Assembly: GCA_017526785.1 (NCBI GenBank) | Contig: JAFXQV010000021.1 | Coordinates: 62,001 to 126,000, forward strand | DNA from: Oscillibacter sp. | GTDB taxonomy: Bacteria; Bacillota; Clostridia; Oscillospirales; Oscillospiraceae | Reading direction: 5' to 3' | Length of the DNA: 64,000 bases | Shown here: in pieces, positions 1-64,000 of the stretch | Layout of the letters: every line of letters starts with the position of its first letter | Numbering within the stretch: position 1 is the stretch's first letter | Made by a program: the position numbers and the translations under genes | The notes under the pieces: model-generated | What the model was told of the DNA's origin: nothing | What the model saw: the letters and a program-made list of their open reading frames with translations, nothing else | Database searches by the model: none

Positions 1-1
1 C

Positions 2-1069
2 CCCGTCAATATTATCATGGTCATGAATGAGGCCTTTTCTGACTTGCGTACCGTGGGACTGAACGAAAACCTTGACGTTATGCCGTTTATCGACAGTCTG
101 CGGGAGAATACCGTGCAAGGAAACCTGTATGTGTCGGTGTACGGCGGCGGAACGTGCAACACGGAATTTGAGGCGCTGACGGGCAACTCTTTAGCGTTCT
201 TTAACGCCGGGGCGTACCCGTACACGGAGAATGTCACAAAGCCCCTGTTTTCCTTGGCTTCGTACTTCCGGGACAGCGGCTACAAAACGGACGCTTTCCA
301 CGCCAACAACCCGAAAAACTGGAACCGGAATATTGTCTATCCAAATCTCGGCTTTGAGACGTTCCACAGTATCGGGGACTATCTCACTTTGACGGAGAAT
401 CCGAACCTGCACGAACACCCGGCGGACATTTCCGACTATCTGAATATGGAACGTGTTAGCGAATCCTATCGGGGGCAGAACCGCTTTCTGTTCAATGTCA
501 CTATGCAGAACCATTCTCCGTATAACCGCTGGGAGGACGTACAGGAGGCGGAAAGCGTCACGGAATACGGCGCGGAACTCTATTTTGATACCAAAGTATA
601 CCTGTCTCTTGTCAAGGCTTCCGATGACGCCGTGCAACAGCTTGTGGAGACGTACCGGGACAGTGACGAGCCGACGATGATTATCTTTTTCGGCGACCAT
701 CAGCCGTCCCTTCCCTACGGGGCTTTAGTGGAAATGGCTTTCAAACAGCAGTTGGACGCATATCAGACAAAGTTTTTCGTATGGACAAACTACGAGACGG
801 CGGCGGAATCGGACGTGCAAATCAGCGCGAATTATCTGCCGTGGCTGATTCTGGAACGCGGGAATTTCCCGTTGCCGCCCTATGTGCGGATGTTGAAAGA
901 AGTTCATGAAAAGTACCCCGTGATTTCGTCACAGGGTGTCGTGGACGCGGACGGCGCGGTGTATGGGAGCGTCGCCGAACTCGCCGACGACCCGCTGATT
1001 CAGAAGTATCAGTATGTGCAGTACGCGAACCTGTTCGACGAGCTGGACGCGGCGTGGTTCACGCCCTGA
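2..1069 (+). CDS. LTA synthase-like phosphoglycerol transferase (sulfatase fold), 5' partial
   Basis: The reading frame is open from the first bases, and the residues before the first Met read PVNII, so the gene starts outside the window and the N-terminal membrane segments are missing. What remains is the extracellular sulfatase-fold domain of the LtaS family, which transfers phosphoglycerol or related groups to cell-envelope polymers. Visible landmarks are the metal-ligand region MNEAFSD, the catalytic-threonine region GGGTCNTEFEALTG (S. aureus LtaS carries its Thr nucleophile in the equivalent KTSD segment), the WNRN motif, and FGDHQPS with the C-terminal Asp/His metal ligands. The next gene, a polysaccharide ligase-like membrane protein, starts 21 bases downstream, suggesting a shared envelope-polymer role. 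The actual donor and acceptor cannot be told from sequence. Confidence 0.88.
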   Translation, partial: PVNIIMVMNEAFSDLRTVGLNENLDVMPFIDSLRENTVQGNLYVSVYGGGTCNTEFEALTGNSLAFFNAGAYPYTENVTKPLFSLASYFRDSGYKTDAFHANNPKNWNRNIVYPNLGFETFHSIGDYLTLTENPNLHEHPADISDYLNMERVSESYRGQNRFLFNVTMQNHSPYNRWEDVQEAESVTEYGAELYFDTKVYLSLVKASDDAVQQLVETYRDSDEPTMIIFFGDHQPSLPYGALVEMAFKQQLDAYQTKFFVWTNYETAAESDVQISANYLPWLILERGNFPLPPYVRMLKEVHEKYPVISSQGVVDADGAVYGSVAELADDPLIQKYQYVQYANLFDELDAAWFTP

Positions 1070-1090
1070 AATCAAATGGAGGGAGATATT

Positions 1091-2473
1091 ATGAAATCAC
1101 GCTGGAAAATGCCCCGCTTTTCGTCCCCGGGCGAGTTTTTTAACTGGCTTCCGCAGTCATGGGTAGACGCCCCGGCGCTGTTCGCGCTGGCGGCGTTCTG
1201 CCTGTTTCCGGTGCCTGTCGCGGTTCACGCCCTGTTCGCCAAGTCCTTTGACCTCATGGTGATTGACAGCATGGAAATACTGGACTACTTTGTGTTTCCG
1301 TGTACGGCTTTCATTACCGTGCTTGTCTATGTCTTTACGCTGGGGAAGCTGTGGCGCGCGAAACTCTCCCCGATGGAAGAGTTCAAAAAACATACGGTCT
1401 TTGTACTGTTTCTCTTTCTTGTGGTGTGGATGAGTGTGGGCTTCGTCGCCGTACACGGCAGGACGCTGGAAGCGTCGTACGGGTTCGCGTTAAACCACGA
1501 GTCGATTTACCTGCAGATGGAATACTTTTTAGGCTTCTTCGCGCTGGGCGTGGCGATGGGGAATCCGCGCTGGAAGCTCTGGTTTCTGCGCGGCGTGACG
1601 GCGGTGAGTGTGTTTCTGGTGCCTTGCGCCTTTTACTTCTGGCACCACATCACGGCGACCCCTGTCTATTATGACTGGCGGCCTTCCGTGGCCTGTATCT
1701 GGACGAATATCAACTATTACGGCTACGTCCTGACGGTATGCGTCAGCCTGTCGGCGGCGCTGTTCGCGGGGGCGGAGTCGTGGCGCTGGCGCGTGTTCTA
1801 CGGCGTCGCGCTGGCGGCCAACTCCGTTGCGCTGTGCTACAATGACACCTTGGGCGCGTGGATTGGGGCGTTTTGCGGGTGCGCGTTCGTGGTGGCGGTG
1901 TACTGGCTCCGGGACGGGAAGTGCAACCGCTGGGCGCTTGTCGCGCTGGGACTGTTCGCGCTGTCCATGCTGGCGGCGGGCGTGGTCAATGGCAAATTGG
2001 CCTATAATTTTACGCGCTTGACAAGGGACGTGGGACTGGTGCTGACCGAACCGGATTCGGAAACGGCACAAAATGCCGGTTCCGGACGCTGGCTTATCTG
2101 GGTGCGTTCCATGAAGCTCATCCGGCGGTATCCGCTGTTTGGTATCGGCTTCGAGGGCGTGATAACAAAGAACGTGCTGAACTTTGTAGGGAACGCCCGC
2201 CCGCATAACGAGTACATGCAGTACGCGCTTTTCTACGGCGTCCCCGCCGCGATTCTGTACACGCTGGGCTGTCTGGGCGTCTACATCCGCGGCTGGCGGC
2301 TCCGCGCCCGGCTGGATAACGCGACGCTGGCGGCGTTGTGCGCGGCGTTCGGGTATCTGTGCGGGGCGTTCTTCGGAATCACGGTGTACAATACCGCGCC
2401 GTACCTGTTCATTATGCTGGGGCTGGGCTACGTCCGCGCCTCGGACACGCTCCCCGCGCGGAAACGTTCGTGA
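1091..2473 (+). CDS. O-antigen ligase/polymerase-like polytopic membrane protein
   Basis: This 460-residue, very hydrophobic protein has about ten to twelve predicted membrane segments. A large loop near residues 310-375 leads into RPHNEYMQYALFYG, which resembles the Wzy_C / O-antigen ligase signature. Proteins of this family join or polymerise glycans on lipid carriers at the outer face of the membrane. An in-frame ATG lies at 1076, but GGAGGG at 1078-1083 sits 7 bases before the ATG at 1091, so the latter is chosen. It follows the LtaS-like gene closely and is followed by a terminator, so the two probably form the end of one transcript. The substrate is unknown. The family is poorly conserved, so the ligase versus polymerase assignment is open. 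Confidence 0.75.
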   Translation: MKSRWKMPRFSSPGEFFNWLPQSWVDAPALFALAAFCLFPVPVAVHALFAKSFDLMVIDSMEILDYFVFPCTAFITVLVYVFTLGKLWRAKLSPMEEFKKHTVFVLFLFLVVWMSVGFVAVHGRTLEASYGFALNHESIYLQMEYFLGFFALGVAMGNPRWKLWFLRGVTAVSVFLVPCAFYFWHHITATPVYYDWRPSVACIWTNINYYGYVLTVCVSLSAALFAGAESWRWRVFYGVALAANSVALCYNDTLGAWIGAFCGCAFVVAVYWLRDGKCNRWALVALGLFALSMLAAGVVNGKLAYNFTRLTRDVGLVLTEPDSETAQNAGSGRWLIWVRSMKLIRRYPLFGIGFEGVITKNVLNFVGNARPHNEYMQYALFYGVPAAILYTLGCLGVYIRGWRLRARLDNATLAALCAAFGYLCGAFFGITVYNTAPYLFIMLGLGYVRASDTLPARKRS

Positions 2474-2482
2474 ACGCTATAA

Positions 2483-2514
2483 CGCCCCTCTCCGTCGCCG
2501 GGAGGGGCGCTTTT
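2483..2514 (+). terminator. Rho-independent terminator
   Basis: The stem CGCCCCTC (2483-2490) pairs with GAGGGGCG (2502-2509) and is followed by TTTT. It lies ten bases after the ligase-like gene and faces the convergent toxin gene. It belongs to the recurring CCCTC/GAGGG hairpins of this genome. Confidence 0.75.
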
Positions 2515-2520
2515 ATGACG

Positions 2521-2925
2521 CTATACCGGAATGACACATTTTTCCTCATAGTCAGGAATCAGCGCGTCATGCGTCATGAATGAGAGATTCTCAATCTTGG
2601 CCTGCGCCAACAGCAGTCGGTCAAAAGGGTCGTTGTGTTCCCTGAGCGCGTTTGGTCTGGCAAGTGTGCGTACCGCGAGAATGTGCTTATCGGAAAGCCC
2701 CAGAGGCACAAACCCCGCTTCCCGGCACGCTTCTGAAAAATCAGCTTCATCAAACGGAATGCTTCCGGGTCTCCGGGCATGCTTCAAAAGCACCTCCCAG
2801 ACAGAAACCGTGCTGTAATAAATCGTGTTACCGGGGTCAAGAATCAATTCCCGTGCTTTTTCAGAAAGCGCGGGGTCATCATTCAGCGCCCAGATTGCAA
2901 TATGGGTATCAAGGAGAATGTTCAC
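2521..2925 (-). CDS. PIN-domain toxin, VapC family
   Basis: The 134-residue protein has a complete PIN fold: the first acidic residue in LLDTHIAIWAL, the conserved Glu in STVSVWEV, and the C-terminal acidic cluster in HNDPFDRLLLAQA. These residues coordinate Mg2+ in PIN ribonucleases. VapC toxins cleave tRNA or rRNA when their antitoxin is degraded. Translation appears to start at GTG (2925), which overlaps the antitoxin stop (ATGTGA), a typical coupled arrangement. The antitoxin lies directly upstream. Length and motif order match functional VapC-type toxins, with no sign of decay. The RNA target cannot be predicted. Confidence 0.9.
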   Translation of the reverse strand: MNILLDTHIAIWALNDDPALSEKARELILDPGNTIYYSTVSVWEVLLKHARRPGSIPFDEADFSEACREAGFVPLGLSDKHILAVRTLARPNALREHNDPFDRLLLAQAKIENLSFMTHDALIPDYEEKCVIPV

Positions 2926-3167
2926 ATGCCGCCTCCCGTCAACATTTCGGCAATTCCGGCGTTATCGGCGTCAAAATCGCCCTTCACGGTGAACCTGCCC
3001 TTGGCGACGCCGATACGTTTGGAAACAGGTACCTCATGGATGAGCGTAATTTTCACCACGGGCTTTCCGTTTCTGGCAACCGTGATAAAGTCTTCCTTTT
3101 TTGTTTCCAAAAGGTGAATCAGCTTGAAGAAATCGGCCTTTGTTTCGGGGATATTGACCTGCATCAT
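2922..3167 (-). CDS. Phd/YefM-type antitoxin of the PIN toxin
   Basis: This is an 81-residue protein whose core reads MQVNIPETKADFFKLIHLL followed by VARNGKPVVKITLI, the pattern of Phd/YefM antitoxins: an N-terminal DNA-binding part and a C-terminal tail that neutralises the toxin. Several starts are possible (GTG 3176, GTG 3170, ATG 3167, ATG 3164). AAAGGA is best spaced for ATG 3167 or GTG 3170, and ATG is preferred. The gene overlaps the toxin by four bases and probably represses its own promoter at 3194-3221, as is usual for the family. Confidence 0.87.
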   Translation of the reverse strand: MMQVNIPETKADFFKLIHLLETKKEDFITVARNGKPVVKITLIHEVPVSKRIGVAKGRFTVKGDFDADNAGIAEMLTGGGM

Positions 3168-3193
3168 CACAGTCACTTCCTTTCACTGCGTAC

Positions 3194-3221
3194 AGTATAG
3201 CAGAAGCGGACGGAAAAGCAA
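3194..3221 (-). promoter_or_regulatory. SigA-type promoter of the PIN toxin-antitoxin pair
   Basis: On the minus strand TTGCTT (3216-3221) and TATACT (3194-3199) are separated by 16 bases, about 25 bases upstream of the antitoxin start. Confidence 0.6.
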
Positions 3222-3238
3222 CAGAAACCGGACGAAAT

Positions 3239-3265
3239 GCCCCCTCTCCGTTGCGGGGAGGGGGC
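3239..3265. terminator. GC-rich hairpin between receptor gene and toxin-antitoxin promoter
   Basis: The stem GCCCCCTC (3239-3246) pairs with GAGGGGGC (3258-3265). It lies ten bases past the stop of the minus-strand chemotaxis receptor and probably ends that transcript, although only a weak T-rich stretch follows. Confidence 0.6.
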
Positions 3266-3274
3266 GGACTGATA

Positions 3275-4978
3275 TTACCGGGTGCGGACGCCGGAGTTAG
3301 TTTCCTTGCGGAGCGTGAAGCGGCCGACCAAGTCTTTCAGGACGTTGGCCTGTCCGGACAGTTCCTCACTGGCGGCGGCGGATTCCTCGGCGGTGGCGCT
3401 GTTGGTCTGCACCACGCTGGAAATCTGGTCAATGCCCGTGCTGACCTGCTGAACGTCCTTGGACTGAACGTCAGTGGCCTGCGAGATACGCGTCACGGCG
3501 TCCATGACCTTCTGGGCGCGGATGACGACTTCTTTCAGGGATTCGTCGGTCTCGACGGAGAGGCGGCTGCCCTCGTTGACGGCCTTGACCGTCTCTTCAA
3601 TGAGCGTCGCCGTACTCTTGGACGCCTCCTGTGACTTGGTGGCGAGGTTGCGGACTTCATCGGCGACGACCGCGAAGCCCTTGCCGGCGGCTCCGGCGCG
3701 GGCGGCCTCCACCGCCGCGTTGAGCGCCAGAATGTTTGTCTGGAAAGCGATATCCTCAATGGTCTTGATAACCTTGCTGATTTCGAGTGACTTTTCCTCA
3801 ATGGCCTTCATCGCGCCCATTAAGTCGGCCATATGGCGCGAGCAAACGGCAATCTGGTCATGGGAGGCCTGATTGTCCACCTTGGCGTTTTGGGCGTGCA
3901 GGGCGGTTTCGTCGACGGCGTGGGAAATGCCGTTGATAGTCTCGGCGAGTTCGGAGATACTCGAAGCCTGTTCCGTGGCACCCTGCGCCATGGCCTGCGC
4001 GCTGGCGGAGATATGCTCGCCGCCGCTGTTTACTTGGTCGGCGGAGATGTCAATCTGTAGCATGGTCTCACTGACGGCGCGGCTAAGTTTCGTCATAGCC
4101 TCCTGAATGCGGGAGAACGAGCCGAGGTACATGTCCTCGTTGCGACTGCGGATGTTGAAGTCACCCTCCCCCATTGCCTTCAACTGCATTTCGATGTCGG
4201 TGATGATTTCCTTCAATGTGGCGGTGAGGTTGCGCATATTGTCGGCGAGGTGTCCGAGGGCGTCCTTTCCGGTGTAGCGGATGACGGAATCAAAGTCGCC
4301 CTTGGAGACCGCAAGCGTCACCTCCTGCATTTCGTTGACGGGCGTCGTAATGCTTTTGGCAATCGAGAGGGCGAGAAAGACGCTGACAACGGCGCTTAAA
4401 ATCATCATGACCACCACGGTGACATTGGCAACGGTCGTGGAAGCGACGCTGGCGCTTACCTTGTCCACGGCGCGGGCGTCGGCCTCTTTGCCGATGGTGT
4501 CGAAGAGGTCGCGCATTTCGTTGGCGATGGGCTGATAGGTATCGCGGAGGTAGATGTAGCCGTTATCGAGGTCGCCGCGCTCGGCGTAGACATAGAGATT
4601 GTTAATCATGGGCGTGACTTGCGTCAGCAGGGTGTCGAGCCGGGTCAAATTGGACTGGTCGCCGGTATAGGTACGGTCGAGCGCGTCGACGGCTTCCTGA
4701 AAGGTAACATATTCCGCCTTGGCGTCGTTGATGTAATCAGCGGAGCGGCGGGGGTCGGCCTCGACAGTCGTTTGCAGCAGATTGGCGCGCAGAGCGCCTA
4801 ACGCCCGCTTGCCCTTCCACGAGTTGACGACGGCCTGATGGGTGGTATCGTGGAAGTCAGTCAGCGTGTCGCCCAGACGCGTCAGCATGACGATGGAAAC
4901 AATTCCGGTGACGACCATAAAGGCAACCACAATCAAGAACGCCACAATCAGACGAGCCTTGATTTCCAGATTTTTCAT
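3275..4978 (-). CDS. Methyl-accepting chemotaxis protein
   Basis: This 567-residue transmembrane receptor begins with a signal-anchor helix (about residues 9-32). It continues with a helical extracytoplasmic domain of the four-helix-bundle type (about 35-185), a second membrane helix near 185-210, a HAMP linker, and a long cytoplasmic coiled coil. The signalling hairpin is nearly invariant: [19 protein letters not shown] and [15 protein letters not shown]. Such receptors control CheA autophosphorylation in response to a ligand bound outside. No che or flagellar genes lie in the window, so it is an orphan receptor locus. The start at 4978 is preceded by AAGGAG ten bases upstream and by a consensus promoter. 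The ligand is unknown. Confidence 0.95.
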
Positions 4979-5049
4979 CTCAATGTTTCTCCTTCATGTT
5001 GTAATATGCGGCCTCTCCCCGAAATGACCGGGTTCGACTGTTCCCGTTC

Positions 5050-5078
5050 ATTATATCCTGTTTCGGGCGTAAGGTCAA
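5050..5078 (-). promoter_or_regulatory. SigA-type promoter of the chemotaxis receptor
   Basis: Minus-strand TTGACC (5073-5078), a 17-base spacer and a perfect TATAAT (5050-5055), about 70 bases upstream of the receptor start. Confidence 0.8.
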
Positions 5079-5142
5079 TCCCGAAATTTTTTTGCATGCG
5101 GACGCCTCCCCCGCACAGCGGAGGAGGCGGGAGATTGCGGCG

Positions 5143-5319
5143 TCAATCGCGCATTTTCTTGGCGGGCGGGGGACCTTTCGTCGCCCGCTTGATTTCGGCG
5201 TACTGCTCCGGCGTCAGCGACCCGAGAAGCGCCACCCGCAGGTCGTCGATGTCGCTTAACTTCCCCTTGGAGGTGAATATTTTCCGCTCCCACTGATTCC
5301 ACGTCAAGTCGTCTTTCAT
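5143..5319 (-). CDS. Small hypothetical protein, 58 aa
   Basis: A short ORF reading from MKDDLTWNQWERK to KKMRD, basic and soluble. An in-frame start exists 24 bases upstream, but AAAGGA is correctly placed for the ATG at 5319. I do not recognise a family. The segment SLTPEQYAEIKRATKGPP looks like a short helical motif near the end of larger clostridial proteins, so a small regulatory protein or a gene remnant are both possible. It lies 63 bases after glgA, with a GC hairpin in between, and GC hairpins flank it on both sides (5103-5129 and 5348-5370). Confidence 0.5.
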   Translation of the reverse strand: MKDDLTWNQWERKIFTSKGKLSDIDDLRVALLGSLTPEQYAEIKRATKGPPPAKKMRD

Positions 5320-5347
5320 GGTTAAGTGTCCTTTCTCGCGCAAGACA

Positions 5348-5370
5348 GCCCCTCCCGCGCGGGGAGGGGC
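5348..5370. terminator. GC-rich hairpin after glgA
   Basis: GCCCCTCCC (5348-5356) pairs with GGGAGGGGC (5362-5370) around a tight loop, twelve bases beyond the glgA stop. A related hairpin, CGCCTCC/GGAGGCG, lies at 5103-5129 after the small ORF. Confidence 0.55.
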
Positions 5371-5382
5371 GTTTGTCCGTGA

Positions 5383-7191
5383 TTACGGCTTGAGTTCCAG
5401 ATAGAGGGCGCGGTACTGTTTGGCGGAGTTCTCCCACGACACGTCCTTGTCGATGTTGCGGAGAACCATTTCGTCCCAGCGGTCGCGCTGTGTGAAGTAC
5501 ATGGTCTTGGCGCGGTTGATGGCGTCAAGGAGCAGTCCGGCCTCGTAGCGGTCGAACGTGAAGCCGTTGCCCTCGTTGGTGTACTCGTTGTAGGGCTGCA
5601 CGGTGTCTTTGAGGCCGCCAGTTTCGCGCACGATGGGTGCGGTGCCGTAGCGCATGGCGATTAACTGCGTCAGCCCGCAGGGCTCAAACTGGCTCGGCAC
5701 AAGCAACGCGTCGGAACCGGCGTAAATCATATGCGCCCGGCCTTCGTCGTACATGATGTTGGAGCAGACACTGCCCTTGTAGGTGTTCTCGTAGTAGCGG
5801 AACGCGTCCTCGTACTGCTTATCGCCAGTGCCGAGTACGACAACTTGTGTGTTGCCGTCAATCAACTGCTGGAAGATGGCGTTGATAAGGTCAAGGCCTT
5901 TCTGGTTGGTGAGGCGGGAAATCAGGCCGATGACAAATTTGCCTGAATCCTGTTCAAGTCCCAACTGCTTTTGGAGTTCGAGCTTGTTTTGCTTCTTGGC
6001 CTCGATGACGTTGGAGCGGTCGTAATTGGCGGCCAGAAGCGGGTCTGTGTTGCTGTCCCACTGTTCGCAGTCGATGCCGTTGACGATGCCGCGCAGTTTG
6101 CCGGAGTGGTAACGGAGATGGGCGTCGAGCTTCTCGCCGTAGAAATCGGTCTGAATCTCCCCGGCGTAGGTGTTGCTGACGGTGGTAATCATATTGGCGT
6201 AGGTCAGGCCGCCTTTCAGCATGTTGGCGTCCTGATAGCCCTGCTTCAACACGGCGTAGTCAAAGACGTAGTCGGGCAGTCCGGACCAGTATTTGATGGT
6301 CTTGATATCGTAAATGCCTTGGAAGCGGAGGTTGTGAATGGTGAGAATGGTCTTGGCGTTGGTGATGGGGGTCTCGGCGAACTGGGTACGCAGATAGATA
6401 GGCACTAACGCCGCCTGCCAGTCGTGGCAGTGGATGATATCGGGAATCCAGTCCATATAATTGAGCGCCGCGAGCGCCGCCTTGGCGAAGTAGCAGAATT
6501 TCGGAATATCGTCCACCAGATTGGTATAGGGATTGCCCCAACTGAAGAACTCCTCGTTGTCGATGAAGTCGTAGACCACGCCGTCCCACACATACTCCAT
6601 AATGCCGACGTAGTAAGTCTTGCCGTCGGCGCAGAGATTCATGTAGAAGTCGCCGCGGAAAATCATCTTATCCTGATACTTCTGGGGAATGCACTTGTAG
6701 CGGGGGAGAATGACCTTGACATCACAGTTCTGCTTGGTCAGGGCTTTGGGGAGCGCGTACATGACATCGCCCAAGCCGCCCGTCTTGACGAACGGGTAGC
6801 ACTCCGAACCGATAAAGGCGACACTGCGTCTGGGCTGGGGAAGTTCGGGCGCGGGGGCGGCAACGGGTTCGGGAGCCGCTTCCGGCACGGAGGCGGGAAC
6901 GGCTTCCGGTTCGGGGGCGGCGGCCACTTCCGGCGCGGAGGCAGGAACGGCTTCCGGTTCGGGGGCGGCGACGGATTCAGCGGCCACTTCCGGCGCGGGG
7001 GCAGGAACGGCTTCCGGTTCGGGGGCGGCGACGGATTCAGCGGCCACTTCCGGCGCGGGGGCGGCGACCGCTTCCGCGACGGGTTCGGCTACCGCTTCGG
7101 CGGCTGTCTGAAACATCGGCTCTACAACCGCTTCCGCCGCGACTTTCGCGGCCTTCTTCTTTCCCTTTTTTTCCGTCTTTTTGGTAGACAT
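5383..7191 (-). CDS. glgA: Glycogen synthase (ADP-glucose type) with Ala/Pro/Glu-rich N-terminal extension
   Basis: This GT5 enzyme adds glucose from ADP-glucose to growing alpha-1,4-glucan. The catalytic body starts near residue 120 with RRSVAFIGSECYPFVKTGGLGDV, containing the KTGGLGDV nucleotide-sugar motif. It continues through HCHDWQAALVPIYLR, GLISRLTNQKGLDL and the C-terminal PSQFEPCGLTQLIAMRYG loop. Typical GlgA proteins are about 480 residues. Here about 115 extra residues precede the enzyme: a Lys-rich start, then repeats of AAESVAAPEPEAVPA. A TTG lies two codons upstream, but AAAGGAG is nine bases before ATG 7191. No other glycogen genes are in the window. The extension is probably disordered, and its role is unknown. 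Confidence 0.93.
   Translation of the reverse strand: MSTKKTEKKGKKKAAKVAAEAVVEPMFQTAAEAVAEPVAEAVAAPAPEVAAESVAAPEPEAVPAPAPEVAAESVAAPEPEAVPASAPEVAAAPEPEAVPASVPEAAPEPVAAPAPELPQPRRSVAFIGSECYPFVKTGGLGDVMYALPKALTKQNCDVKVILPRYKCIPQKYQDKMIFRGDFYMNLCADGKTYYVGIMEYVWDGVVYDFIDNEEFFSWGNPYTNLVDDIPKFCYFAKAALAALNYMDWIPDIIHCHDWQAALVPIYLRTQFAETPITNAKTILTIHNLRFQGIYDIKTIKYWSGLPDYVFDYAVLKQGYQDANMLKGGLTYANMITTVSNTYAGEIQTDFYGEKLDAHLRYHSGKLRGIVNGIDCEQWDSNTDPLLAANYDRSNVIEAKKQNKLELQKQLGLEQDSGKFVIGLISRLTNQKGLDLINAIFQQLIDGNTQVVVLGTGDKQYEDAFRYYENTYKGSVCSNIMYDEGRAHMIYAGSDALLVPSQFEPCGLTQLIAMRYGTAPIVRETGGLKDTVQPYNEYTNEGNGFTFDRYEAGLLLDAINRAKTMYFTQRDRWDEMVLRNIDKDVSWENSAKQYRALYLELKP
6901..7062. repeat. Tandem 60-bp coding repeat in glgA
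   Basis: A 60-base unit at 6961-7020 is followed immediately by an exact copy of its first 42 bases (7021-7062); a shortened copy precedes it from about 6901. It encodes the Ala/Pro/Glu-rich extension of glycogen synthase and keeps the reading frame, so repeat number can vary without breaking the enzyme. Confidence 0.85.
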
Positions 7192-7282
7192 ACGCAAAAT
7201 CTCCTTTGTTCCATCCTGTATTGAACGCGGGTTTCCTCACGTTGCAATGATAGGTCCGCTGTTTTTGCCAGTTACGTTCTCT

Positions 7283-7311
7283 ATGATACCATTTTCTGTA
7301 TCAAATGTCCA
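7283..7311 (-). promoter_or_regulatory. Probable SigA promoter of glgA
   Basis: Minus-strand TGGACA (7306-7311), a 17-base spacer and TATCAT (7283-7288), about 90 bases upstream of glgA. Both boxes are one base off consensus. Confidence 0.55.
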
Positions 7312-7343
7312 GTGTTTTTTGCGACCGCCGGACAAAAGATGTG

Positions 7344-8753
7344 TCAGCGCGGGAACGCGGCGCGGTAGACCGCCAGCGCCCCCCGGTACATTTGATAGCA
7401 GTCGAGTTTGGCGACGGTCTCAAACGGCGCGTGCATGCTCAGAACGGGTACCCCGGCGTCGAGCGTGGTAATATTGCGCTGTGCCATGTAGGCCGCGACG
7501 GTGCCGCCGCCGCCCGCGTCGACCTTGCCTAACTCGGCGATTTGCCAGATAACGCCGGATTCGTCGAAGATACGCCGGGCAAACGCGACGGTTTCGGCGT
7601 CGGCGTCGGACGCGCCGGACTTCCCGCGCGCCCCGGTGTACTTGCAGAGGCCGATTCCGTAATTGAGAAACGCGGCGTTTCGCTTGTCGTACACATCGGC
7701 GTAATCGGGGTCGAAGGCGGCGGTCACGTCGGCGCTCAGGCAGAACGATTTCTCGCGGCAGGCGCGGAGCGTGACGCCCTGCGCCGCGCACAAGTCCTCC
7801 ATGAACGTGTCGAACGCGGCGGAACGCATGCCCGTGACGCCCTCGGAGCCGATTTCCTCCTTGTCGGCGAGCATGCAGACGGCGGTCTTTTCGGGCGTCT
7901 CCGGCAAGTCCAGCAAAGCCTTTAACACCGCGTACGCGCACACCCTGTCGTCGTGGCCATACGAGCCAATCATGGAGCGGTCAAGGCCGATTTCGCACGC
8001 CGGGGACGCCGGAACCGCTTCCAGTTCGGCGGAGTTGAAATCGTCCTCGGTGACGCCGTATTTCTCGTTCAACAACTGCATGACGGCGAGTTTGACGCGT
8101 CCGCTGTCGTCCTCGTCTCCAATGGGACGGCTGCCCACTAACAGGTTCAGCGTCTCGGCGGGAATCGCGGTCGAGAGGGGTTTCTTGCCCTGTTCCTGTC
8201 CCAAATGCGGCAGTAAGTCCGTGATAACGAGTTTCGGGTCTCCGGGTTCCGCGCCGATGTTCACGGGAAGCGCGGTACCGTCTTTCAGGGCGACGACGCC
8301 GCGCAGTTCCAGCGGGATTGTCACCCACTGGTATTTCCGGATTCCGCCGTAGTAGTGCGTTTTCAGGAAAGCAAGCTCGTTTTCCTCATACAGCGGCGTG
8401 GGCTTCAGGTCAAGACGCGGGGAGTCGATGTGCGCGGCGGCCAGTTGGATTCCGTCGGAAAGCGGGCGTTTGCCGATATGCGCCAGCGTGACGGCCTTGC
8501 CCCGGTTGCGGATGTAGAGCTTGTCGCCGGGCTTGACCTCCTGCCCGCGCACATAGGGGCGGTATCCGCTTTCCTCCGCCATACGTACCGCCTCCGCCGC
8601 GCAGAGGCGCTCCGTTTTGCACCGGTTCAGGAAATCGATATACCCCGCGCAATAGGTTTCCATGGCGGCCTTGTCTGCGTCGGAAACGCGGTCGTAGCCG
8701 TTCTTTTTCGCGGTCAGCAGTTTCTTTTTGAGTTCCTTGTAGCTTTCACTCAC
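7344..8753 (-). CDS. apeB: M18 family aminopeptidase
   Basis: A 469-residue zinc aminopeptidase of the aspartyl-aminopeptidase (DNPEP/ApeB) family, which removes N-terminal, often acidic, residues from peptides in the cytoplasm. Family landmarks are AAHIDSPRLDLKPTPLYE with the first zinc-binding His, the catalytic Glu pair region LADKEEIGSEG, and the C-terminal PVLSMHAPFETVAKLD with the last His. Start choice: GTG 8753 has AAAGGA ten bases upstream, while the GTG at 8762 sits almost on the ribosome site. The gene overlaps the end of the tsaC-coaE fusion by eight bases and closes the seven-gene operon. Length matches the family. Confidence 0.92.
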   Translation of the reverse strand: MSESYKELKKKLLTAKKNGYDRVSDADKAAMETYCAGYIDFLNRCKTERLCAAEAVRMAEESGYRPYVRGQEVKPGDKLYIRNRGKAVTLAHIGKRPLSDGIQLAAAHIDSPRLDLKPTPLYEENELAFLKTHYYGGIRKYQWVTIPLELRGVVALKDGTALPVNIGAEPGDPKLVITDLLPHLGQEQGKKPLSTAIPAETLNLLVGSRPIGDEDDSGRVKLAVMQLLNEKYGVTEDDFNSAELEAVPASPACEIGLDRSMIGSYGHDDRVCAYAVLKALLDLPETPEKTAVCMLADKEEIGSEGVTGMRSAAFDTFMEDLCAAQGVTLRACREKSFCLSADVTAAFDPDYADVYDKRNAAFLNYGIGLCKYTGARGKSGASDADAETVAFARRIFDESGVIWQIAELGKVDAGGGGTVAAYMAQRNITTLDAGVPVLSMHAPFETVAKLDCYQMYRGALAVYRAAFPR

Positions 8754-10446
8754 GGGTAACACGTCCTTTCTTTCTTCCCCGTACGCCGTAGCGCTTTTCC
8801 TCCTGCAAGCCCTCTATCAGGCGGCGGAGGAAAATCCGGGCTTCCTGCCTGAACAACTCCGGGGTGTCGGCGGCGTTGTTGAGTTCGTAGCCGCACTTGC
8901 TCCGGTAGTATTCGTCTGACTTCTGCGACGATATCCGGAGCCTCGCGTAGCGTTCCGAAATGCCGTCGCGCGCCATCACGCGCCGCACCCGCACTTCTAT
9001 GGGAGCCGTCACGGCTATGGTCGCGTCACAAAGGCGGTCCAAGCCGCTCTCGATGAGGTTCACGGCGTCCACGGCGCACAGCCCCTCGTGCACGGATTCT
9101 ATCTGCCGTTCCAGCACCGGCACCAGATAGCGGTACACAATCTGGTTGAGCCGCGCCATCTGGTCTGGCTTCGCGAACACCTCCGCGCCCAACTTCTGGC
9201 GGTCAAGCGTCCCGTCTATCGTGAACACGCCGCGGAACGCCCGCCGGACTTCAAATCGCAAGTCCTCGTCTTCGTCGAGCAGTTGGTGATAGACCTTGTC
9301 GCAGTCCAGCACGCTCCCGCCCATTTCCTCTACGATATTCAGCACAGTTGTTTTCCCCGCGCCCGTGCCGCCCGTCAGGCCTAAAATAACGCGCTGTGCG
9401 TCGCACTCCACGACGCGGAACCCCGCCGCACGTTTGAGGCGGTTCCCGACTGCGAAGCCCAAGCCGCGACTGTCCGGACACTGCGCGTAAATCTCCGTAC
9501 ACGCGGTGTCGTCGAACTCCCGGAGCGCGGAGAACACGCGCCGCGCCTGTTCGGCGGTGTCGTTGTAGGAGCCTATGGGGCGCGTTTCCTGAAACTCAAA
9601 CAAGTGCCTGTACTCGTCGAAGCAGATGATTCCGGTACGCGGACACATCCGGCGCTCGATTTCGTGGGCGGTGGCGTCGGGCGCGCCGCTGAAAACCGTC
9701 AGCGGGACGCGGGGGGCGTAGTGCTTGTACTTCATGCCGGGGGCTTTGGGGCGTTCATCGCCGGACAGAGGCGCGGTCACGGCCTTGTCCACCGTAATGG
9801 AGCCGATGAGCGTTTCAATGGCCTCTATCGAGACCCCGCCCGGGCGCAGTAAGCGCGGCTGGGTTCCTGTCAGGTCTAAAATTGTCGATTCCACGCCGAC
9901 AGTACACGCGCCGCCGTCCAAAACGGCCTGAATTTTGCCGCCCATGTCCTCCATGACCTCTTGGGCGGTCGTACAGCTCGGCCGCCCGGACAGATTCGCG
10001 CTCGGCGCGGCAATCGGCAGGCCTAACTCCCGGATGAGCGCCAGCGCCACGGGGTGGTTGGGACAGCGTACGGCGACGGTATCCAGCCCGGCCGTGATGC
10101 AGTCCGGTACATTGTTCCGGCGCTTGAGGACGAGTGTCAGAGGCCCCGGCCAGAACTTCCGCGCCAGCGCGAAGGCAAGCGCCGGAATATTGGCGCAGTA
10201 GCGCGGCAGCCACTGCTGGCCGCTGAGGTGCAGAATGAGCGGGTTGTCCTGCGGACGCCCTTTCACGTCGAAGATACGCGCCACGGCGTCCGCGTCCAGC
10301 GCGTTCGCGCCCAGCCCGTAAACGGTCTCCGTGGGCATGGCGACAAGCCCGCCCTCGCGGAGAATCCGCGCCGCCTCTCTGATTTTCTCCGTAACGTCCT
10401 GTTGTTTCGCCCTCGTGGGTCGAAGGTCAAAATACAACGTCTCCAT
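8746..10446 (-). CDS. tsaC-coaE: Fused threonylcarbamoyl-AMP synthase and dephospho-CoA kinase
   Basis: One uninterrupted frame carries two enzymes. Residues about 1-345 are a full Sua5/YwlC protein: GGLVAMPTETVYGLGANA, AAPSANLSGRPS, KAPGMKYKHYAPRVP linker and a C-terminal Sua5 domain. It makes threonylcarbamoyl-AMP for t6A at position 37 of ANN-decoding tRNAs. From about residue 350 follows dephospho-CoA kinase, the last step of coenzyme A synthesis: P-loop GLTGGTGAGKTT, VLDCDKVYHQLL, and the IESGLDRLCD segment. Start is uncertain: AAAGGA lies 17 bases before ATG 10446, while a TTG at 10461 is almost on top of it; ATG is kept. It sits 29 bases after prfA and overlaps apeB. No stop or frameshift separates the halves. 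Confidence 0.92.
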   Translation of the reverse strand: METLYFDLRPTRAKQQDVTEKIREAARILREGGLVAMPTETVYGLGANALDADAVARIFDVKGRPQDNPLILHLSGQQWLPRYCANIPALAFALARKFWPGPLTLVLKRRNNVPDCITAGLDTVAVRCPNHPVALALIRELGLPIAAPSANLSGRPSCTTAQEVMEDMGGKIQAVLDGGACTVGVESTILDLTGTQPRLLRPGGVSIEAIETLIGSITVDKAVTAPLSGDERPKAPGMKYKHYAPRVPLTVFSGAPDATAHEIERRMCPRTGIICFDEYRHLFEFQETRPIGSYNDTAEQARRVFSALREFDDTACTEIYAQCPDSRGLGFAVGNRLKRAAGFRVVECDAQRVILGLTGGTGAGKTTVLNIVEEMGGSVLDCDKVYHQLLDEDEDLRFEVRRAFRGVFTIDGTLDRQKLGAEVFAKPDQMARLNQIVYRYLVPVLERQIESVHEGLCAVDAVNLIESGLDRLCDATIAVTAPIEVRVRRVMARDGISERYARLRISSQKSDEYYRSKCGYELNNAADTPELFRQEARIFLRRLIEGLQEEKRYGVRGRKKGRVTRE

Positions 10447-10475
10447 GATGTCTGATTGCAATTCCTTTCCGGTCT

Positions 10476-11543
10476 TTATGGTGAACCCGCGAAGCGCGTC
10501 AGTTGTTCGGCGCGGTCGGCGGTAATCAAAGCGTCTATGAGTTCGTCCAGAGCGCCGTCCATGATGGCGTCAATCTGGTAGAGCGTCAGTCCGATTCTGT
10601 GGTCAGTCACGCGCCCCTGCGGGAAGTTGTACGTCCGGACGCGCTGGGAACGGTCTCCGCTCCCGACCATGCTTTTGCGTTCTGCGGCGGTCTCGGCGGC
10701 GCGCTTTTCGCGTTCCATGTCCAGCAGGCGCGAACGCAACACTTTCATAGCCTTGTCGCGGTTCTTGAACTGGCTTCTTTCGTCCTGACACTCCACGACA
10801 AGCCCCGTGGGCAAGTGCGTAATGCGTATGGCGGACTCCGTCTTGTTGACGTGCTGTCCGCCCGCGCCGGATGAACGGTAGGTATCAATTTTAAGGTCTT
10901 TCGGGTCAATGCGCAAGTCGACCTCCTCGGCCTCCGGAAACACGGCGACGGTCGCGGCGCTGGTGTGTACGCGCCCGGCGGACTCCGTCTCCGGGACGCG
11001 CTGGACGCGGTGGACGCCGCTTTCAAATTTCAGCCGCGCGTACACGCTCTCGCCCTTCACGAGCAGCGCGCACTCCCGGACGCCGCCTAACTCCGTCTCG
11101 TTGAGGTTCAGAAACTCCGTTTTCCAGCCGCGCTTCTGCGCGTACATCATGTACATGCGCAACAGGGAACGGGCGAACAGCGCGCCCTCCTCCCCGCCGA
11201 CGCCGCTCCGGATTTCGAGTATCACGTTTTTGTCGTCGTCGGGGTTCTTGGGAAGCAACAGCACGCGCAATTCGTCGCGCAACTGTTCCTGTCTCGCGGT
11301 CTCGGCCTCCCACTCCTCCCGGGCAAGGTCTTTCAGTTCGGGGTCAGATAACATCCGTTCGGCCTCTTTGCGGGCGTCCCCGGCCTGTTTCCAGTTCCGG
11401 TAGGTCTCAATAATGGGCGACAGTTCGCCTAACTCGCGTTGCAGGCTCCGCAAGCGTTCGGCGTCCGTGTAGATGGCGGCGTCCGAAAGCTGTGCCTGCA
11501 GGCTCTCGTAGCGCAATTCCATGGCGTTGAGTTTTTCGAGCAA
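10476..11543 (-). CDS. prfA: Peptide chain release factor 1
   Basis: A 355-residue class I release factor that recognises UAA and UAG stop codons in the ribosomal A site and triggers peptide release. The GGQ catalytic loop reads [19 protein letters not shown]. The segment [16 protein letters not shown] lies at the expected place before it, and the coiled-coil N-terminal domain begins [19 protein letters not shown]. The start codon is TTG at 11543, supported by AAAGGAGG eight bases upstream. RF1 normally receives Gln methylation in GGQ by PrmC, whose gene is not in the window. It lies 23 bases after the ydcF-like gene, inside the operon. Confidence 0.96.
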
Positions 11544-11566
11544 GGCCGCCGCCTCCTTTCGTGAGA

Positions 11567-12340
11567 TTACCAGTCAAGCAGAAACGTCTTGACGAGCGCG
11601 AACGCCTCCCGGACGTAGTAATTAGCCGTCAGCCAGCCGTAGGGCAAGGGGGCGGCGAGTGTCAGCGCGTGGACGCCCTGCCGCCGCGCAATCAGACACG
11701 CCCGCGCCATATGAAAGTCGTTCGTGACAATCAGAATGGACGCGCTTTCGGTGTCGATTCCCGCCGAACTCAAAAGCGCTTTGGAGTAGCGGAAATTTTC
11801 GGCCGTCGAGGTCGCTCTGTCCTCCAACAGAAACGCTTTATCGGGAAAGCGCGCCTGTAAGGCGGTCTGCATGGCCTGCGCCTCCGTGATGTCCTCCCCG
11901 GAACCCTGTCCGCCGCTTAACACAACGGGCGTTTCCGGGTATCGCTCCAGATAGCCCGATACCGCGTCCAGACGCGTTTGCAGTGCGAGTGACGGCGTGG
12001 TGCCGTTGACGCCCGCGCCCAGCACAATCACGGCGTCGGCGGGTGCCGCGCTGTCGTCGCGGGTGCCGTACGAGAGCAGACAGATTTCCAGCGAAACGAA
12101 CAGGACGATTCCGGCGCACAGACAGATTACCACGACGCGCTTGCAACGCTTTCCGGCGTCGCTTCTGTCCGCCCAGTTGCAGAGATACAGCCAGCCCATA
12201 CAGCCGACGGCCAACACAAGGGAGAGTTGTCCGGAGAACTTCATGCCCGGAACGACTTGCACGACCACCCCGGCAAGCGTAAAGAGTACGGCAAGGCTTA
12301 ACATCAGCGTTTCCCGTTTTGTCAGATGTTTTCCGTTCAC
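11567..12340 (-). CDS. YdcF-like DUF218 membrane protein
   Basis: This 257-residue protein has three N-terminal membrane helices (about residues 8-105) followed by a DUF218 domain: [46 protein letters not shown], and [12 protein letters not shown]. The conserved Asn, Gly-Gly-Gln-Gly and His residues are those usual in the ElyC/SanA/YdcF family, linked to envelope-precursor metabolism in Enterobacteria. Translation starts at GTG 12340, whose bases overlap the TGA of the upstream ABC-F gene, with GGAGG just before it. Position after murF and ddl fits an envelope role, but the reaction is unknown. Confidence 0.82.
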
Positions 12341-14241
12341 GCCTCCGCCTCCTCGCTCAGCGTCTCCCAGCGCTCGTAAAGCGTATCGAGTTCGGCTTGT
12401 ACGCTCTCGCGCTCGGCGGAAAGTTCCGTCAATTTTTCGTAGTCCGTGGCGCACTCTTCCATAGAGGCGTCCAGCGCGGCTATTTTCTCTTCAAGCCGCG
12501 CTATGTCCCGTTCGCAAATCGTCAACTGGCGTTTGGCGGACTGCTGCTGCTTCCCAGCGCGCACGGGCTTGGCGGCTTTCCGTTCCCGTGCGGCCTCAAT
12601 GCGTTCCGCTTCCTGTTGGCGGAGTTTGTCGGCCTCCTCCTGCGCCTTCATGGCGCGATACTGCGTGAATCCCATGGGATAGTCCGTGATGGTGCCGTCC
12701 GCGAGTTCCCAAATCCGCGTGGCGAAACGGTTGATAAAGTAGCGGTCATGGCTGACGAACAGCAACGCGCCGTCGTAGGCCTCCACGGCGTCCTCTATCC
12801 ACTCCCGCGACGCGATGTCAAGATGGTTCGTGGGTTCGTCCAGAATTAAAAGGTTCGTCTCGTCGTCCATGAGCATGCAGAGGCGCAAGCGGCTCTGTTC
12901 GCCGCCCGAAAGCACGTACACGGGTTTCAATACGTCCTCCCCGGTGAAGTCGTACGCCGCGAGGCGGTTTCGCGCCGACTGCGCGGAGAGGTTGCGCTTC
13001 GCCGACAGCATGGTGTCAAGAAGCGTAAAGGCTGGGTTGTCAAACTCCATGACCTGCGGCAAGTAGGAAATGCGCGTCTGCGCCCCGATACGGATTCTCC
13101 CGGCGTCGGGGTATTCCTCCCCCATGATGAGTTTCAGGAGCGTGGACTTCCCGACGCCGTTGTCACCGATAAGCGCGATACGTTCCCCGCCCTCCATTTT
13201 GAGGCTGATTCCGTCGAAAAGCCGCTTTTCCCCGTACGACATGGACAGGTTACGAAACGACAGCAACTCGTCGCCGTGGAAATCGGCGGCGGTGAAACGC
13301 GCGTCTAACTTGCGCTTCTGTACCGGACGCGACACCGTACGCATACGCTCTATGCGCTTTTCAATGGAAAAGGCGCGTTTGTGCAGAAGTTCGGTATTGT
13401 GTTCGTGCATTTTGCGGGCGGTTTCGGTGAGGCGCTCGATTTCGGCCTGTTCCTTTTTGTAACGCCGCGCCTGTTCGAGTTGGCGGCGTTCGCGCTCCAC
13501 GGCGTACGCGCTGTAATTGCCCGTGTACGACGTAACTTTCCCGGCGTCCAGTTCCAGAATACGCTTTACGGTGCGGTCAAGGAAGTAGCGGTCGTGGGAT
13601 ATCGCTAACACGGTTCCCCGGAAGCCGTCCAAGTAGGCCTCTAACCACTCCGTGGCGTGCAGGTCTAAATGGTTGGTGGGTTCGTCTAACAATAAAATGT
13701 CCGTGTCCTCCAAAATGAGCCGTGCGAGGTTGACGCGTGTTTTCTCGCCGCCGGAGAGGTTCCGGAATAACTGCCGCCTCTGCGCGTCGGGAATCGAAAG
13801 CCCGTTGACAATCTTATTGACGGCCACATCGGTGTCATAGCCGCCGAAGCGCGTAAAGCGTTCGGAGAGGGTGTCGTAGCGCCGGAGCAAGGCGGCGTCG
13901 GCGTCGCCGGACTCCATGCGGCTTTCGAGCTGGCGCATTTCGGCCGAGAGCTTTTCCAGCCGCCCGAAGGCCGTGCGCAGTACGTCCTCTACCGTGAACT
14001 GTTCCGGGTAGACGGGGATTTGGGATATCAGCCCGGCGCGCTGTCCGGGAGCAATGGTCAACTGGCCAGTGTCATAGTCTAATTCCCCGGTCAGAATCCT
14101 GAACAGGGTGGACTTTCCCGCGCCGTTGCGCCCGAGAAGCCCGACCCGTTCCCCGCTCTCAATCCGGAAGCTCAGCCCGTTGAGTACCGGGTTTCCGACC
14201 TCAAACGACTTGACAATGTCTTTCGCCTGTATTTCAATCAT
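12337..14241 (-). CDS. ABC-F family ATPase (ribosome-associated type)
   Basis: A 634-residue protein with two ABC domains on one chain and no membrane part. Domain 1 has GLLGRNGAGKST and signature NLSGGEKTRVNLARL; domain 2 has ALIGDNGVGKST and VLSGGEQSRLRLCML. Between them is a charged linker (about residues 240-320) resembling the P-site tRNA interaction motif, and the C-terminal 90 residues form a Lys/Glu-rich coiled coil. ABC-F proteins bind the ribosomal E site and relieve stalls or protect against antibiotics; this one resembles the YdiF/Uup housekeeping type. It overlaps murF by ATGA and the next gene by GTGA, so translation is probably coupled. Confidence 0.9.
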   Translation of the reverse strand: MIEIQAKDIVKSFEVGNPVLNGLSFRIESGERVGLLGRNGAGKSTLFRILTGELDYDTGQLTIAPGQRAGLISQIPVYPEQFTVEDVLRTAFGRLEKLSAEMRQLESRMESGDADAALLRRYDTLSERFTRFGGYDTDVAVNKIVNGLSIPDAQRRQLFRNLSGGEKTRVNLARLILEDTDILLLDEPTNHLDLHATEWLEAYLDGFRGTVLAISHDRYFLDRTVKRILELDAGKVTSYTGNYSAYAVERERRQLEQARRYKKEQAEIERLTETARKMHEHNTELLHKRAFSIEKRIERMRTVSRPVQKRKLDARFTAADFHGDELLSFRNLSMSYGEKRLFDGISLKMEGGERIALIGDNGVGKSTLLKLIMGEEYPDAGRIRIGAQTRISYLPQVMEFDNPAFTLLDTMLSAKRNLSAQSARNRLAAYDFTGEDVLKPVYVLSGGEQSRLRLCMLMDDETNLLILDEPTNHLDIASREWIEDAVEAYDGALLFVSHDRYFINRFATRIWELADGTITDYPMGFTQYRAMKAQEEADKLRQQEAERIEAARERKAAKPVRAGKQQQSAKRQLTICERDIARLEEKIAALDASMEECATDYEKLTELSAERESVQAELDTLYERWETLSEEAEA

Positions 14242-15623
14242 GGTTCCTCTTGCCGATACGCCTTTGTCAGTTCGGAGACAATCCAGCCGAAGTTCATGGC
14301 GTGGGAGGCCTTCACTAACATGACGCTGTGGGGTTCCAACTGCTTCTTTAGTTCGCCGATGGCGGCCTCTTTGGTGTCGAAGTGTACGGCGTCGCCGCCG
14401 TTCTGCTCCGCGCCGTAGGCGATATCGGCGGCGCGGGTGCCGATTGCCACTACATAGTCAATGCCGAGCATGGATGTCAGCGCGCCGACGTTGTAGTGCG
14501 CCTGTTTGGCGTAGCCGCCGAGTTCGCCCATGTCGCCTAAAACCGCTATGCGCTTGTCGCACTCCGTCCGGGACAGCACCTCCAAGGCCGCCGTGACGGA
14601 CTGCGGATTTGCGTTGTAGCAGTCGTCGAGCAAAATGCGGCTTCCTTCAAGGCGAAGCACGCGCATTCTGGAACCGGTGGGCGTGTAGGACGCGACGCCC
14701 CGGACGATTTCATCACGGCTCAGGCCGAGCGCCTCGCCGACCGCCACGGCCATTGCCGCCGGAATCGCCATATAGGCACCCGGCGACGGTATCTCTAAAT
14801 GGTACGTGTCGCGCTCTGTGCGGACGGTACAGCGGATTCCCTCCACGCTCTTGTCTACAAAGTCCGTGACGCGTACCTGACAGCGCGGGGAATAGCCACA
14901 GCGGACTGTCCGGAACGGCGGCGCGACTTGATTCAGGAGCGGGTCGTCGCCGTTCAGGATGGCAAGCCCGCCCTCCCGCAAGTGCGTGAAGATTTCACAT
15001 TTCGCTTTCAGAACCCCGTCGCGGCTTCCGAGATATTCGATGTGGGCGTCCCCGATGTTCGTAATGACGGCGATATCGGGACGAATCAGACTGCCGAGGT
15101 ACGCAATCTCGCCGAAGTGGTTCATCCCGGTTTCGATGACGGCGGCCTCGTCGGTCGGGGAGAGTTTCAGGAGCGTCAGCGGCACGCCGATTTGATTATT
15201 AAGGTTGCCTTCCGTTTTGAGAATGCGGAGCTTTTCCCGGAGTACGGCCGCAATCATTTCTTTGGTGGTCGTTTTGCCGACGCTTCCCGTAATCTGGACA
15301 AAGGGAATATCGAACTTCTCCCGGCAGGCCGACGCGAGCGCCCCCAAAGCAATCTGGGTGTCCTGAACGTGGATATAGAACTTGTCGGCGCGCTGGAAGT
15401 CCGGCGCGCGGGAACACAGACACCCGGCCGCCCCGGCGTTCAGGGCGTCGGGGATATAGTCGTGTCCGTCGAAGCGGTCGCCGACGAGGGGGACGAACAG
15501 ACAGCCCGGCGTGATGTTCCGGCTGTCCGTCGAGACGGTATTAATAGGGGGGGCGGGGTAGCCGTGATTTCTCCAGACGCCGCGCACGGCCGCCGCGATT
15601 TCCGCTACCTGCATACTGCGCAT
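14238..15623 (-). CDS. murF: UDP-MurNAc-tripeptide--D-Ala-D-Ala ligase
   Basis: A 461-residue Mur ligase that adds D-Ala-D-Ala to the UDP-MurNAc-tripeptide, the last cytoplasmic step of peptidoglycan precursor synthesis. The ATP loop is QITGSVGKTTTKEMIAAVL near residue 110; downstream are ETGMNHFGEIAYLG, TNIGDAHIEYLGS and LLDDCYNANPQSVTAAL, all typical of MurF. GGAGAGG stands seven bases before the ATG. Only three bases separate it from ddl, which supplies its D-Ala-D-Ala substrate, so the two act in sequence. Confidence 0.95.
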   Translation of the reverse strand: MRSMQVAEIAAAVRGVWRNHGYPAPPINTVSTDSRNITPGCLFVPLVGDRFDGHDYIPDALNAGAAGCLCSRAPDFQRADKFYIHVQDTQIALGALASACREKFDIPFVQITGSVGKTTTKEMIAAVLREKLRILKTEGNLNNQIGVPLTLLKLSPTDEAAVIETGMNHFGEIAYLGSLIRPDIAVITNIGDAHIEYLGSRDGVLKAKCEIFTHLREGGLAILNGDDPLLNQVAPPFRTVRCGYSPRCQVRVTDFVDKSVEGIRCTVRTERDTYHLEIPSPGAYMAIPAAMAVAVGEALGLSRDEIVRGVASYTPTGSRMRVLRLEGSRILLDDCYNANPQSVTAALEVLSRTECDKRIAVLGDMGELGGYAKQAHYNVGALTSMLGIDYVVAIGTRAADIAYGAEQNGGDAVHFDTKEAAIGELKKQLEPHSVMLVKASHAMNFGWIVSELTKAYRQEEP

Positions 15624-15626
15624 GGC

Positions 15627-16682
15627 TTAACCTCTCCTGTTCAGTCGGAGGGACTGCTGTACAATCTCCTCACAGAGTTGGGGGTACGTCATACCAATGG
15701 CGGCGGCCTCTTTCGGCACGAGGCTTGCCCCGGTCAGTCCCGGCAGGGAGTTCACTTCCAGACACCAGAAATGTCCGTCCGCGTCAAGCAGAAAGTCCGT
15801 CCGGGAGTAGACCTGTAAGCCCAAAGTCTTGTGCAGAAGCAACGCCAGCCGCCCGGCCTCCTGCTGTTGCGCGGGGGTAATCGGTGCCGGACACAGTTCC
15901 CGCGCCCCGCCCGTCTGGTACTTGGCGCGGTAGTCAAACTCTCCGTCGGCGGGGACGATTTCGACCGCCGGAAGCGCCCGGTCTCCCAGTACGCCCACCG
16001 TCAACTCGCGTCCGGTGATACGCTCTTCCATGATGACGCCCCCGCCGTACGCCGACACGCTCCGCAGGGCGTCGCGCAGGGCGTCGCGGTCGTCGGGCAG
16101 GTACACGCCCAGCGAAGAGCCGCCCGTCGTACACTTAATCACGCACGGCATGGGCAGTGTTTCGGCGAGGCGGTCAACATCGGACGCCGTGTAGTCGAGC
16201 GTTTGCCATTTCGGGGTGGGGATTCCGGCGGATTCCATCAGCCGCTTTGTCATGGCCTTATCCATGGCCAGCCCGGAGGCCAGATACCCGCTCCCGGTAT
16301 AGGGGACGCCGAACAGGTCAAGCGTCGCCTGTACGCGTCCGTCCTCTCCGTCGCGCCCGTGCAGGCCGAGAAAGACAATGTCCGACAGGCGGCACAGTTC
16401 CAGCACGTTCGCCCCGAACAGGCTTTGGCTGTCCCCGGCGCGGCTCTTGCGCACGGCGTCCAAGTCGGGAGCCTGTTCCGCGATTTCCGCCGGGGGTATC
16501 AGCCCGTCGGGGGCGTCGAAGAGGCTTTCCAGATTTTCCGGCGCGTTCTCAATGCCGAGGTACAAGTCCACAAATATGGCCTGATGTCCGTTTTCCCGCA
16601 GAGCCGCGCACACCGAACGGGATGTGACCAGCGAGACGGCGCGTTCCGAGGACAGCCCGCCCGCCAAAACCACGATTTTCAT
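15627..16682 (-). CDS. ddl: D-alanine--D-alanine ligase
   Basis: A 351-residue ATP-grasp enzyme joining two D-alanines for peptidoglycan. It starts MKIVVLAGGLSSERAVSL (ligand-binding Glu-Arg), contains LHGRDGEDGRVQATLDLFGVPYTGSG, the ATP-grasp lysine region PCVIKCTTGGSSLG, and ends with CLEVNSLPGLTGASLVPKEAAAIG, which holds metal ligands Glu and Asn. A TTG four codons upstream is adjacent to the ribosome site and is rejected in favour of ATG 16682. It is the first gene of the operon that continues with murF. Whether it makes D-Ala-D-Ala or D-Ala-D-Lac was not determined, but no van genes accompany it. Confidence 0.94.
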   Translation of the reverse strand: MKIVVLAGGLSSERAVSLVTSRSVCAALRENGHQAIFVDLYLGIENAPENLESLFDAPDGLIPPAEIAEQAPDLDAVRKSRAGDSQSLFGANVLELCRLSDIVFLGLHGRDGEDGRVQATLDLFGVPYTGSGYLASGLAMDKAMTKRLMESAGIPTPKWQTLDYTASDVDRLAETLPMPCVIKCTTGGSSLGVYLPDDRDALRDALRSVSAYGGGVIMEERITGRELTVGVLGDRALPAVEIVPADGEFDYRAKYQTGGARELCPAPITPAQQQEAGRLALLLHKTLGLQVYSRTDFLLDADGHFWCLEVNSLPGLTGASLVPKEAAAIGMTYPQLCEEIVQQSLRLNRRG

Positions 16683-16750
16683 AGAAAGAAACAACCTCTC
16701 TTTTACGGTAATCGTCTCCCGTCCCAGACGGGTTCATCGTCAAGCTATGT

Positions 16751-16779
16751 ATTCTAACACAGGCGCGTGACGAATACAA
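16751..16779 (-). promoter_or_regulatory. Probable SigA promoter of the ddl-murF-prfA operon
   Basis: Minus-strand TTGTAT (16774-16779), a 17-base spacer and TAGAAT (16751-16756), about 70 bases before ddl. Confidence 0.6.
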
Positions 16780-16794
16780 CTTCTTTTTCGGGGA

Positions 16795-16821
16795 TTCCGG
16801 CTCCGTACCCGGGAGCCGGAA
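16795..16821 (-). terminator. Inverted repeat after the RodA/FtsW gene
   Basis: TTCCGGCTCC (16795-16804) pairs with GGAGCCGGAA (16812-16821), fifteen bases beyond the stop codon. The T-rich tail on the minus strand is weak, so termination is inferred. Confidence 0.5.
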
Positions 16822-16835
16822 ACAGGGCGGCGAAC

Positions 16836-18014
16836 TCAGCGCAGAATATTGGGCGGCGGTCGGCGTATCGTCGAGACCGAGCGCATTTTGATTCCGGCGA
16901 CAATCCCCATGGCCGCGAATAAGGTCAGCAGTGACGACCCCCCGTAGCTGAAAAACGGCAGTGTGATTCCGATAACCGGCATGACAAACAGGCACATTCC
17001 GATATTGATAATGGTCTGGAACATCAGCATGGCCGCGACGCCCACGCACACATTACAGTGGAACGGCGTGACGGCGTTCCGCGCCACAATCAGTATCCGG
17101 ATGATGATTGCCAGCAACAGCAACATGACCGCGATACAGCCCAAGAGGCCGAGTTCCTCCCCGCACACCGAGAAAATAAAGTCCGTGTGCCGCCACGGCA
17201 GGGACTCTTGCGAGGGGCTTTGGGTCTGCGTACCCTGCATGTAGCCCTGACCGAAGAAGCCGCCCGAACCGAGCGCCAGCATGCTCCGGCGCTGCTGCCA
17301 GCCGCGCCCGAGGGGGTCGTATTCGTGGTCGAACACCACAATAAAGCGTTCCCTCTGGTAGAGCGGGATTAAGTCCAGCCGCCAAGCGGCGTAACCCGCC
17401 CCGCCGATTCCCGCGAACAACAGCAGAAACCACCGCAGCGCGAACCCCGCCGCGAACGCCATGCACAGAAAAATGAAAAAGAACACAATGCCGTTGCCCA
17501 TGTCGCCCGAAATCGCCACGTACAGCCCCATCAGGAAGATTGTGTGTCCGGCGACCATCATCGCCGCCGGGAAGGATTTCAGGTCGTGTTTTTCCTCCCT
17601 GAGCCACGCCATTTGCCCCGCTAACAGGATAATGAACGTGATTTTCACAATCTCCGCCGGACCGATAGAGACCGGAATGCCGGGGAAGCGCAACCACGCC
17701 GTGTTGCCCATTTCCTCTCCGCCGATTCCCAGCGGCGTCAGGAGCAGGAGTATCAGCGTCACGTTCATGGCGGCAATCCAGACCCAGCGCCGCAGAATTG
17801 CCTCAAGGTCAATCTGCGCCGCGAGGATGTAGGCCAGAATCCCCAGCCCCAGCGCCACCGACTGCATGACCACGCTTCTGTTGCCGCCGCGGTAGCGCGT
17901 GGCGCTGTAAATTAGGAAAATGCCGTACACCGACGCCGTACAGCACAGGCCAAGCAAGAGTAAATCCGCCTGTTGAAAGAAATCGTCGAGACTGTTTTTC
18001 ATCCTGTCCAGCAT
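16836..18014 (-). CDS. SEDS-family peptidoglycan glycosyltransferase (RodA/FtsW-like)
   Basis: A 392-residue protein with about ten membrane helices. SEDS proteins polymerise lipid II with a partner class B PBP. Recognisable stretches are ISGDMGNGIVFFFIFLCMAFAAG, the loop DPLGRGWQQRRSMLALGSGGFFGQGYMQGTQTQ, PWRHTDFIFSVCGEELGLLG, and the C-terminal LPFFSYGGSSLLTLFAAMGI. The essential Asp of RodA corresponds to that in HTDFIFSV or its neighbourhood. RodA is favoured over FtsW by the absence of cell-division genes nearby, but this is weak. AAGGAGGG is seven bases before the ATG. It has its own promoter and lies upstream of ddl on the same strand. Confidence 0.92.
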   Translation of the reverse strand: MLDRMKNSLDDFFQQADLLLLGLCCTASVYGIFLIYSATRYRGGNRSVVMQSVALGLGILAYILAAQIDLEAILRRWVWIAAMNVTLILLLLTPLGIGGEEMGNTAWLRFPGIPVSIGPAEIVKITFIILLAGQMAWLREEKHDLKSFPAAMMVAGHTIFLMGLYVAISGDMGNGIVFFFIFLCMAFAAGFALRWFLLLFAGIGGAGYAAWRLDLIPLYQRERFIVVFDHEYDPLGRGWQQRRSMLALGSGGFFGQGYMQGTQTQSPSQESLPWRHTDFIFSVCGEELGLLGCIAVMLLLLAIIIRILIVARNAVTPFHCNVCVGVAAMLMFQTIINIGMCLFVMPVIGITLPFFSYGGSSLLTLFAAMGIVAGIKMRSVSTIRRPPPNILR

Positions 18015-18055
18015 GGGAACCCTCCTTTGTCAAGCCCGACCGGAATTGTCCACTG

Positions 18056-18084
18056 ATTTTACCGCAAATCCCGGGCAATTGCAA
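18056..18084 (-). promoter_or_regulatory. SigA-type promoter of the RodA/FtsW gene
   Basis: Minus-strand TTGCAA (18079-18084), a 17-base spacer and TAAAAT (18056-18061), about 40 bases before the start. Confidence 0.7.
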
Positions 18085-18126
18085 CAGGGAAGTGAATTTT
18101 TTATCGAGCCGGAAATCCCGGCAAGG

Positions 18127-18170
18127 CGCAAGCGCGCCCCGGCAGTATTCGCCGGAAGCGCGCTTTTGCG
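18127..18170 (-). terminator. Nested inverted repeat after the Rpn-like gene
   Basis: GCAAGCGCGC at the left pairs with GCGCGCTTTTGC at the right, with an inner CCGGC/GCCGG stem. It directly abuts the stop codon at 18174, consistent with a terminator of the nuclease gene. Confidence 0.45.
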
Positions 18171-18173
18171 TTG

Positions 18174-18998
18174 TTAGTCAAATTCGACGTTTTCGGCTAC
18201 CTTCTCGTCGTCCCAATCGGGGTGGGCGTCGATGGTGTCCAGAATGGAAGTAAGCAGTCCGGCGTCGTTGTAGCAGATTTCCGTCAACGTCTCGGAATCA
18301 AAGCGGCCTCTGAAACGGCGAATCATAGCAACCCGCCCTTCCCGTTCGCCAAGGCGCTTACTTCTCCGTAACATCTCGTTGAGAAGCATATATTCCACCC
18401 TCCATTTCTCGTCTCCGCGGATTTCAGACACAGCGTCGTCTAATGCCCGCGTGTAGTCGTTCCCCGGCGCGTAACCCTCCATGTAACGCAACAGGTCTTT
18501 TAATCCCGCGCTGATTTCCCCGACGTGGCCTTTTGTGTTCAGCATGATTTTTACCGCCCCGTCGCCAAGCGCAAGGCTTGCGTCTTCCAGACAGCGGTTC
18601 TCGAACGTGTAGACGTAACGCCCCTTGCCGAACGGGTCATATGTGCAGATGAAAATCACGAAACTGGGACGCAACGACGCGTAATCCTCGCCTTTTTCAA
18701 GGATATGCAGGTCAATCATGCCCTGATAGTAGCGCATGCGCTTGGGCAAGCCCTGTTTGTCGGCGGTCTGGATTTCCACATCATAGACTGTTCCGGCGTC
18801 GTCCTCCACATACACGTCCATTCGGATACTTTTGGAGTTGTAACGCTCGCTCATGGATTTTTGAGGCTCCGGGTATATGATTTCCCGTATCTTCACGCCC
18901 AAAACCAGTTCCAGAAGCGGCTTGCAGTATCTGGGGTTCCGCATAACCGCGCCAAACATGAAATCATCGACAATGGTCAGTTCCTCGATTGGCTTCAT
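18174..18998 (-). CDS. Rpn-type PD-(D/E)XK nuclease/transposase family protein
   Basis: A 274-residue member of the recombination-promoting nuclease (Rpn, PDDEXK_2) family, often labelled transposase. The N-terminal segment VDDFMFGAVMRNPRYCKPLLELVL and the nuclease core RMDVYVEDDAGTVYDVEIQT (Asp, then Glu-x-Gln in place of Glu-x-Lys) match the family; so does the long helical C-terminus ending in acidic residues. Rpn proteins cleave DNA in vitro and have been tied to RecA-independent recombination and, in some cases, phage defence. Two ATGs are adjacent; GGAGG is better spaced for 18998. It stands alone with its own hairpin. The family often occurs in many copies per clostridial genome. Confidence 0.85.
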   Translation of the reverse strand: MKPIEELTIVDDFMFGAVMRNPRYCKPLLELVLGVKIREIIYPEPQKSMSERYNSKSIRMDVYVEDDAGTVYDVEIQTADKQGLPKRMRYYQGMIDLHILEKGEDYASLRPSFVIFICTYDPFGKGRYVYTFENRCLEDASLALGDGAVKIMLNTKGHVGEISAGLKDLLRYMEGYAPGNDYTRALDDAVSEIRGDEKWRVEYMLLNEMLRRSKRLGEREGRVAMIRRFRGRFDSETLTEICYNDAGLLTSILDTIDAHPDWDDEKVAENVEFD

Positions 18999-19077
18999 CA
19001 TAGTACCTCCGTCCCGGACGTTGAAAGCGGTTCGAGGCCATTATACACACGCGGAGCGCGATTTACAAGCGGGCGTC

Positions 19078-19106
19078 TTGCGTTCCGGCGGAAAACGCGC
19101 TATACT
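19078..19106 (+). promoter_or_regulatory. SigA-type promoter of the lyxose-isomerase-like gene
   Basis: TTGCGT (19078-19083), a 17-base spacer and TATACT (19101-19106), 50 bases upstream of the ATG at 19157. Confidence 0.65.
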
Positions 19107-19156
19107 GTAGGCGCGGACTTGTGCCGCGTATCTCACACGAAAGCGGGGTCTCTCAC

Positions 19157-19843
19157 ATGAAACGCAGTCAGATTAACGCCGCCCTCCGCGAAATGGAACG
19201 CATGACGCAAGCGTACCGTTTCGCGCTTCCGCCGTTCTGCGGCTTCACGCCGGAACAGTGGCAGACCATCGGGCATGATTACGACGAAGTCCGGGAGTGC
19301 ATGCTTGGCTGGGATATCACGGACTACGGCCTCGGCAGGTTCGACGAAGTGGGCTTCTCGCTGATTACCATCCGCAACGGCAACCGCGCCATGCCCGACA
19401 AGTACCCGAAGGTCTACGCCGAAAAACTGCTCTATTTGAAAGAAGGCCAGTATTCGCCGAACCACTTTCACTGGTACAAGACGGAGGACATCATCAACCG
19501 GGGCGGGGGAAACGTACTGATTCGCGTCTACAACTCCCTGCCGGACGAGGAAATCGACTACAAGTCGGACGTGACGGTACACACGGACGGGCGTACGTAC
19601 ACCGTCCCGGCGGGGGCGCAAGTCCGGCTGACGCCCGGCGAGAGTATCCACATCCAGCAGAGGCTTTACCACGACTTCACGGTGGAGCCGGGGACGGGCG
19701 CGGTACTGCTGGGCGAAGTCAGCCAGTGCAACGACGACAACGCCGACAACCGCTTCAACCCGCCCGTGGGGCGCTTCCCGACGATTGAGGAGGACGAGCC
19801 GCCCTACCGGCTTCTCTGCGGGGAGTACCCGCCCGCGCCGTGA
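19157..19843 (+). CDS. D-lyxose ketol-isomerase family protein
   Basis: A 228-residue single-domain cupin-type enzyme resembling bacterial D-lyxose/D-mannose isomerases, which interconvert aldoses and ketoses with a divalent metal. Metal-binding candidates are the two His in NHFHWYKTEDIINRGGG together with its Glu, and a later His in HIQQRLYHDF. The start at 19157 is preferred because the upstream in-frame ATG at 19121 lies very close to the promoter; no strong ribosome site precedes either. It is followed after about 30 bases by a separate promoter for the hydrolase operon, so it may be independent. The real sugar substrate is unknown. Confidence 0.85.
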   Translation: MKRSQINAALREMERMTQAYRFALPPFCGFTPEQWQTIGHDYDEVRECMLGWDITDYGLGRFDEVGFSLITIRNGNRAMPDKYPKVYAEKLLYLKEGQYSPNHFHWYKTEDIINRGGGNVLIRVYNSLPDEEIDYKSDVTVHTDGRTYTVPAGAQVRLTPGESIHIQQRLYHDFTVEPGTGAVLLGEVSQCNDDNADNRFNPPVGRFPTIEEDEPPYRLLCGEYPPAP

Positions 19844-19874
19844 GAGCCGCCGCGGGAAAAATGTTACAAAGCTG

Positions 19875-19903
19875 TTGCAATCCGCGCCTGTTTCCGGTAT
19901 ACT
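19875..19903 (+). promoter_or_regulatory. SigA-type promoter of the hydrolase/condensation/carrier/ligase operon
   Basis: TTGCAA (19875-19880), a 17-base spacer and TATACT (19898-19903), 63 bases before the hydrolase start. No other promoter-like pair was found in the short gaps inside the operon. Confidence 0.7.
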
Positions 19904-19966
19904 GTACGCAGTCCCCGTCCCCGCACAGGCGGGACTGAATCATGATTTCGTCAGGAGAACCGAATT

Positions 19967-21112
19967 ATGAGCGCAATACAGCAAATGGAAATCCGAATCA
20001 ACGCTTCCATGCAGAGCCTGATTGACTTTGACCCCGATATCCGGGAGTACGAGATAGAAGTGCCTTCGGACTGCTTCGCCCTGAAATTCCACTTGAAATA
20101 CAATCCCGCCTACTATATCAGCATCCGGGCGGACCATGACGCGGGGCGCTACGGCTTCCAAGACCTTGACCCCGCAATGGGGGACTATATCGCCGGAACC
20201 GAGGTGCCGTACTACGAATATTACGACGGCTACATTGTCCGGCTCGACAAACGCCAGCCCTGCTTTGAGCAGGACATGCACATGACCATTTCCGTCCGCG
20301 CCGGTTCCTACGAGTTCGGCGAGGAGGCGTACGAAATCCACTTGACGCGGAAGTGTCTCCGGGAAGTCCGGCAACTGTTCCGGGAGAGCGTCTACGACGA
20401 CACCGAATATCAGGTCACGGTTCCCTACGCGCTCTACGTGCCGTCGGACTACGACCCGGCGAAGCGCTACCCGATTGTCGTTGCCCTGCACGGCACCGGG
20501 GAGCGCGAGGAACCCATTGAGGCCATCCTTGAAAAAATGGCAATGGCGACCGCGTGGGCGGAGGATTCCGAGCGCGGACACAATCAGTGTCTGGTACTGG
20601 TTCCCCAGTGCCGCATTCACTACAATCAGGAGGACAACTGGACTTCCCTTGTGCAGTTCATCAACGGGCATTCCAATTCCCCGTTCTGGCCGTTCCCGCA
20701 GTTGAAGGCCGTCTGGAACCTGCTCCGGAAACTCGTGGAGGAGTACAGCGTGGACGAACGGCGCATTTACTTGACGGGGGTTTCGTCGGGCGGCTTCGCG
20801 GTGTACGTGCTGGCCATGGAACACCCCAACGCGTTCGCCGGGCTGATTCCGGTCAGTTGCGCCGCCAACCCGGACAAAATCAACCTCTTAAAGGGTATCC
20901 CCATGTGGATTTTCCACTCCGACGACGACCCGCTGATTGTGCCGTCGTGGACGCTTGACCCGTGTCTGGCGGCGATGGACAATGCCGGGGTCAAGTACCG
21001 TCTGACCCGCTACCCCGCCGGAAGGATTTTCTGGCAGTCCGGACACTTCGCGTGGGAAGCCTGCTACCACAGTCAGGAAGTGCGCGACTGGCTCTTTGGA
21101 CAGGCTATCTGA
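19967..21112 (+). CDS. Alpha/beta hydrolase (esterase/PHB-depolymerase-like) with N-terminal beta-sandwich
   Basis: A 381-residue protein without signal peptide. Residues about 15-130 look like a cadherin-like beta-sandwich module (FDPDIREYEIEVPSD ... YEIHLTRK). The hydrolase domain follows: oxyanion region PIVVALHGTGERE, nucleophile elbow GVSSGG (Ser273), acid in HSDDDPL (about Asp319-321) and a His in QSGHFAWEACYH (His360). This architecture occurs in secreted carbohydrate esterases, but here the enzyme seems cytoplasmic. AGGAG precedes the ATG by nine bases. It is the first gene of the operon with the condensation, carrier and ligase genes, so it may release a thioester-bound product or hydrolyse a precursor; this is inference. 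Confidence 0.85.
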   Translation: MSAIQQMEIRINASMQSLIDFDPDIREYEIEVPSDCFALKFHLKYNPAYYISIRADHDAGRYGFQDLDPAMGDYIAGTEVPYYEYYDGYIVRLDKRQPCFEQDMHMTISVRAGSYEFGEEAYEIHLTRKCLREVRQLFRESVYDDTEYQVTVPYALYVPSDYDPAKRYPIVVALHGTGEREEPIEAILEKMAMATAWAEDSERGHNQCLVLVPQCRIHYNQEDNWTSLVQFINGHSNSPFWPFPQLKAVWNLLRKLVEEYSVDERRIYLTGVSSGGFAVYVLAMEHPNAFAGLIPVSCAANPDKINLLKGIPMWIFHSDDDPLIVPSWTLDPCLAAMDNAGVKYRLTRYPAGRIFWQSGHFAWEACYHSQEVRDWLFGQAI

Positions 21113-21180
21113 CATTGACCCTTTCCGCCGTCGGGCGGTGGCAAGTCCCTTCAACAAATTCGCGGAGACTGGGAGGCTTT

Positions 21181-22572
21181 ATGGAAAAGGAACTGTATCC
21201 CTTGAACGTGGGGCAAATGCTGCAATACCTTCCTATCAAGGAAACCGGGACGCAGCGCTGTTGCAACATCAGCGTGTTTTGCGGGCTTCAGTCTCCGATT
21301 GACTTCGGACTGCTGAAACACGCCGTACAGGACGAGTTCGAGCGGGCGGACTGTCTGCGCTTGCGCTTCACAGCCCCCGACGAAAACGGCGATGTCATGC
21401 AGTACGTCGTCGACCACGACGACCGGGACGTGCCGTTTCTGGACTTGTCGGGAATGACCATGCCGGAGGCCGACGCCTACTTGCAGAGCAAGACCTATGA
21501 GGAGTTCAACGCCCCCGACATTCCCATGGCGGAATTTACCATGGTCAAAATGCCGGAGGGCTACAACGGCCTCTATATCCACATCGACCACCGTCTGACG
21601 GATTCCACGGCGCTGATTGTCACGGTCAACGACATCATGGAGATTTACTGTCACTACCGCTTCGGGAGCGAGTACCCCGCGCCGCTGGCTTCGTTCATCG
21701 AGGTTCTCAAGAAAGACCTTGAGAAGGCCAATAACCCGAAACGGCAGTCCAAGGACGAAAAATTCTGGCGCGACATGCTCACCGAGAACGGCGAGCCGAT
21801 TTACTCCGACATCCAAGGCCCCGGCGTGCTTCGGGCGAGCCGCAAGGCGCACGGCGACCGCACCCTGTGCGCGGCGGACGTGGAGAAGAAAGACCGTTCC
21901 GTGGGAATCGCCGACTTCCACTTGGAGCCGGAGGCCACGCAGAATATGATGGACTTCTGCATGAATCACAACATCTCCATGACGAATCTGATTTTGCTTG
22001 CCATGCGGACGTATCTTTCCAAGCAGAACGGCGGACAGCAGGACATTATGCTTCGCAACTTTGTTTCCCGCCGCTCGACCCGCGAGGAATGGACTTGCGG
22101 CGGAAGCCGTACACTCTCCTACCCGTGCCGGACTATCATCACGCCCGACACCGAGTTTCTGGACGCCGCCTACAAGGTGCAGGACGTGCAGAACCGCGTC
22201 TACCTCCACAGCAACTACGACCCCATGAAGGTCAAAGCGATGATGAAGGAGCTGTACCCCACGCCCGACGACACGGAATATATCAGTATGTCGCTGACCT
22301 ACCAGCCCATGCCCGTGCGCATGAAGAACGAACACTTGAAGGGAATCAACGTGCGGAGCGTTTGGTACCCCAACGGAGCCGCCACGAAGAAAATTTACCT
22401 CACCGTCACGCACAGCGCCAACGACGGCGGCATGATTTTCGACTTCCACTATCAGAAAGCCTCCCTGACCTACCACGACATGGAACTGCTCTACTACTAT
22501 ATGATGAAAATCATCTACAAGGGCATGGCCGAACCGGACATGACCATCGGCGAAATCATCACCAATATCTAA
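21181..22572 (+). CDS. Stand-alone condensation-domain protein (NRPS-like acyltransferase)
   Basis: A 463-residue protein with the two-lobed condensation fold of NRPS enzymes, which joins an acyl or peptidyl thioester to an amine or alcohol. The HHxxxDG motif reads IDHRLTDS at residues 135-142: the catalytic second His (137) and the Asp (141) are kept, while the first His is Asp and the Gly is Ser. Later core motifs include NFVSRRSTREE and the bridging region near SLTYQPMP. GGGAGG stands just before ATG 21181; the frame is open further upstream but that part overlaps the hydrolase. It is followed 28 bases later by a carrier protein and then by an adenylating ligase. Its acceptor is unknown. 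Confidence 0.85.
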   Translation: MEKELYPLNVGQMLQYLPIKETGTQRCCNISVFCGLQSPIDFGLLKHAVQDEFERADCLRLRFTAPDENGDVMQYVVDHDDRDVPFLDLSGMTMPEADAYLQSKTYEEFNAPDIPMAEFTMVKMPEGYNGLYIHIDHRLTDSTALIVTVNDIMEIYCHYRFGSEYPAPLASFIEVLKKDLEKANNPKRQSKDEKFWRDMLTENGEPIYSDIQGPGVLRASRKAHGDRTLCAADVEKKDRSVGIADFHLEPEATQNMMDFCMNHNISMTNLILLAMRTYLSKQNGGQQDIMLRNFVSRRSTREEWTCGGSRTLSYPCRTIITPDTEFLDAAYKVQDVQNRVYLHSNYDPMKVKAMMKELYPTPDDTEYISMSLTYQPMPVRMKNEHLKGINVRSVWYPNGAATKKIYLTVTHSANDGGMIFDFHYQKASLTYHDMELLYYYMMKIIYKGMAEPDMTIGEIITNI

Positions 22573-22600
22573 GCGGATTTTGTTGCAAGGAGGAATTATC

Positions 22601-22849
22601 ATGGACGAGCAAAAGAAGAAGGAATTTCTGGGGCTTGTTTCGCAATACTGCGAACTGCCCGAGAACGACATCAAGCCCGAAATGCGCTTCCGGGAGGACT
22701 TGGGCTTCAACTCCCTGAACTTCATGGCGTTTCTGGGCGACATCGAGGATACGTTTGACGTGGAACTCGACGAACAGAAGGCCGTCACGCTGACCACCAT
22801 CGCGCAGGCGCTGGAATATCTGGAAGAACTCACCAAAGAAGAGGAGTAA
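22601..22849 (+). CDS. Acyl/peptidyl carrier protein
   Basis: An 82-residue acidic four-helix protein. The phosphopantetheine site is Ser38 in DLGFNSLNFMAFLGDIED; the usual Asp before the Ser (DSL) is Asn here, while the rest of helix II is typical. AAGGAGG is seven bases before the ATG. Position between condensation and adenylation genes argues for a pathway-specific carrier rather than the fatty-acid ACP. No phosphopantetheinyl transferase is encoded in the window, so it would depend on a host AcpS/Sfp enzyme. Confidence 0.92.
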   Translation: MDEQKKKEFLGLVSQYCELPENDIKPEMRFREDLGFNSLNFMAFLGDIEDTFDVELDEQKAVTLTTIAQALEYLEELTKEEE

Positions 22850-22872
22850 CCACACCGGAAGGAGGACACGCC

Positions 22873-24429
22873 ATGTCCGAACAGAGACTGATTCCCGAAA
22901 TCATCCGGCACAGCGCGGCGGCCTACGCCGACCTGCCCGCCGTCCGGTGGGCTGTCCGCAAGAATACCGAGGAGCGTTCCTACGCCCGTCTCGATTCCGA
23001 CCGGAGGAAGATTTGCAACGCAATTGCCACCCGAGGCTTTGCGGGCGCGCATATCGCGCTCATCGGCGCGAGTTCCTATCCGTGGATTGCGTCCTATCTG
23101 GGACTTGTCAGCGGCAGGACGACCGCCGTACCGCTTGACGCCGGGCTTCCCGCCGAGGAACTGGCGGACCTGCTCAACCGTTCTGATTCACAAGCGCTGT
23201 TTCTGAATCCCAAACAGGACAGTTTGGTATCGGTTGTCAAGGAATCTTGTCCGAAAGTGCGCCTGATTGTCCTTTTGACCGAGGAACGTTCCGTGACGCC
23301 CGCGCCGGGTATGGCCACGTTCGGCGACCTGACCGCGGAAGCGTCCGACGCCGAACCCGCGGACGTTCCCGCCGAGGACGATGTCTGCACCATCATTTAC
23401 ACGTCCGGCACCACCGGCAAGAGCAAGGGCGTCATGCTGACACAGCGCAACCTCTACGACAACATGAAAAACGTGAATGTCACGGCCGCCCCCGGGACGC
23501 GCATGCTCAGCGTACTGCCGATTCACCACGCCTACTGCCTCGTCATGGACTGGCTCATGGGCTTCAACAAGGGCGCGACGCTCTGCATTAACGATTCCCT
23601 CTTGCACATGATTCGCAACATCAGCCGTTTCGAGCCGGATATTATCCTCATGGTTCCGCTGATGATTGAGACGCTCTGCAAGCGCCTGCAAGCCGCCGAA
23701 AAAGAAGGTTCCGACGCCGTACACGCCATTACGGGGGCGAATCTCAGGCGCATTTTCGCGGGCGGCGCGCACCTTGACCCGTACTATATCGGCGCTATGG
23801 AGAAGTTCGGCATTGCGGTCTACGAGGGCTACGGGATGTCGGAGTGTTCGCCTACCATCAGTTCCAACGACGAACGGGGCGATAAACCGGGTTCCGTGGG
23901 GCGTCCGCTGGCGAACGCCGAACTTCGTTTTGTGAACGGGGAAGTGCAGGTACGCGGCTCGTCGGTCATGAAGGGCTACTACAAAATGCCCGCCGAGACC
24001 GCCGAGGCACTCAAAGACGGCTGGCTCCACACCGGAGACTTGGGACATCAGGACGAAGACGGCTTCCTGTTCATTACGGGGCGCTTGAAGAATCTGATTA
24101 TTCTGTCCAACGGCGAGAACGTGTCGCCGGAGGAGGTAGAGGGGAGTTTCGCGCTGGAACCGCTCGTTTCCGAAATCATCGTCACGGGCGAGAGCAACGG
24201 ACTGACGGCGCGGATTTACCCCGACCCGGACTATGTGGAGCAGCACGGCATGGACGCCGACGCCGTGCAGGCGGCCTTACAGGAAATCATAGACCGCTAC
24301 AATAAGCGTCAGCCGACGTATCGTGCCATTACGAAACTGGTCGTAAGAAAGTACCCGTTCCTGAAAAGCGCGACGCGCAAAATCAAGCGGCCTCTGGCGG
24401 AAATCGACGCCCCCGCCGAGGAAGCGTAA
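22873..24429 (+). CDS. AMP-forming acyl ligase (ANL superfamily adenylation enzyme)
   Basis: A 518-residue adenylate-forming enzyme that would activate a carboxylic acid with ATP and load it onto the neighbouring carrier (or CoA). Core motifs: IIYTSGTTGKSKGVMLTQR (about 174-192), YEGYGMSECSP (317-327), GWLHTGDLG (383-391), GRLKNLIILSNGENVSPEEVE (403-423 region) and the terminal catalytic Lys in SATRKIKRP. The set resembles fatty-acyl ligases more than amino-acid A domains; the substrate-binding Asp235-type signature of amino-acid A domains was not recognised. GGAGG precedes the ATG. It closes the operon and is followed by a terminator. Substrate prediction would need a structural model. Confidence 0.92.
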   Translation: MSEQRLIPEIIRHSAAAYADLPAVRWAVRKNTEERSYARLDSDRRKICNAIATRGFAGAHIALIGASSYPWIASYLGLVSGRTTAVPLDAGLPAEELADLLNRSDSQALFLNPKQDSLVSVVKESCPKVRLIVLLTEERSVTPAPGMATFGDLTAEASDAEPADVPAEDDVCTIIYTSGTTGKSKGVMLTQRNLYDNMKNVNVTAAPGTRMLSVLPIHHAYCLVMDWLMGFNKGATLCINDSLLHMIRNISRFEPDIILMVPLMIETLCKRLQAAEKEGSDAVHAITGANLRRIFAGGAHLDPYYIGAMEKFGIAVYEGYGMSECSPTISSNDERGDKPGSVGRPLANAELRFVNGEVQVRGSSVMKGYYKMPAETAEALKDGWLHTGDLGHQDEDGFLFITGRLKNLIILSNGENVSPEEVEGSFALEPLVSEIIVTGESNGLTARIYPDPDYVEQHGMDADAVQAALQEIIDRYNKRQPTYRAITKLVVRKYPFLKSATRKIKRPLAEIDAPAEEA

Positions 24430-24436
24430 CACAAAT

Positions 24437-24467
24437 AACGCCCTCCCACATCCGGGAGGGCGTTTCA
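24437..24467 (+). terminator. Rho-independent terminator of the condensation/ligase operon
   Basis: AACGCCCTCCC (24437-24447) pairs perfectly with GGGAGGGCGTT (24454-24464) around a short loop, followed by TTT. It lies between convergent genes. Confidence 0.85.
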
Positions 24468-24481
24468 TGTGAGTGACGGCA

Positions 24482-25603
24482 TTAAGGGTTTGCGGCTGAT
24501 TCTCTCATCAGCAAAATGATTTGTTCCCGCAAATCCAGAATATCTTGCTTGTTGGACACGCTATCCAGTGTCCATATTTGACGGATGGACTGATTCAGGT
24601 CACTGTACCAGTACACAGCGTCTGTATCAATCGTCAAAACACCCCGGTTGAATAGCTTGTCGAACGCGGCAAAGCGATTCTTTTTCTTATCCAATACCAG
24701 CGCGTCCAGAGCGCAGTATTTACGCAGTTGTCCAATTAAATCCTTTTCCGCGTAAATGTTCAATTTAACTTCGACCGGAAGATATTTTTCGTCAAGTAAA
24801 ATGACATTATCCACAAAAGAAGGCTTTCGTCCCTGTTTTATGCAGGGGCATTCCATAAAAAAGCCCTTTCTGTCGCCGAGAGATTCCAGCAGATAGTCCA
24901 CATAATACGCTCTGAACTGCTTTTCAAGAAAAAAACTGCGCCGATATTGCGAGGCAACCTGAATCCAGTTGTCCCCCGTGATTTTTGCAAGCGGAATCGG
25001 CATAGCAATACTTTCTTCTAAGTAGCGCGGCACGGCGTTTTTACTCATAATCAGCGCTTTTAATGCTTCAAACTCCTTGCCGAAAACACCTGTAATGGCT
25101 CCACCACGAGAGAGCATGATAAATATATTGAATTCGGAAATATCTATAGGCTCTTGAAAGCAATATAGACTATCAATTGGTGCGTATATCTTTGATTTCC
25201 AATGAGGGTCAAAGTCGAAATCTTCACCTTTGTCATAAAATGGAGATTCGCATACTTTTCCCATAGCGAAGATTTTTCCACCGTATTGCTGATATAATTC
25301 CGTCCCCCGTTCAAGCGCGGAACTCAAAATTGCATAATCTTCCGCGTTATAGTCGTCTTTGGAAGCCCGTAACACAGTTTTTAATTTGGATATAGTGGCT
25401 TTTGCGGTTTTTGTGTGCATAAAAAACACGATATCGCCCGTTTTGCACCACTTAGGCATAGTCCACTCAGTGTATCCGCCATTCTCTAAGTCGAAAAATA
25501 TATCTTCGACATTAAATCGACCATGTACTGTTTCAACTTTAAACAGTTCTTCTAAGGACTTTGGAAATGAGATGTTATTGATAACAGCCTGTACTTCTTT
25601 CAT
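24482..25603 (-). CDS. Unknown protein with probable PD-(D/E)XK nuclease-like C-terminal domain
   Basis: A 373-residue protein I cannot assign to a named family. In the C-terminal half FVDNVILLDEKYLPVEVKLNI gives the spacing of a PD-(D/E)XK site: Asp265, Glu278, Lys280, with a helix holding Glu227 upstream (FLEKQFRAYYVDYL). The N-terminal 120 residues contain WTMPKWCKTGDIVFFMHTKT, which faintly recalls nucleic-acid-reader modules of the PUA/EVE kind. Base composition is clearly more AT-rich than its neighbours, suggesting transfer. It has its own promoter and no obvious partner. A defence or restriction-like nuclease, or a DUF with archaeal Holliday-junction-resolvase-like fold, are the main options. 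Confidence 0.6.
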   Translation of the reverse strand: MKEVQAVINNISFPKSLEELFKVETVHGRFNVEDIFFDLENGGYTEWTMPKWCKTGDIVFFMHTKTAKATISKLKTVLRASKDDYNAEDYAILSSALERGTELYQQYGGKIFAMGKVCESPFYDKGEDFDFDPHWKSKIYAPIDSLYCFQEPIDISEFNIFIMLSRGGAITGVFGKEFEALKALIMSKNAVPRYLEESIAMPIPLAKITGDNWIQVASQYRRSFFLEKQFRAYYVDYLLESLGDRKGFFMECPCIKQGRKPSFVDNVILLDEKYLPVEVKLNIYAEKDLIGQLRKYCALDALVLDKKKNRFAAFDKLFNRGVLTIDTDAVYWYSDLNQSIRQIWTLDSVSNKQDILDLREQIILLMRESAANP

Positions 25604-25660
25604 GATGTAGGATTCCTCCTTGAATAACGCCTTTTTGCCCCCTGAATTGCGCTTGGCGGC

Positions 25661-25689
25661 AGTATACCACGTTTTCTGCGTTCTGTCTA
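25661..25689 (-). promoter_or_regulatory. SigA-type promoter of the probable nuclease gene
   Basis: Minus-strand TAGACA (25684-25689), a 17-base spacer and TATACT (25661-25666), about 58 bases upstream of the start. Confidence 0.6.
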
Positions 25690-25720
25690 TGCTTTTTCGA
25701 CAACAAATAGTAAATTTTCC

Positions 25721-25957
25721 TCAAAGTTCCTGATAAACTGCCCGGTTTTGTTTCATCAAACGGCGGGAGATTTCCTGAACCTCCTGATTGGAAACGTTTT
25801 CCGCGTCCCTGTTTTGATTCAGGTCGAGAACCAGGTAACGCGGCTCATCATTCAGCGCGACGACAGCCGAGCCGTACAGGTCAACCAGACGGGCGATTTC
25901 AGAAAAGCTCCTGTCTGTCACCGACAGGGACACGCCCCTTTCACTTTCAATATCCAT
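25721..25957 (-). CDS. Phd/YefM-like antitoxin, apparently orphan
   Basis: A 78-residue protein: MDIESERGVSLSVTDRSF begins the N-terminal part, followed by VDLYGSAVVALNDEPRYLVLDL, the strand-turn-strand of Phd/YefM antitoxins, and an amphipathic helical tail. GGAG lies nine bases before ATG 25957; the frame is open upstream, but that portion is part of the IS66 remnant. No toxin ORF follows on the minus strand: the next gene downstream is the probable nuclease at 24482-25603. The nuclease could be a partner, but there is no family precedent that I know. Confidence 0.65.
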   Translation of the reverse strand: MDIESERGVSLSVTDRSFSEIARLVDLYGSAVVALNDEPRYLVLDLNQNRDAENVSNQEVQEISRRLMKQNRAVYQEL

Positions 25958-26078
25958 AACTTTATACTCCTGTTTCCGACTGCGCGGCGCGTTTTGCGGC
26001 GGCAGTTCTTTTTGTGTATGACCCTTTCGTAAGCGATAAATAAGCGGTACGGTGCGAAATAACGAACACGCCGGGGAA

Positions 26079-26195
26079 TCAAGTCCCCGGCGTGTCTTGG
26101 GCAACAGGTTTGCGGCAAATGTCAGGAATGGCGTCAGACCACGGAAGGAGGTCATCCAGGAAAGACGCGTCCGTTTCGTCCATGTGTTTGGGAAT
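26079..26195 (-). pseudogene. C-terminal remnant of IS66 transposase TnpC
   Basis: This 38-codon tail, with LDDLLPWSDAIPDICRK at its centre, is the characteristic end of IS66 transposases. It lies in a different frame from the tnpA remnant and has no start of its own. Confidence 0.8.
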
Positions 26196-26454
26196 CTCGT
26201 TTCGAGACGGATTTGGCTACGGGAAGTTCCGCCAGAACCGGAGTCTCAGACGCCGGAACAACCGCCTTGGATTCCATCTGTTCCGACGCCGCTTCCCGGA
26301 TTCGCCGCTGCCAGTTGTGGAACGTTTTGGCGGACACCCCTTGTTCCGCAATCCACTGCTGTTTGGTAATCCCCCGCTCCGCGCATTCCCGCGCGCATCT
26401 GTGTAACGCCTCCACCCAATACCGCAACCGCGCCTTATGCGTTATTCCCTCCAT
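26152..26454 (-). pseudogene. tnpA: Truncated IS66 accessory protein TnpA
   Basis: Reads THKARLRYWVEALHRCARE, then RGITKQQWIAEQGVSAKTFH and NWQRRIREAASEQ, the helix-turn-helix region of IS66 Orf1/TnpA. The first 80 or so residues look intact, and AAGGAGGGG precedes the ATG. From about residue 84 the frame enters DNA that belongs to the end of tnpC, so the last 16 residues are out-of-frame sequence. TnpA is needed for IS66 transposition together with TnpB and TnpC; alone it should be inactive, though the DNA-binding part could still be made. Confidence 0.82.
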
Positions 26455-26610
26455 GACGCTCCCCTCCTTATATAAAATGGCAGTCTGGCATTTTTAGCAT
26501 TGCCTGTACGCGGAAAAGCCCAAAATGCCAGACCTCATTATGACACATTTATCTGCGCGGGGGAGGTACGCTTCTTTTATCGCTTACCCTACCCTCTTTT
26601 CACAAATTTC

Positions 26611-26649
26611 AAGGGCAAATTCGTGCGATGTCACGAATTTGCCCTTTTT
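26611..26649 (+). terminator. Perfect 15-bp stem hairpin with T tail
   Basis: AAGGGCAAATTCGTG (26611-26625) pairs exactly with CACGAATTTGCCCTT (26632-26646), followed by TTT. No plus-strand gene ends just upstream, so it may be left from a deleted gene or insulate the IS66 remnant. The rest of 26455-26755 holds only the IS66 end and no other recognisable feature. Confidence 0.75.
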
Positions 26650-26755
26650 GGCAGTCTCGGATGGGAAATGGCGTCTTTTTTGTCAACACATGATTTTCCT
26701 CGACTGACGGACATATGATACACAGTCCATAGGACATAGGGGGAGGTGTGCTACT

Positions 26756-26941
26756 GTGGCCGTTGTTCTTGAACAGCAAATTGGAAACGTGACCGTCCGG
26801 ATACACGACGACTACTGCAAGGACAAGACGCCGGAGGATGTACGCAAGATTTTGCGCCGAATCGCGAATTACGTTCAAGCGGAAGTTGCCGCCGCTGAAT
26901 TGAAAAAAAGTCTCAAATCCGGGCAAGAAGATACCGGATAA
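26756..26941 (+). CDS. Small hypothetical protein, 61 aa
   Basis: A GTG-started ORF with GGGGGAGG nine bases upstream. The product begins VAVVLEQQIGNVTVRIHDD, and continues with a basic amphipathic helix around EDVRKILRRIANYVQAEVAA, ending in a charged tail. Good ribosome site and sensible composition support translation. I do not recognise the family. Short proteins of this shape occur in integrated elements. It sits between the IS66 remnant and the broken cotJC. Confidence 0.5.
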   Translation: MAVVLEQQIGNVTVRIHDDYCKDKTPEDVRKILRRIANYVQAEVAAAELKKSLKSGQEDTG

Positions 26942-26981
26942 GACAGAGACACTCCTTGGCAATATGTTCGCGTTAAAACTT

Positions 26982-27194
26982 CTAAGGTACTGGCGCGTAT
27001 TCTTCCGTACCGATATCGGTCAGCAGTCCCTTGAGTTCCGGATATGGCATGGAAAAGCGCTGGCTTAGGTAACGTAAAGAGGCACCCAGTTCGCCGTCCG
27101 CCCCGCCGTACTGTGAAATGATGGCGGCGGCCAGCTTCGGATTGGGGTTTTGAATCCGTACCGGATACTGTAGCTTTTTCTCATAGACAAACAT
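26982..27194 (-). pseudogene. cotJC: cotJC fragment (manganese-catalase-like spore coat protein, N-terminal part)
   Basis: Starts MFVYEKKLQYPVRIQNPNP and runs through IISQYGGADGELGASLRYLS and LLTDIGTEE, the first 65 residues of CotJC, a di-manganese catalase-like protein of the spore coat. The family continues with A-H-L-E-M metal ligands and about 120 further residues; here the frame ends after YAPVP and a stop. The Glu of the first ligand region is present but the active site cannot form. ATG 27194 shares a base with the cotJB stop (TAATG), the usual cotJBC coupling, with GGAGG inside cotJB. Confidence 0.85.
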
Positions 27195-27385
27195 TACTTG
27201 CTCCCTCCTAAGTCCCACGGCCACGGGTCATTGAGCCACGAGAAGCCGTCTTCCGGCGTGAGGTCGGTTTCCAGCAGGGGGCCGTACCGTGCTTGGTACT
27301 TCTCCCGGCCTTCCTTGCCGAGCTGGACGTACGACCAGTAGAGTTGAAGCGCCTCTTGGTCTTGCGCGTGGGTCGTAAGGTACAA
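27194..27385 (-). pseudogene. cotJB: cotJB fragment (spore coat peptide assembly protein, C-terminal part)
   Basis: Residues LYLTTHAQDQEALQLYWSYV, QLGKEGREKYQARYGPLLE and WLNDPWPWDLGG are the C-terminal two thirds of CotJB. The N-terminal helix (normally about 20-25 residues before the LYL-TH segment) is absent: a TAA stop lies three codons upstream in frame and no ATG is available, only TTG. With cotJC also cut, this is a decayed cotJ operon. Intact copies may exist elsewhere in the genome. Confidence 0.8.
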
Positions 27386-27440
27386 TCCAGATTATATCAC
27401 GATATAACTAAATAGAGGAGGAACTACGCCTATGCTCTAT

Positions 27441-27560
27441 GTCAATCCGTGACACCTCCCCCGCGCGGCGGGGGAGGGTGGCGCGTCGCGCCGGGTGGGG
27501 TGGGGGGGGTTCAAGTTTATGACACTCGGTGAAAATTCCTCTATTTTCACCGCACAGGTC
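27441..27560. repeat. Composite palindromic repeat (CCTCCCCC hairpin plus GGTGAAAA/TTTTCACC palindrome)
   Basis: CCTCCCCC (27455-27462) pairs with GGGGGAGG (27470-27477); further on GGTGAAAAT pairs with ATTTTCACC (27528-27551 region), followed by GCACAGG. The first part recurs at 49143-49190 and the second at 28242-28275 and 55681-55730. The stretch 27386-27560 has no gene. Confidence 0.7.
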
Positions 27561-27569
27561 GGAAATGTT

Positions 27570-27957
27570 CCGTATTGCGCATCCCCCCGGGAAACCGCCC
27601 TGTCAACCGGAACCGTGATAATTCCCAGTTCCGATTCCAGACAGCGTTCCCGAATTGCCAAAGCTACGTCTTGCGTTTTTTTCCCACTTCTTTAAGAAAC
27701 GCTTCCGCTGTTTCTTTGGAAGCCTCATTGCGCGCCTGAATAATCCCCTGTTCCAGGCGGTCAAAGCAATCCAGATATCCGTCACGGCTGGATACGTCAA
27801 AGCTTCCAATGGAAACGCCGCTGTCCGTCCGGAACCCATTCCCCGTTCTCGCCCATGACCCGTACCGTCACTTCTATCGTTCCCGGAACCGCTTCCTGTT
27901 TCCCTTCTTCGCTTCCCTCTTGTTTGAAAGCATTCTTGGGAATGTCTTTCCATGCCA
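27570..27957 (-). pseudogene. Frameshifted gene of unknown function
   Basis: ATG 27957, preceded by GGGAG, opens MAWKDIPKNAFKQEGSEEG and stops at 27797. A second frame takes over with sensible protein, GVSIGSFDVSSRDGYLDCF and DRLEQGIIQARNEASKETA, to a stop at 27664. A third frame, joined through a run of seven As near 27675, gives QDVALAIRERCLESELGII and runs into the palindromic repeat. Each segment has normal amino-acid composition, so one gene with two frameshifts is the simplest reading. The family is not recognised. The third frame stays open to 27437, but that part is repeat DNA. Confidence 0.5.
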
Positions 27958-27987
27958 TGTTATCACATCTCCCACCTCTTGATTCTC

Positions 27988-28196
27988 TTAGAGGCCGTAT
28001 TCACAGAAAAATTCCATTTTGGGCGATTAGTTCCGGCGAAAGTTGCGCAAAGCGCGATTTCCGGAGAAAACCGTAGATTGCGTGTCGGCTGGGAAAACGC
28101 CTTGTTCCTGACTTTTTGCGAAATCGTTAAAAATCGCAACTTTTCACGAATAAATAGGCGCAAAATCCCCTCAAAAGTGTGAATACATCCTCTTAG
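27988..28196. mobile_element. MITE-like element, 209 bp
   Basis: The ends form imperfect terminal inverted repeats: CTTAGAGGCCGTATTCACA (27988-28006) and, reading the other strand, CTAAGAGGATGTATTCACA (28178-28196), 16 of 19 identical. The interior is more AT-rich than the surroundings, contains no convincing ORF and has no transposase. Size, ends and lack of coding capacity suggest a miniature inverted-repeat element. A target duplication was not identified. The rest of 27958-28315 has only a short dispersed repeat. Confidence 0.55.
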
Positions 28197-28241
28197 CCTC
28201 TATTATGACACCAGTCTCTCCCCAGCGTAACCCTTTTGCGC

Positions 28242-28275
28242 TCTTTCACCGCACAGGTCGAAAATTTTCCACTGT
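28242..28275. repeat. Copy of the TTTCACCGCACAGG dispersed repeat
   Basis: CTTTCACCGCACAGGTCG followed by AAAATTTTCC matches the right half of the repeat at 27541-27570, including the sequence beyond the palindrome. Only half of the palindrome is kept. Confidence 0.6.
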
Positions 28276-28315
28276 CCAGCATCTTATGGTATCCGTTGAG
28301 AATCCCGTGATTCCG

Positions 28316-30784
28316 TTACGCGCCGCCTGACTTTACGTTGATAACCTGCTTCTCCGGCATAGGCCAGTCCCCGTAATGCTTCGTCATCCATTCGGCGGTA
28401 TACGTTCCGCTTTTGTTAAGCTGACTGATAGTCTGAAACAGATACTTGCCGCCATAATACTGTGTCAGCGTTGGGTCATACGGCACCGCGCCACTTGTAC
28501 AGGGGGCATAGGGGACATAATCCGTGAGTAAAGTATCAAACGCCTTTACGTTGGCAGGAGAACCATCCTCGCAAAATCCCACGTTGGGAAGTCCCGCGTT
28601 GATGATAGACAGATAGCGGTTGTCGTCATTCGGAAATTTCGTCGACTTCGACACCCTACCCGCGAACGCACCCTTATAGCTGGAACTTTCGCCCGTTATA
28701 TAACCAGTGACGTAACAATTTTGGATTGTGCCGTCTGTTGCCTTTCCAATAAGTCCGCCCGCAGTTTTGCCTCCGTCCACACTGGTTGTCGCGTAGCAGT
28801 TTTTCACGGTCAAACTCCCTGCACTACTCCCGATAAGGCCTCCGGCGTTCTCTTTAGCGGTAACGTTGTTGTTGCCCTTATCGTACTCCACGCCGATTGC
28901 CTTGTCCTCGGCATCTTTTTTTGTGATTACATGCCCTCCGGCGTAACTGTCCATAACTCTGGCGGAGGCTCCCCCGCTGACGGTGCCAATCAGTCCCCCG
29001 GCGTCGCCGTTACTCGATGTGACGTACACCGCCGCCGCGCTCTGCTCAATGGTACAGACACCCGGTGTTTCTCCGGCCGGAATTGCTCCAAGCACTATCT
29101 CACCAATGAGACCGCCAGTAGAAGATTTTCCCTGTACGGTTTTCTTTTCATCAGGTAAGTTAGGGGAGATATCGGGGGTATCATGATGTACCAACACACC
29201 TTGCACTTTGGAATTATCTTGCAAGATTTCCAAGACGCCGGCAAGTGCTCCCGCGTTGCCGCCGCTTGACTTGACATCGAAATTCACGAGTTCCAAGTCT
29301 GTCACGGTGGAACTGTGTCCCAGCGTCGCAAACAGTCCGGCGTTTCCGGATACGTTGATTTTTACATTGCTGATTGTATGACCGTTGCCGTTGTATGTGA
29401 TTTGCTTGTCATATTCAATTGTTCCATCATCTTTAATTTTTCCGCCGTTTGTGACGGGAAAATATTCACCGGGTTGTGTATGGGTATTGCCATAATAAAC
29501 GGATACATTGCCCGACATAAACTTGTCCCAGTCCATATCACTTGTCTGGTTCGCCTGCGTAATATGGACATTGTCAGGGTCGAAGTTAATATGGGAAACA
29601 GCGGAATCCAGATTTTCCAAGTGGCGGAAATTGGCAATGTCCGCAGTAGAGCCGTTTACCGAGGCAAACAAACTGTTGGTTTCAGCATTGGCACTGGTTG
29701 CGATATTCGTCAGTTCCGTGTTGTTATAAGACACCGCCCGGATGATAATGTCCTCACCGGGAAACAATCCCGCGTCCGCTATGATTTTGTGAAAGCGGGT
29801 GCCGTCCTGCGTCACGTCGTCGAGAATCACGCGGTAAGTCTTCGGGTAAAATTGGTCATCAGGTATTATATAATCCTTTTCCGAGGTGAAACCAGCCTTG
29901 GTTATGAGTTCAATAGGGAGACTGTTCCCACTCTGTTGCCCGGTAATTTCAAGGCGCAATCTTGCGTTTCCATACCACTCTAACGTTTTCGGGTTTTCTC
30001 CGTCCACATAATTCGGGTTTGTGACCTCCACATACAACTGTTCCGCGTTGACTACCTTGACCGTGGGGGGCGACAACGGCGCGCCCTTTGACACGGGTGT
30101 CGGTATCTCTCCGCCCGACTGTACCGAGAACCATTCCGGGTCCACGCCGTACCATCCAATAACGGCAGTACCCAGATATTGTCCACGCGCCCCCTTTTGA
30201 GCAGAGCCACTATAGCCCCATAGTGTATCATATATGTTTCTGCCCTCATCTTCCTTTGGCGGTGTTGCTTCATCCAGAGTGAATGTATGCGCAAATTTCC
30301 TGTTTTTAACGTCTCCTTCTGCTGTTTCCTCCGCTACCGCGTAAAACACATCCAGCACAAGGGCGGGGTCTTTCTGATACCGGATAACATAACTACCGTC
30401 CACTGTCCGGACTGTCTCATCTACAGAGGCGAAAGGCAACATCAGATTCAGCATATTCAGTGAATCGCGGTCAGTGTTAGTGTCTGGTTTCACGACATAA
30501 TAGTATATAGCTGGCTCGGTGGGCGTTCCTTTCTGATACGTTTTGCCCCAATCGGAATCGGATTTGGGGTCAATGCCCATGAAGCCTTGACTTTCGGCCA
30601 TGGTCAGGTGATTTTGCGCGGCGACGAAAATCTCACGGGCAATCCCGTCAAGTTCCACCTGCGTGAGCGTACGCTGATAGTGTACGACATTGACCGCCAC
30701 CACGGCCGACAGTATGCCGATAACAGCCACTGCCAGCATCAGTTCCAGCAGTGTAAATCCTCCCGTGTTTCTGCGTGTTTTCAT
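28316..30784 (-). CDS. Large type IV prepilin-like protein with GLUG repeats
   Basis: An 822-residue protein with a prepilin signal: basic leader, then GGFTLLELMLAVAVIGILSA, with the cleavage Gly and Glu+5. The body carries beta-rich sequence, and from about residue 470 several GLUG-type repeats (AGGLIGSSAG, AGGLIGKATDGTIQNCYVTG, GGLIGTVSGGASARV). GLUG motifs occur in surface adhesins. Normal pilins are 120-200 residues, so this resembles a minor or tip pilin fused to an adhesin. ATG 30784 has GAGG eight bases before it; a GTG three codons upstream is less likely. It is the last gene of a four-gene pilin operon. No assembly ATPase or peptidase gene is in the window. Confidence 0.85.
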   Translation of the reverse strand: MKTRRNTGGFTLLELMLAVAVIGILSAVVAVNVVHYQRTLTQVELDGIAREIFVAAQNHLTMAESQGFMGIDPKSDSDWGKTYQKGTPTEPAIYYYVVKPDTNTDRDSLNMLNLMLPFASVDETVRTVDGSYVIRYQKDPALVLDVFYAVAEETAEGDVKNRKFAHTFTLDEATPPKEDEGRNIYDTLWGYSGSAQKGARGQYLGTAVIGWYGVDPEWFSVQSGGEIPTPVSKGAPLSPPTVKVVNAEQLYVEVTNPNYVDGENPKTLEWYGNARLRLEITGQQSGNSLPIELITKAGFTSEKDYIIPDDQFYPKTYRVILDDVTQDGTRFHKIIADAGLFPGEDIIIRAVSYNNTELTNIATSANAETNSLFASVNGSTADIANFRHLENLDSAVSHINFDPDNVHITQANQTSDMDWDKFMSGNVSVYYGNTHTQPGEYFPVTNGGKIKDDGTIEYDKQITYNGNGHTISNVKINVSGNAGLFATLGHSSTVTDLELVNFDVKSSGGNAGALAGVLEILQDNSKVQGVLVHHDTPDISPNLPDEKKTVQGKSSTGGLIGEIVLGAIPAGETPGVCTIEQSAAAVYVTSSNGDAGGLIGTVSGGASARVMDSYAGGHVITKKDAEDKAIGVEYDKGNNNVTAKENAGGLIGSSAGSLTVKNCYATTSVDGGKTAGGLIGKATDGTIQNCYVTGYITGESSSYKGAFAGRVSKSTKFPNDDNRYLSIINAGLPNVGFCEDGSPANVKAFDTLLTDYVPYAPCTSGAVPYDPTLTQYYGGKYLFQTISQLNKSGTYTAEWMTKHYGDWPMPEKQVINVKSGGA

Positions 30785-30811
30785 AGTATCCACCTCGATA
30801 CTGCTTGTGCG

Positions 30812-31354
30812 TTACGGGTTGAGCGTGTGAATGATAAAATCATCGTCCAGTTTTGCGAGTACCTCGCCATTTTTTGACACTTGTAAGCCCTTAATTGTGA
30901 AAAAGCCATTATCTTTATTATAGTCGATTGTACTATAGAACGAGATAAATTCGCTCTTTTCACTTGGTGCCAGATGTTGCGTAGTTTTCTGTGGCTTATC
31001 GGTGTCAATAGTCATACCAAGATACTGCTCAATCTGTATTCCCTTATCACTGTTACTGATTTGATAATAGCCAATTTGAGGGTCAAGATACACTTTTTTA
31101 TCCCCAATTGTGACTTCGGAAGCGACGCACAGCCTGCCCCGTAAGGCAATCATGGTTGTGTTGAGGTACGTTTCGGCGTTGGCGGTGTCGACGGCTCTTT
31201 GATAGGTTCGTATCACGACGGGGATACCCTCCGCCGCCATGCCCGTCATAAGCGCGAGTATCAGCATAGTCAGCATGAGTTCCGCGAAAGTGAAGCCGCC
31301 GGACGTGTGCAGTTTCGCTTTCACGCGCTTATGGATTGTTGTTTTGTATTCCAT
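30812..31354 (-). CDS. Type IV prepilin-like protein
   Basis: A 180-residue protein with GGFTFAELMLTMLILALMTG: prepilin cleavage after Gly and Glu+5, then a hydrophobic helix. The globular part contains QRAVDTANAETYLNTTMIAL and RGRLCVASEV. Its start overlaps the upstream pilin gene by 26 bases, implying coupled translation. Probably a minor pilin or pseudopilin assembled with the other three operon products. No exact subfamily can be named. Confidence 0.8.
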   Translation of the reverse strand: MEYKTTIHKRVKAKLHTSGGFTFAELMLTMLILALMTGMAAEGIPVVIRTYQRAVDTANAETYLNTTMIALRGRLCVASEVTIGDKKVYLDPQIGYYQISNSDKGIQIEQYLGMTIDTDKPQKTTQHLAPSEKSEFISFYSTIDYNKDNGFFTIKGLQVSKNGEVLAKLDDDFIIHTLNP

Positions 31355-31664
31355 AAGAAATCACCGGCTCTCTACCGTCATAATTAGTGACGTACAGTGT
31401 CACGTCTGTATTGTCTATCAGTGTCGCGCCGCCGCTTTCGATGGAAATGCTTCCGGACACTGTCGGTATGCCGCCACCGCTTCGAGTCTCTAAAAGCGTA
31501 TTTAGTTTATTGACACCAGCGTTCCAGCCGCGTCCGGTCTCTGTGAGATTCACGGCGGGGGAAAGCATTTGGGCGAACATTATCAGGGAAATGGCGGAAA
31601 TCAGCAGTGCAACAAGTGTTTCGACCAGAGTTTCCCCGCGCCCGGTTTTCAGTCTGGACAGCAT
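31329..31664 (-). CDS. Small prepilin-like protein
   Basis: A 111-residue protein beginning MLSRLKTGRGETLVETLVAL: prepilin-type motif with Glu at +1 and +5, then a hydrophobic helix to about residue 40 and a short beta-rich domain. AAGGAGG is seven bases before ATG 31664. It resembles minor pseudopilins of the PilV/PulI type in size and E-T-L-V-E start. The upstream gene ends 10 bases before it starts. Confidence 0.75.
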   Translation of the reverse strand: MLSRLKTGRGETLVETLVALLISAISLIMFAQMLSPAVNLTETGRGWNAGVNKLNTLLETRSGGGIPTVSGSISIESGGATLIDNTDVTLYVTNYDGREPVISYGIQNNNP

Positions 31665-31674
31665 ACGCGCCTCC

Positions 31675-32373
31675 TTAATAACTGGCGTAACTGATGGTGG
31701 CAATCTGCCACTTGACATAGTAAGTGGTGTTTTGATTTTCTTCAGTTTTGAGTACGGACGCATTATATTTTACATTCAAACTGAATGTTTTGCTTTCGGT
31801 TTTCACTTCCGGCGGGTCTTCCGGGTCTTCTCTTTGTATGGCACTTTTGACGATAAAGTTCAGGGTTCCGGGACTTTCCCGGGATATCTCCACAGTGGCG
31901 TTTAGTCCGCTGGTATCCACAGTAGCACTCACTGAAACGGTATATATTCTGGGATTGGATTCTTGAAACAGCCATGTATCGGCGGTTCCCTGCAGCGTAG
32001 CCTCATCGTATTGCGCCGCGAGTTCGTCCTTTAAGAAGTACAGGGACTGGTCTATGACAAATTTTTCTTCGGTGTGTGCGTGGTTACGTGCTATCCAACT
32101 GTCGCCGTGTTTTATCATTACATCGACAGTATCGCCCGTGACCGTGACGCGGACGGACTTCCCGTCGAACGTTTCGCGGAGGAGTTCGGCGGCGGAGGTG
32201 ACGCTGAAATAGCGCTGGTCGAGTTTGGCGCGTTCGCTGATTGTGCCGGAGGTAGCGGTGCCGGCCGTCAGTGCGACGCTTCCCGCCACCGCGCACACCA
32301 GAAACAGCAACAGCGACAGTAAGAGCGTCACCCCCTGGTTGGAGCGGAGTTTTCGTTTGATTTGGTCTTTCAC
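31675..32373 (-). CDS. Pilus-associated membrane protein (PilX-like)
   Basis: A 232-residue protein with a short basic leader and NQGVTLLLSLLLFLVCAVAGS as single hydrophobic helix. It resembles pilin-like PilX/GspK-type proteins, but Glu+5 is replaced by Leu, as in GspK-class tip pseudopilins. The rest is soluble and beta-rich. It is the first gene of the operon, close behind a near-consensus promoter. It may cap or initiate the pilus. Confidence 0.7.
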   Translation of the reverse strand: MKDQIKRKLRSNQGVTLLLSLLLFLVCAVAGSVALTAGTATSGTISERAKLDQRYFSVTSAAELLRETFDGKSVRVTVTGDTVDVMIKHGDSWIARNHAHTEEKFVIDQSLYFLKDELAAQYDEATLQGTADTWLFQESNPRIYTVSVSATVDTSGLNATVEISRESPGTLNFIVKSAIQREDPEDPPEVKTESKTFSLNVKYNASVLKTEENQNTTYYVKWQIATISYASY

Positions 32374-32480
32374 GGCGTTCTCCTTTCCCCGTGGGCGTTC
32401 GCAAGGGTTCCGGATATAAAAAAGACAGTTTCCCGCCTTCCTGAGCTGTACACGGCGCGGGTAAAACTATACTTTTTCCG

Positions 32481-32509
32481 ATTATAGCAAAACAAGGCGC
32501 GTTTTTCAA
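32481..32509 (-). promoter_or_regulatory. SigA-type promoter of the pilin operon
   Basis: Minus-strand TTGAAA (32504-32509), a 17-base spacer and perfect TATAAT (32481-32486), about 105 bases upstream of the first pilin gene. Confidence 0.8.
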
Positions 32510-32612
32510 GAAAAAACGAGAAAATTTTTTATTTGTTTACAATTTATTCAAATATTCCGGCTGGTGATTTATCGCAAGCAAGGGACGTTTTCAGAAAATT
32601 ACGCCGCCGCAC

Positions 32613-32641
32613 TTGTCAGCGCGGCGGAAATCCGTTATAAT
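32613..32641 (+). promoter_or_regulatory. SigA-type promoter of the YfcE-like gene
   Basis: TTGTCA (32613-32618), a 17-base spacer and perfect TATAAT (32636-32641), 31 bases before the ATG at 32673. The region between the divergent promoters (32510-32612) is AT-rich with no other feature. Confidence 0.78.
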
Positions 32642-32672
32642 GCTCCAAACAGCGGAAAGGAATGGTCAAGGC

Positions 32673-33161
32673 ATGAAAATACTGGTGCTGTCGGATTCCC
32701 ACGGGGACGCGAAAGCGGCCTGTCTGGCGGTCGAGAAGGAACAACCCCGCATGATTTTCTTTTTAGGCGACGGCTGGCGGGATTCTGACGTGATAATGGA
32801 ACAGTTTCCCGACATCCCCCTGTTTCGCGTACCCGGGAACTGCGACTACTTCCAGTCCCAGCAGAACGCCCCCGAACAGTTGATAGCGGTGGAGGGGTTC
32901 CGGATTCTGATTTGCCACGGGCATACATACGGCGTCAAGCAGGGGATGTGGGAGGCCGAGGAGGCCGCCAAGCGCGAACGGCTCGACGCGTTCCTGTTCG
33001 GCCACACCCACACCCCGGAGTGTCGACGGCGCGGAAAGACGCTGTATTTCAATCCGGGCAGTATCGGGATGAACTTCCCCCCGGCGTACGGCGTGCTGAA
33101 CGCCGAACGCGGAAAACCGCTCGACGGGCGGATTTACCGCCTGAAAGGGGTTCAGGCGTAG
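32673..33161 (+). CDS. YfcE/MJ0936-type metallophosphoesterase
   Basis: A 162-residue calcineurin-like phosphodiesterase with the full metal-binding set: LSDSHGD, FFLGDGWRDSD, VPGNCDY, ICHGHTYG and LFGHTHTP. Members of this family hydrolyse phosphodiesters with Mn2+; the natural substrate is usually unknown. Start ATG 32673 fits the SDSHG motif near the N-terminus seen across the family. It converges with the DJ-1-like gene and their ends overlap by ten bases. Confidence 0.92.
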   Translation: MKILVLSDSHGDAKAACLAVEKEQPRMIFFLGDGWRDSDVIMEQFPDIPLFRVPGNCDYFQSQQNAPEQLIAVEGFRILICHGHTYGVKQGMWEAEEAAKRERLDAFLFGHTHTPECRRRGKTLYFNPGSIGMNFPPAYGVLNAERGKPLDGRIYRLKGVQA

Positions 33162-33700
33162 ACGATTTTCCGTGCCAGTTCGTCGGCGGTCTCGCGGTCT
33201 TTGCAATAGGCCACAATCGCCAGCGCGAACGGAATCGCGGTGCCGACACCGCGGCTTGTGATGATGTGGCCGTCCGGCACAACGGCGTCCGGACGGAACG
33301 CCGCGCCCGTCAGTTGCGCCTCCATGCCGGGGTAGCAGGTGGCGGCACGGCCGTCAAGCACGCCGCAGTCGGCCAGCACCGTGGGCGCGGCGCAGATAGC
33401 CGCGACGAGTTTCTTTTCCCGGTCGAAGGCCTGTACCGCGTCGCGGACGTACGGATTTTGTTTCAGTTTGAGCGTCCCGGGCATGCCGCCCGGCAGGATG
33501 ATTCCGGCGTAAGCGTTCCAGTCGGCGGCGTCGGCCGTGGTATCGGCCTCGAAGGCGATACCGTGGCTTCCGGTCACGCGGCGGTCTGTGCCAATGGAGA
33601 CCATGTCCACGGGGATTTCCACGCGCCGCAGTAAGTCGACGACCGTCAAGCCCTCGATTTCCTCGCAGCCGTCCGCCATGCAGATTGCAAGTTTGTCCAT
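33152..33700 (-). CDS. DJ-1/PfpI family protein
   Basis: A 182-residue single-domain protein. The reactive Cys is in LVAAICAAPTVLADCGVLDG, the conserved Glu in DGCEEIEG near the N-terminus, and PGGMPGT forms the nearby loop. It matches the ThiJ/YajL-like 'DJ-1 family' subgroup of clostridia. Proposed activities in the superfamily include deglycase, glyoxalase III and chaperone functions; none can be chosen here. AGGAGGGGC stands before the ATG. Confidence 0.9.
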   Translation of the reverse strand: MDKLAICMADGCEEIEGLTVVDLLRRVEIPVDMVSIGTDRRVTGSHGIAFEADTTADAADWNAYAGIILPGGMPGTLKLKQNPYVRDAVQAFDREKKLVAAICAAPTVLADCGVLDGRAATCYPGMEAQLTGAAFRPDAVVPDGHIITSRGVGTAIPFALAIVAYCKDRETADELARKIVYA

Positions 33701-33729
33701 GTGCGCCCCTCCTCTGTGAGTGTGAGGCC

Positions 33730-33758
33730 ATTATAGCGCGGCCGCCCCGCTTTTGCAA
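33730..33758 (-). promoter_or_regulatory. SigA-type promoter of the DJ-1-like gene
   Basis: Minus-strand TTGCAA (33753-33758), a 17-base GC-rich spacer and perfect TATAAT (33730-33735). Confidence 0.75.
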
Positions 33759-33775
33759 GACCGGGGATATATAAT

Positions 33776-33809
33776 AAAAAGCAGTACGCCCCTCTGTCGG
33801 GGGCGTACT
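33776..33809 (-). terminator. Rho-independent terminator of the SLH gene
   Basis: On the minus strand AGTACGCCCC pairs with GGGGCGTACT (33783-33792 and 33800-33809), followed by GCTTTTTATT, immediately after the SLH gene stop. Confidence 0.88.
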
Positions 33810-33811
33810 TT

Positions 33812-35842
33812 TCAGGTTTTGACTTCCAGAATGCGGACAATGCCATCGTTAATGTAGAGCGTGGCGCGTTTGGCGTAGGCCTGCGCGTCCTCCAAGGACA
33901 TCCAACGGCCGTTGTCGCGGTTGTAGCAGGGAATGTCGTCCGGTACCCGGTAGGACTGCCCGCCCGTGCTGACGACGGTCTTACCCAGCCACGATGAGAA
34001 CGCGACATTTTCCAGCTTTTTGAGCTTCTGGACGCTGGCCACGGCGTTGCCTTTCTTATTCAGTCGGACAAGCACCATGTCGCCCGTGCGGAGGCTGTCA
34101 TAGGTGATGTTGTAGGGGCCGGAGACGGTGCCGCCGCTGTCAATCGAGAGCGTGAGGACGCTTTGGGTATTGTGTGTATAGGTGGGTTCCCAGTCCTCGT
34201 CGTCGGGGTCGCGGCCTTCGCTGTCCGGCGTGGGGACTTGTTCCGTGTTGTGCTTCAACTGGATTGTGGCGAGGCCGTAGAGGCTTCGGGCGTCCGGGTG
34301 GCTGTCCAGCACAATCAGGTCGACTCTCCCCGCCCAGTTCGTGTGACTGGAGGCGACGCGGGAACCGGAGAGCGTGTCGGCCTCGAAATCGTCCAAAGAG
34401 AGGCTTGCGCCTGTCTCGTCGTAGATACGCACATTCTCCGCGAAACGCGTGGAGCCTAATTTTCGGGCGCTGATGTCGAGTTTGCCGGAAATGCCGTTGG
34501 ACAGTGACGAAAAACGGGGGCTGTTGTCCTTATTCCAAGACAGCCGCGCCGCCGCGCCCACGCTCTCCGGAATGCCGAGCTTGACCGGGATTTCCGCGCC
34601 GCCGCAGAGCAAACGGGCGTTTCCGCTTTCGCCGCCGCCGCGAATCAAGACGGCGTTGCCGCGCAAGGCGTTGCTTTCGGCGTCGACGGCTCCGGCAATC
34701 CGGCCATCAGCGGAGAGCAGGAACGTGACGACCTGCCCGGGCTTGAAATTTGCGAGCATGTCCGTGGCGGTGGAGAGTACCGGAAACACGGTACCGCCGA
34801 GCAGTTCGACGCTTTCGGGCTTGTCGGGGGACGGGGTACAGTTCTCGTAGTAGGCCGTCAGGCGCGTGTCGCAGAGGAACAGCGTATTGAGGGCGGGGGA
34901 GTACGTCGCCACGTCGCCGAGGCGCAGGTCACTGTAGGACGCGGCCGCGCCGTTCTTCTTGTACTGGTAATCGTCGCGCCCGTCGGTCAGTTCGGACAGT
35001 CCCCGCGTAGAGGCGTCCGCCTGCACGAACGCCGCCCCGGTAATCGCCGTGATTTTGTTTTTCGGCGTCAGTACAAACGTCAGGGCTTTATTGTCGCGGA
35101 GTACGACCTGCCCGTGGCTTCCGACCAGTCCGGGGGCGTCGCGCGGCGTGTCCATGGTATACGTTTGGGCGTCCGTGGTCATGGTTCCGGCGGCGGTGTC
35201 GAAGGACTTCAAGGTAGTTTCGGCGCTGAGGGTGTAGAACGGATTGCCGGAGGCCGTGGAGGCGCGGAGCAGATTCGAGAACAGTACCGCCGCGGCACCG
35301 CGCCGGAGTGGCGCGGCACTGTCCGTGCCGACATTTTCCGTCAGCCCCGTGGAATCCGCCATGGACATATACCCGTCAGGCCAGACGCCGCCCACATCTT
35401 CGTCCTTGTAGCCCAAGAGGCGTAACACGATTGTCACGGCCTGTCCGAGCGTTACCGTGCGTTCGGGGTGAAACATGCCGTCGGAGTAGCCCTTAATGAT
35501 ACCCTGCCCCCGCGCGGCGAGGTTGATGTAGGGAGACGCCCAATAGGACGGCTTCACGTCCGGGAACACGGTAATGACGGAATAGCGGCCTAATTCGCGT
35601 TCGGAACCCGTGGCGAGGATGACCATTTTGCAGAACTGGGCGCGGTTGAGGCTCTCATCGGGGCGGAAGGTGCCGTCGGAGAAGCCGTCCAGCACGCCCA
35701 TGAGGCGCAGTGTCTCGACGGCGGCGGCGGTGGTCTCGTCGCCGATATCGGCGAACGAACTCTTAACAGTCGCCGACGCCCCCGCCGGAATCAGCGTCAG
35801 CAGTACGCACAACGTACAGAGAAAAGTTACCAGTTTTTTCAT
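33812..35842 (-). CDS. Secreted S-layer homology (SLH) domain protein
   Basis: A 676-residue exported protein with signal peptide MKKLVTFLCTLCVLLTLIPAGASA. Three SLH modules follow: VLDGFSDGTFRPDESLNRAQF (about 45-75), IIKGYSDGMFHPERTVTLGQ (about 110-140) and a weaker third around DSAAPLRRGAAAVLFSNLLR. SLH modules bind pyruvylated secondary cell-wall polymers. The remaining 480 residues are a beta-rich region of unknown fold. GGAGG is eight bases before ATG 35842. It lies 28 bases after the MacB-like permease on the same strand, so co-expression with the exporter is possible. It may be an S-layer or cell-surface anchoring protein. Confidence 0.88.
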   Translation of the reverse strand: MKKLVTFLCTLCVLLTLIPAGASATVKSSFADIGDETTAAAVETLRLMGVLDGFSDGTFRPDESLNRAQFCKMVILATGSERELGRYSVITVFPDVKPSYWASPYINLAARGQGIIKGYSDGMFHPERTVTLGQAVTIVLRLLGYKDEDVGGVWPDGYMSMADSTGLTENVGTDSAAPLRRGAAAVLFSNLLRASTASGNPFYTLSAETTLKSFDTAAGTMTTDAQTYTMDTPRDAPGLVGSHGQVVLRDNKALTFVLTPKNKITAITGAAFVQADASTRGLSELTDGRDDYQYKKNGAAASYSDLRLGDVATYSPALNTLFLCDTRLTAYYENCTPSPDKPESVELLGGTVFPVLSTATDMLANFKPGQVVTFLLSADGRIAGAVDAESNALRGNAVLIRGGGESGNARLLCGGAEIPVKLGIPESVGAAARLSWNKDNSPRFSSLSNGISGKLDISARKLGSTRFAENVRIYDETGASLSLDDFEADTLSGSRVASSHTNWAGRVDLIVLDSHPDARSLYGLATIQLKHNTEQVPTPDSEGRDPDDEDWEPTYTHNTQSVLTLSIDSGGTVSGPYNITYDSLRTGDMVLVRLNKKGNAVASVQKLKKLENVAFSSWLGKTVVSTGGQSYRVPDDIPCYNRDNGRWMSLEDAQAYAKRATLYINDGIVRILEVKT

Positions 35843-35870
35843 AGAAAATTCCTCCGAAAAGGACAATATA

Positions 35871-37124
35871 TTATTCGGCGCGGAGAGCCTCGACGGGTTG
35901 CAGGCGCGACGCCTTCGCGGCGGGATAACTCCCGAACAGTACCCCGATTGCCACCGACAGCGAAAACGCGCCCAGCGTCACCGGGAATGACGGGTAAATC
36001 GTCATTTTGAACAGGATTTTGCCCAAAATCAAGCTCCCGCCCGTGCCGACTAAAATGCCCACAATCCCGCCGAACCCGCACAGCATGGCGGCCTCTATCA
36101 GAAACTGCGCCACAATGCTTGCCCGTTGCGCCCCGATTGCCCGGCGTATGCCGATTTCCCGCGTGCGCTCCGTGACCGTCACAAGCATGATGTTCATGAT
36201 ACCGATTCCGCCGACCAACAGAGAGATAGCCGCGATTCCCGCCAGTACGCCGCCGACCATGCCTAACACGGCTTCCTCTGCCTGTTGCCACTGGTCGTTG
36301 GAGTAAACATAGAAGTTTTCATCCGGCACAACGCCCTTTAGAAAGCCGTTGACACGCGCCTTGACCTCTTTCAGCTTGTTGGAATCCCGGAGTTTCACGA
36401 CAAACTCACTGGGCTTTTCGCCGCCCAACATCCGTTGCGCGGTGTAGGGAAAAATAATGATGTTGTCGAGATTGCTATTGAATCCGGTGTTGTTTTCGGT
36501 GAGGCGGGCGGCGTACACGCCCACGACCCGGTAGGCGGCACCGTTGACCATGAGGTTTTTCCCGACCGGGTTCGAGGTGCCGAAAAACAGTTTTGCGGTG
36601 TCCGCGCCGATGGTGCAGACCATGTTGTATTTCGAGATGTCCAGCGGGGACAGGTCGCGCCCCCGCGCTAATTTCAGGTTGTTACAGGCGCTGTACTGGT
36701 CGCTTCCGTAGTACATGTCCGGCGGCGCTTCCCCGACCAAGTTGCCGTTGTCGTCGTACTCCCGGCGCATATTCGCGGTGCTTTTCGTGCTGTAGGTGAC
36801 GGTCACATTGTAAAGCCTGCCCTGCGGGGAGACGCCCTTTACGTCTTTCAGGGAGTTGCAGTAGGCTTGCAGTTCGGGGAAGTAGTCCTTTGAAATGTCG
36901 TTGCCCTGCTCGTCGTACATCCAGTTATAGATACTTACATTGATAATGCCCGTACCCATGGCGGAATACTGCGCGGTCATGGCGCGCTTGTAGCCGTCCA
37001 TGACAGAGACAATCGTCATGACGGCGGCGATACCGATGAAAATGCCAAGAATCGTCAGCGCGGAGCGCCCCTTCTTGCCCCATATGGATTTCCACGCCAT
37101 TTTGACCGCCTGCCACAGATTCAT
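35871..37124 (-). CDS. MacB/FtsX-type ABC transporter permease
   Basis: A 417-residue permease with the MacB layout: N-terminal helix ([20 protein letters not shown]), a large extracytoplasmic MacB_PCD domain (about 45-290), then three C-terminal helices of the FtsX fold, with [25 protein letters not shown]. It works with the ATPase encoded 12 bases upstream and with the adaptor protein. In Gram-positives such sets export peptides, lantibiotics or drugs, or act as mechanotransmission complexes. GAGGGGG precedes the ATG. Confidence 0.93.
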
Positions 37125-37136
37125 AATGCTTCCCCC

Positions 37137-37856
37137 TCAATCCCTCTTGACAGGCGCGTACCAGTCCACGTCCTGCGGGTGGTCTTCGACAATTCTGCCG
37201 TCCGTCAGACGCACCACGCGCCGCGCCGTCGCCGCAATGCCGTTGTCGTGGGTAATCAGAATGACGGTGCTTCCCTCGTTGTTCAACTGTTGCAGGAACG
37301 CCAGCACTTCCAATCCGGTGTGGGAATCCAGCGCCCCGGTGGGCTCGTCGGCCATGATAATGGGCGGGTGCGTGGCAATCGCCCGGGCAATCGCCACGCG
37401 CTGCTGCTGGCCGCCGGACATCTCCGTGGGGTGATGTTTGACGCGCCCGGACAGCCCGACGCGTTCGAGTGCCTCCAGCGCCATGTCCCGGCGGTCGATG
37501 GGGTCGATACCTTGATAAATTAGCGGCAGTTCGACGTTTTCCAGAACCGTCAGAGACTGTATCAGGTTGTATTGCTGAAAGATGAAACCAATCTGCTTGT
37601 TGCGGATACGGCTAAGCTGACGGTCGGAGAGTTCGCGCACGTCGGTTCCGTCCAACAGGTACTCGCCGCGCGTCGGGACATCCAGACAGCCCAGCACGTT
37701 CATCATGGTGGACTTGCCGGAGCCGGACTGCCCCACGACCGCCACGAACTCGCCGCGGTCGACGGTCAGCGACACGCCGTCCAGCGCCCGGACTTCGCTT
37801 TCAAGGCCTTCCCCGTAGATTTTGTATACGTCAATGAGTTCTACCAAATGAGACAT
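37137..37856 (-). CDS. MacB/LolD-type ABC transporter ATP-binding protein
   Basis: A 239-residue ATPase: Walker A VVGQSGSGKSTMMNVLGCLD, Q-loop FIFQQYNLIQSLTVLENVELP, signature EMSGGQQQRVAIARA, Walker B IIMADEPTGALDS. The LLDGTDV and LIYQG segments are usual for the MacB/LolD branch. ATG 37856 is chosen because the family starts close to 'LVELIDVYKIYG'; an in-frame TTG lies seven codons upstream. The adaptor gene ends 18 bases downstream of the chosen start direction (37874), so the three genes form a transcription unit. Confidence 0.94.
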   Translation of the reverse strand: MSHLVELIDVYKIYGEGLESEVRALDGVSLTVDRGEFVAVVGQSGSGKSTMMNVLGCLDVPTRGEYLLDGTDVRELSDRQLSRIRNKQIGFIFQQYNLIQSLTVLENVELPLIYQGIDPIDRRDMALEALERVGLSGRVKHHPTEMSGGQQQRVAIARAIATHPPIIMADEPTGALDSHTGLEVLAFLQQLNNEGSTVILITHDNGIAATARRVVRLTDGRIVEDHPQDVDWYAPVKRD

Positions 37857-37873
37857 ACTGTCACCACGAATCG

Positions 37874-40018
37874 TCAAAACATACTGAAGCTGTAGTCTTC
37901 TTCCTGCATTTGCGTGAAGACCTCCTGCCCCTCGGTGAGGCCGGAGCGGATTTCGACATTGAACGTGTCCTGAATGCCGATTTCCACGGGGACAGCCCAG
38001 AAGCCTTCCGGGATATCCTCGGCGGCCATGACGCCGTCAATGGCGTTGTCGGGGCGCTCCCCGGCGACGTAAACCACGGTGACGCTCTCGCCGTCCTCGG
38101 TCGACGCGTTGCGTACGCACTGAATCGGCACAAGCAAGCAATTGTCATTCTGGCTCGCCACCAGACTGTAGCGGACATCGCTGTTTACTTGGAAGTTTTC
38201 GTCGGGGCTGTCCACGGTAATCACCATGGGGTAGGTTGTCACGCCGTTGGTACTCGTACTCGACAGGCTGACGCTCTCGACGTAGCCGGAGGCGTAGGCC
38301 TGCTCCCACTGGTTTAGCTCCACGGGCAAGCCCTTCTTAATATAGGAGATGTTCCGGGAATCCACGGTGGCGTTGACAATAATCGTGGACGTGTCGGAAA
38401 TGGTCATGGCGGCGGTGTTGGCGCTGACGGCCTCGCCCTGCGTGATGTTCAGGCCGATAACTTTGCCGTCAATGGGCGCGACGGCGTTGCATTTGTCCAA
38501 CTCCTCCTGCGCCTTCTCGACCTTCTTCTGCGCCTCGGCTACGCCCTGCTCGTTGTCTGTGACGGTTTTCTGTGCCTCGGTGACGCCCTTTTTCGCGGTC
38601 TCGACGCCGCGCAAGGCGGTTGTCACGCCGTCCTCGGCGTCGGTGACGCCCTTTTTCGCGGTATCAACGTTGCGTTTGGCGTCCTCGACGCCCTTCTTGG
38701 CCGCGTCAACGGCCTTGATACGGTCTTCCACGTCCTTCTCGCGGTCTTCAATGGCTTTCTGCGCCTCGGAAATCTGGTCGTCGAGTGTGTCGCTGTCCAG
38801 CGTCACGACGACTTGGCCTTCCTTGACGGGCAGGTAGTCCACCATGATACTTGTAATGACGCTCCCGCCGACATCGGTTTTCAGGTCGGATGTGCGGTAG
38901 TATTCGAGTTTGCCGGAATCGTAGGGGGCGGCGTACTCGTCCCCGGTGTCGACGGCGGCGGAGGCCACCATGTCGGCGGCTAACGCGCCGTCGTTGTCGA
39001 CAACGATTTCAGCGGAGAACAGGCGGGAACCCTCGGCCGTGGGGCGGCTTATCATGTGTACGGTCTCCACCACGCCGTCCAGCTCCGACATTAAGGACGG
39101 AATCGAGACACGCGCCGTCTGTCCGGGCTTGATGTCGCCGGAGTAGGCGTAGCTGTAGTATTGGGTCAGCCGGAAGCGGGTGTCGTCCACGAGCGTGGCG
39201 ACTTTGGTACCCTCGGAGAGTTTGTCGCCGGGGGTCAGTTTGCTGACTTCCAGCAGTTTCCCGGCGTAGGGGACTTTCAATTGCAAATCGTCCAGCTTGG
39301 CGCGGACTTTCTCAAGGTCTTTTTTTGCGCTCTGTACGCGGTCCTGTGCCGACACCACGTCCTTTTGGGCGGATACCACGGCCTCTTCTGCGGTCGTGAC
39401 GGCCTCCTCGGCGGCGGTGACGGCCTCCTCGGCGGTCGTGACGCGTTCGCGGGCGGTCGTGACGCCCTCCTCGGCGGCGCGCACGCTGTCCTCGGCACTG
39501 CGTACGCCCTCCTTGGCACGGTCGACGGCCTCGCGGGCGGCGTCCACGCCCTTTTCGGCGTCGGCGACGGCCTGCCGGGCGTCGTCGGAGTCGATGACGT
39601 ACAGCGCCTGTCCGGCCGTCACGATGTCGCCCTCCTCGACGAGAACTTCCTTGACGGTGCCATTGTAGGCGATAACCATCGATTCACTGTTTTTGGCGCG
39701 GGTCATGCCGCTTCCCTCGACGGTGGCGGTAATTTCGCCGTAGCGTACGAAGTCGGTCAGCGGGACGGCGCTGTCCGCCTGCACGCGTCCGGCAAAGAAT
39801 TTCCGGTAGCCCCAGAACCCGCCCGCGCCCAGCAGTAGAACGGCAATCGCAATCCGAACAATTTTGCGGCGTTTCTTGCGTTCGGCGGCGGAGAGCTTCC
39901 GTTTTGGTTCGCGCTTCCACGGCATGGCGGGCAGTTTCGGGAGACGGTGCTTTGTCTGCGGGGTATCGGACGCGGACGGCGTCCGGGAAAATTCTGTCTG
40001 TTCCATCTTCTCATCCAT
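37874..40018 (-). CDS. HlyD/MacA-type adaptor protein with very long coiled coil
   Basis: A 714-residue membrane-fusion protein. After a Lys/Arg-rich cytoplasmic segment (about 30-48) comes one helix, IAIAVLLLGAGGFWGYRKFF, then a lipoyl half-motif (VKEVLVEEGDIVTAGQALYV). Two extended coiled-coil stretches follow, with seven-residue repeats such as AAEEAVTTAEEAV and DAKRNVDTAKKGV. The second lipoyl and beta-barrel segments lie near residues 500-640. Most adaptors are 350-450 residues; duplication of the hairpin makes this one long. It should link the MacB-like permease to the outside of the cell. Start ATG 40018 has AAGGAG ten bases upstream. Confidence 0.9.
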   Translation of the reverse strand: MDEKMEQTEFSRTPSASDTPQTKHRLPKLPAMPWKREPKRKLSAAERKKRRKIVRIAIAVLLLGAGGFWGYRKFFAGRVQADSAVPLTDFVRYGEITATVEGSGMTRAKNSESMVIAYNGTVKEVLVEEGDIVTAGQALYVIDSDDARQAVADAEKGVDAAREAVDRAKEGVRSAEDSVRAAEEGVTTARERVTTAEEAVTAAEEAVTTAEEAVVSAQKDVVSAQDRVQSAKKDLEKVRAKLDDLQLKVPYAGKLLEVSKLTPGDKLSEGTKVATLVDDTRFRLTQYYSYAYSGDIKPGQTARVSIPSLMSELDGVVETVHMISRPTAEGSRLFSAEIVVDNDGALAADMVASAAVDTGDEYAAPYDSGKLEYYRTSDLKTDVGGSVITSIMVDYLPVKEGQVVVTLDSDTLDDQISEAQKAIEDREKDVEDRIKAVDAAKKGVEDAKRNVDTAKKGVTDAEDGVTTALRGVETAKKGVTEAQKTVTDNEQGVAEAQKKVEKAQEELDKCNAVAPIDGKVIGLNITQGEAVSANTAAMTISDTSTIIVNATVDSRNISYIKKGLPVELNQWEQAYASGYVESVSLSSTSTNGVTTYPMVITVDSPDENFQVNSDVRYSLVASQNDNCLLVPIQCVRNASTEDGESVTVVYVAGERPDNAIDGVMAAEDIPEGFWAVPVEIGIQDTFNVEIRSGLTEGQEVFTQMQEEDYSFSMF

Positions 40019-40086
40019 TCGGCCTTTACTCCTTTTCGAGATATCGGACGGGAAAGCGTTTCCCGGTTGTCAGTCGATTACAGTTC

Positions 40087-40115
40087 ATCTTAATGGCGAT
40101 TTCACACAAATGCAA
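40087..40115 (-). promoter_or_regulatory. SigA-type promoter of the MacAB-type exporter operon
   Basis: Minus-strand TTGCAT (40110-40115), a 17-base spacer and TAAGAT (40087-40092), about 70 bases before the adaptor gene. Confidence 0.6.
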
Positions 40116-40283
40116 GAACAAAATGGTAACAGTTTCGGAACCATCCGAAGTTGTCACAACATTTCGGGCGCAAAAAGGTTCCGCCCGCGCGGGCGCGCCG
40201 GAAAGGATTTTCAAATTCCCACGTATGGACGGCGCGAAAACAGGCCATACTTCCACATGGAATCCAACACGAGGAGGGTCTAC

Positions 40284-41192
40284 ATGGAACAGCCCAACAA
40301 GAACAAGCGGCAGGCCGGACAGAGTGTGGCCTTTTATACGGCGCTGGTCGTCTGTCTGATAGCGGCGGGCGTCGGGACATGGCAGTTACTCCGGCCGCAG
40401 GAGGCCGGGGAGGATGTGTCGGCGGCATCGTCGGCGGTGGCGCTGCCCGCGCCGGAACCAGTGCCGGAAGCGGTCGCGGGGGAGGATGTGCCGGACGCGG
40501 TGACAGAGGAGGCGTCGCCCGTCCTGAAACCCGCCGACGCGGAGCCGTCAGCGTCCAATGAAAAGCCAAAGTCCGACGCCAAGCCGTCGACATCTGACGA
40601 AAAGGCCAAGTCCGACACCAAGCCGTCGACATCCGACGCAAAGGCAAAGTCCGACACCAAGCCGTCGACATCCGACGGAAAGGCCAAGTCCGACGCCAAG
40701 GCGTCCACGTCTGACAAGAAGTCGTCGACATCCAGCGGAAAAACTACGTCCGACAAGAAGCAGTCAGCGTCCGATAAAAAGTCGCCGGGCGACACCGTGC
40801 GTCCGCTGTCCGGGGAGACCGTGACCGGGTTCTCCATGGACAAACTGCTCTATAATGAGACTATGCGCGACTGGCGCACACATGACGGCATTGACATCGC
40901 GGCGGACGCCGGGGCGGCGGTCGCCGCCGCAAAAGCCGGAACCGTCGAGTCCGTCACCGCAGACCCGATTATGGGTACCACGGTCGTGATACGCCACGCC
41001 GACAAGTGGGAAACCGTGTATTCCAGTCTGACGGACATGCCGGAAGTCGAGGCCGGGGACGAAGTGGCCGCCGGGCAGGTCATCGGCTACGCCGGGGAGA
41101 CCGCCGCCTCGGAATCGGCGCTCGGAACGCACCTGCACTTTACCGTCCTCAACGACGGCACGCCCGTCGACCCCGAAACGTTCTTCTCGTGA
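40284..41192 (+). CDS. SpoIIQ-like membrane-anchored LytM/M23 protein
   Basis: A 302-residue protein with a short basic N-terminus and one helix, FYTALVVCLIAAGVGTWQLL. It has an Ala/Pro/Glu stretch, then Lys/Ser/Asp-rich repeats (KSDTKPSTSDAKA, 13-residue unit) around residues 95-170, and a C-terminal LytM domain. Zinc-site residues are present: THDGIDIAAD and GTHLHF. The segment VTADPIMGTTVVIRHADKWETVYSSL resembles Bacillus SpoIIQ, the forespore half of the engulfment zipper, and clostridial SpoIIQ keeps the zinc site, as here. A peptidoglycan-binding or hydrolytic role is likely. GAGGAGGG is well placed before ATG 40284. No sporulation promoter was confirmed. Confidence 0.75.
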   Translation: MEQPNKNKRQAGQSVAFYTALVVCLIAAGVGTWQLLRPQEAGEDVSAASSAVALPAPEPVPEAVAGEDVPDAVTEEASPVLKPADAEPSASNEKPKSDAKPSTSDEKAKSDTKPSTSDAKAKSDTKPSTSDGKAKSDAKASTSDKKSSTSSGKTTSDKKQSASDKKSPGDTVRPLSGETVTGFSMDKLLYNETMRDWRTHDGIDIAADAGAAVAAAKAGTVESVTADPIMGTTVVIRHADKWETVYSSLTDMPEVEAGDEVAAGQVIGYAGETAASESALGTHLHFTVLNDGTPVDPETFFS

Positions 41193-41288
41193 ACGTATCA
41201 TAGCATAGCTTTCCCCGTTCGTCAAACCTCTTTTGTGTGCGGGGGCGGTATTCCGCCTTGCCCCCGCCGCAAAATTCCCGCACAACGA

Positions 41289-41317
41289 TTGATTTTTCCG
41301 TCCCCGTGCCGTATAAT
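41289..41317 (+). promoter_or_regulatory. SigA-type promoter of pncB
   Basis: TTGATT (41289-41294), a 17-base spacer and perfect TATAAT (41312-41317), 31 bases upstream of the ATG. Confidence 0.75.
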
Positions 41318-41348
41318 CAGGGAAACTTGCTTTCGGAGGCGCGTACCT

Positions 41349-42812
41349 ATGAACTTGGACAAAGCCCACAACATGACCATGCTTTGTGACTTCTACGAAC
41401 TGACCATGGCCAACGGCTATTTCCGCTCCGGACAGAAAGAGCGTGTCACGTACTTTGACCTCTTTTTCCGCGACGTACCCGACGGCGGCGGCTTCGCAAT
41501 CTGCGCCGGACTGCAACAGGTCATCGACTACATCCGCAACCTGCACTTTTCGGAAGAGGACATCGACTATTTGCGCGGCCGGAATCTCTTCACGGAGGAC
41601 TTTCTGGACTATCTCCGTACGTTCCGCTTTACCGGGGACATGTGGGCAATCCCGGAGGGGACGCCCATTTTCCCGCGCGAACCCGTCATCACGGTACGCG
41701 CCCCGGCGATTCAGGCGCAGTTAATCGAAACCTTCCTTTTGCTGACCGTCAATCACCAAAGCCTGATAGCCACGAAAGCGAACCGTATCACCCGCGCCGC
41801 AGAGGGGCGGACGGTTCTGGAATTCGGCTCACGCCGTGCGCAGGGCATTGACGCGGCGGTAGTCGGGGCGCGTTCGGCGTACATCGGCGGCTGCAAGGGG
41901 ACGGCCTGCACGCTCTCCGACCAAGTATACGGCGTCCCGGCGGGCGGCACCATGGCACACTCTTGGGTTCAGATGTTCGATACGCAGTACGACGCCTTCC
42001 GCACTTACTGCGAACTCTACCCCAATAACGCCACACTGCTTGTCGACACCTACAACACGCTCAAATCCGGCGTGCCGGACGCTATCCGCGCCTTCAACGA
42101 CGTTCTGAAGCCGCTGGGTATCACAACTTGCGGAATCCGGCTGGATTCCGGCGACATTGCGTGGCTCTCCCGGGAGGCGCGGCGCATGCTCGACGAGGCC
42201 GGGTGGACGGGCTGTAAGATTTCGGCCTCCAACTCGCTGGACGAGTACATCATCCGGGATTTGTCGCGGCAGGGGGCGCGTATCGACATGTACGGCGTCG
42301 GCGAACGCCTGATAACGTCGAGCAGTTCGCCGTACTTCGGGGGCGTCTACAAGTTAGTCGCCGTCGAGAACCCCGACGGCAGTATTACGCCGAAAATCAA
42401 GGTCAGCGAGAACGTCGACAAGATTACCGTGCCGCACTTCAAAAAGGTCTACCGCCTCTACAACCGCGAGAGCGGCAAGGCCGAGGCCGATTACATCTGC
42501 CTCCGCGACGAAAGCCTTGACGGCGTATCGGAACTGGAGCTTTTCGACCCCTTCGCCACTTGGAAGCGCAACACGTACAGGGACTTCGTGGCGAAAGAGC
42601 TCATGGAGCCGGTTTTCGTCAACGGGGAACTTGTGGCGCAAGAGCGCCCCCTGAAAGAGATTCAGGGCTACTGCCAGCGGCAGGTGGATTCCCTCTGGGA
42701 CGAGGTCAAGCGTTTTGACAATCCGCACCACTACTATGTAGACCTGTCGCAAAAGCTCTGGGACATCCAGAACGCGCTTTTACAGCGCAGTGGCCGCCCC
42801 CGCCCGCAATGA
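41349..42812 (+). CDS. pncB: Nicotinate phosphoribosyltransferase
   Basis: A 487-residue enzyme of NAD salvage that converts nicotinate and PRPP to nicotinate mononucleotide with ATP hydrolysis. Markers are YFDLFFRDVPDGGGFAICAG near the start, LEFGSRRAQGIDAA, GTMAHSWVQMF with the His region used for phosphorylation, LVDTYNTLKSG and GIRLDSGDIAWLS. The frame is open for 38 codons upstream, but GGAGG and the promoter position fix ATG 41349. It matches the longer clostridial PncB type. It appears monocistronic and ends in a strong hairpin. Confidence 0.95.
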   Translation: MNLDKAHNMTMLCDFYELTMANGYFRSGQKERVTYFDLFFRDVPDGGGFAICAGLQQVIDYIRNLHFSEEDIDYLRGRNLFTEDFLDYLRTFRFTGDMWAIPEGTPIFPREPVITVRAPAIQAQLIETFLLLTVNHQSLIATKANRITRAAEGRTVLEFGSRRAQGIDAAVVGARSAYIGGCKGTACTLSDQVYGVPAGGTMAHSWVQMFDTQYDAFRTYCELYPNNATLLVDTYNTLKSGVPDAIRAFNDVLKPLGITTCGIRLDSGDIAWLSREARRMLDEAGWTGCKISASNSLDEYIIRDLSRQGARIDMYGVGERLITSSSSPYFGGVYKLVAVENPDGSITPKIKVSENVDKITVPHFKKVYRLYNRESGKAEADYICLRDESLDGVSELELFDPFATWKRNTYRDFVAKELMEPVFVNGELVAQERPLKEIQGYCQRQVDSLWDEVKRFDNPHHYYVDLSQKLWDIQNALLQRSGRPRPQ

Positions 42813-42819
42813 GAACTTT

Positions 42820-42859
42820 CCCCCTGTCCCGCCCCTGAAAGGGGAGGGGGGCAGGGGGG
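42820..42859 (+). terminator. Long GC-rich hairpin after pncB
   Basis: CCCCCTG (42820-42826) pairs with CAGGGGG (42852-42858) and the inner CCCCT with AGGGG, forming an interrupted stem of about 15 pairs. The following T-run is poor, so termination is inferred from position. Confidence 0.5.
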
Positions 42860-42908
42860 TTCTTAACTTGACGACTATGCCGAAAAGGGGATTCAGGGGG
42901 ATGCGCTC

Positions 42909-44183
42909 TCACTCGTGAAGCGTGTAGCCCGTGTCTTCGTCCATGATTTCCAGCATACATTGCGCCACCTGCGGGTCAAACTGCGTCCCCGCGTTGCGCT
43001 TGATTTCGGCGCGTACCACTTCCTGCGGTAAATAGCGGCGGTAGCTTCTGTTGGATGTCATGGCGTCGTAGCTGTCCGCCACGCCGATAATACGCACTTC
43101 CAGCGGAATGGCGCTTCCGCCGAGGCCGTCGGGATAGCCCTTGCCATCGTAGCGCTCATGGTGCCATCTGGCACCTCTGGCAAGTTCGGGCATTTCCGTA
43201 ATGTTGCGGAGAATTTCACTGCCTTTTATTGCGTGCGTTTTAATTTTGCTGTACTCATCAGGGGACAGAGGGGTAGTCTTCCGTAAAACCGTATCGTCAA
43301 CGCCGATTTTCCCGACATCGTGCAGCAGCGCCATTTGGTAAACGCGCCGCGTTGTTTCCTTGCTCAGCTTCATGCGCCGGGCGAGCATACGCGCATATTT
43401 CGCCACGCGTTCGGAGTGACTGCCCGTGTAGTGGTCTCTCATGTCGATTGTCCGCGCAAAGGCGCGGATAGTCTGGCTCAACATTTTCCGCTCTTTGGCT
43501 ATCATGTGGTCGGAATACTCCAACTCATAGGAGACAAAGACCGTAAAAAGGGCGATAGTATCCGTAATGGTGGTCACGGAGACGCCGTAAACGAACAGTT
43601 GCACGATAATCCCCACAACGGGCAGGATGATGAACATCAGAAAGCCGTTCTTTTCGATGTTTTTCAGGGATTGCCAGTTGGAAAATATGAGGTTCGCCAG
43701 AATCATCAACGGCGCTTCCGTGAACAACAGCATAACCCAATACGTATTCAGGCGGTAGTAGCGGTTGCTCTCATCGAAAGCGTAGTAGAAGTCGAACACT
43801 CTGGACAGCGCCAGCAGTACGATACCCGCCGCAATGATGGACACGGCGGCATGTTTCAGTTTCCGGCTCTCGTTGCCGCCGTTCCTCTCGATGACGCGGC
43901 AGATGTAAAAGAGCAGGAACAGCAACAGCAGATAGTTGCACAGAAACACGGAAAAGTTGGAAATGCGTACCATGTGGTACCCGGTCAGGGTAAGGTTGCC
44001 CCGGTAGTAGTACGCCATTGCTTCCGTGACGTTGAGTGTCGCGTTGGTCAGCAACAGCGCCATTAGGTACAGAGACCCTGCGGCGTCATACTGCCGCGTC
44101 ACGTACACGCAAAGCGCCGTAATAAGAGAAAATATCGCGCTCCAGAACTCAAACGTAACTTGAAGGCATTGGGTAACACCCAT
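42909..44183 (-). CDS. Membrane HD-GYP domain protein (probable c-di-GMP phosphodiesterase)
   Basis: A 424-residue protein. The first 215 residues form about seven membrane helices, resembling a 7TM sensor module. The C-terminal part is a full HD-GYP domain: TGSHSERVAKYARMLA, HDVGKIGVDDTVL (the HD pair), THAIKGSEIL, HHERYDGKGYPDGL (the HH and GYP elements) and GVADSYDAMTSNRSYR. HD-GYP proteins hydrolyse cyclic di-GMP, in some cases other cyclic dinucleotides. No GGDEF gene is in the window. It has a promoter back to back with that of the nucleoside transporter. Confidence 0.92.
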   Translation of the reverse strand: MGVTQCLQVTFEFWSAIFSLITALCVYVTRQYDAAGSLYLMALLLTNATLNVTEAMAYYYRGNLTLTGYHMVRISNFSVFLCNYLLLLFLLFYICRVIERNGGNESRKLKHAAVSIIAAGIVLLALSRVFDFYYAFDESNRYYRLNTYWVMLLFTEAPLMILANLIFSNWQSLKNIEKNGFLMFIILPVVGIIVQLFVYGVSVTTITDTIALFTVFVSYELEYSDHMIAKERKMLSQTIRAFARTIDMRDHYTGSHSERVAKYARMLARRMKLSKETTRRVYQMALLHDVGKIGVDDTVLRKTTPLSPDEYSKIKTHAIKGSEILRNITEMPELARGARWHHERYDGKGYPDGLGGSAIPLEVRIIGVADSYDAMTSNRSYRRYLPQEVVRAEIKRNAGTQFDPQVAQCMLEIMDEDTGYTLHE

Positions 44184-44243
44184 GTCCGCCGCCTCCCTTT
44201 AGTACAAATATCATATCCCTGAAAATTTTTGCATTTTTCACAT

Positions 44244-44272
44244 AGTTTATCACGGTGTCCCCGCGCCGTCAA
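44244..44272 (-). promoter_or_regulatory. SigA-type promoter of the HD-GYP gene
   Basis: Minus-strand TTGACG (44267-44272), a 17-base spacer and TAAACT (44244-44249), about 60 bases before the start. Confidence 0.65.
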
Positions 44273-44366
44273 GGGACAAAGTTGTTACAGATATGTAAAG
44301 AAATCGTCTGTCGCCCCGCGGCGACAAAAGAGGCTGACAGATTCCATAAAAAACGCCCCGGGACAA

Positions 44367-44395
44367 TTGACTATTTCTGTGAAAACGTTTATAAT
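44367..44395 (+). promoter_or_regulatory. Strong SigA-type promoter of the BMP transporter operon
   Basis: TTGACT (44367-44372), a 17-base spacer and perfect TATAAT (44390-44395). Transcription should begin near 44402, leaving a leader of about 110 bases. Confidence 0.88.
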
Positions 44396-44404
44396 GGGCT
44401 TGGA

Positions 44405-44483
44405 GACAGGGAGTGGTTCCTTCCCTTCAAACCGTCATTGTCACGCTTCCCCGAATGGGGCAGGCACTCCCCGTGACAATGAC
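44405..44483 (+). promoter_or_regulatory. Structured 5' leader, candidate cis-regulatory RNA
   Basis: A perfect 12-base stem joins GTCATTGTCACG (44434-44445) with CGTGACAATGAC (44472-44483). Inside it lies the hairpin CCCC-GAAT-GGGG (44449-44460). In addition GGGAGTG (44409-44415) can pair with CACTCCC (44465-44471), which crosses the main stem and would make an H-type pseudoknot. No U-run follows, so it is not a plain terminator; the ribosome site starts about 12 bases further on. It does not match the purine, preQ1-I or TPP consensus as I remember them. Function is inferred from structure and position. Confidence 0.5.
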
Positions 44484-44512
44484 AACGGAATAACAAAGGA
44501 GGCTTTCGGAAG

Positions 44513-45613
44513 ATGAAGAAAAAGGTATTGTCATTGCTTCTGGCGGCGGCGCTGGTGCTGGCCGCGCTGACCGGGTGCGGCGGTTCGTCCGGCGGCGGGG
44601 AAGCGTCCTCCGACGGGTCGTACAAGGCCGCGCTCCTGATTGCGGGTACCCTCGGGGACAAGTCCTTCTGGGATTCCGCGAACGAGGGTCTGGCCGCCCT
44701 GAAATCCGAACTCGGCGACGCGTTCGACTACAAGGTGGAACAGATGGGCGCGGGCGCTTCGGACCAGTCCAATTACGAGCCGACCATGCTCGACTACTGC
44801 GACTCCGGCAAGTACGACGTTATCATCACGGGTTCCTTTACCATGCTGGACGCGCTCAACAGCGCCGTGGAACAGTTCCCCGACCAGAAGTTTATCTTCT
44901 TTGACGAGACGTTCGATTTCGCGGCCAACGGCAACCCCGATAACGTCTACAATATCCTGTTCAAGCAGAACGAAGTCTCGTACCTTGTGGGCGCGGAGGC
45001 CGCGCTGATGTCGAAAACGGGCGTGATTTCCTTCCTCGGCGGCATGGCGGGCAAGGTTATCAACGACTTCCTTGTAGGCTACATTCAGGGCGCGAAAGAC
45101 GCCCGCCCCGACGTAAAAGTGGCCGTCAGCATGGTGGGCAACTACGAGGACTCCGCCAAGGGCAAAGACCTGTCTCTCGCCATGTACAACGCGGGCGCGG
45201 ACTGCGGCTTTAACGTCGCCGGTTCGGCCGGTATGGGTCTGCTGGAAGCCGCCAAGGAGGCCAACAAACTTGCTTTCGGCGTCGACTCCGACCAAGCCGC
45301 GCTTCTGCCCGATTACGCCCCGTATATCCCCACATCCGCGCTCAAAAACGTGGGCAACGCGCTCTATGCCACGCTGAAACAGGACATTGACGGCAATCTG
45401 GCCTACGGCACGCAGGACTATTTCGGCTTCGCCGAGGGCGGCGTGAATCTGGTGAAAGACGCCCACTACGAGGAAATGGTGCCGGAAGACATCCGCGCCG
45501 CCGTGGACGAAATGGAAGCCAAAATCTCCGCCGGGGAAATCCAAGTCTACACCTCCGCCACAATGAGTACCGAGGAAATCGAAGCCCTGAAAGCCTCCGT
45601 CGCCCTTCAGTAA
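44513..45613 (+). CDS. BMP-family substrate-binding lipoprotein of an ABC importer
   Basis: A 366-residue lipoprotein: MKKKVLSLLLAAALVLAALTGCGG with lipobox LTGC, Ser/Gly linker, then the PnrA/BMP fold (LIAGTLGDKSFWDSANEGL, NEVSYLVGAEAALMSKTGVISFLGG, FGVDSDQAALLP). BMP proteins typically bind purine nucleosides or related compounds outside the cell. AAAGGAGG precedes the ATG by ten bases. It heads the operon with the double ATPase and two permeases, the standard order of NupA/Yuf-type guanosine or general nucleoside transporters. The ligand is inferred only. Confidence 0.93.
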   Translation: MKKKVLSLLLAAALVLAALTGCGGSSGGGEASSDGSYKAALLIAGTLGDKSFWDSANEGLAALKSELGDAFDYKVEQMGAGASDQSNYEPTMLDYCDSGKYDVIITGSFTMLDALNSAVEQFPDQKFIFFDETFDFAANGNPDNVYNILFKQNEVSYLVGAEAALMSKTGVISFLGGMAGKVINDFLVGYIQGAKDARPDVKVAVSMVGNYEDSAKGKDLSLAMYNAGADCGFNVAGSAGMGLLEAAKEANKLAFGVDSDQAALLPDYAPYIPTSALKNVGNALYATLKQDIDGNLAYGTQDYFGFAEGGVNLVKDAHYEEMVPEDIRAAVDEMEAKISAGEIQVYTSATMSTEEIEALKASVALQ

Positions 45614-45652
45614 CGGGCGCGGCGCATGCCGTTAGAAAGAGGGGAAACGAAT

Positions 45653-47206
45653 ATGGCTGAACAGTATGTCTTGCAAATGCAAAACATCATGAAAATCTAC
45701 GGAAACGGAGTAGTCGCCAACGAAGATGTCAGTCTGACCCTGAAAAAGGGGGAGATTCACTCTCTCTTGGGGGAGAACGGCGCGGGAAAAAGTACCCTCA
45801 TGAAAGTGCTGTTTGGGATTGAAGCCCCGGATTCCGGGAAAATCATCCTGAACGGCGAGGAAACTACCATCAAGTCCCCCATGGACGCAATCAGCAAGGG
45901 TATCGGCATGGTACATCAGCACTTTATGCTGGTGCCGTCGCTGACCGTGGCGGAGAACATCATTTTAGGTTCGGAGCCGAAAAACGGCCTCTTCATCGAC
46001 ATGAAAAAGGCCGTCGACGAAGCCCGGCGCATCGCCGAACAGTACAATTTCGACATTGACGTGACCGCGAAAGTCGAGGAAATCCCGGTCGGCGTCAAGC
46101 AGAAAGTCGAAATCCTGAAAGCGCTCTACCGCGGCGCGGATATCCTGATTTTGGACGAACCCACCGCCGTTCTGACGCCGCAGGAAACCGACGAACTGTT
46201 TGTACAGCTCGAAAAACTCCGCGCCGACGGACACACCATCATTTTCATTTCCCACAAGCTGGACGAAATCAAGCGTATCTGCAACCGCGCCACGATTATG
46301 CGCAACGGGCGCAGTATGGGTACGTACGAAGTCGCGGAAATCAGCACCGACGACATGTCAAAGCTCATGGTCGGGCGCGAAGTCGTGCTGACGTTCGACA
46401 AAAAGCCCCCCGCCCTCAAAGATGTCATGATGAAAGTCCGTGACCTGACCGTACACAACGCCCAAGGCGTCCTGAAAGTCGACCGCCTGTCGTTTGACCT
46501 CAAAGGCGGCGAAATCTTGGGTATCGCGGGCGTCGAGGGTAACGGGCAGTCCGAACTCATCAACACCCTGACGGCAATCAACAAATCTTACGCCGGGGAC
46601 GTTTTCATCAAGGGTCACGATATCCGCAAGGACACCGTAAAGGGCGTCCGGAACCTGAAATTCGGACACATCCCCGAAGACCGCATGACAAGCGGGTGCG
46701 CCGGGAATCTGAGTATCCGTGAGAACATGTTCTCGAACCAGTACGACGCCCCGGAGTATTCCGGACGGTTCCTGTTGAAGTCGAAGGTACTGGTACGGCG
46801 CGCCGCCGAACTCGCCAAAGAGTACCTTGTCAAGTGCAAGAACCCGGAGCAGAATGTGGGCATGCTGTCGGGCGGCAACATCCAAAAGGTGATTGTGGCG
46901 CGGGAGTTTTCCATTGACCCCGATATCATCATTGCCAACCAGCCGACACGCGGCATTGACGTGGGCGCGGCGGAGTTCATCCGGCGGCGCCTGCTCGAAT
47001 ACCGCGACGCCGGGTGTGCAATCATCCTTGTGTCGGCGGACTTGAACGAAGTATTTTCGTTGAGTGACCGTCTGGCGGTCATGTACAAGGGACGCTTTTC
47101 CGGCCTGTTCACCGACGTTGCAAGCGTCACGGAGGAACAGCTCGGACAGTACATGCTCGGTCTCCGGCATGACGAGGAACTGGAGGGGGCTATTTATGAA
47201 CGCTGA
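45653..47206 (+). CDS. ABC importer ATPase with two nucleotide-binding domains (nucleoside type)
   Basis: A 517-residue fused ATPase, as in ribose and nucleoside importers. Domain 1: SLLGENGAGKSTLMKVLFG, Walker B ILILDEPTAVLTP, with signature region VGVKQKVEILKALYRGA lacking the classical LSGGQ. Domain 2: IAGVEGNGQSELINTL (degenerate P-loop), MLSGGNIQKVIVARE and IIANQPTRGIDVGA. Degeneration of the second site is normal for this family. Start ATG 45653 is supported by GAGGGG upstream. Its stop overlaps the first permease start by 11 bases. Confidence 0.94.
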   Translation: MAEQYVLQMQNIMKIYGNGVVANEDVSLTLKKGEIHSLLGENGAGKSTLMKVLFGIEAPDSGKIILNGEETTIKSPMDAISKGIGMVHQHFMLVPSLTVAENIILGSEPKNGLFIDMKKAVDEARRIAEQYNFDIDVTAKVEEIPVGVKQKVEILKALYRGADILILDEPTAVLTPQETDELFVQLEKLRADGHTIIFISHKLDEIKRICNRATIMRNGRSMGTYEVAEISTDDMSKLMVGREVVLTFDKKPPALKDVMMKVRDLTVHNAQGVLKVDRLSFDLKGGEILGIAGVEGNGQSELINTLTAINKSYAGDVFIKGHDIRKDTVKGVRNLKFGHIPEDRMTSGCAGNLSIRENMFSNQYDAPEYSGRFLLKSKVLVRRAAELAKEYLVKCKNPEQNVGMLSGGNIQKVIVAREFSIDPDIIIANQPTRGIDVGAAEFIRRRLLEYRDAGCAIILVSADLNEVFSLSDRLAVMYKGRFSGLFTDVASVTEEQLGQYMLGLRHDEELEGAIYER

Positions 47207-48263
47207 AAAACGGTTTGAAATCTTCCGCCTGTTCTTCTCGATTGTTATCGCGCTTCTGGTCTCGTTCGCGCTGATTTTCATGGTGAGCAAGCAGCCCGTG
47301 GCGGCGATTGTGGCGCTGATTACGGGGCCTTTCAAGAGCGGGCGGAACTTGGCAAACGTCGTGGAGGCCATGATACCGCTTATCTTCACGGGAACGGGCG
47401 TCTGTATCATGTTCGCGGCGAATCAAATCAACTTGGCCTCGGAGGGCGCGTTTCATCTGGGCGGACTGGTCGCGGCCACATGCGCGCTGAAATTCGCGCT
47501 TCCCGCCGGGATTTCCCCCGCTGTGTGTCTGATTTTCGCGGCGGCGGCGGGCGCGTTCTTCACGGCGCTTCCGGCCATTCTCAAAATCAAGACGGGCGCT
47601 TCCGAAATGGTCGCGTCCCTGATGATTAACTATATCTCCCTCTGGTTCTGCACATTCGTGCTAATGCACTTCATCCTTGACCCGGCGGCGGGCGCGGCGT
47701 CCTACTCACTCCCGAAAAGCGCCAAACTCGTGACGCTCTTTTCCGGCACGCGCATTCACTTCGGGCTGATAATCGCGCTCTTGACGGCGGTCTTAGGCCA
47801 TATCTTCCTGTACCGGAGCAAAATGGGCTATGAGTTGCGGATAGCCGGGGCTAATAAGCAGTTCGCGGAGTATTCCGGCATTGACATTGTAAAGGTCATT
47901 CTGTTTTCGCAGTTAGTCGGCGGCGCTGTCGCGGGTCTCGGCGGCGGCGTGGAAATCCTCAGCCCGATTTACAGCCGCTTTACGTGGACATCCCTGTTAG
48001 GCTACGGCTGGGACGCCATTGTGATTTGTACGCTTGCGAAAAAGGACCCTCTCAAAACGCCGCTTGCCGCGCTGTTTCTGGCCTACCTCCGCACGGGAGC
48101 CTCTATCATGGCGCGTACAACGGACGTGACTTTGGAAGTCGTACAGATTACGCAGGGCGTGATTATCCTGCTGGCGGTCGCGGAGCAGTTCCTGAGCAAG
48201 ACGAAGCACCGCATTATTGCGCGGGAGGCCAAAGCGGCCTTGCAGAAAGAGGGGGTGGCGTAA
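47196..48263 (+). CDS. BMP-type ABC importer permease 1
   Basis: A 355-residue integral membrane protein of the BPD_transp_2 family with about ten helices. It begins MNAEKRFEIFRLFFSIVIAL; EAMIPLIFTGTGVCIMFAAN and GYELRIAGANKQFAEYSGID match the YufP/NupP-type component. GGAGGGGG precedes the start inside the ATPase gene, so translation is coupled. It pairs with the second permease, starting two bases after its stop. Confidence 0.92.
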   Translation: MNAEKRFEIFRLFFSIVIALLVSFALIFMVSKQPVAAIVALITGPFKSGRNLANVVEAMIPLIFTGTGVCIMFAANQINLASEGAFHLGGLVAATCALKFALPAGISPAVCLIFAAAAGAFFTALPAILKIKTGASEMVASLMINYISLWFCTFVLMHFILDPAAGAASYSLPKSAKLVTLFSGTRIHFGLIIALLTAVLGHIFLYRSKMGYELRIAGANKQFAEYSGIDIVKVILFSQLVGGAVAGLGGGVEILSPIYSRFTWTSLLGYGWDAIVICTLAKKDPLKTPLAALFLAYLRTGASIMARTTDVTLEVVQITQGVIILLAVAEQFLSKTKHRIIAREAKAALQKEGVA

Positions 48264-48264
48264 T

Positions 48265-49134
48265 ATGCTACGGCTGTTCTTTTCCCCGGATTTTTTGATT
48301 GCCATTCTCCGCGCCACGACGCCGATTTTGTTCGCCACGCTGGCGGCGGGTGTCGCGGCGAAAGCCGGTATCTGTAACATGGCCTTAGAGGGTATCATGC
48401 TGTTCAGCGCGCTGTTCGGCGTGATGTTCAGCCACATGACCGGAAGCTGGGTTATCGCGCTGTTGCTGACATGCGTCTGTGGCGGCCTCATCGGGCTTGT
48501 TTTAGCGTTCTTCATCCTGAACCTCAAAACAGACGAAATCCTCGCGGCAATCGCAATCAACCTCACGGCGACGGGCGGGACGGTGCTGTTACTGCTGGCC
48601 TTCTCCGGCGACAGAGGCTCCTCCACGTTCTCCACGGTCTCCGCGCCCGCAGTCGGCGGCGTCAACATTATGACTGTCCTTGCCCTGCTGATGGTCGCGG
48701 TCATGCACCTGTTCCTGTACAAGACGCCTCTGGGCTTGCAAATCCGTTCCGTCGGCGAGAACAAGAACGCCGCCGAATCGGTGGGTATCAAGTCCATACG
48801 GATACAGTATATCGCGCTGATTTTGAGCGGGATTCTGTGCGCGTGCGGCGGTTACTTCCTGTCCGGCGGCTACATGAACTCGTTCACGAAAAACATGCAG
48901 TCCGGGCGCGGCTTCATCGCGCTGGCCGCAAGCGAAATGGGCGCGAATACCCCTGTAGGCGGCTTCGCCGTGGCGTTGCTGTTCGGAATCGCGCAGGCGG
49001 TCGGGAACCAGTTGCAGTTGACAAGTATCCCCGTGGAACTCATCCAGATGATTCCGTACGCCACGACGCTGATTGGCCTTGCCGTGTTCAGCTACATTGT
49101 ACGGAAGCGCAAAGAAAAACTTGCCAGAGGATAA
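48265..49134 (+). CDS. BMP-type ABC importer permease 2
   Basis: A 289-residue membrane protein. ILRATTPILFATLAAGVAAK, AGICNMALEGIMLFSALFGV and GLQIRSVGENKNAAESVGI are typical of the YufQ/NupQ-type partner permease of nucleoside importers. ATG 48265 follows GAGGGGG in the preceding coding region. It completes the transporter. A palindromic repeat lies between it and the next small gene. Confidence 0.92.
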   Translation: MLRLFFSPDFLIAILRATTPILFATLAAGVAAKAGICNMALEGIMLFSALFGVMFSHMTGSWVIALLLTCVCGGLIGLVLAFFILNLKTDEILAAIAINLTATGGTVLLLLAFSGDRGSSTFSTVSAPAVGGVNIMTVLALLMVAVMHLFLYKTPLGLQIRSVGENKNAAESVGIKSIRIQYIALILSGILCACGGYFLSGGYMNSFTKNMQSGRGFIALAASEMGANTPVGGFAVALLFGIAQAVGNQLQLTSIPVELIQMIPYATTLIGLAVFSYIVRKRKEKLARG

Positions 49135-49142
49135 CGGCCTTG

Positions 49143-49210
49143 CTCCTCTGTCACCGCGTGAAACCTCCCCCGCATTGCGGGGGAGGCGCAAACTTGAATT
49201 TACTATTCGG
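49143..49210. repeat. CCTCCCCC/GGGGGAGG palindromic repeat
   Basis: CCTCCCCC (49164-49171) pairs with GGGGGAGG (49179-49186), flanked by GCGTGAAA on the left and CAAACTTGAATTTA on the right. The left flank and stem resemble 27447-27480 (CCGTGACACCTCCCCCGC). It may terminate the importer transcript or be an intergenic repeat of the genome. Confidence 0.65.
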
Positions 49211-49220
49211 AGTTTCGGAA

Positions 49221-49397
49221 ATGAAAAACAAAGTGTGCTTTATTGTGGGGATAATTCTCCTTATATTCGCGCTGGTATGCCCCTTTCCGTCACAATTCGG
49301 GATTTCGTGGGCGGTTTGGAGAGTAATTATGGGCGCGTTCGGCTGTGTTTTGCTTGCTTTGGGCGTTATTCTCTCCGTCCGTGCGCGGAGAAGCTAA
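49221..49397 (+). CDS. Small two-helix membrane protein, 58 aa
   Basis: Begins MKNKVCFIVGIILLIFALVC, followed by a second hydrophobic segment, VIMGAFGCVLLALGVILSV, and ends RARRS. GGAG is nine bases before the ATG. No family recognised. It starts 86 bases after the transporter and ends 27 bases before the mutase, so it may be translated from the same RNA. A helper peptide for the importer or an unrelated envelope protein are both possible. Confidence 0.55.
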   Translation: MKNKVCFIVGIILLIFALVCPFPSQFGISWAVWRVIMGAFGCVLLALGVILSVRARRS

Positions 49398-49424
49398 ACA
49401 ATGCGCGTATCACAGGAGGACACT

Positions 49425-51110
49425 ATGAACGAAACGTATCAACTGTGGTTGGAGAAACTTGACAAGAACAGTCCGCTGTATCAGGAATTACTCGACATTC
49501 AGGGTGACGAAAACGAAATCACGGAGCGCTTTTACCGTGATATCGAGTTTGGCACGGCGGGACTGCGCGGAATCTGCGGCGCGGGTACCAACCGTATGAA
49601 CGATTTAACGGTAGGACGCGCAACACAGGGAATCGCCGAATACATCCTGAAGTCCGGCGAAGACCCCAAGAAAGGCGTCGCTATCGCGTACGACTGCCGC
49701 CACCACTCGAAAGAGTTCTCCGAAATGGCGGCGGAGATTTTCGCCGGGAACGGAATCCGGTGCTACCTGTTCCCGTCGTTGCGCCCCACGCCGGAATTGT
49801 CGTACGCAATCCGCAAACTCGGCGCGGTGTCCGGCGTCAACATGACCGCAAGCCACAACCCCAAGGAGTACAACGGATACAAGGTCTACTGGAACGACGG
49901 CGCGCAAATTTCCGGGGAGGTCTCCAACGGGATTCTTGCCGAAATCCAAAAGCTGGACATGTTCGACACCTTCCCGCGTGTGCCGCTGGCCGACGCCGTG
50001 GAAAAGGGGCTTGTCGTCATGCTCGGCGAGGACATGGACAAAGATTATCTGAACTACGTCCTGTCGCTTGCGCAGAGGCCGGACGACGAACTCGATTTGG
50101 ACACGCCGATTGTCTATACGCCGCTCAACGGCGCGGGAAGTATTCCCATGATGGAAATGGCGAAAGCCCGCGGATTCCGTAACTTTACGATTGTCCCGGA
50201 ACAGAAAGACCCCGACCCCGATTTCAAGTCCGTACCGTTCCCGAACCCGGAGAACCCCAAAGCGTTCGCCGTCGCGGAGGAAATCGGAAAGCGTGTCGGC
50301 GCGGAAGTCCTGATTGCAACCGACCCCGATTCCGACCGCATGGCGGTGGAGGTCTCCGACGGCGCGGGCGGATACGTCGCGCTCAACGGCAACCAGACGG
50401 GCGGACTGCTTATCGCGTACCTTGCCCAGAGCAAAAAGGAACACGGCACACTCCCCGAAAAGTCCGCTATGATACAGTCTATCGTGACGGGCAACTTCGG
50501 GCGGACGGTCTGCGAGGACTACGGAATCAAGGTCTATGAGGCGCTGACGGGCTTCAAGAACATCTGCGGCCGTATCCCCGAACTGCAAAAGGACGGCTAC
50601 ACGTACTTTTTCGGCTATGAGGAAAGTATCGGGTGCGCGCCCGGAGAGGAAGTCCGCGACAAGGACGGCATTTCCGCCGGAATGCTCGTCTCCGAAATGG
50701 CGGCCTACTACCGTAAACAGGGTATGGGGCTTCTGGACGCGCTGGACGGCTTCTATCAGAAGTACGGCTACTTTTCGGAAGACCAAGTTTCCGTTGTCCT
50801 GCAGGGCAAGGCCGGACAGGAGCGTATCGGGCGCATTATGGACGCGTTCCGCAACGGCGGGAGAACGTCTTTCGGCGCGTTCACCGTCGCGCAGACCGTG
50901 GACTACATCCACGGCTACCGGGACATTCCCGCGCAGAACGCGTTAAAGTACGTCATGACCGACGGCAGTTGGTTCGCCATGCGCCCGTCCGGCACCGAAC
51001 CCAAAATTAAATTCTACTACTACGCCGTCGACCGCGACAAGGAAACGTCAAAGCGCCGTGTCGCCGACATGGTGTCCGCCGTCAACGCGCTGATTGACGG
51101 TATCGCGTAA
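49425..51110 (+). CDS. Phosphohexomutase/phosphopentomutase-type enzyme (PgcA family)
   Basis: A 561-residue alpha-D-phosphohexomutase with all four active-site elements: phosphoserine loop GVNMTASHNPKEYNGYKVYW, metal loop ATDPDSDRMAVEV, sugar loop FFGYEESIGCAPG, and phosphate loop MRPSGTEPKIKFYY. The length fits the PgcA/PGM2 branch, whose members act on glucose-1-P, glucose-1,6-bisP or ribose-1-P. Next to a nucleoside importer, conversion of ribose-1-P to ribose-5-P is attractive, but phosphoglucomutase is the more common assignment. AGGAGG precedes ATG 49425; an in-frame start eight codons earlier lacks a site. A clear terminator follows. Confidence 0.93.
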   Translation: MNETYQLWLEKLDKNSPLYQELLDIQGDENEITERFYRDIEFGTAGLRGICGAGTNRMNDLTVGRATQGIAEYILKSGEDPKKGVAIAYDCRHHSKEFSEMAAEIFAGNGIRCYLFPSLRPTPELSYAIRKLGAVSGVNMTASHNPKEYNGYKVYWNDGAQISGEVSNGILAEIQKLDMFDTFPRVPLADAVEKGLVVMLGEDMDKDYLNYVLSLAQRPDDELDLDTPIVYTPLNGAGSIPMMEMAKARGFRNFTIVPEQKDPDPDFKSVPFPNPENPKAFAVAEEIGKRVGAEVLIATDPDSDRMAVEVSDGAGGYVALNGNQTGGLLIAYLAQSKKEHGTLPEKSAMIQSIVTGNFGRTVCEDYGIKVYEALTGFKNICGRIPELQKDGYTYFFGYEESIGCAPGEEVRDKDGISAGMLVSEMAAYYRKQGMGLLDALDGFYQKYGYFSEDQVSVVLQGKAGQERIGRIMDAFRNGGRTSFGAFTVAQTVDYIHGYRDIPAQNALKYVMTDGSWFAMRPSGTEPKIKFYYYAVDRDKETSKRRVADMVSAVNALIDGIA

Positions 51111-51122
51111 GCCGCAATAACG

Positions 51123-51159
51123 AAAGAGCTGTCCCGTGATTCGCGGGACGGCTCTTTTT
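51123..51159 (+). terminator. Rho-independent terminator after the mutase gene
   Basis: AAAGAGCTGTCCCG (51123-51136) pairs, with one mismatch, with CGGGACGGCTCTTT (51144-51157), followed by a T-run. Confidence 0.92.
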
Positions 51160-51190
51160 CCGTTTTCATGTACTTTCCGCGCTTTGCCTC

Positions 51191-51219
51191 TTGCAATTCG
51201 GGCGGAAAACTGTTATGCT
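51191..51219 (+). promoter_or_regulatory. Probable SigA promoter of the glycosyltransferase gene
   Basis: TTGCAA (51191-51196), a 17-base spacer and TATGCT (51214-51219), about 50 bases before the start. Confidence 0.6.
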
Positions 51220-51267
51220 AAGTGCCGCCGCGCCGTGCGCGGTGACAATACAGAGAGGTCGTGACCT

Positions 51268-52284
51268 ATGAAATTATTAAGCGTGGCGGTTCCCTGCTAC
51301 AACTCCCAAGATTATATGGAGCACTGTGTCGAAACCCTGCTCTCCGGCGGGGACGACGTGGAAATACTCATTGTCAATGACGGTTCCAAAGACCGCACCC
51401 CCGAAATCGCCGACCGCCTTGCCGCCGAACACCCCGGCGTCATACGCGCCGTTCATCAGCAGAACAAGGGTCACGGCGGAGCCGTCGCCGCCGGACTGTG
51501 CGAGGCGTCGGGGCTTTACTTCAAGGTCGTCGACAGCGACGACTGGGTGGACACCGACGCCCTGCGCGTTATTTTAGACCGTCTGCGCGGGTTCGCCGAC
51601 ATGGAACGCCCGGTGGACTTGGTCATCAGCAACTATATCTACGACAAAGTCGACTTAGGCCAGCGCCGCGTGATACGCTACGCCCACGCCCTCCCCGAAA
51701 ACCGCGTCTTGACGTGGAATGATGTCGGACACTTCCGTAAGTGGGAAAACCTGCTCATGCACTCCATGATTTACCGCACGGAGGTTTTGCGGAAAAGTTC
51801 TCTCCAACTCCCGGAGCATACGTTTTACGTGGACAACCTCTATTGTTCGGTGCCGCTGGCGGTCGTCCGGACGCTCTACTATATCAACGTCGACCTGTAC
51901 CATTACTATATCGGGCGCGAGGGGCAGTCCGTACAGGAACAGACCATGATAAAGCGTATCGACCAGCAGATTTTGGTAAACAAGCTCATGATGGAGCAGG
52001 TCGATTTACCGAAAATCCGCAACCACAAGCAGCGGAAAACGATACTGAAATACCACGACATGATAACCGCCGTCACAACGGCGTTACTGATTGTCGCCGG
52101 GACGCCCGAACACCTCGAAAAGAAGCGCGAACTCTGGGCGTATATCCGGAAAAATCACCCGTGGGAGTACCGACGCCTTCGCTACGGGATGTTCGGCATG
52201 TTCCTGAACCTGCCCGGCCGCGCCGGACGCAAGCTCGACGTGACCGCCTATCGTCTCGCAAACAGGATTTTCCACTTTAATTGA
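51268..52284 (+). CDS. Family 2 glycosyltransferase
   Basis: A 338-residue GT-A fold enzyme. LLSVAVPCYNSQDYMEHCVE, ILIVNDGSKDRTPEIADRLA and the DXD-like FKVVDSDDWVDTDALR are classical GT2 motifs. No membrane helix is obvious, so it is a cytoplasmic enzyme building surface glycans or modifying proteins or lipids. GAGAGG is placed before the ATG. Its last codons run up to the leucine-rich-repeat gene, which starts 17 bases later, so they are probably one transcript. Donor and acceptor are unknown. Confidence 0.92.
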   Translation: MKLLSVAVPCYNSQDYMEHCVETLLSGGDDVEILIVNDGSKDRTPEIADRLAAEHPGVIRAVHQQNKGHGGAVAAGLCEASGLYFKVVDSDDWVDTDALRVILDRLRGFADMERPVDLVISNYIYDKVDLGQRRVIRYAHALPENRVLTWNDVGHFRKWENLLMHSMIYRTEVLRKSSLQLPEHTFYVDNLYCSVPLAVVRTLYYINVDLYHYYIGREGQSVQEQTMIKRIDQQILVNKLMMEQVDLPKIRNHKQRKTILKYHDMITAVTTALLIVAGTPEHLEKKRELWAYIRKNHPWEYRRLRYGMFGMFLNLPGRAGRKLDVTAYRLANRIFHFN

Positions 52285-52301
52285 CGGAGGGGGGATTTTC
52301 C

Positions 52302-53573
52302 ATGTTGAACGCGTCGCAATCGTCTGCGCCGCCTGTGAAGATTGTTAAGTGCGGCGAGTGCGGGGACAACGTAACCTATACACTGGATGAAAACGGCGTC
52401 CTGACAATTGCCGGACGCGGCTCCATGCGCGATTATTCGGGTGCCATAAAAGCGCCGTGGCATGAGAAACGCAAAACCATTGCGCGTGTCGAGATTCAGC
52501 GCGGCGTGACGACTATCGGAGACAGCGACTTCTTTGGTTGCGTGGGGATGACAAGTGTCACGATTCCAGACAGCGTAACGACTATCGGAGACGCCGCTTT
52601 CCGGTGTTGCGCGGGATTGACACACGTCACGATTCCAGACGGCGTGACGACCATTAAAGCGTGGGCTTTCGCAAGTTGCAAGGGGCTGACAAGCGTCATA
52701 ATCCCCGAAAACGTGACGACTATTGAAGAGGCCACTTTTCTGGATTGCGTCGCGCTGGAAAGCGTCACAATTCCTGATAGTGTAACGACTATCGCAGAGG
52801 ACGCTTTCGCAAGTTGCGTGGGGCTGACAAGCGTCACGATTCCAGACGGCGTGACGACTATTGGAGCGCGGGCTTTTCAGTGTTGCGCTGGGCTGGTAAG
52901 CGTCAACGTTCCGGCAAAAGCCAAGGTTGCGCCCGACGCATTTTCCAATCACGTTCGCGTGACGCGTCGGCGGCCGCCCAAGCGGATTGATAAGCGCGGC
53001 GAGTGCGGCGACAACATAACCTTTACGCTGGACGCCAAGGCCTTTACGATGAATGCCAACGGCGTCCTGACGATTGCCGGATACGGCTCCATGCGCGATT
53101 ATTCGGGAGCCATGAAAGCGCCGTGGCATGAGGAACGCGAAACCATTGCGCGTGTCGAGATTCGGCGCGGCGTGACGACTATCGGCGGGTACGCTTTCGC
53201 CTATTGCGCGGAGCTGACAAGCGTCGCCATTCCAGACGGCGTGACAACTATCGGCGAGTACGCTTTCACGGGTTGCGCGGCGCTGGCAAGCGTCACGATT
53301 CCCGACAGCGTGACGACTATCGGGAGGGACGCTTTCGCGTATTGCGCGAAGCTGACAAGCGTCGCCATTCCAGACGGCGTGACAACTATCGGCGAGTACG
53401 CTTTCACGGGTTGCGCGGCGCTGGCAAGCGTCACGATTCCCGACAGCGTGACGACTATCAGATGGAGCGCTTTTGAGGGTTGCGCGGGGCTGACACGCGT
53501 CAGCGTTCCGGCAAGAGCGAAGGTTGCGCTCGACGCGTTTCCCTCCGCCACCCGCGTGACGCGCAGAAAGTGA
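52302..53573 (+). CDS. BspA-like leucine-rich-repeat protein without signal peptide
   Basis: A 423-residue protein made of two modules, each starting with a Cys-containing segment (CGECGDNVTYTLDENGVLTI, then GSMRDYSGAIKAPWHE), followed by LRR_5 repeats of 23 residues such as LTSVTIPDSVTTIGDAAF. Each module ends in a VNVPAKAKVAPDAF-like cap. LRR_5/BspA proteins are usually secreted adhesins. Here no signal peptide or anchor is seen with ATG 52302 (GGAGGGGGG upstream), nor with the upstream in-frame GTG 52281. A cytoplasmic role or non-classical export is possible. Repeat DNA is nearly identical between units, so repeat number may vary. Confidence 0.82.
   Translation: MLNASQSSAPPVKIVKCGECGDNVTYTLDENGVLTIAGRGSMRDYSGAIKAPWHEKRKTIARVEIQRGVTTIGDSDFFGCVGMTSVTIPDSVTTIGDAAFRCCAGLTHVTIPDGVTTIKAWAFASCKGLTSVIIPENVTTIEEATFLDCVALESVTIPDSVTTIAEDAFASCVGLTSVTIPDGVTTIGARAFQCCAGLVSVNVPAKAKVAPDAFSNHVRVTRRRPPKRIDKRGECGDNITFTLDAKAFTMNANGVLTIAGYGSMRDYSGAMKAPWHEERETIARVEIRRGVTTIGGYAFAYCAELTSVAIPDGVTTIGEYAFTGCAALASVTIPDSVTTIGRDAFAYCAKLTSVAIPDGVTTIGEYAFTGCAALASVTIPDSVTTIRWSAFEGCAGLTRVSVPARAKVALDAFPSATRVTRRK
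53160..53460. repeat. 69-bp/138-bp coding repeats in the LRR gene
   Basis: Units of 69 bases encode 23-residue leucine-rich repeats. Two units form a 138-base block that is repeated almost exactly, from about 53202 and again from about 53340, pointing to recent duplication. Confidence 0.85.
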
Positions 53574-53616
53574 AACAGGCCGCCGGAAACCGTAACGCTT
53601 CCGGCGGCTTTCCCTG

Positions 53617-53889
53617 TTACGTCCTAAATAAGTCCGAATGCGTCCCCGTGCGGTCAAGATAGAGCGCGTCGCCCTCAACACGGTAAATCAACAGCCAATC
53701 GGGCTGAATGTGGCATTCCCGCCGCCCGCCGTAGCGGCTTGAAAGAACGTGGTCGCGGTTCTCTGGCGGCAGAGGCGCGGGGATACGGAGCGTATCCACA
53801 ACGGCTCTTAACAGTTTCATGTCATAGCCGCGCTTTATGCAGAGGCGTCGGTCACGCCGGAACTGCGTGGTAACGTTTAATTCCAGCAT
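53617..53889 (-). CDS. YafQ-type mRNA interferase toxin
   Basis: A 90-residue RelE-superfamily toxin. RRDRRLCIKRGYDMKLLRAV, then LPPENRDHVLSSRYGGRREC and HIQPDWLLIYRVEGDALYL followed by DRTGTHSDLF reproduce the YafQ pattern, including the His and Asp residues used for cleavage of ribosome-bound mRNA. Size and motifs indicate an intact toxin. The antitoxin gene lies three bases upstream on the same strand. The gene converges with the LRR gene, leaving a 43-base gap. Confidence 0.9.
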   Translation of the reverse strand: MLELNVTTQFRRDRRLCIKRGYDMKLLRAVVDTLRIPAPLPPENRDHVLSSRYGGRRECHIQPDWLLIYRVEGDALYLDRTGTHSDLFRT

Positions 53890-53892
53890 GGC

Positions 53893-54108
53893 TTACTCCT
53901 CGGCGTCCAGCATGGCGAAAAAGTCCGCCGTTGACCCCGTGAAATGCTGTCCGCCGCCCGTGCGAATCATCTCGTCTGTTTCTTGCATGGCCGCTATGGT
54001 CTCCGCGTTCGGGATGTCCTCAAACGCCCGAAGAAACCCTAACAACGCTGTCACTTTGTATTCCGGCATAACGCGAATTATCTCTAAAGCCTGTTCACGG
54101 TCACTCAT
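53893..54108 (-). CDS. Antitoxin of the YafQ-type toxin
   Basis: A 71-residue acidic protein, starting MSDREQALEIIRVMPEYKV. The C-terminal part IPNAETIAAMQETDEMIRTG ... FFAMLDAEE is the toxin-neutralising tail common to DinJ/RelB antitoxins. The N-terminal 30 residues do not look like the usual ribbon-helix-helix DNA-binding domain. The frame is open upstream, but ATG 54108 has a purine-rich site and a promoter at the right distance. Confidence 0.78.
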   Translation of the reverse strand: MSDREQALEIIRVMPEYKVTALLGFLRAFEDIPNAETIAAMQETDEMIRTGGGQHFTGSTADFFAMLDAEE

Positions 54109-54132
54109 GCCAAACGCCCCCTTTCCCATGAA

Positions 54133-54161
54133 AGTATACCATTGGGACGCCGCGTTTTCAA
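54133..54161 (-). promoter_or_regulatory. SigA-type promoter of the YafQ toxin-antitoxin pair
   Basis: Minus-strand TTGAAA (54156-54161), a 17-base spacer and TATACT (54133-54138), 24 bases before the antitoxin. Confidence 0.75.
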
Positions 54162-54197
54162 GCCCCGGAAAATTTGTGAAAAACCGAACATTCTTTC

Positions 54198-55603
<1,406 letters not shown>

Positions 55604-55622
55604 TTCAACAGGCGCATAAAAC

Positions 55623-55659
55623 AGCGGCCGGGGGCGTTTCGACGTTCCCGGCCGCTTTG
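55623..55659 (+). terminator. Rho-independent terminator of eno
   Basis: AGCGGCCGGG (55623-55632) pairs perfectly with CCCGGCCGCT (55647-55656), followed by TTTG. Confidence 0.85.
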
Positions 55660-55680
55660 TATAAGCTGTCCCGCAATCTT

Positions 55681-55730
55681 GGTGAAAACTCCTTTCATCT
55701 CACCGCACAGAACGAGGCGTTGGAAACTCT
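55681..55730. repeat. Copy of the GGTGAAAA...TCACCGCACAG dispersed repeat
   Basis: GGTGAAAACTCCTT followed by TCTCACCGCACAG and, further on, TGGAAACTCTCCC matches the layout at 27528-27570. The stem is less perfect here. It lies in the gap between eno and the rhamnosidase gene. Confidence 0.6.
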
Positions 55731-55806
55731 CCCACGACCTCTACGCCCGACACCGACAACATTTGGCTGTGACGTTCACAGACTTGTAAAACTTAGCGTC
55801 CTTTCA

Positions 55807-55835
55807 TTGACAACCCCGCATTAGTAGACTATAAT
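55807..55835 (+). promoter_or_regulatory. Consensus SigA promoter of the rhamnosidase gene
   Basis: Perfect TTGACA (55807-55812), a 17-base spacer and perfect TATAAT (55830-55835), 55 bases before the start. Confidence 0.9.
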
Positions 55836-55890
55836 TTCCGTAACGGCACTTCCACCACGGATTTCAAAAGCTGGAAAGGAGCGAAACGGA

Positions 55891-58800
55891 ATGGGACGAA
55901 AACGGACACTATGCCGTTGGACGGCCTTACTGTTGATATGCGCGCTGGCGGTCGGTCTTCTGACGGCCTGCGGCGGCCAGCCGCAAACGCCCGACAACGG
56001 CGGCGCTTCGGAAGCGGAGAGCAAAACAGTCGGCGTGACCGGGCTGACAACGGACGGCCTCACAAATCCTTTGGGGATTGAGAGCGAAAAGCCGCTGTTC
56101 GGCTGGCGCATGGAGGCCGACAACCTCACGGGCGCGAGGCAGGCCGCGTATCAGATTACGGTCACGAACCCGGAAGGGGCGGTCGTCTGGGACAGCGGCA
56201 AAGTGGAGGATTCCGCGTCGCGGAACATCGAGTACGGCGGGAAACCCCTGAAACCGCAGACGCGCTACGTCTGGAATCTCGCCGTGACGGACGGGGACGG
56301 CGCGGAGCTTCCCGCGCAGGAGGCGTTTTTTGAAACGTCGCTCATGGACGGAGGCGCGGACGCGTGGAGCGGCGCGGCGTGGATTGGCGCGCCGGAAATG
56401 TACTTCGACGCGGCGACGGCGAACTATTTCAGCCTCGACATGACCGTGCAAATCCCGGACGGCGGACACAAGGCCGGAATCGTCTTCGGCGCGGACGATT
56501 ACCGCCTCAAAAACGACGCCATGAACATTTGGGGCGCGAACGCGGGCGGCTGCTTCAACTACGAAATTGACGTGACGGACGCCGCCGCGCCGAAACTCAA
56601 CATCTACGTGGTCGGAATGCCCGCGTTCGGGCAGGACGCCGAAAACGACGCGTCGGAACCTGATTTCGTCGTCGACATTCCCGCCGCCGCAATCCCCGAC
56701 GCCCACGCCCCGCTTGCCGTCAATATCAACACGCTGACCAATGTCAACCAAGTGACGTGTATTATCAACGGCGTGACGGTCGACGAAAACCGGCAGTTAA
56801 ACCCGCTGGGCAATACGCACGACTACAACACGTTCCCGAACGTCGCCAGTATCGGATTCGCCGTCCCCGCCGGGGAACAGGCCGCTTATACGGATATCGC
56901 GCTTCACTATCCCGGCGCGTACGAAGAATCTTACGAAGTCGGGGACTTGTTCGGCGAAACGGTCGGCGCGACGTACGCCATTTTTGACGGTCTGGACGAC
57001 GGCGTGACGAGGGACGGCGCGGAAATCCGCGTGGACGGCGGCGCGGACGGCGTGGTGGCTTGCGCCGACCCGTCCTACGGCTCCGCGCCCATGCTGCGTA
57101 CGGAGTTCGACGCCGGGGAAAAGGAAATCGAGTCGGCGCGGCTCTACATCACCGCGCAGGGCGTCTATGAAGCGTTCCTGAACGGCGAGAAAGTCGGCGA
57201 CGACTGGTTTACGCCCGGTAGTGAGGAGTATTCGACCGTCATGCCTTACCAGATTTACGACGTGACGGAACAATTGCAGAGCGGCGCGAACGCGTTCGGC
57301 GTACAGCTTGCCGAAGGCTGGTGGAGCGGCTATCAGGGCTACATCATCGGAAATTATGGCTACTACGGCGCGAAGCAGGCCGCGCTTGTCCGGCTTGATA
57401 TTGCGTACGCGGACGGAAGCGCGGAAACCGTTGTCAGCGATACGGACAACTGGAAAGTGTACAGTCACGGCCCCGTGGAGTACGCGAGCAACTTCCACGG
57501 CGAACGCTACAACGCGGTCACGGAAAGCGCCATGGATGGCTGGGCGAAACCCGGCTACGACGACAGCGCGTGGGAAACGCCTGTTGTGATTACGCCGCGC
57601 CTGAACGATTTCACGTTTGCGACGCGTTACGACGAGCCGGGGCGCGTGGTCGGCGAACTGACGGCGGTCGAATGTCTGGGCGAGGTCAAAGAAGGCTCCA
57701 ACTCCTATATTTACGACATGGGCGAAAACGTCATGGGCGTTCCGAGCGTGACCATACCGGGCGGCTATGTTCACGAGGGCGAACGGCTTATTTTCCGCTA
57801 CGCGGAAGTCCTCTACCCGGACTTGGACGAGTACCGCGCCAACGGCACGGTTGGCATGATGATGGCGGAGAACCTCCGCGCCGCCATGGTCACGGACTTC
57901 TATACCGCCATAGATGGCGAACAGGTGTTTGAACCCCATTTCACGTTCCGGGGCTACCGCTATCTCGAAATCACCGGGCTTACGCATGAACTGCCGCTGG
58001 AAAACGTCAGACTGAAAAAGCTGTCGTCCGTGGAAATGACCGCGACCTATGACAGTTCCAATGCGCTTGTCAACCGCCTGTTTAAGAACGTGCAGAACTC
58101 GCAGACCAGTAACTTCCTGTCTCTGCCCACCGACTGCCCGCAGCGTAACGAGCGTCTGGGCTGGACTGGCGACGCGCAGGTGTTCTCAAAGGCGGCTTCC
58201 TACAACGCGGACGTGTACAACTTCTACCGCGACTGGCTCCGCGCCCTCCGCGCCTGTCAGTTCAAAGACGGTTCGCTTCCCGTGTACGCGCCGACCTACG
58301 AGCCGCGCTACGACACGATTCCGCCCGGATTCGGCGGCGTTTCGTGGGACGCCGCGCTGATGATTATCCCCTATAACCTGTATCAGCAGACCGGGAACCC
58401 CGCCATTATCCGCGACAATATGGACGCCATTGAAAAGTATCTGGACTATCTGGCGGCAAGTCCCCTGCTGATTCCGGACGACCCGGAGAACGTGTACGGC
58501 GGAACTCCCGTGCCGGAACTGACCGGACAGGTGGGCATTTTAGCCGACTGGCTCTCCATTGACGAAACCCCGCCCGAACTCATCAACGAAGCCGTGTACG
58601 TCTATCTGCTGGACATTGCCGCGCAAATGGCGGACATTGTCGGGCGAACCGCGCTGGCGACGGGCTACCGGGCGCGTTACGACGCCGCCAAAGCCAAGTG
58701 GAACGAACTGTACGTGAACCCGGACACCGGAATCACCGTCACGCCCAACGCGAAAGCGTTCGACACCGTGACCTACTCCGGCTACCTGTTCGCGCCGGCG

Positions 58801-59520
58801 CACGACGTAGACACCCAAGCGTCCTACGCCACGCCTTTACGCTATGGCGTGTTCAGTGAAGAAAACGAGGCGAAAGCCGTCGAAAACTTCCTGAAAACCA
58901 TTGAACGCGCCAACTATACGATTACGTCCGGCTTCTCCGGTACGCCGAACCTTGTGCCGGTTCTGACAAAATACGGCTATGTCGAGGAGGCGTACAGGCT
59001 CTTTGAGCAGACGGAGTACGCGTCGTGGCTGTATCCGGTCGTGAACGGCGCGACATCCGTCTGGGAGCGCTGGAACTCCTACACCGTCGAGGGCGGCTTC
59101 AACGGCAACAACTCTATGAACTCGTTCGACCACTTCTCATTAGGTGCCATTTCCGAATGGATGATGGAGTATCAGCTTGGCATTTCCCACGACGCGCCGG
59201 GGTATCAACACTTTGTGTTGCAGCCCACAGTCGGCGGGAGCTTCACCCACGCGGGCGGGAGCTTTGCGTCTCCCTATGGGACGATTTACAGCGGCTGGAA
59301 AGCGGAAAACGGCGTCATGACGGAATACGAAATGACCGTCCCCGCCAACACGAGCGCTGATTTGTACCTGCCGATTTCCGAGGAACAGGCGAAAAGCCTC
59401 ACCTTTGCGGAGGGCGTTTCCTACGTCGGCATGGAATCCCGCAACGGGCGCGACTGCGCGAAATTCAGCGTCATGGCCGGAAGATATGCGTTTTCAATTC
59501 CCCAGATTTCTCAGCCATAA
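55891..59520 (+). CDS. GH78 alpha-L-rhamnosidase lipoprotein
   Basis: A 1209-residue surface enzyme. Signal peptide with lipobox LLTACGG anchors it outside the membrane. Then come an immunoglobulin-like rhamnosidase N-domain (about 48-150, NPLGIESEKPLFGWRME ... RYVWNLAV), a concanavalin-like insert (about 165-345), the Bac_rhamnosid_N domain (about 380-560), and an (alpha/alpha)6 catalytic domain (about 720-1080). The catalytic loop reads LPTDCPQRNERLGWTGDAQ, with the Asp, Glu and Asp of family GH78; Asn replaces the more usual Asp after Arg. It should release L-rhamnose from plant or microbial glycosides. No rhamnose catabolic or transport genes adjoin it. Confidence 0.93.
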   Translation: MGRKRTLCRWTALLLICALAVGLLTACGGQPQTPDNGGASEAESKTVGVTGLTTDGLTNPLGIESEKPLFGWRMEADNLTGARQAAYQITVTNPEGAVVWDSGKVEDSASRNIEYGGKPLKPQTRYVWNLAVTDGDGAELPAQEAFFETSLMDGGADAWSGAAWIGAPEMYFDAATANYFSLDMTVQIPDGGHKAGIVFGADDYRLKNDAMNIWGANAGGCFNYEIDVTDAAAPKLNIYVVGMPAFGQDAENDASEPDFVVDIPAAAIPDAHAPLAVNINTLTNVNQVTCIINGVTVDENRQLNPLGNTHDYNTFPNVASIGFAVPAGEQAAYTDIALHYPGAYEESYEVGDLFGETVGATYAIFDGLDDGVTRDGAEIRVDGGADGVVACADPSYGSAPMLRTEFDAGEKEIESARLYITAQGVYEAFLNGEKVGDDWFTPGSEEYSTVMPYQIYDVTEQLQSGANAFGVQLAEGWWSGYQGYIIGNYGYYGAKQAALVRLDIAYADGSAETVVSDTDNWKVYSHGPVEYASNFHGERYNAVTESAMDGWAKPGYDDSAWETPVVITPRLNDFTFATRYDEPGRVVGELTAVECLGEVKEGSNSYIYDMGENVMGVPSVTIPGGYVHEGERLIFRYAEVLYPDLDEYRANGTVGMMMAENLRAAMVTDFYTAIDGEQVFEPHFTFRGYRYLEITGLTHELPLENVRLKKLSSVEMTATYDSSNALVNRLFKNVQNSQTSNFLSLPTDCPQRNERLGWTGDAQVFSKAASYNADVYNFYRDWLRALRACQFKDGSLPVYAPTYEPRYDTIPPGFGGVSWDAALMIIPYNLYQQTGNPAIIRDNMDAIEKYLDYLAASPLLIPDDPENVYGGTPVPELTGQVGILADWLSIDETPPELINEAVYVYLLDIAAQMADIVGRTALATGYRARYDAAKAKWNELYVNPDTGITVTPNAKAFDTVTYSGYLFAPAHDVDTQASYATPLRYGVFSEENEAKAVENFLKTIERANYTITSGFSGTPNLVPVLTKYGYVEEAYRLFEQTEYASWLYPVVNGATSVWERWNSYTVEGGFNGNNSMNSFDHFSLGAISEWMMEYQLGISHDAPGYQHFVLQPTVGGSFTHAGGSFASPYGTIYSGWKAENGVMTEYEMTVPANTSADLYLPISEEQAKSLTFAEGVSYVGMESRNGRDCAKFSVMAGRYAFSIPQISQP

Positions 59521-59560
59521 CGACGGATTCATGGCGCGGTGAAAATTGAATTCCGCCTCG

Positions 59561-59591
59561 TCCCCCTTCCTTTTGGGAGGGGGGCTTTTTT
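59561..59591 (+). terminator. Rho-independent terminator of the rhamnosidase gene
   Basis: CCCCCTTCC (59562-59570) pairs with GGGAGGGGG (59575-59584 region), followed by C and six Ts. Confidence 0.9.
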
Positions 59592-59735
59592 CGCTAATTC
59601 CGCCCGTCCCGGCACAGCAAATGAAATGAGCCGACGGCGGATTCCGTGTGCGGAACGAACCTGATTATCCAAGGAAAGTTTTTGCTTGCCTCCGCGCAGT
59701 ATAATTTTGTGAAAATTTTTTCACGAAAAAATTTC

Positions 59736-59809
59736 AACTTTTCAAGCACAAAAACCGGGATTTCCAAGTTAAAAAACTCAAAAATCCCGGTTTTCGTGTC
59801 TGAAAAGTT
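59736..59809 (-). terminator. Long interrupted hairpin downstream of tRNA-Leu
   Basis: AAAACCGGGATTT (59751-59763) pairs with AAATCCCGGTTTT (59782-59794); an outer stem joins AACTTTTCA (59736-59744) and TGAAAAGTT (59801-59809). Another small palindrome, GTGAAAATTTTTTCAC, lies just beyond at 59710-59725. The tRNA transcript would read into it, so it probably acts as a terminator. Otherwise 59592-59836 holds nothing recognisable. Confidence 0.65.
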
Positions 59810-59836
59810 GCGTGCATCTTTTTTGGTGCGTAAAGA

Positions 59837-59921
59837 TGGTGCGGGTATGGGGACTTGAACCCCAACGCGGTGAAGCACGGGAACCTAAATCCCGCATGTC
59901 TGCCAATTCCATCATACCCGC
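59837..59921 (-). tRNA. tRNA-Leu (anticodon UAG)
   Basis: The minus strand folds into a class II tRNA: acceptor stem GCGGGTA/TACCCGC, D-arm with TGGCAGA, anticodon arm GCGGGA-TTTAGGT-TCCCGT giving anticodon UAG, a long variable arm (GCTTCACCGC region), and T-arm TTGGGGTTCAAGTCCCCA. Discriminator A and an encoded CCA end are present (59837-59840). A TATAAT-like box occurs upstream at 59983-59988 with a poor -35. Confidence 0.96.
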
Positions 59922-60056
59922 ATAACTGTAGAGGAACCGTTTCCGCTGTCCGAGCGGCACACACAGATTTATACTGAACTCATTATAGCCGCAAATGTCG
60001 GCCTCGTAAATCGACAAATTCAACAAGATAACAGGCAATATTTGTCTATTGTCACG

Positions 60057-60092
60057 AAATCGGCACGGTTACGATAACAACCGCGCCGATTT
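60057..60092 (-). terminator. Hairpin terminator between tRNA region and CobW-type gene
   Basis: AAATCGGCACGGTT (60057-60070) pairs, with one mismatch, with AACCGCGCCGATTT (60079-60092), just after the stop of the CobW-type gene at 60103. Confidence 0.7.
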
Positions 60093-60102
60093 TCGCGTTT
60101 GC

Positions 60103-61035
60103 TCAGAATGTGACGACCTCTTCCGCCGGCTTCTGACAGGGCGCTATCGAGAGAATGTGCATGACGGGTCCCTTTCCCTTGTAGGCCTGATGAGGTTCGA
60201 CCGCCATTTTTGCCTTGACCTCCACCCAGTCACGGTCGCGGTATTGCGACAGATTGTCGCCCTTGGCGACCAATCCCAGAAACTGCACGTCGTTGGCGCA
60301 ACAGACCATCGCGAAGCGTCCCGGACAGTGTACGCCCGGCAGGCGTTTCGAGTGGCACATTAAGAGTTTCATGTGCATGATTTTCCCGGCGTAACGGTCG
60401 GGATTGTCCATGACATCGACATACCAAACGCCGTAGTCCTCATCGGGAATCTCCACCACGTCTTGGGAGAGGTCAAAGGGGCATTCGTCCCCGGTCAGAT
60501 AGTTTTCACTGCTTCCGTCCTCGTTCTCCAGCCAGATTTCGGCGCGGCGGTTGACCATGCGGAGATTGCGTTTCCGCAGGGAATCGCGCAGTTCGGGCGT
60601 ACAGCGGTTGAATACAATCATGTCGGCGTTGGTAATCTTCTCCATCATGAGCTGACCCATGTTTTTGGCGTACAGGTCGAACGTGGACGCCTGTACAAAG
60701 GTCATAATCTGATAGAGAATCCAGTTCGGCGGGAATGCGCTCTGAAACAGCGGCGCAAACTGCCACATTCCATTGTATTCAATCAAGACCTGTACGGGGC
60801 GGTACTGTTTCTCCCACTTGCGGCAGGAATCTGGCGTGAGTTCCTCCAAGTCCTCCACGTCCACCACGTCCACCCCGCGCAGGGCGGCGGGGGTGTATTC
60901 CTCCTCGCCCTCCTCGCAGCGGAGCAGAAGCGTCCTTCCCTCGCGCGCGAAACCGTCCTCTAAAATGCCGTTGATAAAGTTCGTTTTCCCGGCGTCCAGA
61001 AACCCGGCCACCAGATAAACCGGAATGTCAGACAT
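60103..61035 (-). CDS. CobW/G3E-type P-loop GTPase with DUF1980-like C-terminus
   Basis: A 310-residue protein beginning with VYLVAGFLDAGKTNFINGIL, a P-loop like that of CobW/YjiA G3E GTPases, but lacking the usual CxCC metal motif. The C-terminal half, YAGKIMHMKLLMCHSKRLPG ... RFAMVCCANDVQFLGLVAKG, then WVEVKAKM, resembles the DUF1980/YcgQ (TIGR03943) domain, found with YcgR permeases and metal-linked CobW genes. It starts 12 bases after the stop of the second CobW gene, with AAGGAA before the ATG. The pair probably handles zinc or another divalent metal, by analogy with Zur-regulated G3E proteins. The exact partner is unknown. Confidence 0.8.
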   Translation of the reverse strand: MSDIPVYLVAGFLDAGKTNFINGILEDGFAREGRTLLLRCEEGEEEYTPAALRGVDVVDVEDLEELTPDSCRKWEKQYRPVQVLIEYNGMWQFAPLFQSAFPPNWILYQIMTFVQASTFDLYAKNMGQLMMEKITNADMIVFNRCTPELRDSLRKRNLRMVNRRAEIWLENEDGSSENYLTGDECPFDLSQDVVEIPDEDYGVWYVDVMDNPDRYAGKIMHMKLLMCHSKRLPGVHCPGRFAMVCCANDVQFLGLVAKGDNLSQYRDRDWVEVKAKMAVEPHQAYKGKGPVMHILSIAPCQKPAEEVVTF

Positions 61036-61047
61036 GCGACCACTTCC

Positions 61048-62133
61048 TTACAGACCGAACAGCGCGGACAGCTTCGCCTCGTCGAGTTCCGCGCCGATGA
61101 CGCACAGACGCCCCGTGTAATCCGGGTGTCCGTCGCGGATTTCGGACTCCTCCGGCACATAGTCAAATTCCAGCCACTGGCCGCCCTCGCCGTTGACAAT
61201 GCCCTTGGCGCGGAGAATCTTTCCATACGCGCCGCCGTCCAGCTCGTTCAGGATACGGGCAATTTCGGACTTTGAAAATACTTTCGGCGTCTCCCTGCCC
61301 CACGACGAAAATACCTCGTCGGCGTGGTGGTGATGGTGGTGATGTTCGTGGTCATGGTCATGCTCATGGTCGTGATGGTGTTCGTGGTCGTGGTCGTGAT
61401 GGTGTTCATGTTCATGCTCATGGTCGTGTTCATGCTCATGGTCATGGCCGTGTTCATGGTCATGGTCATGGTCGTGATGGTGTTCGGCTTCCTCGGCCTC
61501 GTGTTCGGCGCGCATTTTGGCAAGCAGTTCTTCTTCCAGCGACACCTTCTCCATAGCCGCCAGAATCGTCTTGCCGTCCAACGCGTCCCAAGGCGTCGTC
61601 AAAATCGCCGCGTCCGGGTTCTTCTCCCGCAGAAGCGCCACAACCGCCTCTAATTTCTCCTGCGAGAGTTTCTGTGTCCGGGAAAGCACAATCGTTCCGG
61701 CGGATTCCACCTGATTGTTGTAGAACTCCCCAAAGTTCTTCATATACGTCTTTGCCTTCGTGGCGTCGGCGACGGTCACATAGCTGTTGAGTTCCATGCC
61801 GGGGACGTTCACGCCCTTGACGGCTACAATCACGTCGCTGAGTTTGCCCACGCCGGACGGCTCAATCAGCACGCGGTCGGGGTGGAACTGTGCCTCAACG
61901 TCGGCCAGTGCCTTGCTGAAATCGCCGACAATCGTACAGCAGATACAGCCCGACGAGAGTTCCGAAATCTGCACGCCGGATTCTTTCAGGAAGCCGCCGT
62001 CAATGCTGATTTCGCCGAACTCGTTTTCAATCAACACGATTTTCTCGCCGGGGAACGCTTCGGCTAAGAGTTTCTTAATGAGTGTGGTTTTCCCCGCGCC
62101 CAGAAAGCCGGAGATAATGTCAATTTTGGTCAT
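61048..62133 (-). CDS. CobW/G3E-type GTPase with His-rich metal-binding tract
   Basis: A 361-residue metallochaperone-like GTPase. Walker A IISGFLGAGKTTLIKKLL, ENEFGEISIDGG, the metal motif SSGCICCTIVGD, Walker B region VLIEPSGVGK, and a CobW C-terminal domain (AKGIVNGEGGQWLEFDYVPE) are present. The usual guanine-specificity NKxD is replaced by LSRTQKLS. Between residues about 216 and 272 lies a stretch almost entirely of His, Asp and Glu, a probable zinc or nickel store. Such G3E proteins deliver zinc or nickel to target enzymes. It starts 23 bases after galM and precedes the second GTPase. Confidence 0.92.
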   Translation of the reverse strand: MTKIDIISGFLGAGKTTLIKKLLAEAFPGEKIVLIENEFGEISIDGGFLKESGVQISELSSGCICCTIVGDFSKALADVEAQFHPDRVLIEPSGVGKLSDVIVAVKGVNVPGMELNSYVTVADATKAKTYMKNFGEFYNNQVESAGTIVLSRTQKLSQEKLEAVVALLREKNPDAAILTTPWDALDGKTILAAMEKVSLEEELLAKMRAEHEAEEAEHHHDHDHDHEHGHDHEHEHDHEHEHEHHHDHDHEHHHDHEHDHDHEHHHHHHHADEVFSSWGRETPKVFSKSEIARILNELDGGAYGKILRAKGIVNGEGGQWLEFDYVPEESEIRDGHPDYTGRLCVIGAELDEAKLSALFGL

Positions 62134-62156
62134 GCTATCAAGTCCTTTGCTGGTGT

Positions 62157-63176
62157 TCAGCGTACGCGGAACGCGTACGCGGTTTCAGTGTGCAGGTGCT
62201 GTCCGGCGCGCAGAACCGGAGACGGGAAGCCGTAACAGTTTGTGCCGTTCGGGAAAAGCTGTGTCTCGAAACAGACGCCCTCGCGGGGGTGGAGTGTGCC
62301 GTATTTCCCGGCGCGTTCGCCCAAGCCGTTGGCGGTGTAGAACTGCATGCCGGGCATGTCGGTCTCGACGGTCATTTCCAGTCCGGTCTTGTCACTGTAC
62401 AGCACGGCGGCGCGTTTCACGGCAATAATATAGTTATGGTCGTAGCCCTTGCCGTTCTTCAACTGTACGTTGTCGGCGTCAATCTGCGAACCGACGGCGC
62501 GGGGTTCGCGGAAATCAAACGGCGTCCCGGTGATGTCGAGAATTTTTCCCGTGGGCAGTCCGGTCGCGTCGCTCTCCGTGATGCGCTCCGAGAAAATCTG
62601 TACCGTGTGTTCCATGGCCGAGCCGCCGCCGTTGAGGTTGAAATAGGCGTGGTTCGTGAGGTTTACCACGGTATCCTTGTCGGTGTCGGCGTCGTAGGCG
62701 ATATTCAGGCGGTTGCTGTCGTCGAGCGTAAACGTGACCTGTACCGTCAGATTTCCGGGGTAGCCCTCCTCGCCGTCCGGGGACACGCGGTGAAACACGA
62801 GACGGTCATTTTCCGCCGTCACGTCCCACATACGGTGGTCGAAGCCCTTGATTCCGCCGTGAATGTGGTTCGCGCCGTTGTTCTTGACCAGATTGTAGGT
62901 CACGCCGTTCAGCGAGAACGACGCCCCCCCGATACGGTTTCCGACGCGTCCCAGTGTGCCGCCCAAGTGTCCGCCGAGGGTCTCGTACTGCCCGGGGTTG
63001 TCGTAGCCTAACAGGACGTCGACCATAGCGCCGTCACGGGCGGGGACGCACAGCGCCTGTAAAATCGCGCCGTAGTCCAGCGCGGTCACGGACGCGCCCG
63101 CCGCGTTTTCAAGGCGATACGCCGTGACGGGCGTCCCGTCCGACAGCGTGCCGAATGGAAAACTGCTGACTGACAT
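62157..63176 (-). CDS. galM: Aldose 1-epimerase (galactose mutarotase)
   Basis: A 339-residue enzyme interconverting alpha and beta anomers of galactose or glucose. Key residues: Arg in GTLGRVGNRIGGASF, His in NGANHIHGGIKGFDHRMWD, catalytic His in NLTNHAYFNLNG and catalytic Glu in CFETQLFPNGTN. ATG 63176 has GGAGGGAG eight bases upstream, whereas the in-frame codon at 63194 has none. It starts 19 bases after the amino-acid ABC ATPase gene, which is an unusual partner, so the operon is functionally mixed. Confidence 0.95.
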   Translation of the reverse strand: MSVSSFPFGTLSDGTPVTAYRLENAAGASVTALDYGAILQALCVPARDGAMVDVLLGYDNPGQYETLGGHLGGTLGRVGNRIGGASFSLNGVTYNLVKNNGANHIHGGIKGFDHRMWDVTAENDRLVFHRVSPDGEEGYPGNLTVQVTFTLDDSNRLNIAYDADTDKDTVVNLTNHAYFNLNGGGSAMEHTVQIFSERITESDATGLPTGKILDITGTPFDFREPRAVGSQIDADNVQLKNGKGYDHNYIIAVKRAAVLYSDKTGLEMTVETDMPGMQFYTANGLGERAGKYGTLHPREGVCFETQLFPNGTNCYGFPSPVLRAGQHLHTETAYAFRVR

Positions 63177-63195
63177 AATTTTCTCCCTCCACAAT

Positions 63196-63918
63196 TTACA
63201 GAACCTTGCTCAAAAAGTCTTTCAGGCGCGGGTGTGTCGGACTGCCGAACAACTGCGCCGGGGGCGCTTCCTCTAACACCTTGCCGTCGGCCATGAACAG
63301 TACCCGGCTCCCCACTTCACGGGCAAAGCCCATTTCATGCGTGACAACGACCATCGTCATACCCTCTTTGGCAAGCTGTTTCATGACTTCCAGCACCTCC
63401 CCGACCATTTCCGGGTCAAGCGCCGACGTGGGTTCGTCGAAGAGCATCAGTTTCGGACGCATGGCCAGCGCCCGGACAATCGCCACGCGCTGTTTCTGTC
63501 CGCCCGACAACTGCGCCGGGTAGGCGTCGATACGGTCACGCAGTCCGACACGCTGTAACAGGGTTTCGGCGGTCTCGTCGGCCTCCGCCTGCTTCATCAA
63601 GCCCGTGCGGACGGGTGCCAGCGTGATGTTCTTCCGAATCGTCATGTTCGGGAACAGGTTGAAGTGCTGAAAGACCATGCCCATCTGACGCCGCACAAGG
63701 TCAATTTTCACTTTCGGGTCAGTAATCAGCGTCCCGTCGAAGGTGATTTCCCCGGCCGTGGGTTCCTCCAGAAGGTTCAGACAGCGCAGAAACGTGGACT
63801 TCCCGGAACCCGAGGGGCCAATGATAACGACTTTCTCGCCGGGGTGGATGTGCTGTGAGATGTCGTCCAACACAAGGTGATGTCCGAACGACTTAGAGAG
63901 GTGTTTAACGTCTATCAC
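63196..63918 (-). CDS. Polar amino-acid ABC transporter ATP-binding protein
   Basis: A 240-residue ATPase of the GlnQ/ArtP family: Walker [22 protein letters not shown]-loop [20 protein letters not shown], signature [18 protein letters not shown], Walker [21 protein letters not shown] and H-loop [14 protein letters not shown]. The start is GTG 63918 with AAGGAGG ten bases upstream, inside the end of the permease gene. Substrate specificity (Gln, Arg, Cys or others) cannot be read from the ATPase. Confidence 0.95.
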
Positions 63919-64000
63919 TCTGTCTCAGCCTCCTTTCCAAAATCCCCTGCAAGTAGCTGAATATCATGACCAGTACCAGATAAATGAGGGCGATTCCGAA
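63905..64000 (-). CDS. Amino-acid ABC transporter permease, C-terminal fragment
   Basis: The last 31 codons of a permease enter from the window edge. The hydrophobic helix [20 protein letters not shown] followed by LERRLRQ is the usual end of His/Glu/Gln/Arg-type permeases. It overlaps the ATPase start by 14 bases. The rest lies outside the window. Confidence 0.85.

Follow-up and report, generated by a model that had tools for sequence, protein, structure and literature searches.

A probable fatty-acid-amide-type operon adjoined by an esterase-type hydrolase gene in a small Oscillibacter clade

Synthesis of fatty-acid amides (FAAs) by discrete condensation (C), carrier (T) and ligase (A) proteins has been described in human-gut Clostridia. 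The OAA system of Coprococcus eutactus was reconstituted in vitro, where FAA formation by OaaC was shown by LC-MS, and its C protein was crystallised (according to the text of PMC13142362). In the scheme published there (legend to Fig. 1B), condensation with the amine itself releases the product, so that a release hydrolase is not required. The same account describes the motif DHxxxDS as frequent among FAA C domains and defines the motif of the FAA C clade as (D/H)HxxxD followed by S, A or G (PMC13142362). A three-gene CTA operon in which T lies between C and A is reported for Blautia wexlerae and other Lachnospiraceae, and the survey of 7,781 isolate genomes described in that report found CTA operons, at 70% identity over 80%, only in Lachnospiraceae (PMC13060934).

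The window analysed here, a stretch of 64,000 nucleotides from Oscillibacter sp. (contig JAFXQV010000021.1), carries at 19967-24429 on the plus strand four genes for an alpha/beta hydrolase, C, T and A, in that order. The spacers between them are 68, 28 and 23 bases, which bears out the description of four closely spaced plus-strand genes in an earlier note made from the sequence alone, and a purine-rich stretch, judged by eye, stands ahead of all four start codons. Values of dN/dS against close relatives are 0.02-0.17, and the open reading frames are therefore real genes. A foreign origin was considered from composition and set aside, as the GC content of the operon (58.0%) gives no sign of it against that of the window (57.5%).

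A sigma-70-like promoter (TTGCAA-17-TATACT) lies at 19875-19903 on the plus strand. Because the region holds six such sites against 1.9 expected, the call is based on conservation: all six aligned sequences, the window among them, retain the two hexamers 5′ of the hydrolase gene, including the sequence of a genome in which the hydrolase stands apart from C. A relaxed consensus scan gave no second promoter in the hydrolase-C gap of the window, in agreement with the single promoter proposed earlier, and no match in the corresponding gaps of loci L005 and L006; near that of L002 it gave one weak match (GGGACT-18-TATAAT). Separate C promoters in L003 and L004, where a similar block is visible by eye, were rejected, as neither passes the same scan. 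The terminator proposed in the earlier note is represented by a 12-pair stem at 24437-24464, a probable terminator between convergent genes, but only in the minus-strand direction did it obtain a terminator score; as judged by eye, the stem could serve both genes.

The second gene (21181-22572, plus strand) encodes a stand-alone condensation protein of OaaC type (463 aa; PF00668, 113.8 bits), which is identical to OaaC (PDB 12KH) at 260 of 460 positions (56.5%) in a gapless alignment. Residues 136-142 read Asp136-His137-Arg-Leu-Thr-Asp141-Ser142 (DHRLTDS), so that His137 and Asp141 of the HHxxxDG motif are kept and the other two positions are Asp and Ser, as had been stated. When 23 C sequences were compared, with EntF left aside, the first position of the motif was Asp in 18, and the last was Ser in 16 and Ala in 7. 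In a tree of 24 rows, the window lineage, L041 and OaaC group together with support of 99/99, rather than C falling with unrelated acyltransferases, an outcome that the earlier note had named as telling against its proposal. By motif and by this grouping, the protein belongs to the FAA C clade. Its predicted fold (pLDDT 89.9) retrieved condensation domains as the first Foldseek matches, with CDA C1 at the top and the RzmA starter C domain with C8-CoA among them. In the model, residues 215-224 form a helix, close in position to the insertion helix Gln214-His224 of OaaC (PMC13142362). This helix in the monomer model and the gapless alignment bear only indirectly on quaternary structure; by analogy with OaaC the protein probably forms a similar autoinhibitory homodimer, in which the face that binds the carrier would be blocked.

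The acyl carrier protein (22601-22849, plus strand; 82 aa; PF00550, 46.2 bits) has its phosphopantetheine site at Ser38, which is invariant in 12 of 12 aligned carriers. The residue before this Ser is Asn37, as previously noted, and across the alignment it is Asn in nine carriers, Thr in two and Ser in one. The residues of C and of the carrier that had seemed unusual are thus present, but they are traits of the family. The AMP-forming fatty-acyl ligase (22873-24429, plus strand; 518 aa; PF00501, 208.1 bits; aligned among 13 sequences) matches best, among the NCBIfam models, a long-chain-fatty-acid--CoA ligase (248.7 bits, under the cut-off of 476), whereas the amino-acid adenylation domain model scores 124.8 bits (cut-off 317.4); by this comparison the ligase appears more of the fatty-acyl than of the amino-acid type, as had been suggested. 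An assembly-line nonribosomal peptide synthetase, with multidomain C-A-T proteins and an amino-acid A domain, was rejected: each of the three proteins holds one kind of Pfam domain, and the whole genome has only one PF00668 match. No phosphopantetheinyl transferase (PPTase) gene adjoins the operon, again as reported before, and the sole PPTase-family match in a whole-genome search, located away from the operon, is marginal (25.6 bits against a Pfam cut-off of 25).

The three genes encode discrete C, T and A proteins together, and very probably constitute an FAA/CTA operon like those known from Clostridia of the human gut. Whereas gene content, homology, order, selection and placement come from the present sequence comparisons, the reaction steps and the C dimer are modelled on OaaC, and the formation of an N-acyl amide from a fatty acid and a free amine is predicted chemistry. 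Using ATP, the ligase would activate a free fatty acid, which it would then load onto the phosphopantetheine arm of the carrier. The holo or loaded carrier would open the C homodimer, C would bind the acyl-carrier, and attack of a small free amine on the thioester would release the N-acyl amide. The proposal in the earlier note that the ligase loads an acid onto the carrier and C passes it to an amine, and its hunch that a gut-clostridial fatty-acid-amide set might be involved, are both strongly supported, at the level of sequence, by the identity to OaaC. Its description of a minimal uncharacterised pathway does not hold, as the C. eutactus system has been characterised (PMC13142362), and the operon adds a further relative to a known system and does not represent a new pathway; nor would a hydrolase be needed for product release, which in the scheme of that paper occurs by condensation with the amine.

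The acceptor could differ from 5-aminovalerate, given the extent of identity to OaaC. The glycine/proline reductase family PF09338 had no match in the genome, where the control search was silent too, and the PLP decarboxylase PF00282 was not found in it; an Orn/Lys/Arg-type decarboxylase is present, which singles out no particular amine. A product other than a fatty-acid amide, such as an acyl ester or the amide of a short or branched acid made on an OaaC scaffold with changed pockets, would be in keeping with the approximately 43% of C positions that differ from OaaC, with listed NCBIfam matches of the ligase that all fall below cut-off (best 25 of 104) and with dN/dS values of A that exceed those of C in matched comparisons. 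This alternative is nevertheless improbable, because C is placed with OaaC in the tree and shares both motif and neighbours with OaaC-type loci.

Within Oscillibacter, the C gene of the operon occurs in 6 of 86 genomes, which form one small clade. By an FtsW/RodA marker (no match in 5 of the 86), the six are among the seven closest genomes; the seventh, G316 (76% complete), has neither hydrolase nor C. Part of the operon-bearing clade is of ruminant forestomach origin, three of its genomes coming from goat or sheep. Among more distant relatives, 16 of the 18 loci for which flanks were fetched keep C-T-A in the same order and on the same strand, and the core genes accordingly do co-occur in other genomes, contrary to the other outcome that the earlier note had named as adverse. 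A PPTase gene lies within four of these 18 loci (L007, L044, L046 and L047), in L047 between T and A.

The first gene (19967-21112, plus strand) encodes an esterase-type alpha/beta hydrolase of 381 aa (PF00756, 29.7 bits, cut-off 22), in which no signal peptide was seen by eye. Its best matches are the esterases LC-Est1C and 3DOH (E 2.8e-44); the latter, from Thermotoga, aligns by its catalytic half over residues 141-380 of the window protein only, and has, to our knowledge, no link to amide synthesis. The presumed triad read from this alignment (Ser273, Asp320 or Asp321, and His360) is invariant in all six hydrolases. An AlphaFold model from six close sequences was unusable (mean pLDDT 39.1).

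Judged by layout, the hydrolase is probably co-transcribed with C-T-A in four of the six genomes. It may free acyl groups from esters to feed the ligase, a role that can be proposed tentatively and with less than even confidence. It is also conceivable, though again somewhat short of an even chance, that the hydrolase gene simply adjoins the C-T-A genes and does not contribute to the pathway, a single ancestor of the clade having acquired or kept the two side by side, with an incidentally shared promoter. Such an origin would account for the single-clade distribution, for the hydrolase of G321 on a different contig from C and that of G318 about 460 bases from it, and for a conserved hydrolase promoter even where the two are apart; likewise, neither kind of hydrolase was found in the tree-nearest FAA loci (L007 and L040-L043), some of whose other neighbours were scanned with Pfam. 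It accords less well with the strong purifying selection on the hydrolase and with its presence, at E 1e-40, in 6 of 6 C-bearing genomes, those with the two genes separated included, and in 0 of the 80 others, although this co-occurrence is set aside as statistical support because six genomes of one clade are not independent evidence. Against it stands also that in 9 of the 18 distant loci the place immediately 5′ of C is taken by an unrelated alpha/beta hydrolase, from a different subfamily, so that the slot may have been filled twice.

Type II thioesterases strip wrong acyl groups from carriers. An editing or recycling function of this sort, or degradation of the amide or a related ester, would suit the operon layout and an alpha/beta hydrolase with intact presumed catalytic residues in all six genomes; it is unlikely, since the best matches are esterases, PHB-depolymerase-type models match below their cut-offs, and the thioesterase family PF00975 is absent from the Pfam matches at E 0.1. 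The recurrent hydrolase adjoining C suggests a further step in the pathway. A broader reading, offered as speculation, is that on two or more occasions FAA operons recruited an ester- or lipid-cutting hydrolase 5′ of C, drawing on two alpha/beta-hydrolase subfamilies unrelated to each other, and that the Oscillibacter clade couples the freeing of an acyl group from an ester to its immediate capture as an amide. If so, this would be a hydrolyse-and-cap pathway with a plant or membrane lipid ester, or an unusual acid, as acyl source, and it could detoxify fatty acids and turn feed into host-active lipids.

The operon would place a pathway known for producing GPCR-active, hormone-like lipids in the human gut in Oscillibacter genomes, outside the sole CTA family found in the survey (PMC13060934). 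Among the best literature-search matches, none had a title that pointed to a CTA/FAA operon from Oscillibacter or ruminants, the main text of a survey of rumen biosynthetic clusters contains no occurrence of "fatty acid amide" (PMC8241843), and "hydrolase" occurs in the main text of neither of two published FAA papers.

The starter (lipo-initiating) C domains CDA C1 and RzmA C1, which are parts of large synthetases, share the fold of the window C protein (Foldseek E 1.7e-26 and 1.8e-25), but their sequence identity to it is only 15-16%. OaaC shares its DHxxxDS motif, and the OAA cluster (OaaA, OaaACP and OaaC) and, by the account in PMC13142362, the FAA clusters reported by Chang et al. (2021) likewise encode stand-alone C, T and A proteins. 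The Lachnospiraceae operon resembles that of the window in having T between C and A, and bacteria that carry it make acyl amines, whereas the relatives of the window are labelled Oscillospiraceae, unlike the CTA operons reported in that survey (PMC13060934). The less ordinary features of the present operon are its host and its hydrolase: in contrast to the OAA and FAA clusters, it belongs to an Oscillibacter clade and carries a co-directional esterase-type hydrolase gene 5′ of C.

The operon consists of four plus-strand genes that encode a hydrolase (19967-21112), a free-standing condensation protein, C (21181-22572; Pfam Condensation, 113.8 bits), a carrier, T (22601-22849; PP-binding, 46.2 bits), and an acyl ligase, A (22873-24429; AMP-binding, 208.1 bits), separated in order by 68, 28 and 23 bases, which confirms the four genes and the strand given in the earlier note. 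A sigma-70-like promoter site at 19875-19903 on the plus strand (consensus score 9/12) is conserved 5′ of the hydrolase gene in all six aligned sequences (the window, its Oscillibacter relatives L002, L004, L005 and L006, and L064, the hydrolase place of genome G321). Because six such sites were observed in the scanned region against 1.9 expected, the case for this promoter rests on conservation and not on the consensus match. The strong 12-pair stem after the A gene (24437-24464) was scored by the terminator scan on the minus strand only, on which it would terminate the converging gene at 24482-25603. Comparison with relatives shows strong purifying selection on all four frames, with dN/dS values of 0.05-0.10 for the hydrolase (five comparisons) and, in four comparisons each, 0.02-0.08 for C, 0.02-0.09 for T and 0.10-0.17 for A. 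Near the operon, the minus strand encodes a nuclease family protein of the PD-(D/E)XK transposase type (PF12784; 18174-19001). Elsewhere in the window, also on the minus strand, 28316-30793 encodes an 825-aa protein whose N-terminal methylation motif (PF07963) is of the kind found in type IV pilin-like proteins.

The best Protein Data Bank match of C is 12KH (E 1.4e-181; 260 of 460 positions identical in a gapless aligned stretch), followed by EntF (E 4.4e-07). As described in PMC13142362, 12KH is the structure of OaaC, the condensation protein encoded in the fatty-acid-amide (FAA) cluster of Coprococcus eutactus; OaaC is a homodimer, which holo or acyl ACP opens in part. The same source presents acyl-ACP and a free amine as the substrates of FAA C domains, reports that oleoyl-CoA gave no observed product, and describes DHxxxDS as frequent among these domains. 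The motif in the window's C is DHRLTDS, and among 23 C sequences (EntF aside) the first position is Asp in 18, His in four and Tyr in one, and the last is Ser in 16 and Ala in seven. In the predicted structure of C (pLDDT 89.9), a helix at 215-224 lies approximately at the place of the extra helix that PMC13142362 describes for OaaC. Condensation domains lead the Foldseek matches of this model, with CDA C1 on top, and the best 12 include RzmA starter structures, one with C8-CoA (identity 15-16%); 12KH is absent from the 50 matches listed, the library searched having entries up to 8 April 2026.

A maximum-likelihood tree of 24 C sequences (the window, OaaC, four Oscillibacter, 17 distant loci and EntF as outgroup; the fragmentary L006, both places of genome G038, which are 27-31% identical, and five other distant places, outside the set with wide flanks, were left out) joins the window lineage to the distant locus L041 (96/95) and next to OaaC (99/99). 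Because the branches of EntF and L051 are very long and that of L041 was also flagged as long, neither the root nor the deep forks are certain, and L041 can be placed only approximately. C was detected in 6 of the 86 genus genomes, 4 of 300 in the family sample and 20 of 391 in the class sample, the window's own included each time. By the kinship marker FtsW/RodA, matched in 81 of the 86 genus genomes, the six C-bearing genomes fall within the seven nearest to the window and therefore form one clade; in the seventh, G316 (76% complete), neither C nor the hydrolase was seen. The other five carriers appear to correspond to contigs labelled Oscillibacter sp., of which three come from goat reticulum or sheep rumen and two carry titles that name no source. 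In PMC13060934, which surveyed 7,781 isolate genomes, operons with discrete C, T and A genes (CTA) were found in Lachnospiraceae only, at a 70% identity cut-off, which would miss the window's C if OaaC were the sole reference.

Outside the genus, C was found at 24 places (four from the family search, 19 from the class search, and L007), and wide flanks cover 18 of these (L007 and 17 others). C-T-A order on one strand is kept in 16 of the 18, including L047, in which a PPTase gene sits between T and A. The exceptions are L053, which is cut by a contig end, and L039 (7435-11047, genome G038), in which a distant stand-alone C is followed by a different protein with a sub-cut-off AMP-binding match and by an ORF that matches no Pfam family; this may be a further minimal C system. 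A PPTase gene is present in four of the 18 loci (L007, L044, L046 and L047), two of them confirmed by Pfam: that of L047 (3930-4493), inside the set, and that of L007 (4968-5621), beside it on the other strand. The window's own genome has one PPTase-family match, which lies on contig C22 and scores 25.6 bits where the cut-off is 25. In this place (L065, 465-1818) the PPTase-like gene overlaps the end of an esterase gene of PF00756, the Pfam family to which the operon hydrolase also belongs.

The operon hydrolase is an alpha/beta hydrolase of the esterase type. Its catalytic half aligns with the esterase 3DOH (E 2.8e-44), and the presumed catalytic residues Ser273, Asp320/321 and His360 are unchanged in all six aligned sequences. 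At E 1e-40, it occurs in exactly the six of 86 genus genomes that have C, and in the family sample in 1 of 300, the window's own. In four genomes (window, L002, L005 and L006) at most 80 bases separate it from C, and in L004 about 460; in G321 the two are on separate contigs, and in the stretch L064 1166-3062 the hydrolase gene is flanked by a tRNA-Ser gene on one side and by tRNA-Asp and tRNA-Thr genes on the other. Because the carriers form one clade, this co-occurrence is weak evidence of shared function. Stronger, though noticed post hoc, is a recurrence: in 9 of the 18 distant loci (L037, L038, L044-L050), an alpha/beta hydrolase of a different kind lies directly 5′ of C on the same strand. 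This hydrolase is some 320 aa long, and its N-terminal part resembles, by eye, a membrane anchor; PF12146 was matched in all five that were Pfam-scanned, and the other four were assigned by similarity to those five. BLAST detected no relation between the two kinds (best E 0.013). Neither kind was seen in L007 and L040-L043, all of them loci that group with OaaC and the window, and the same holds for L039 and L051-L053; among the latter, L052 and L053 fall outside that group, and L053 is cut by its contig end. The position 5′ of C may thus have been filled anew, by another hydrolase, in the window's clade.

By analogy with OaaC, A would load a fatty acid on T, and C would pass the acyl group from T to a free amine; the chemistry proposed in the earlier note, from ligase to carrier to C to amine, is thus probably right. 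The condensation itself would set the product free, so a release hydrolase would not be needed; the operon hydrolase may provide free acid for the pathway. As to the candidate acceptor amine, an Orn/Lys/Arg-type decarboxylase is present in the window's genome, in which a PF00282 decarboxylase was not found and PF09338 gave zero matches, though the control was equally silent. According to PMC13060934, free fatty acids inhibited most of the Blautia species that were tested, and growth was rescued by some amines; a comparable benefit is plausible in the rumen. The pathway, taken for uncharacterised in the earlier note, is not so: the operon, whose gene content, order, homology, placement and selection were observed directly, is a further member of the known FAA/CTA kind, in a different clade of hosts and with a candidate accessory hydrolase.
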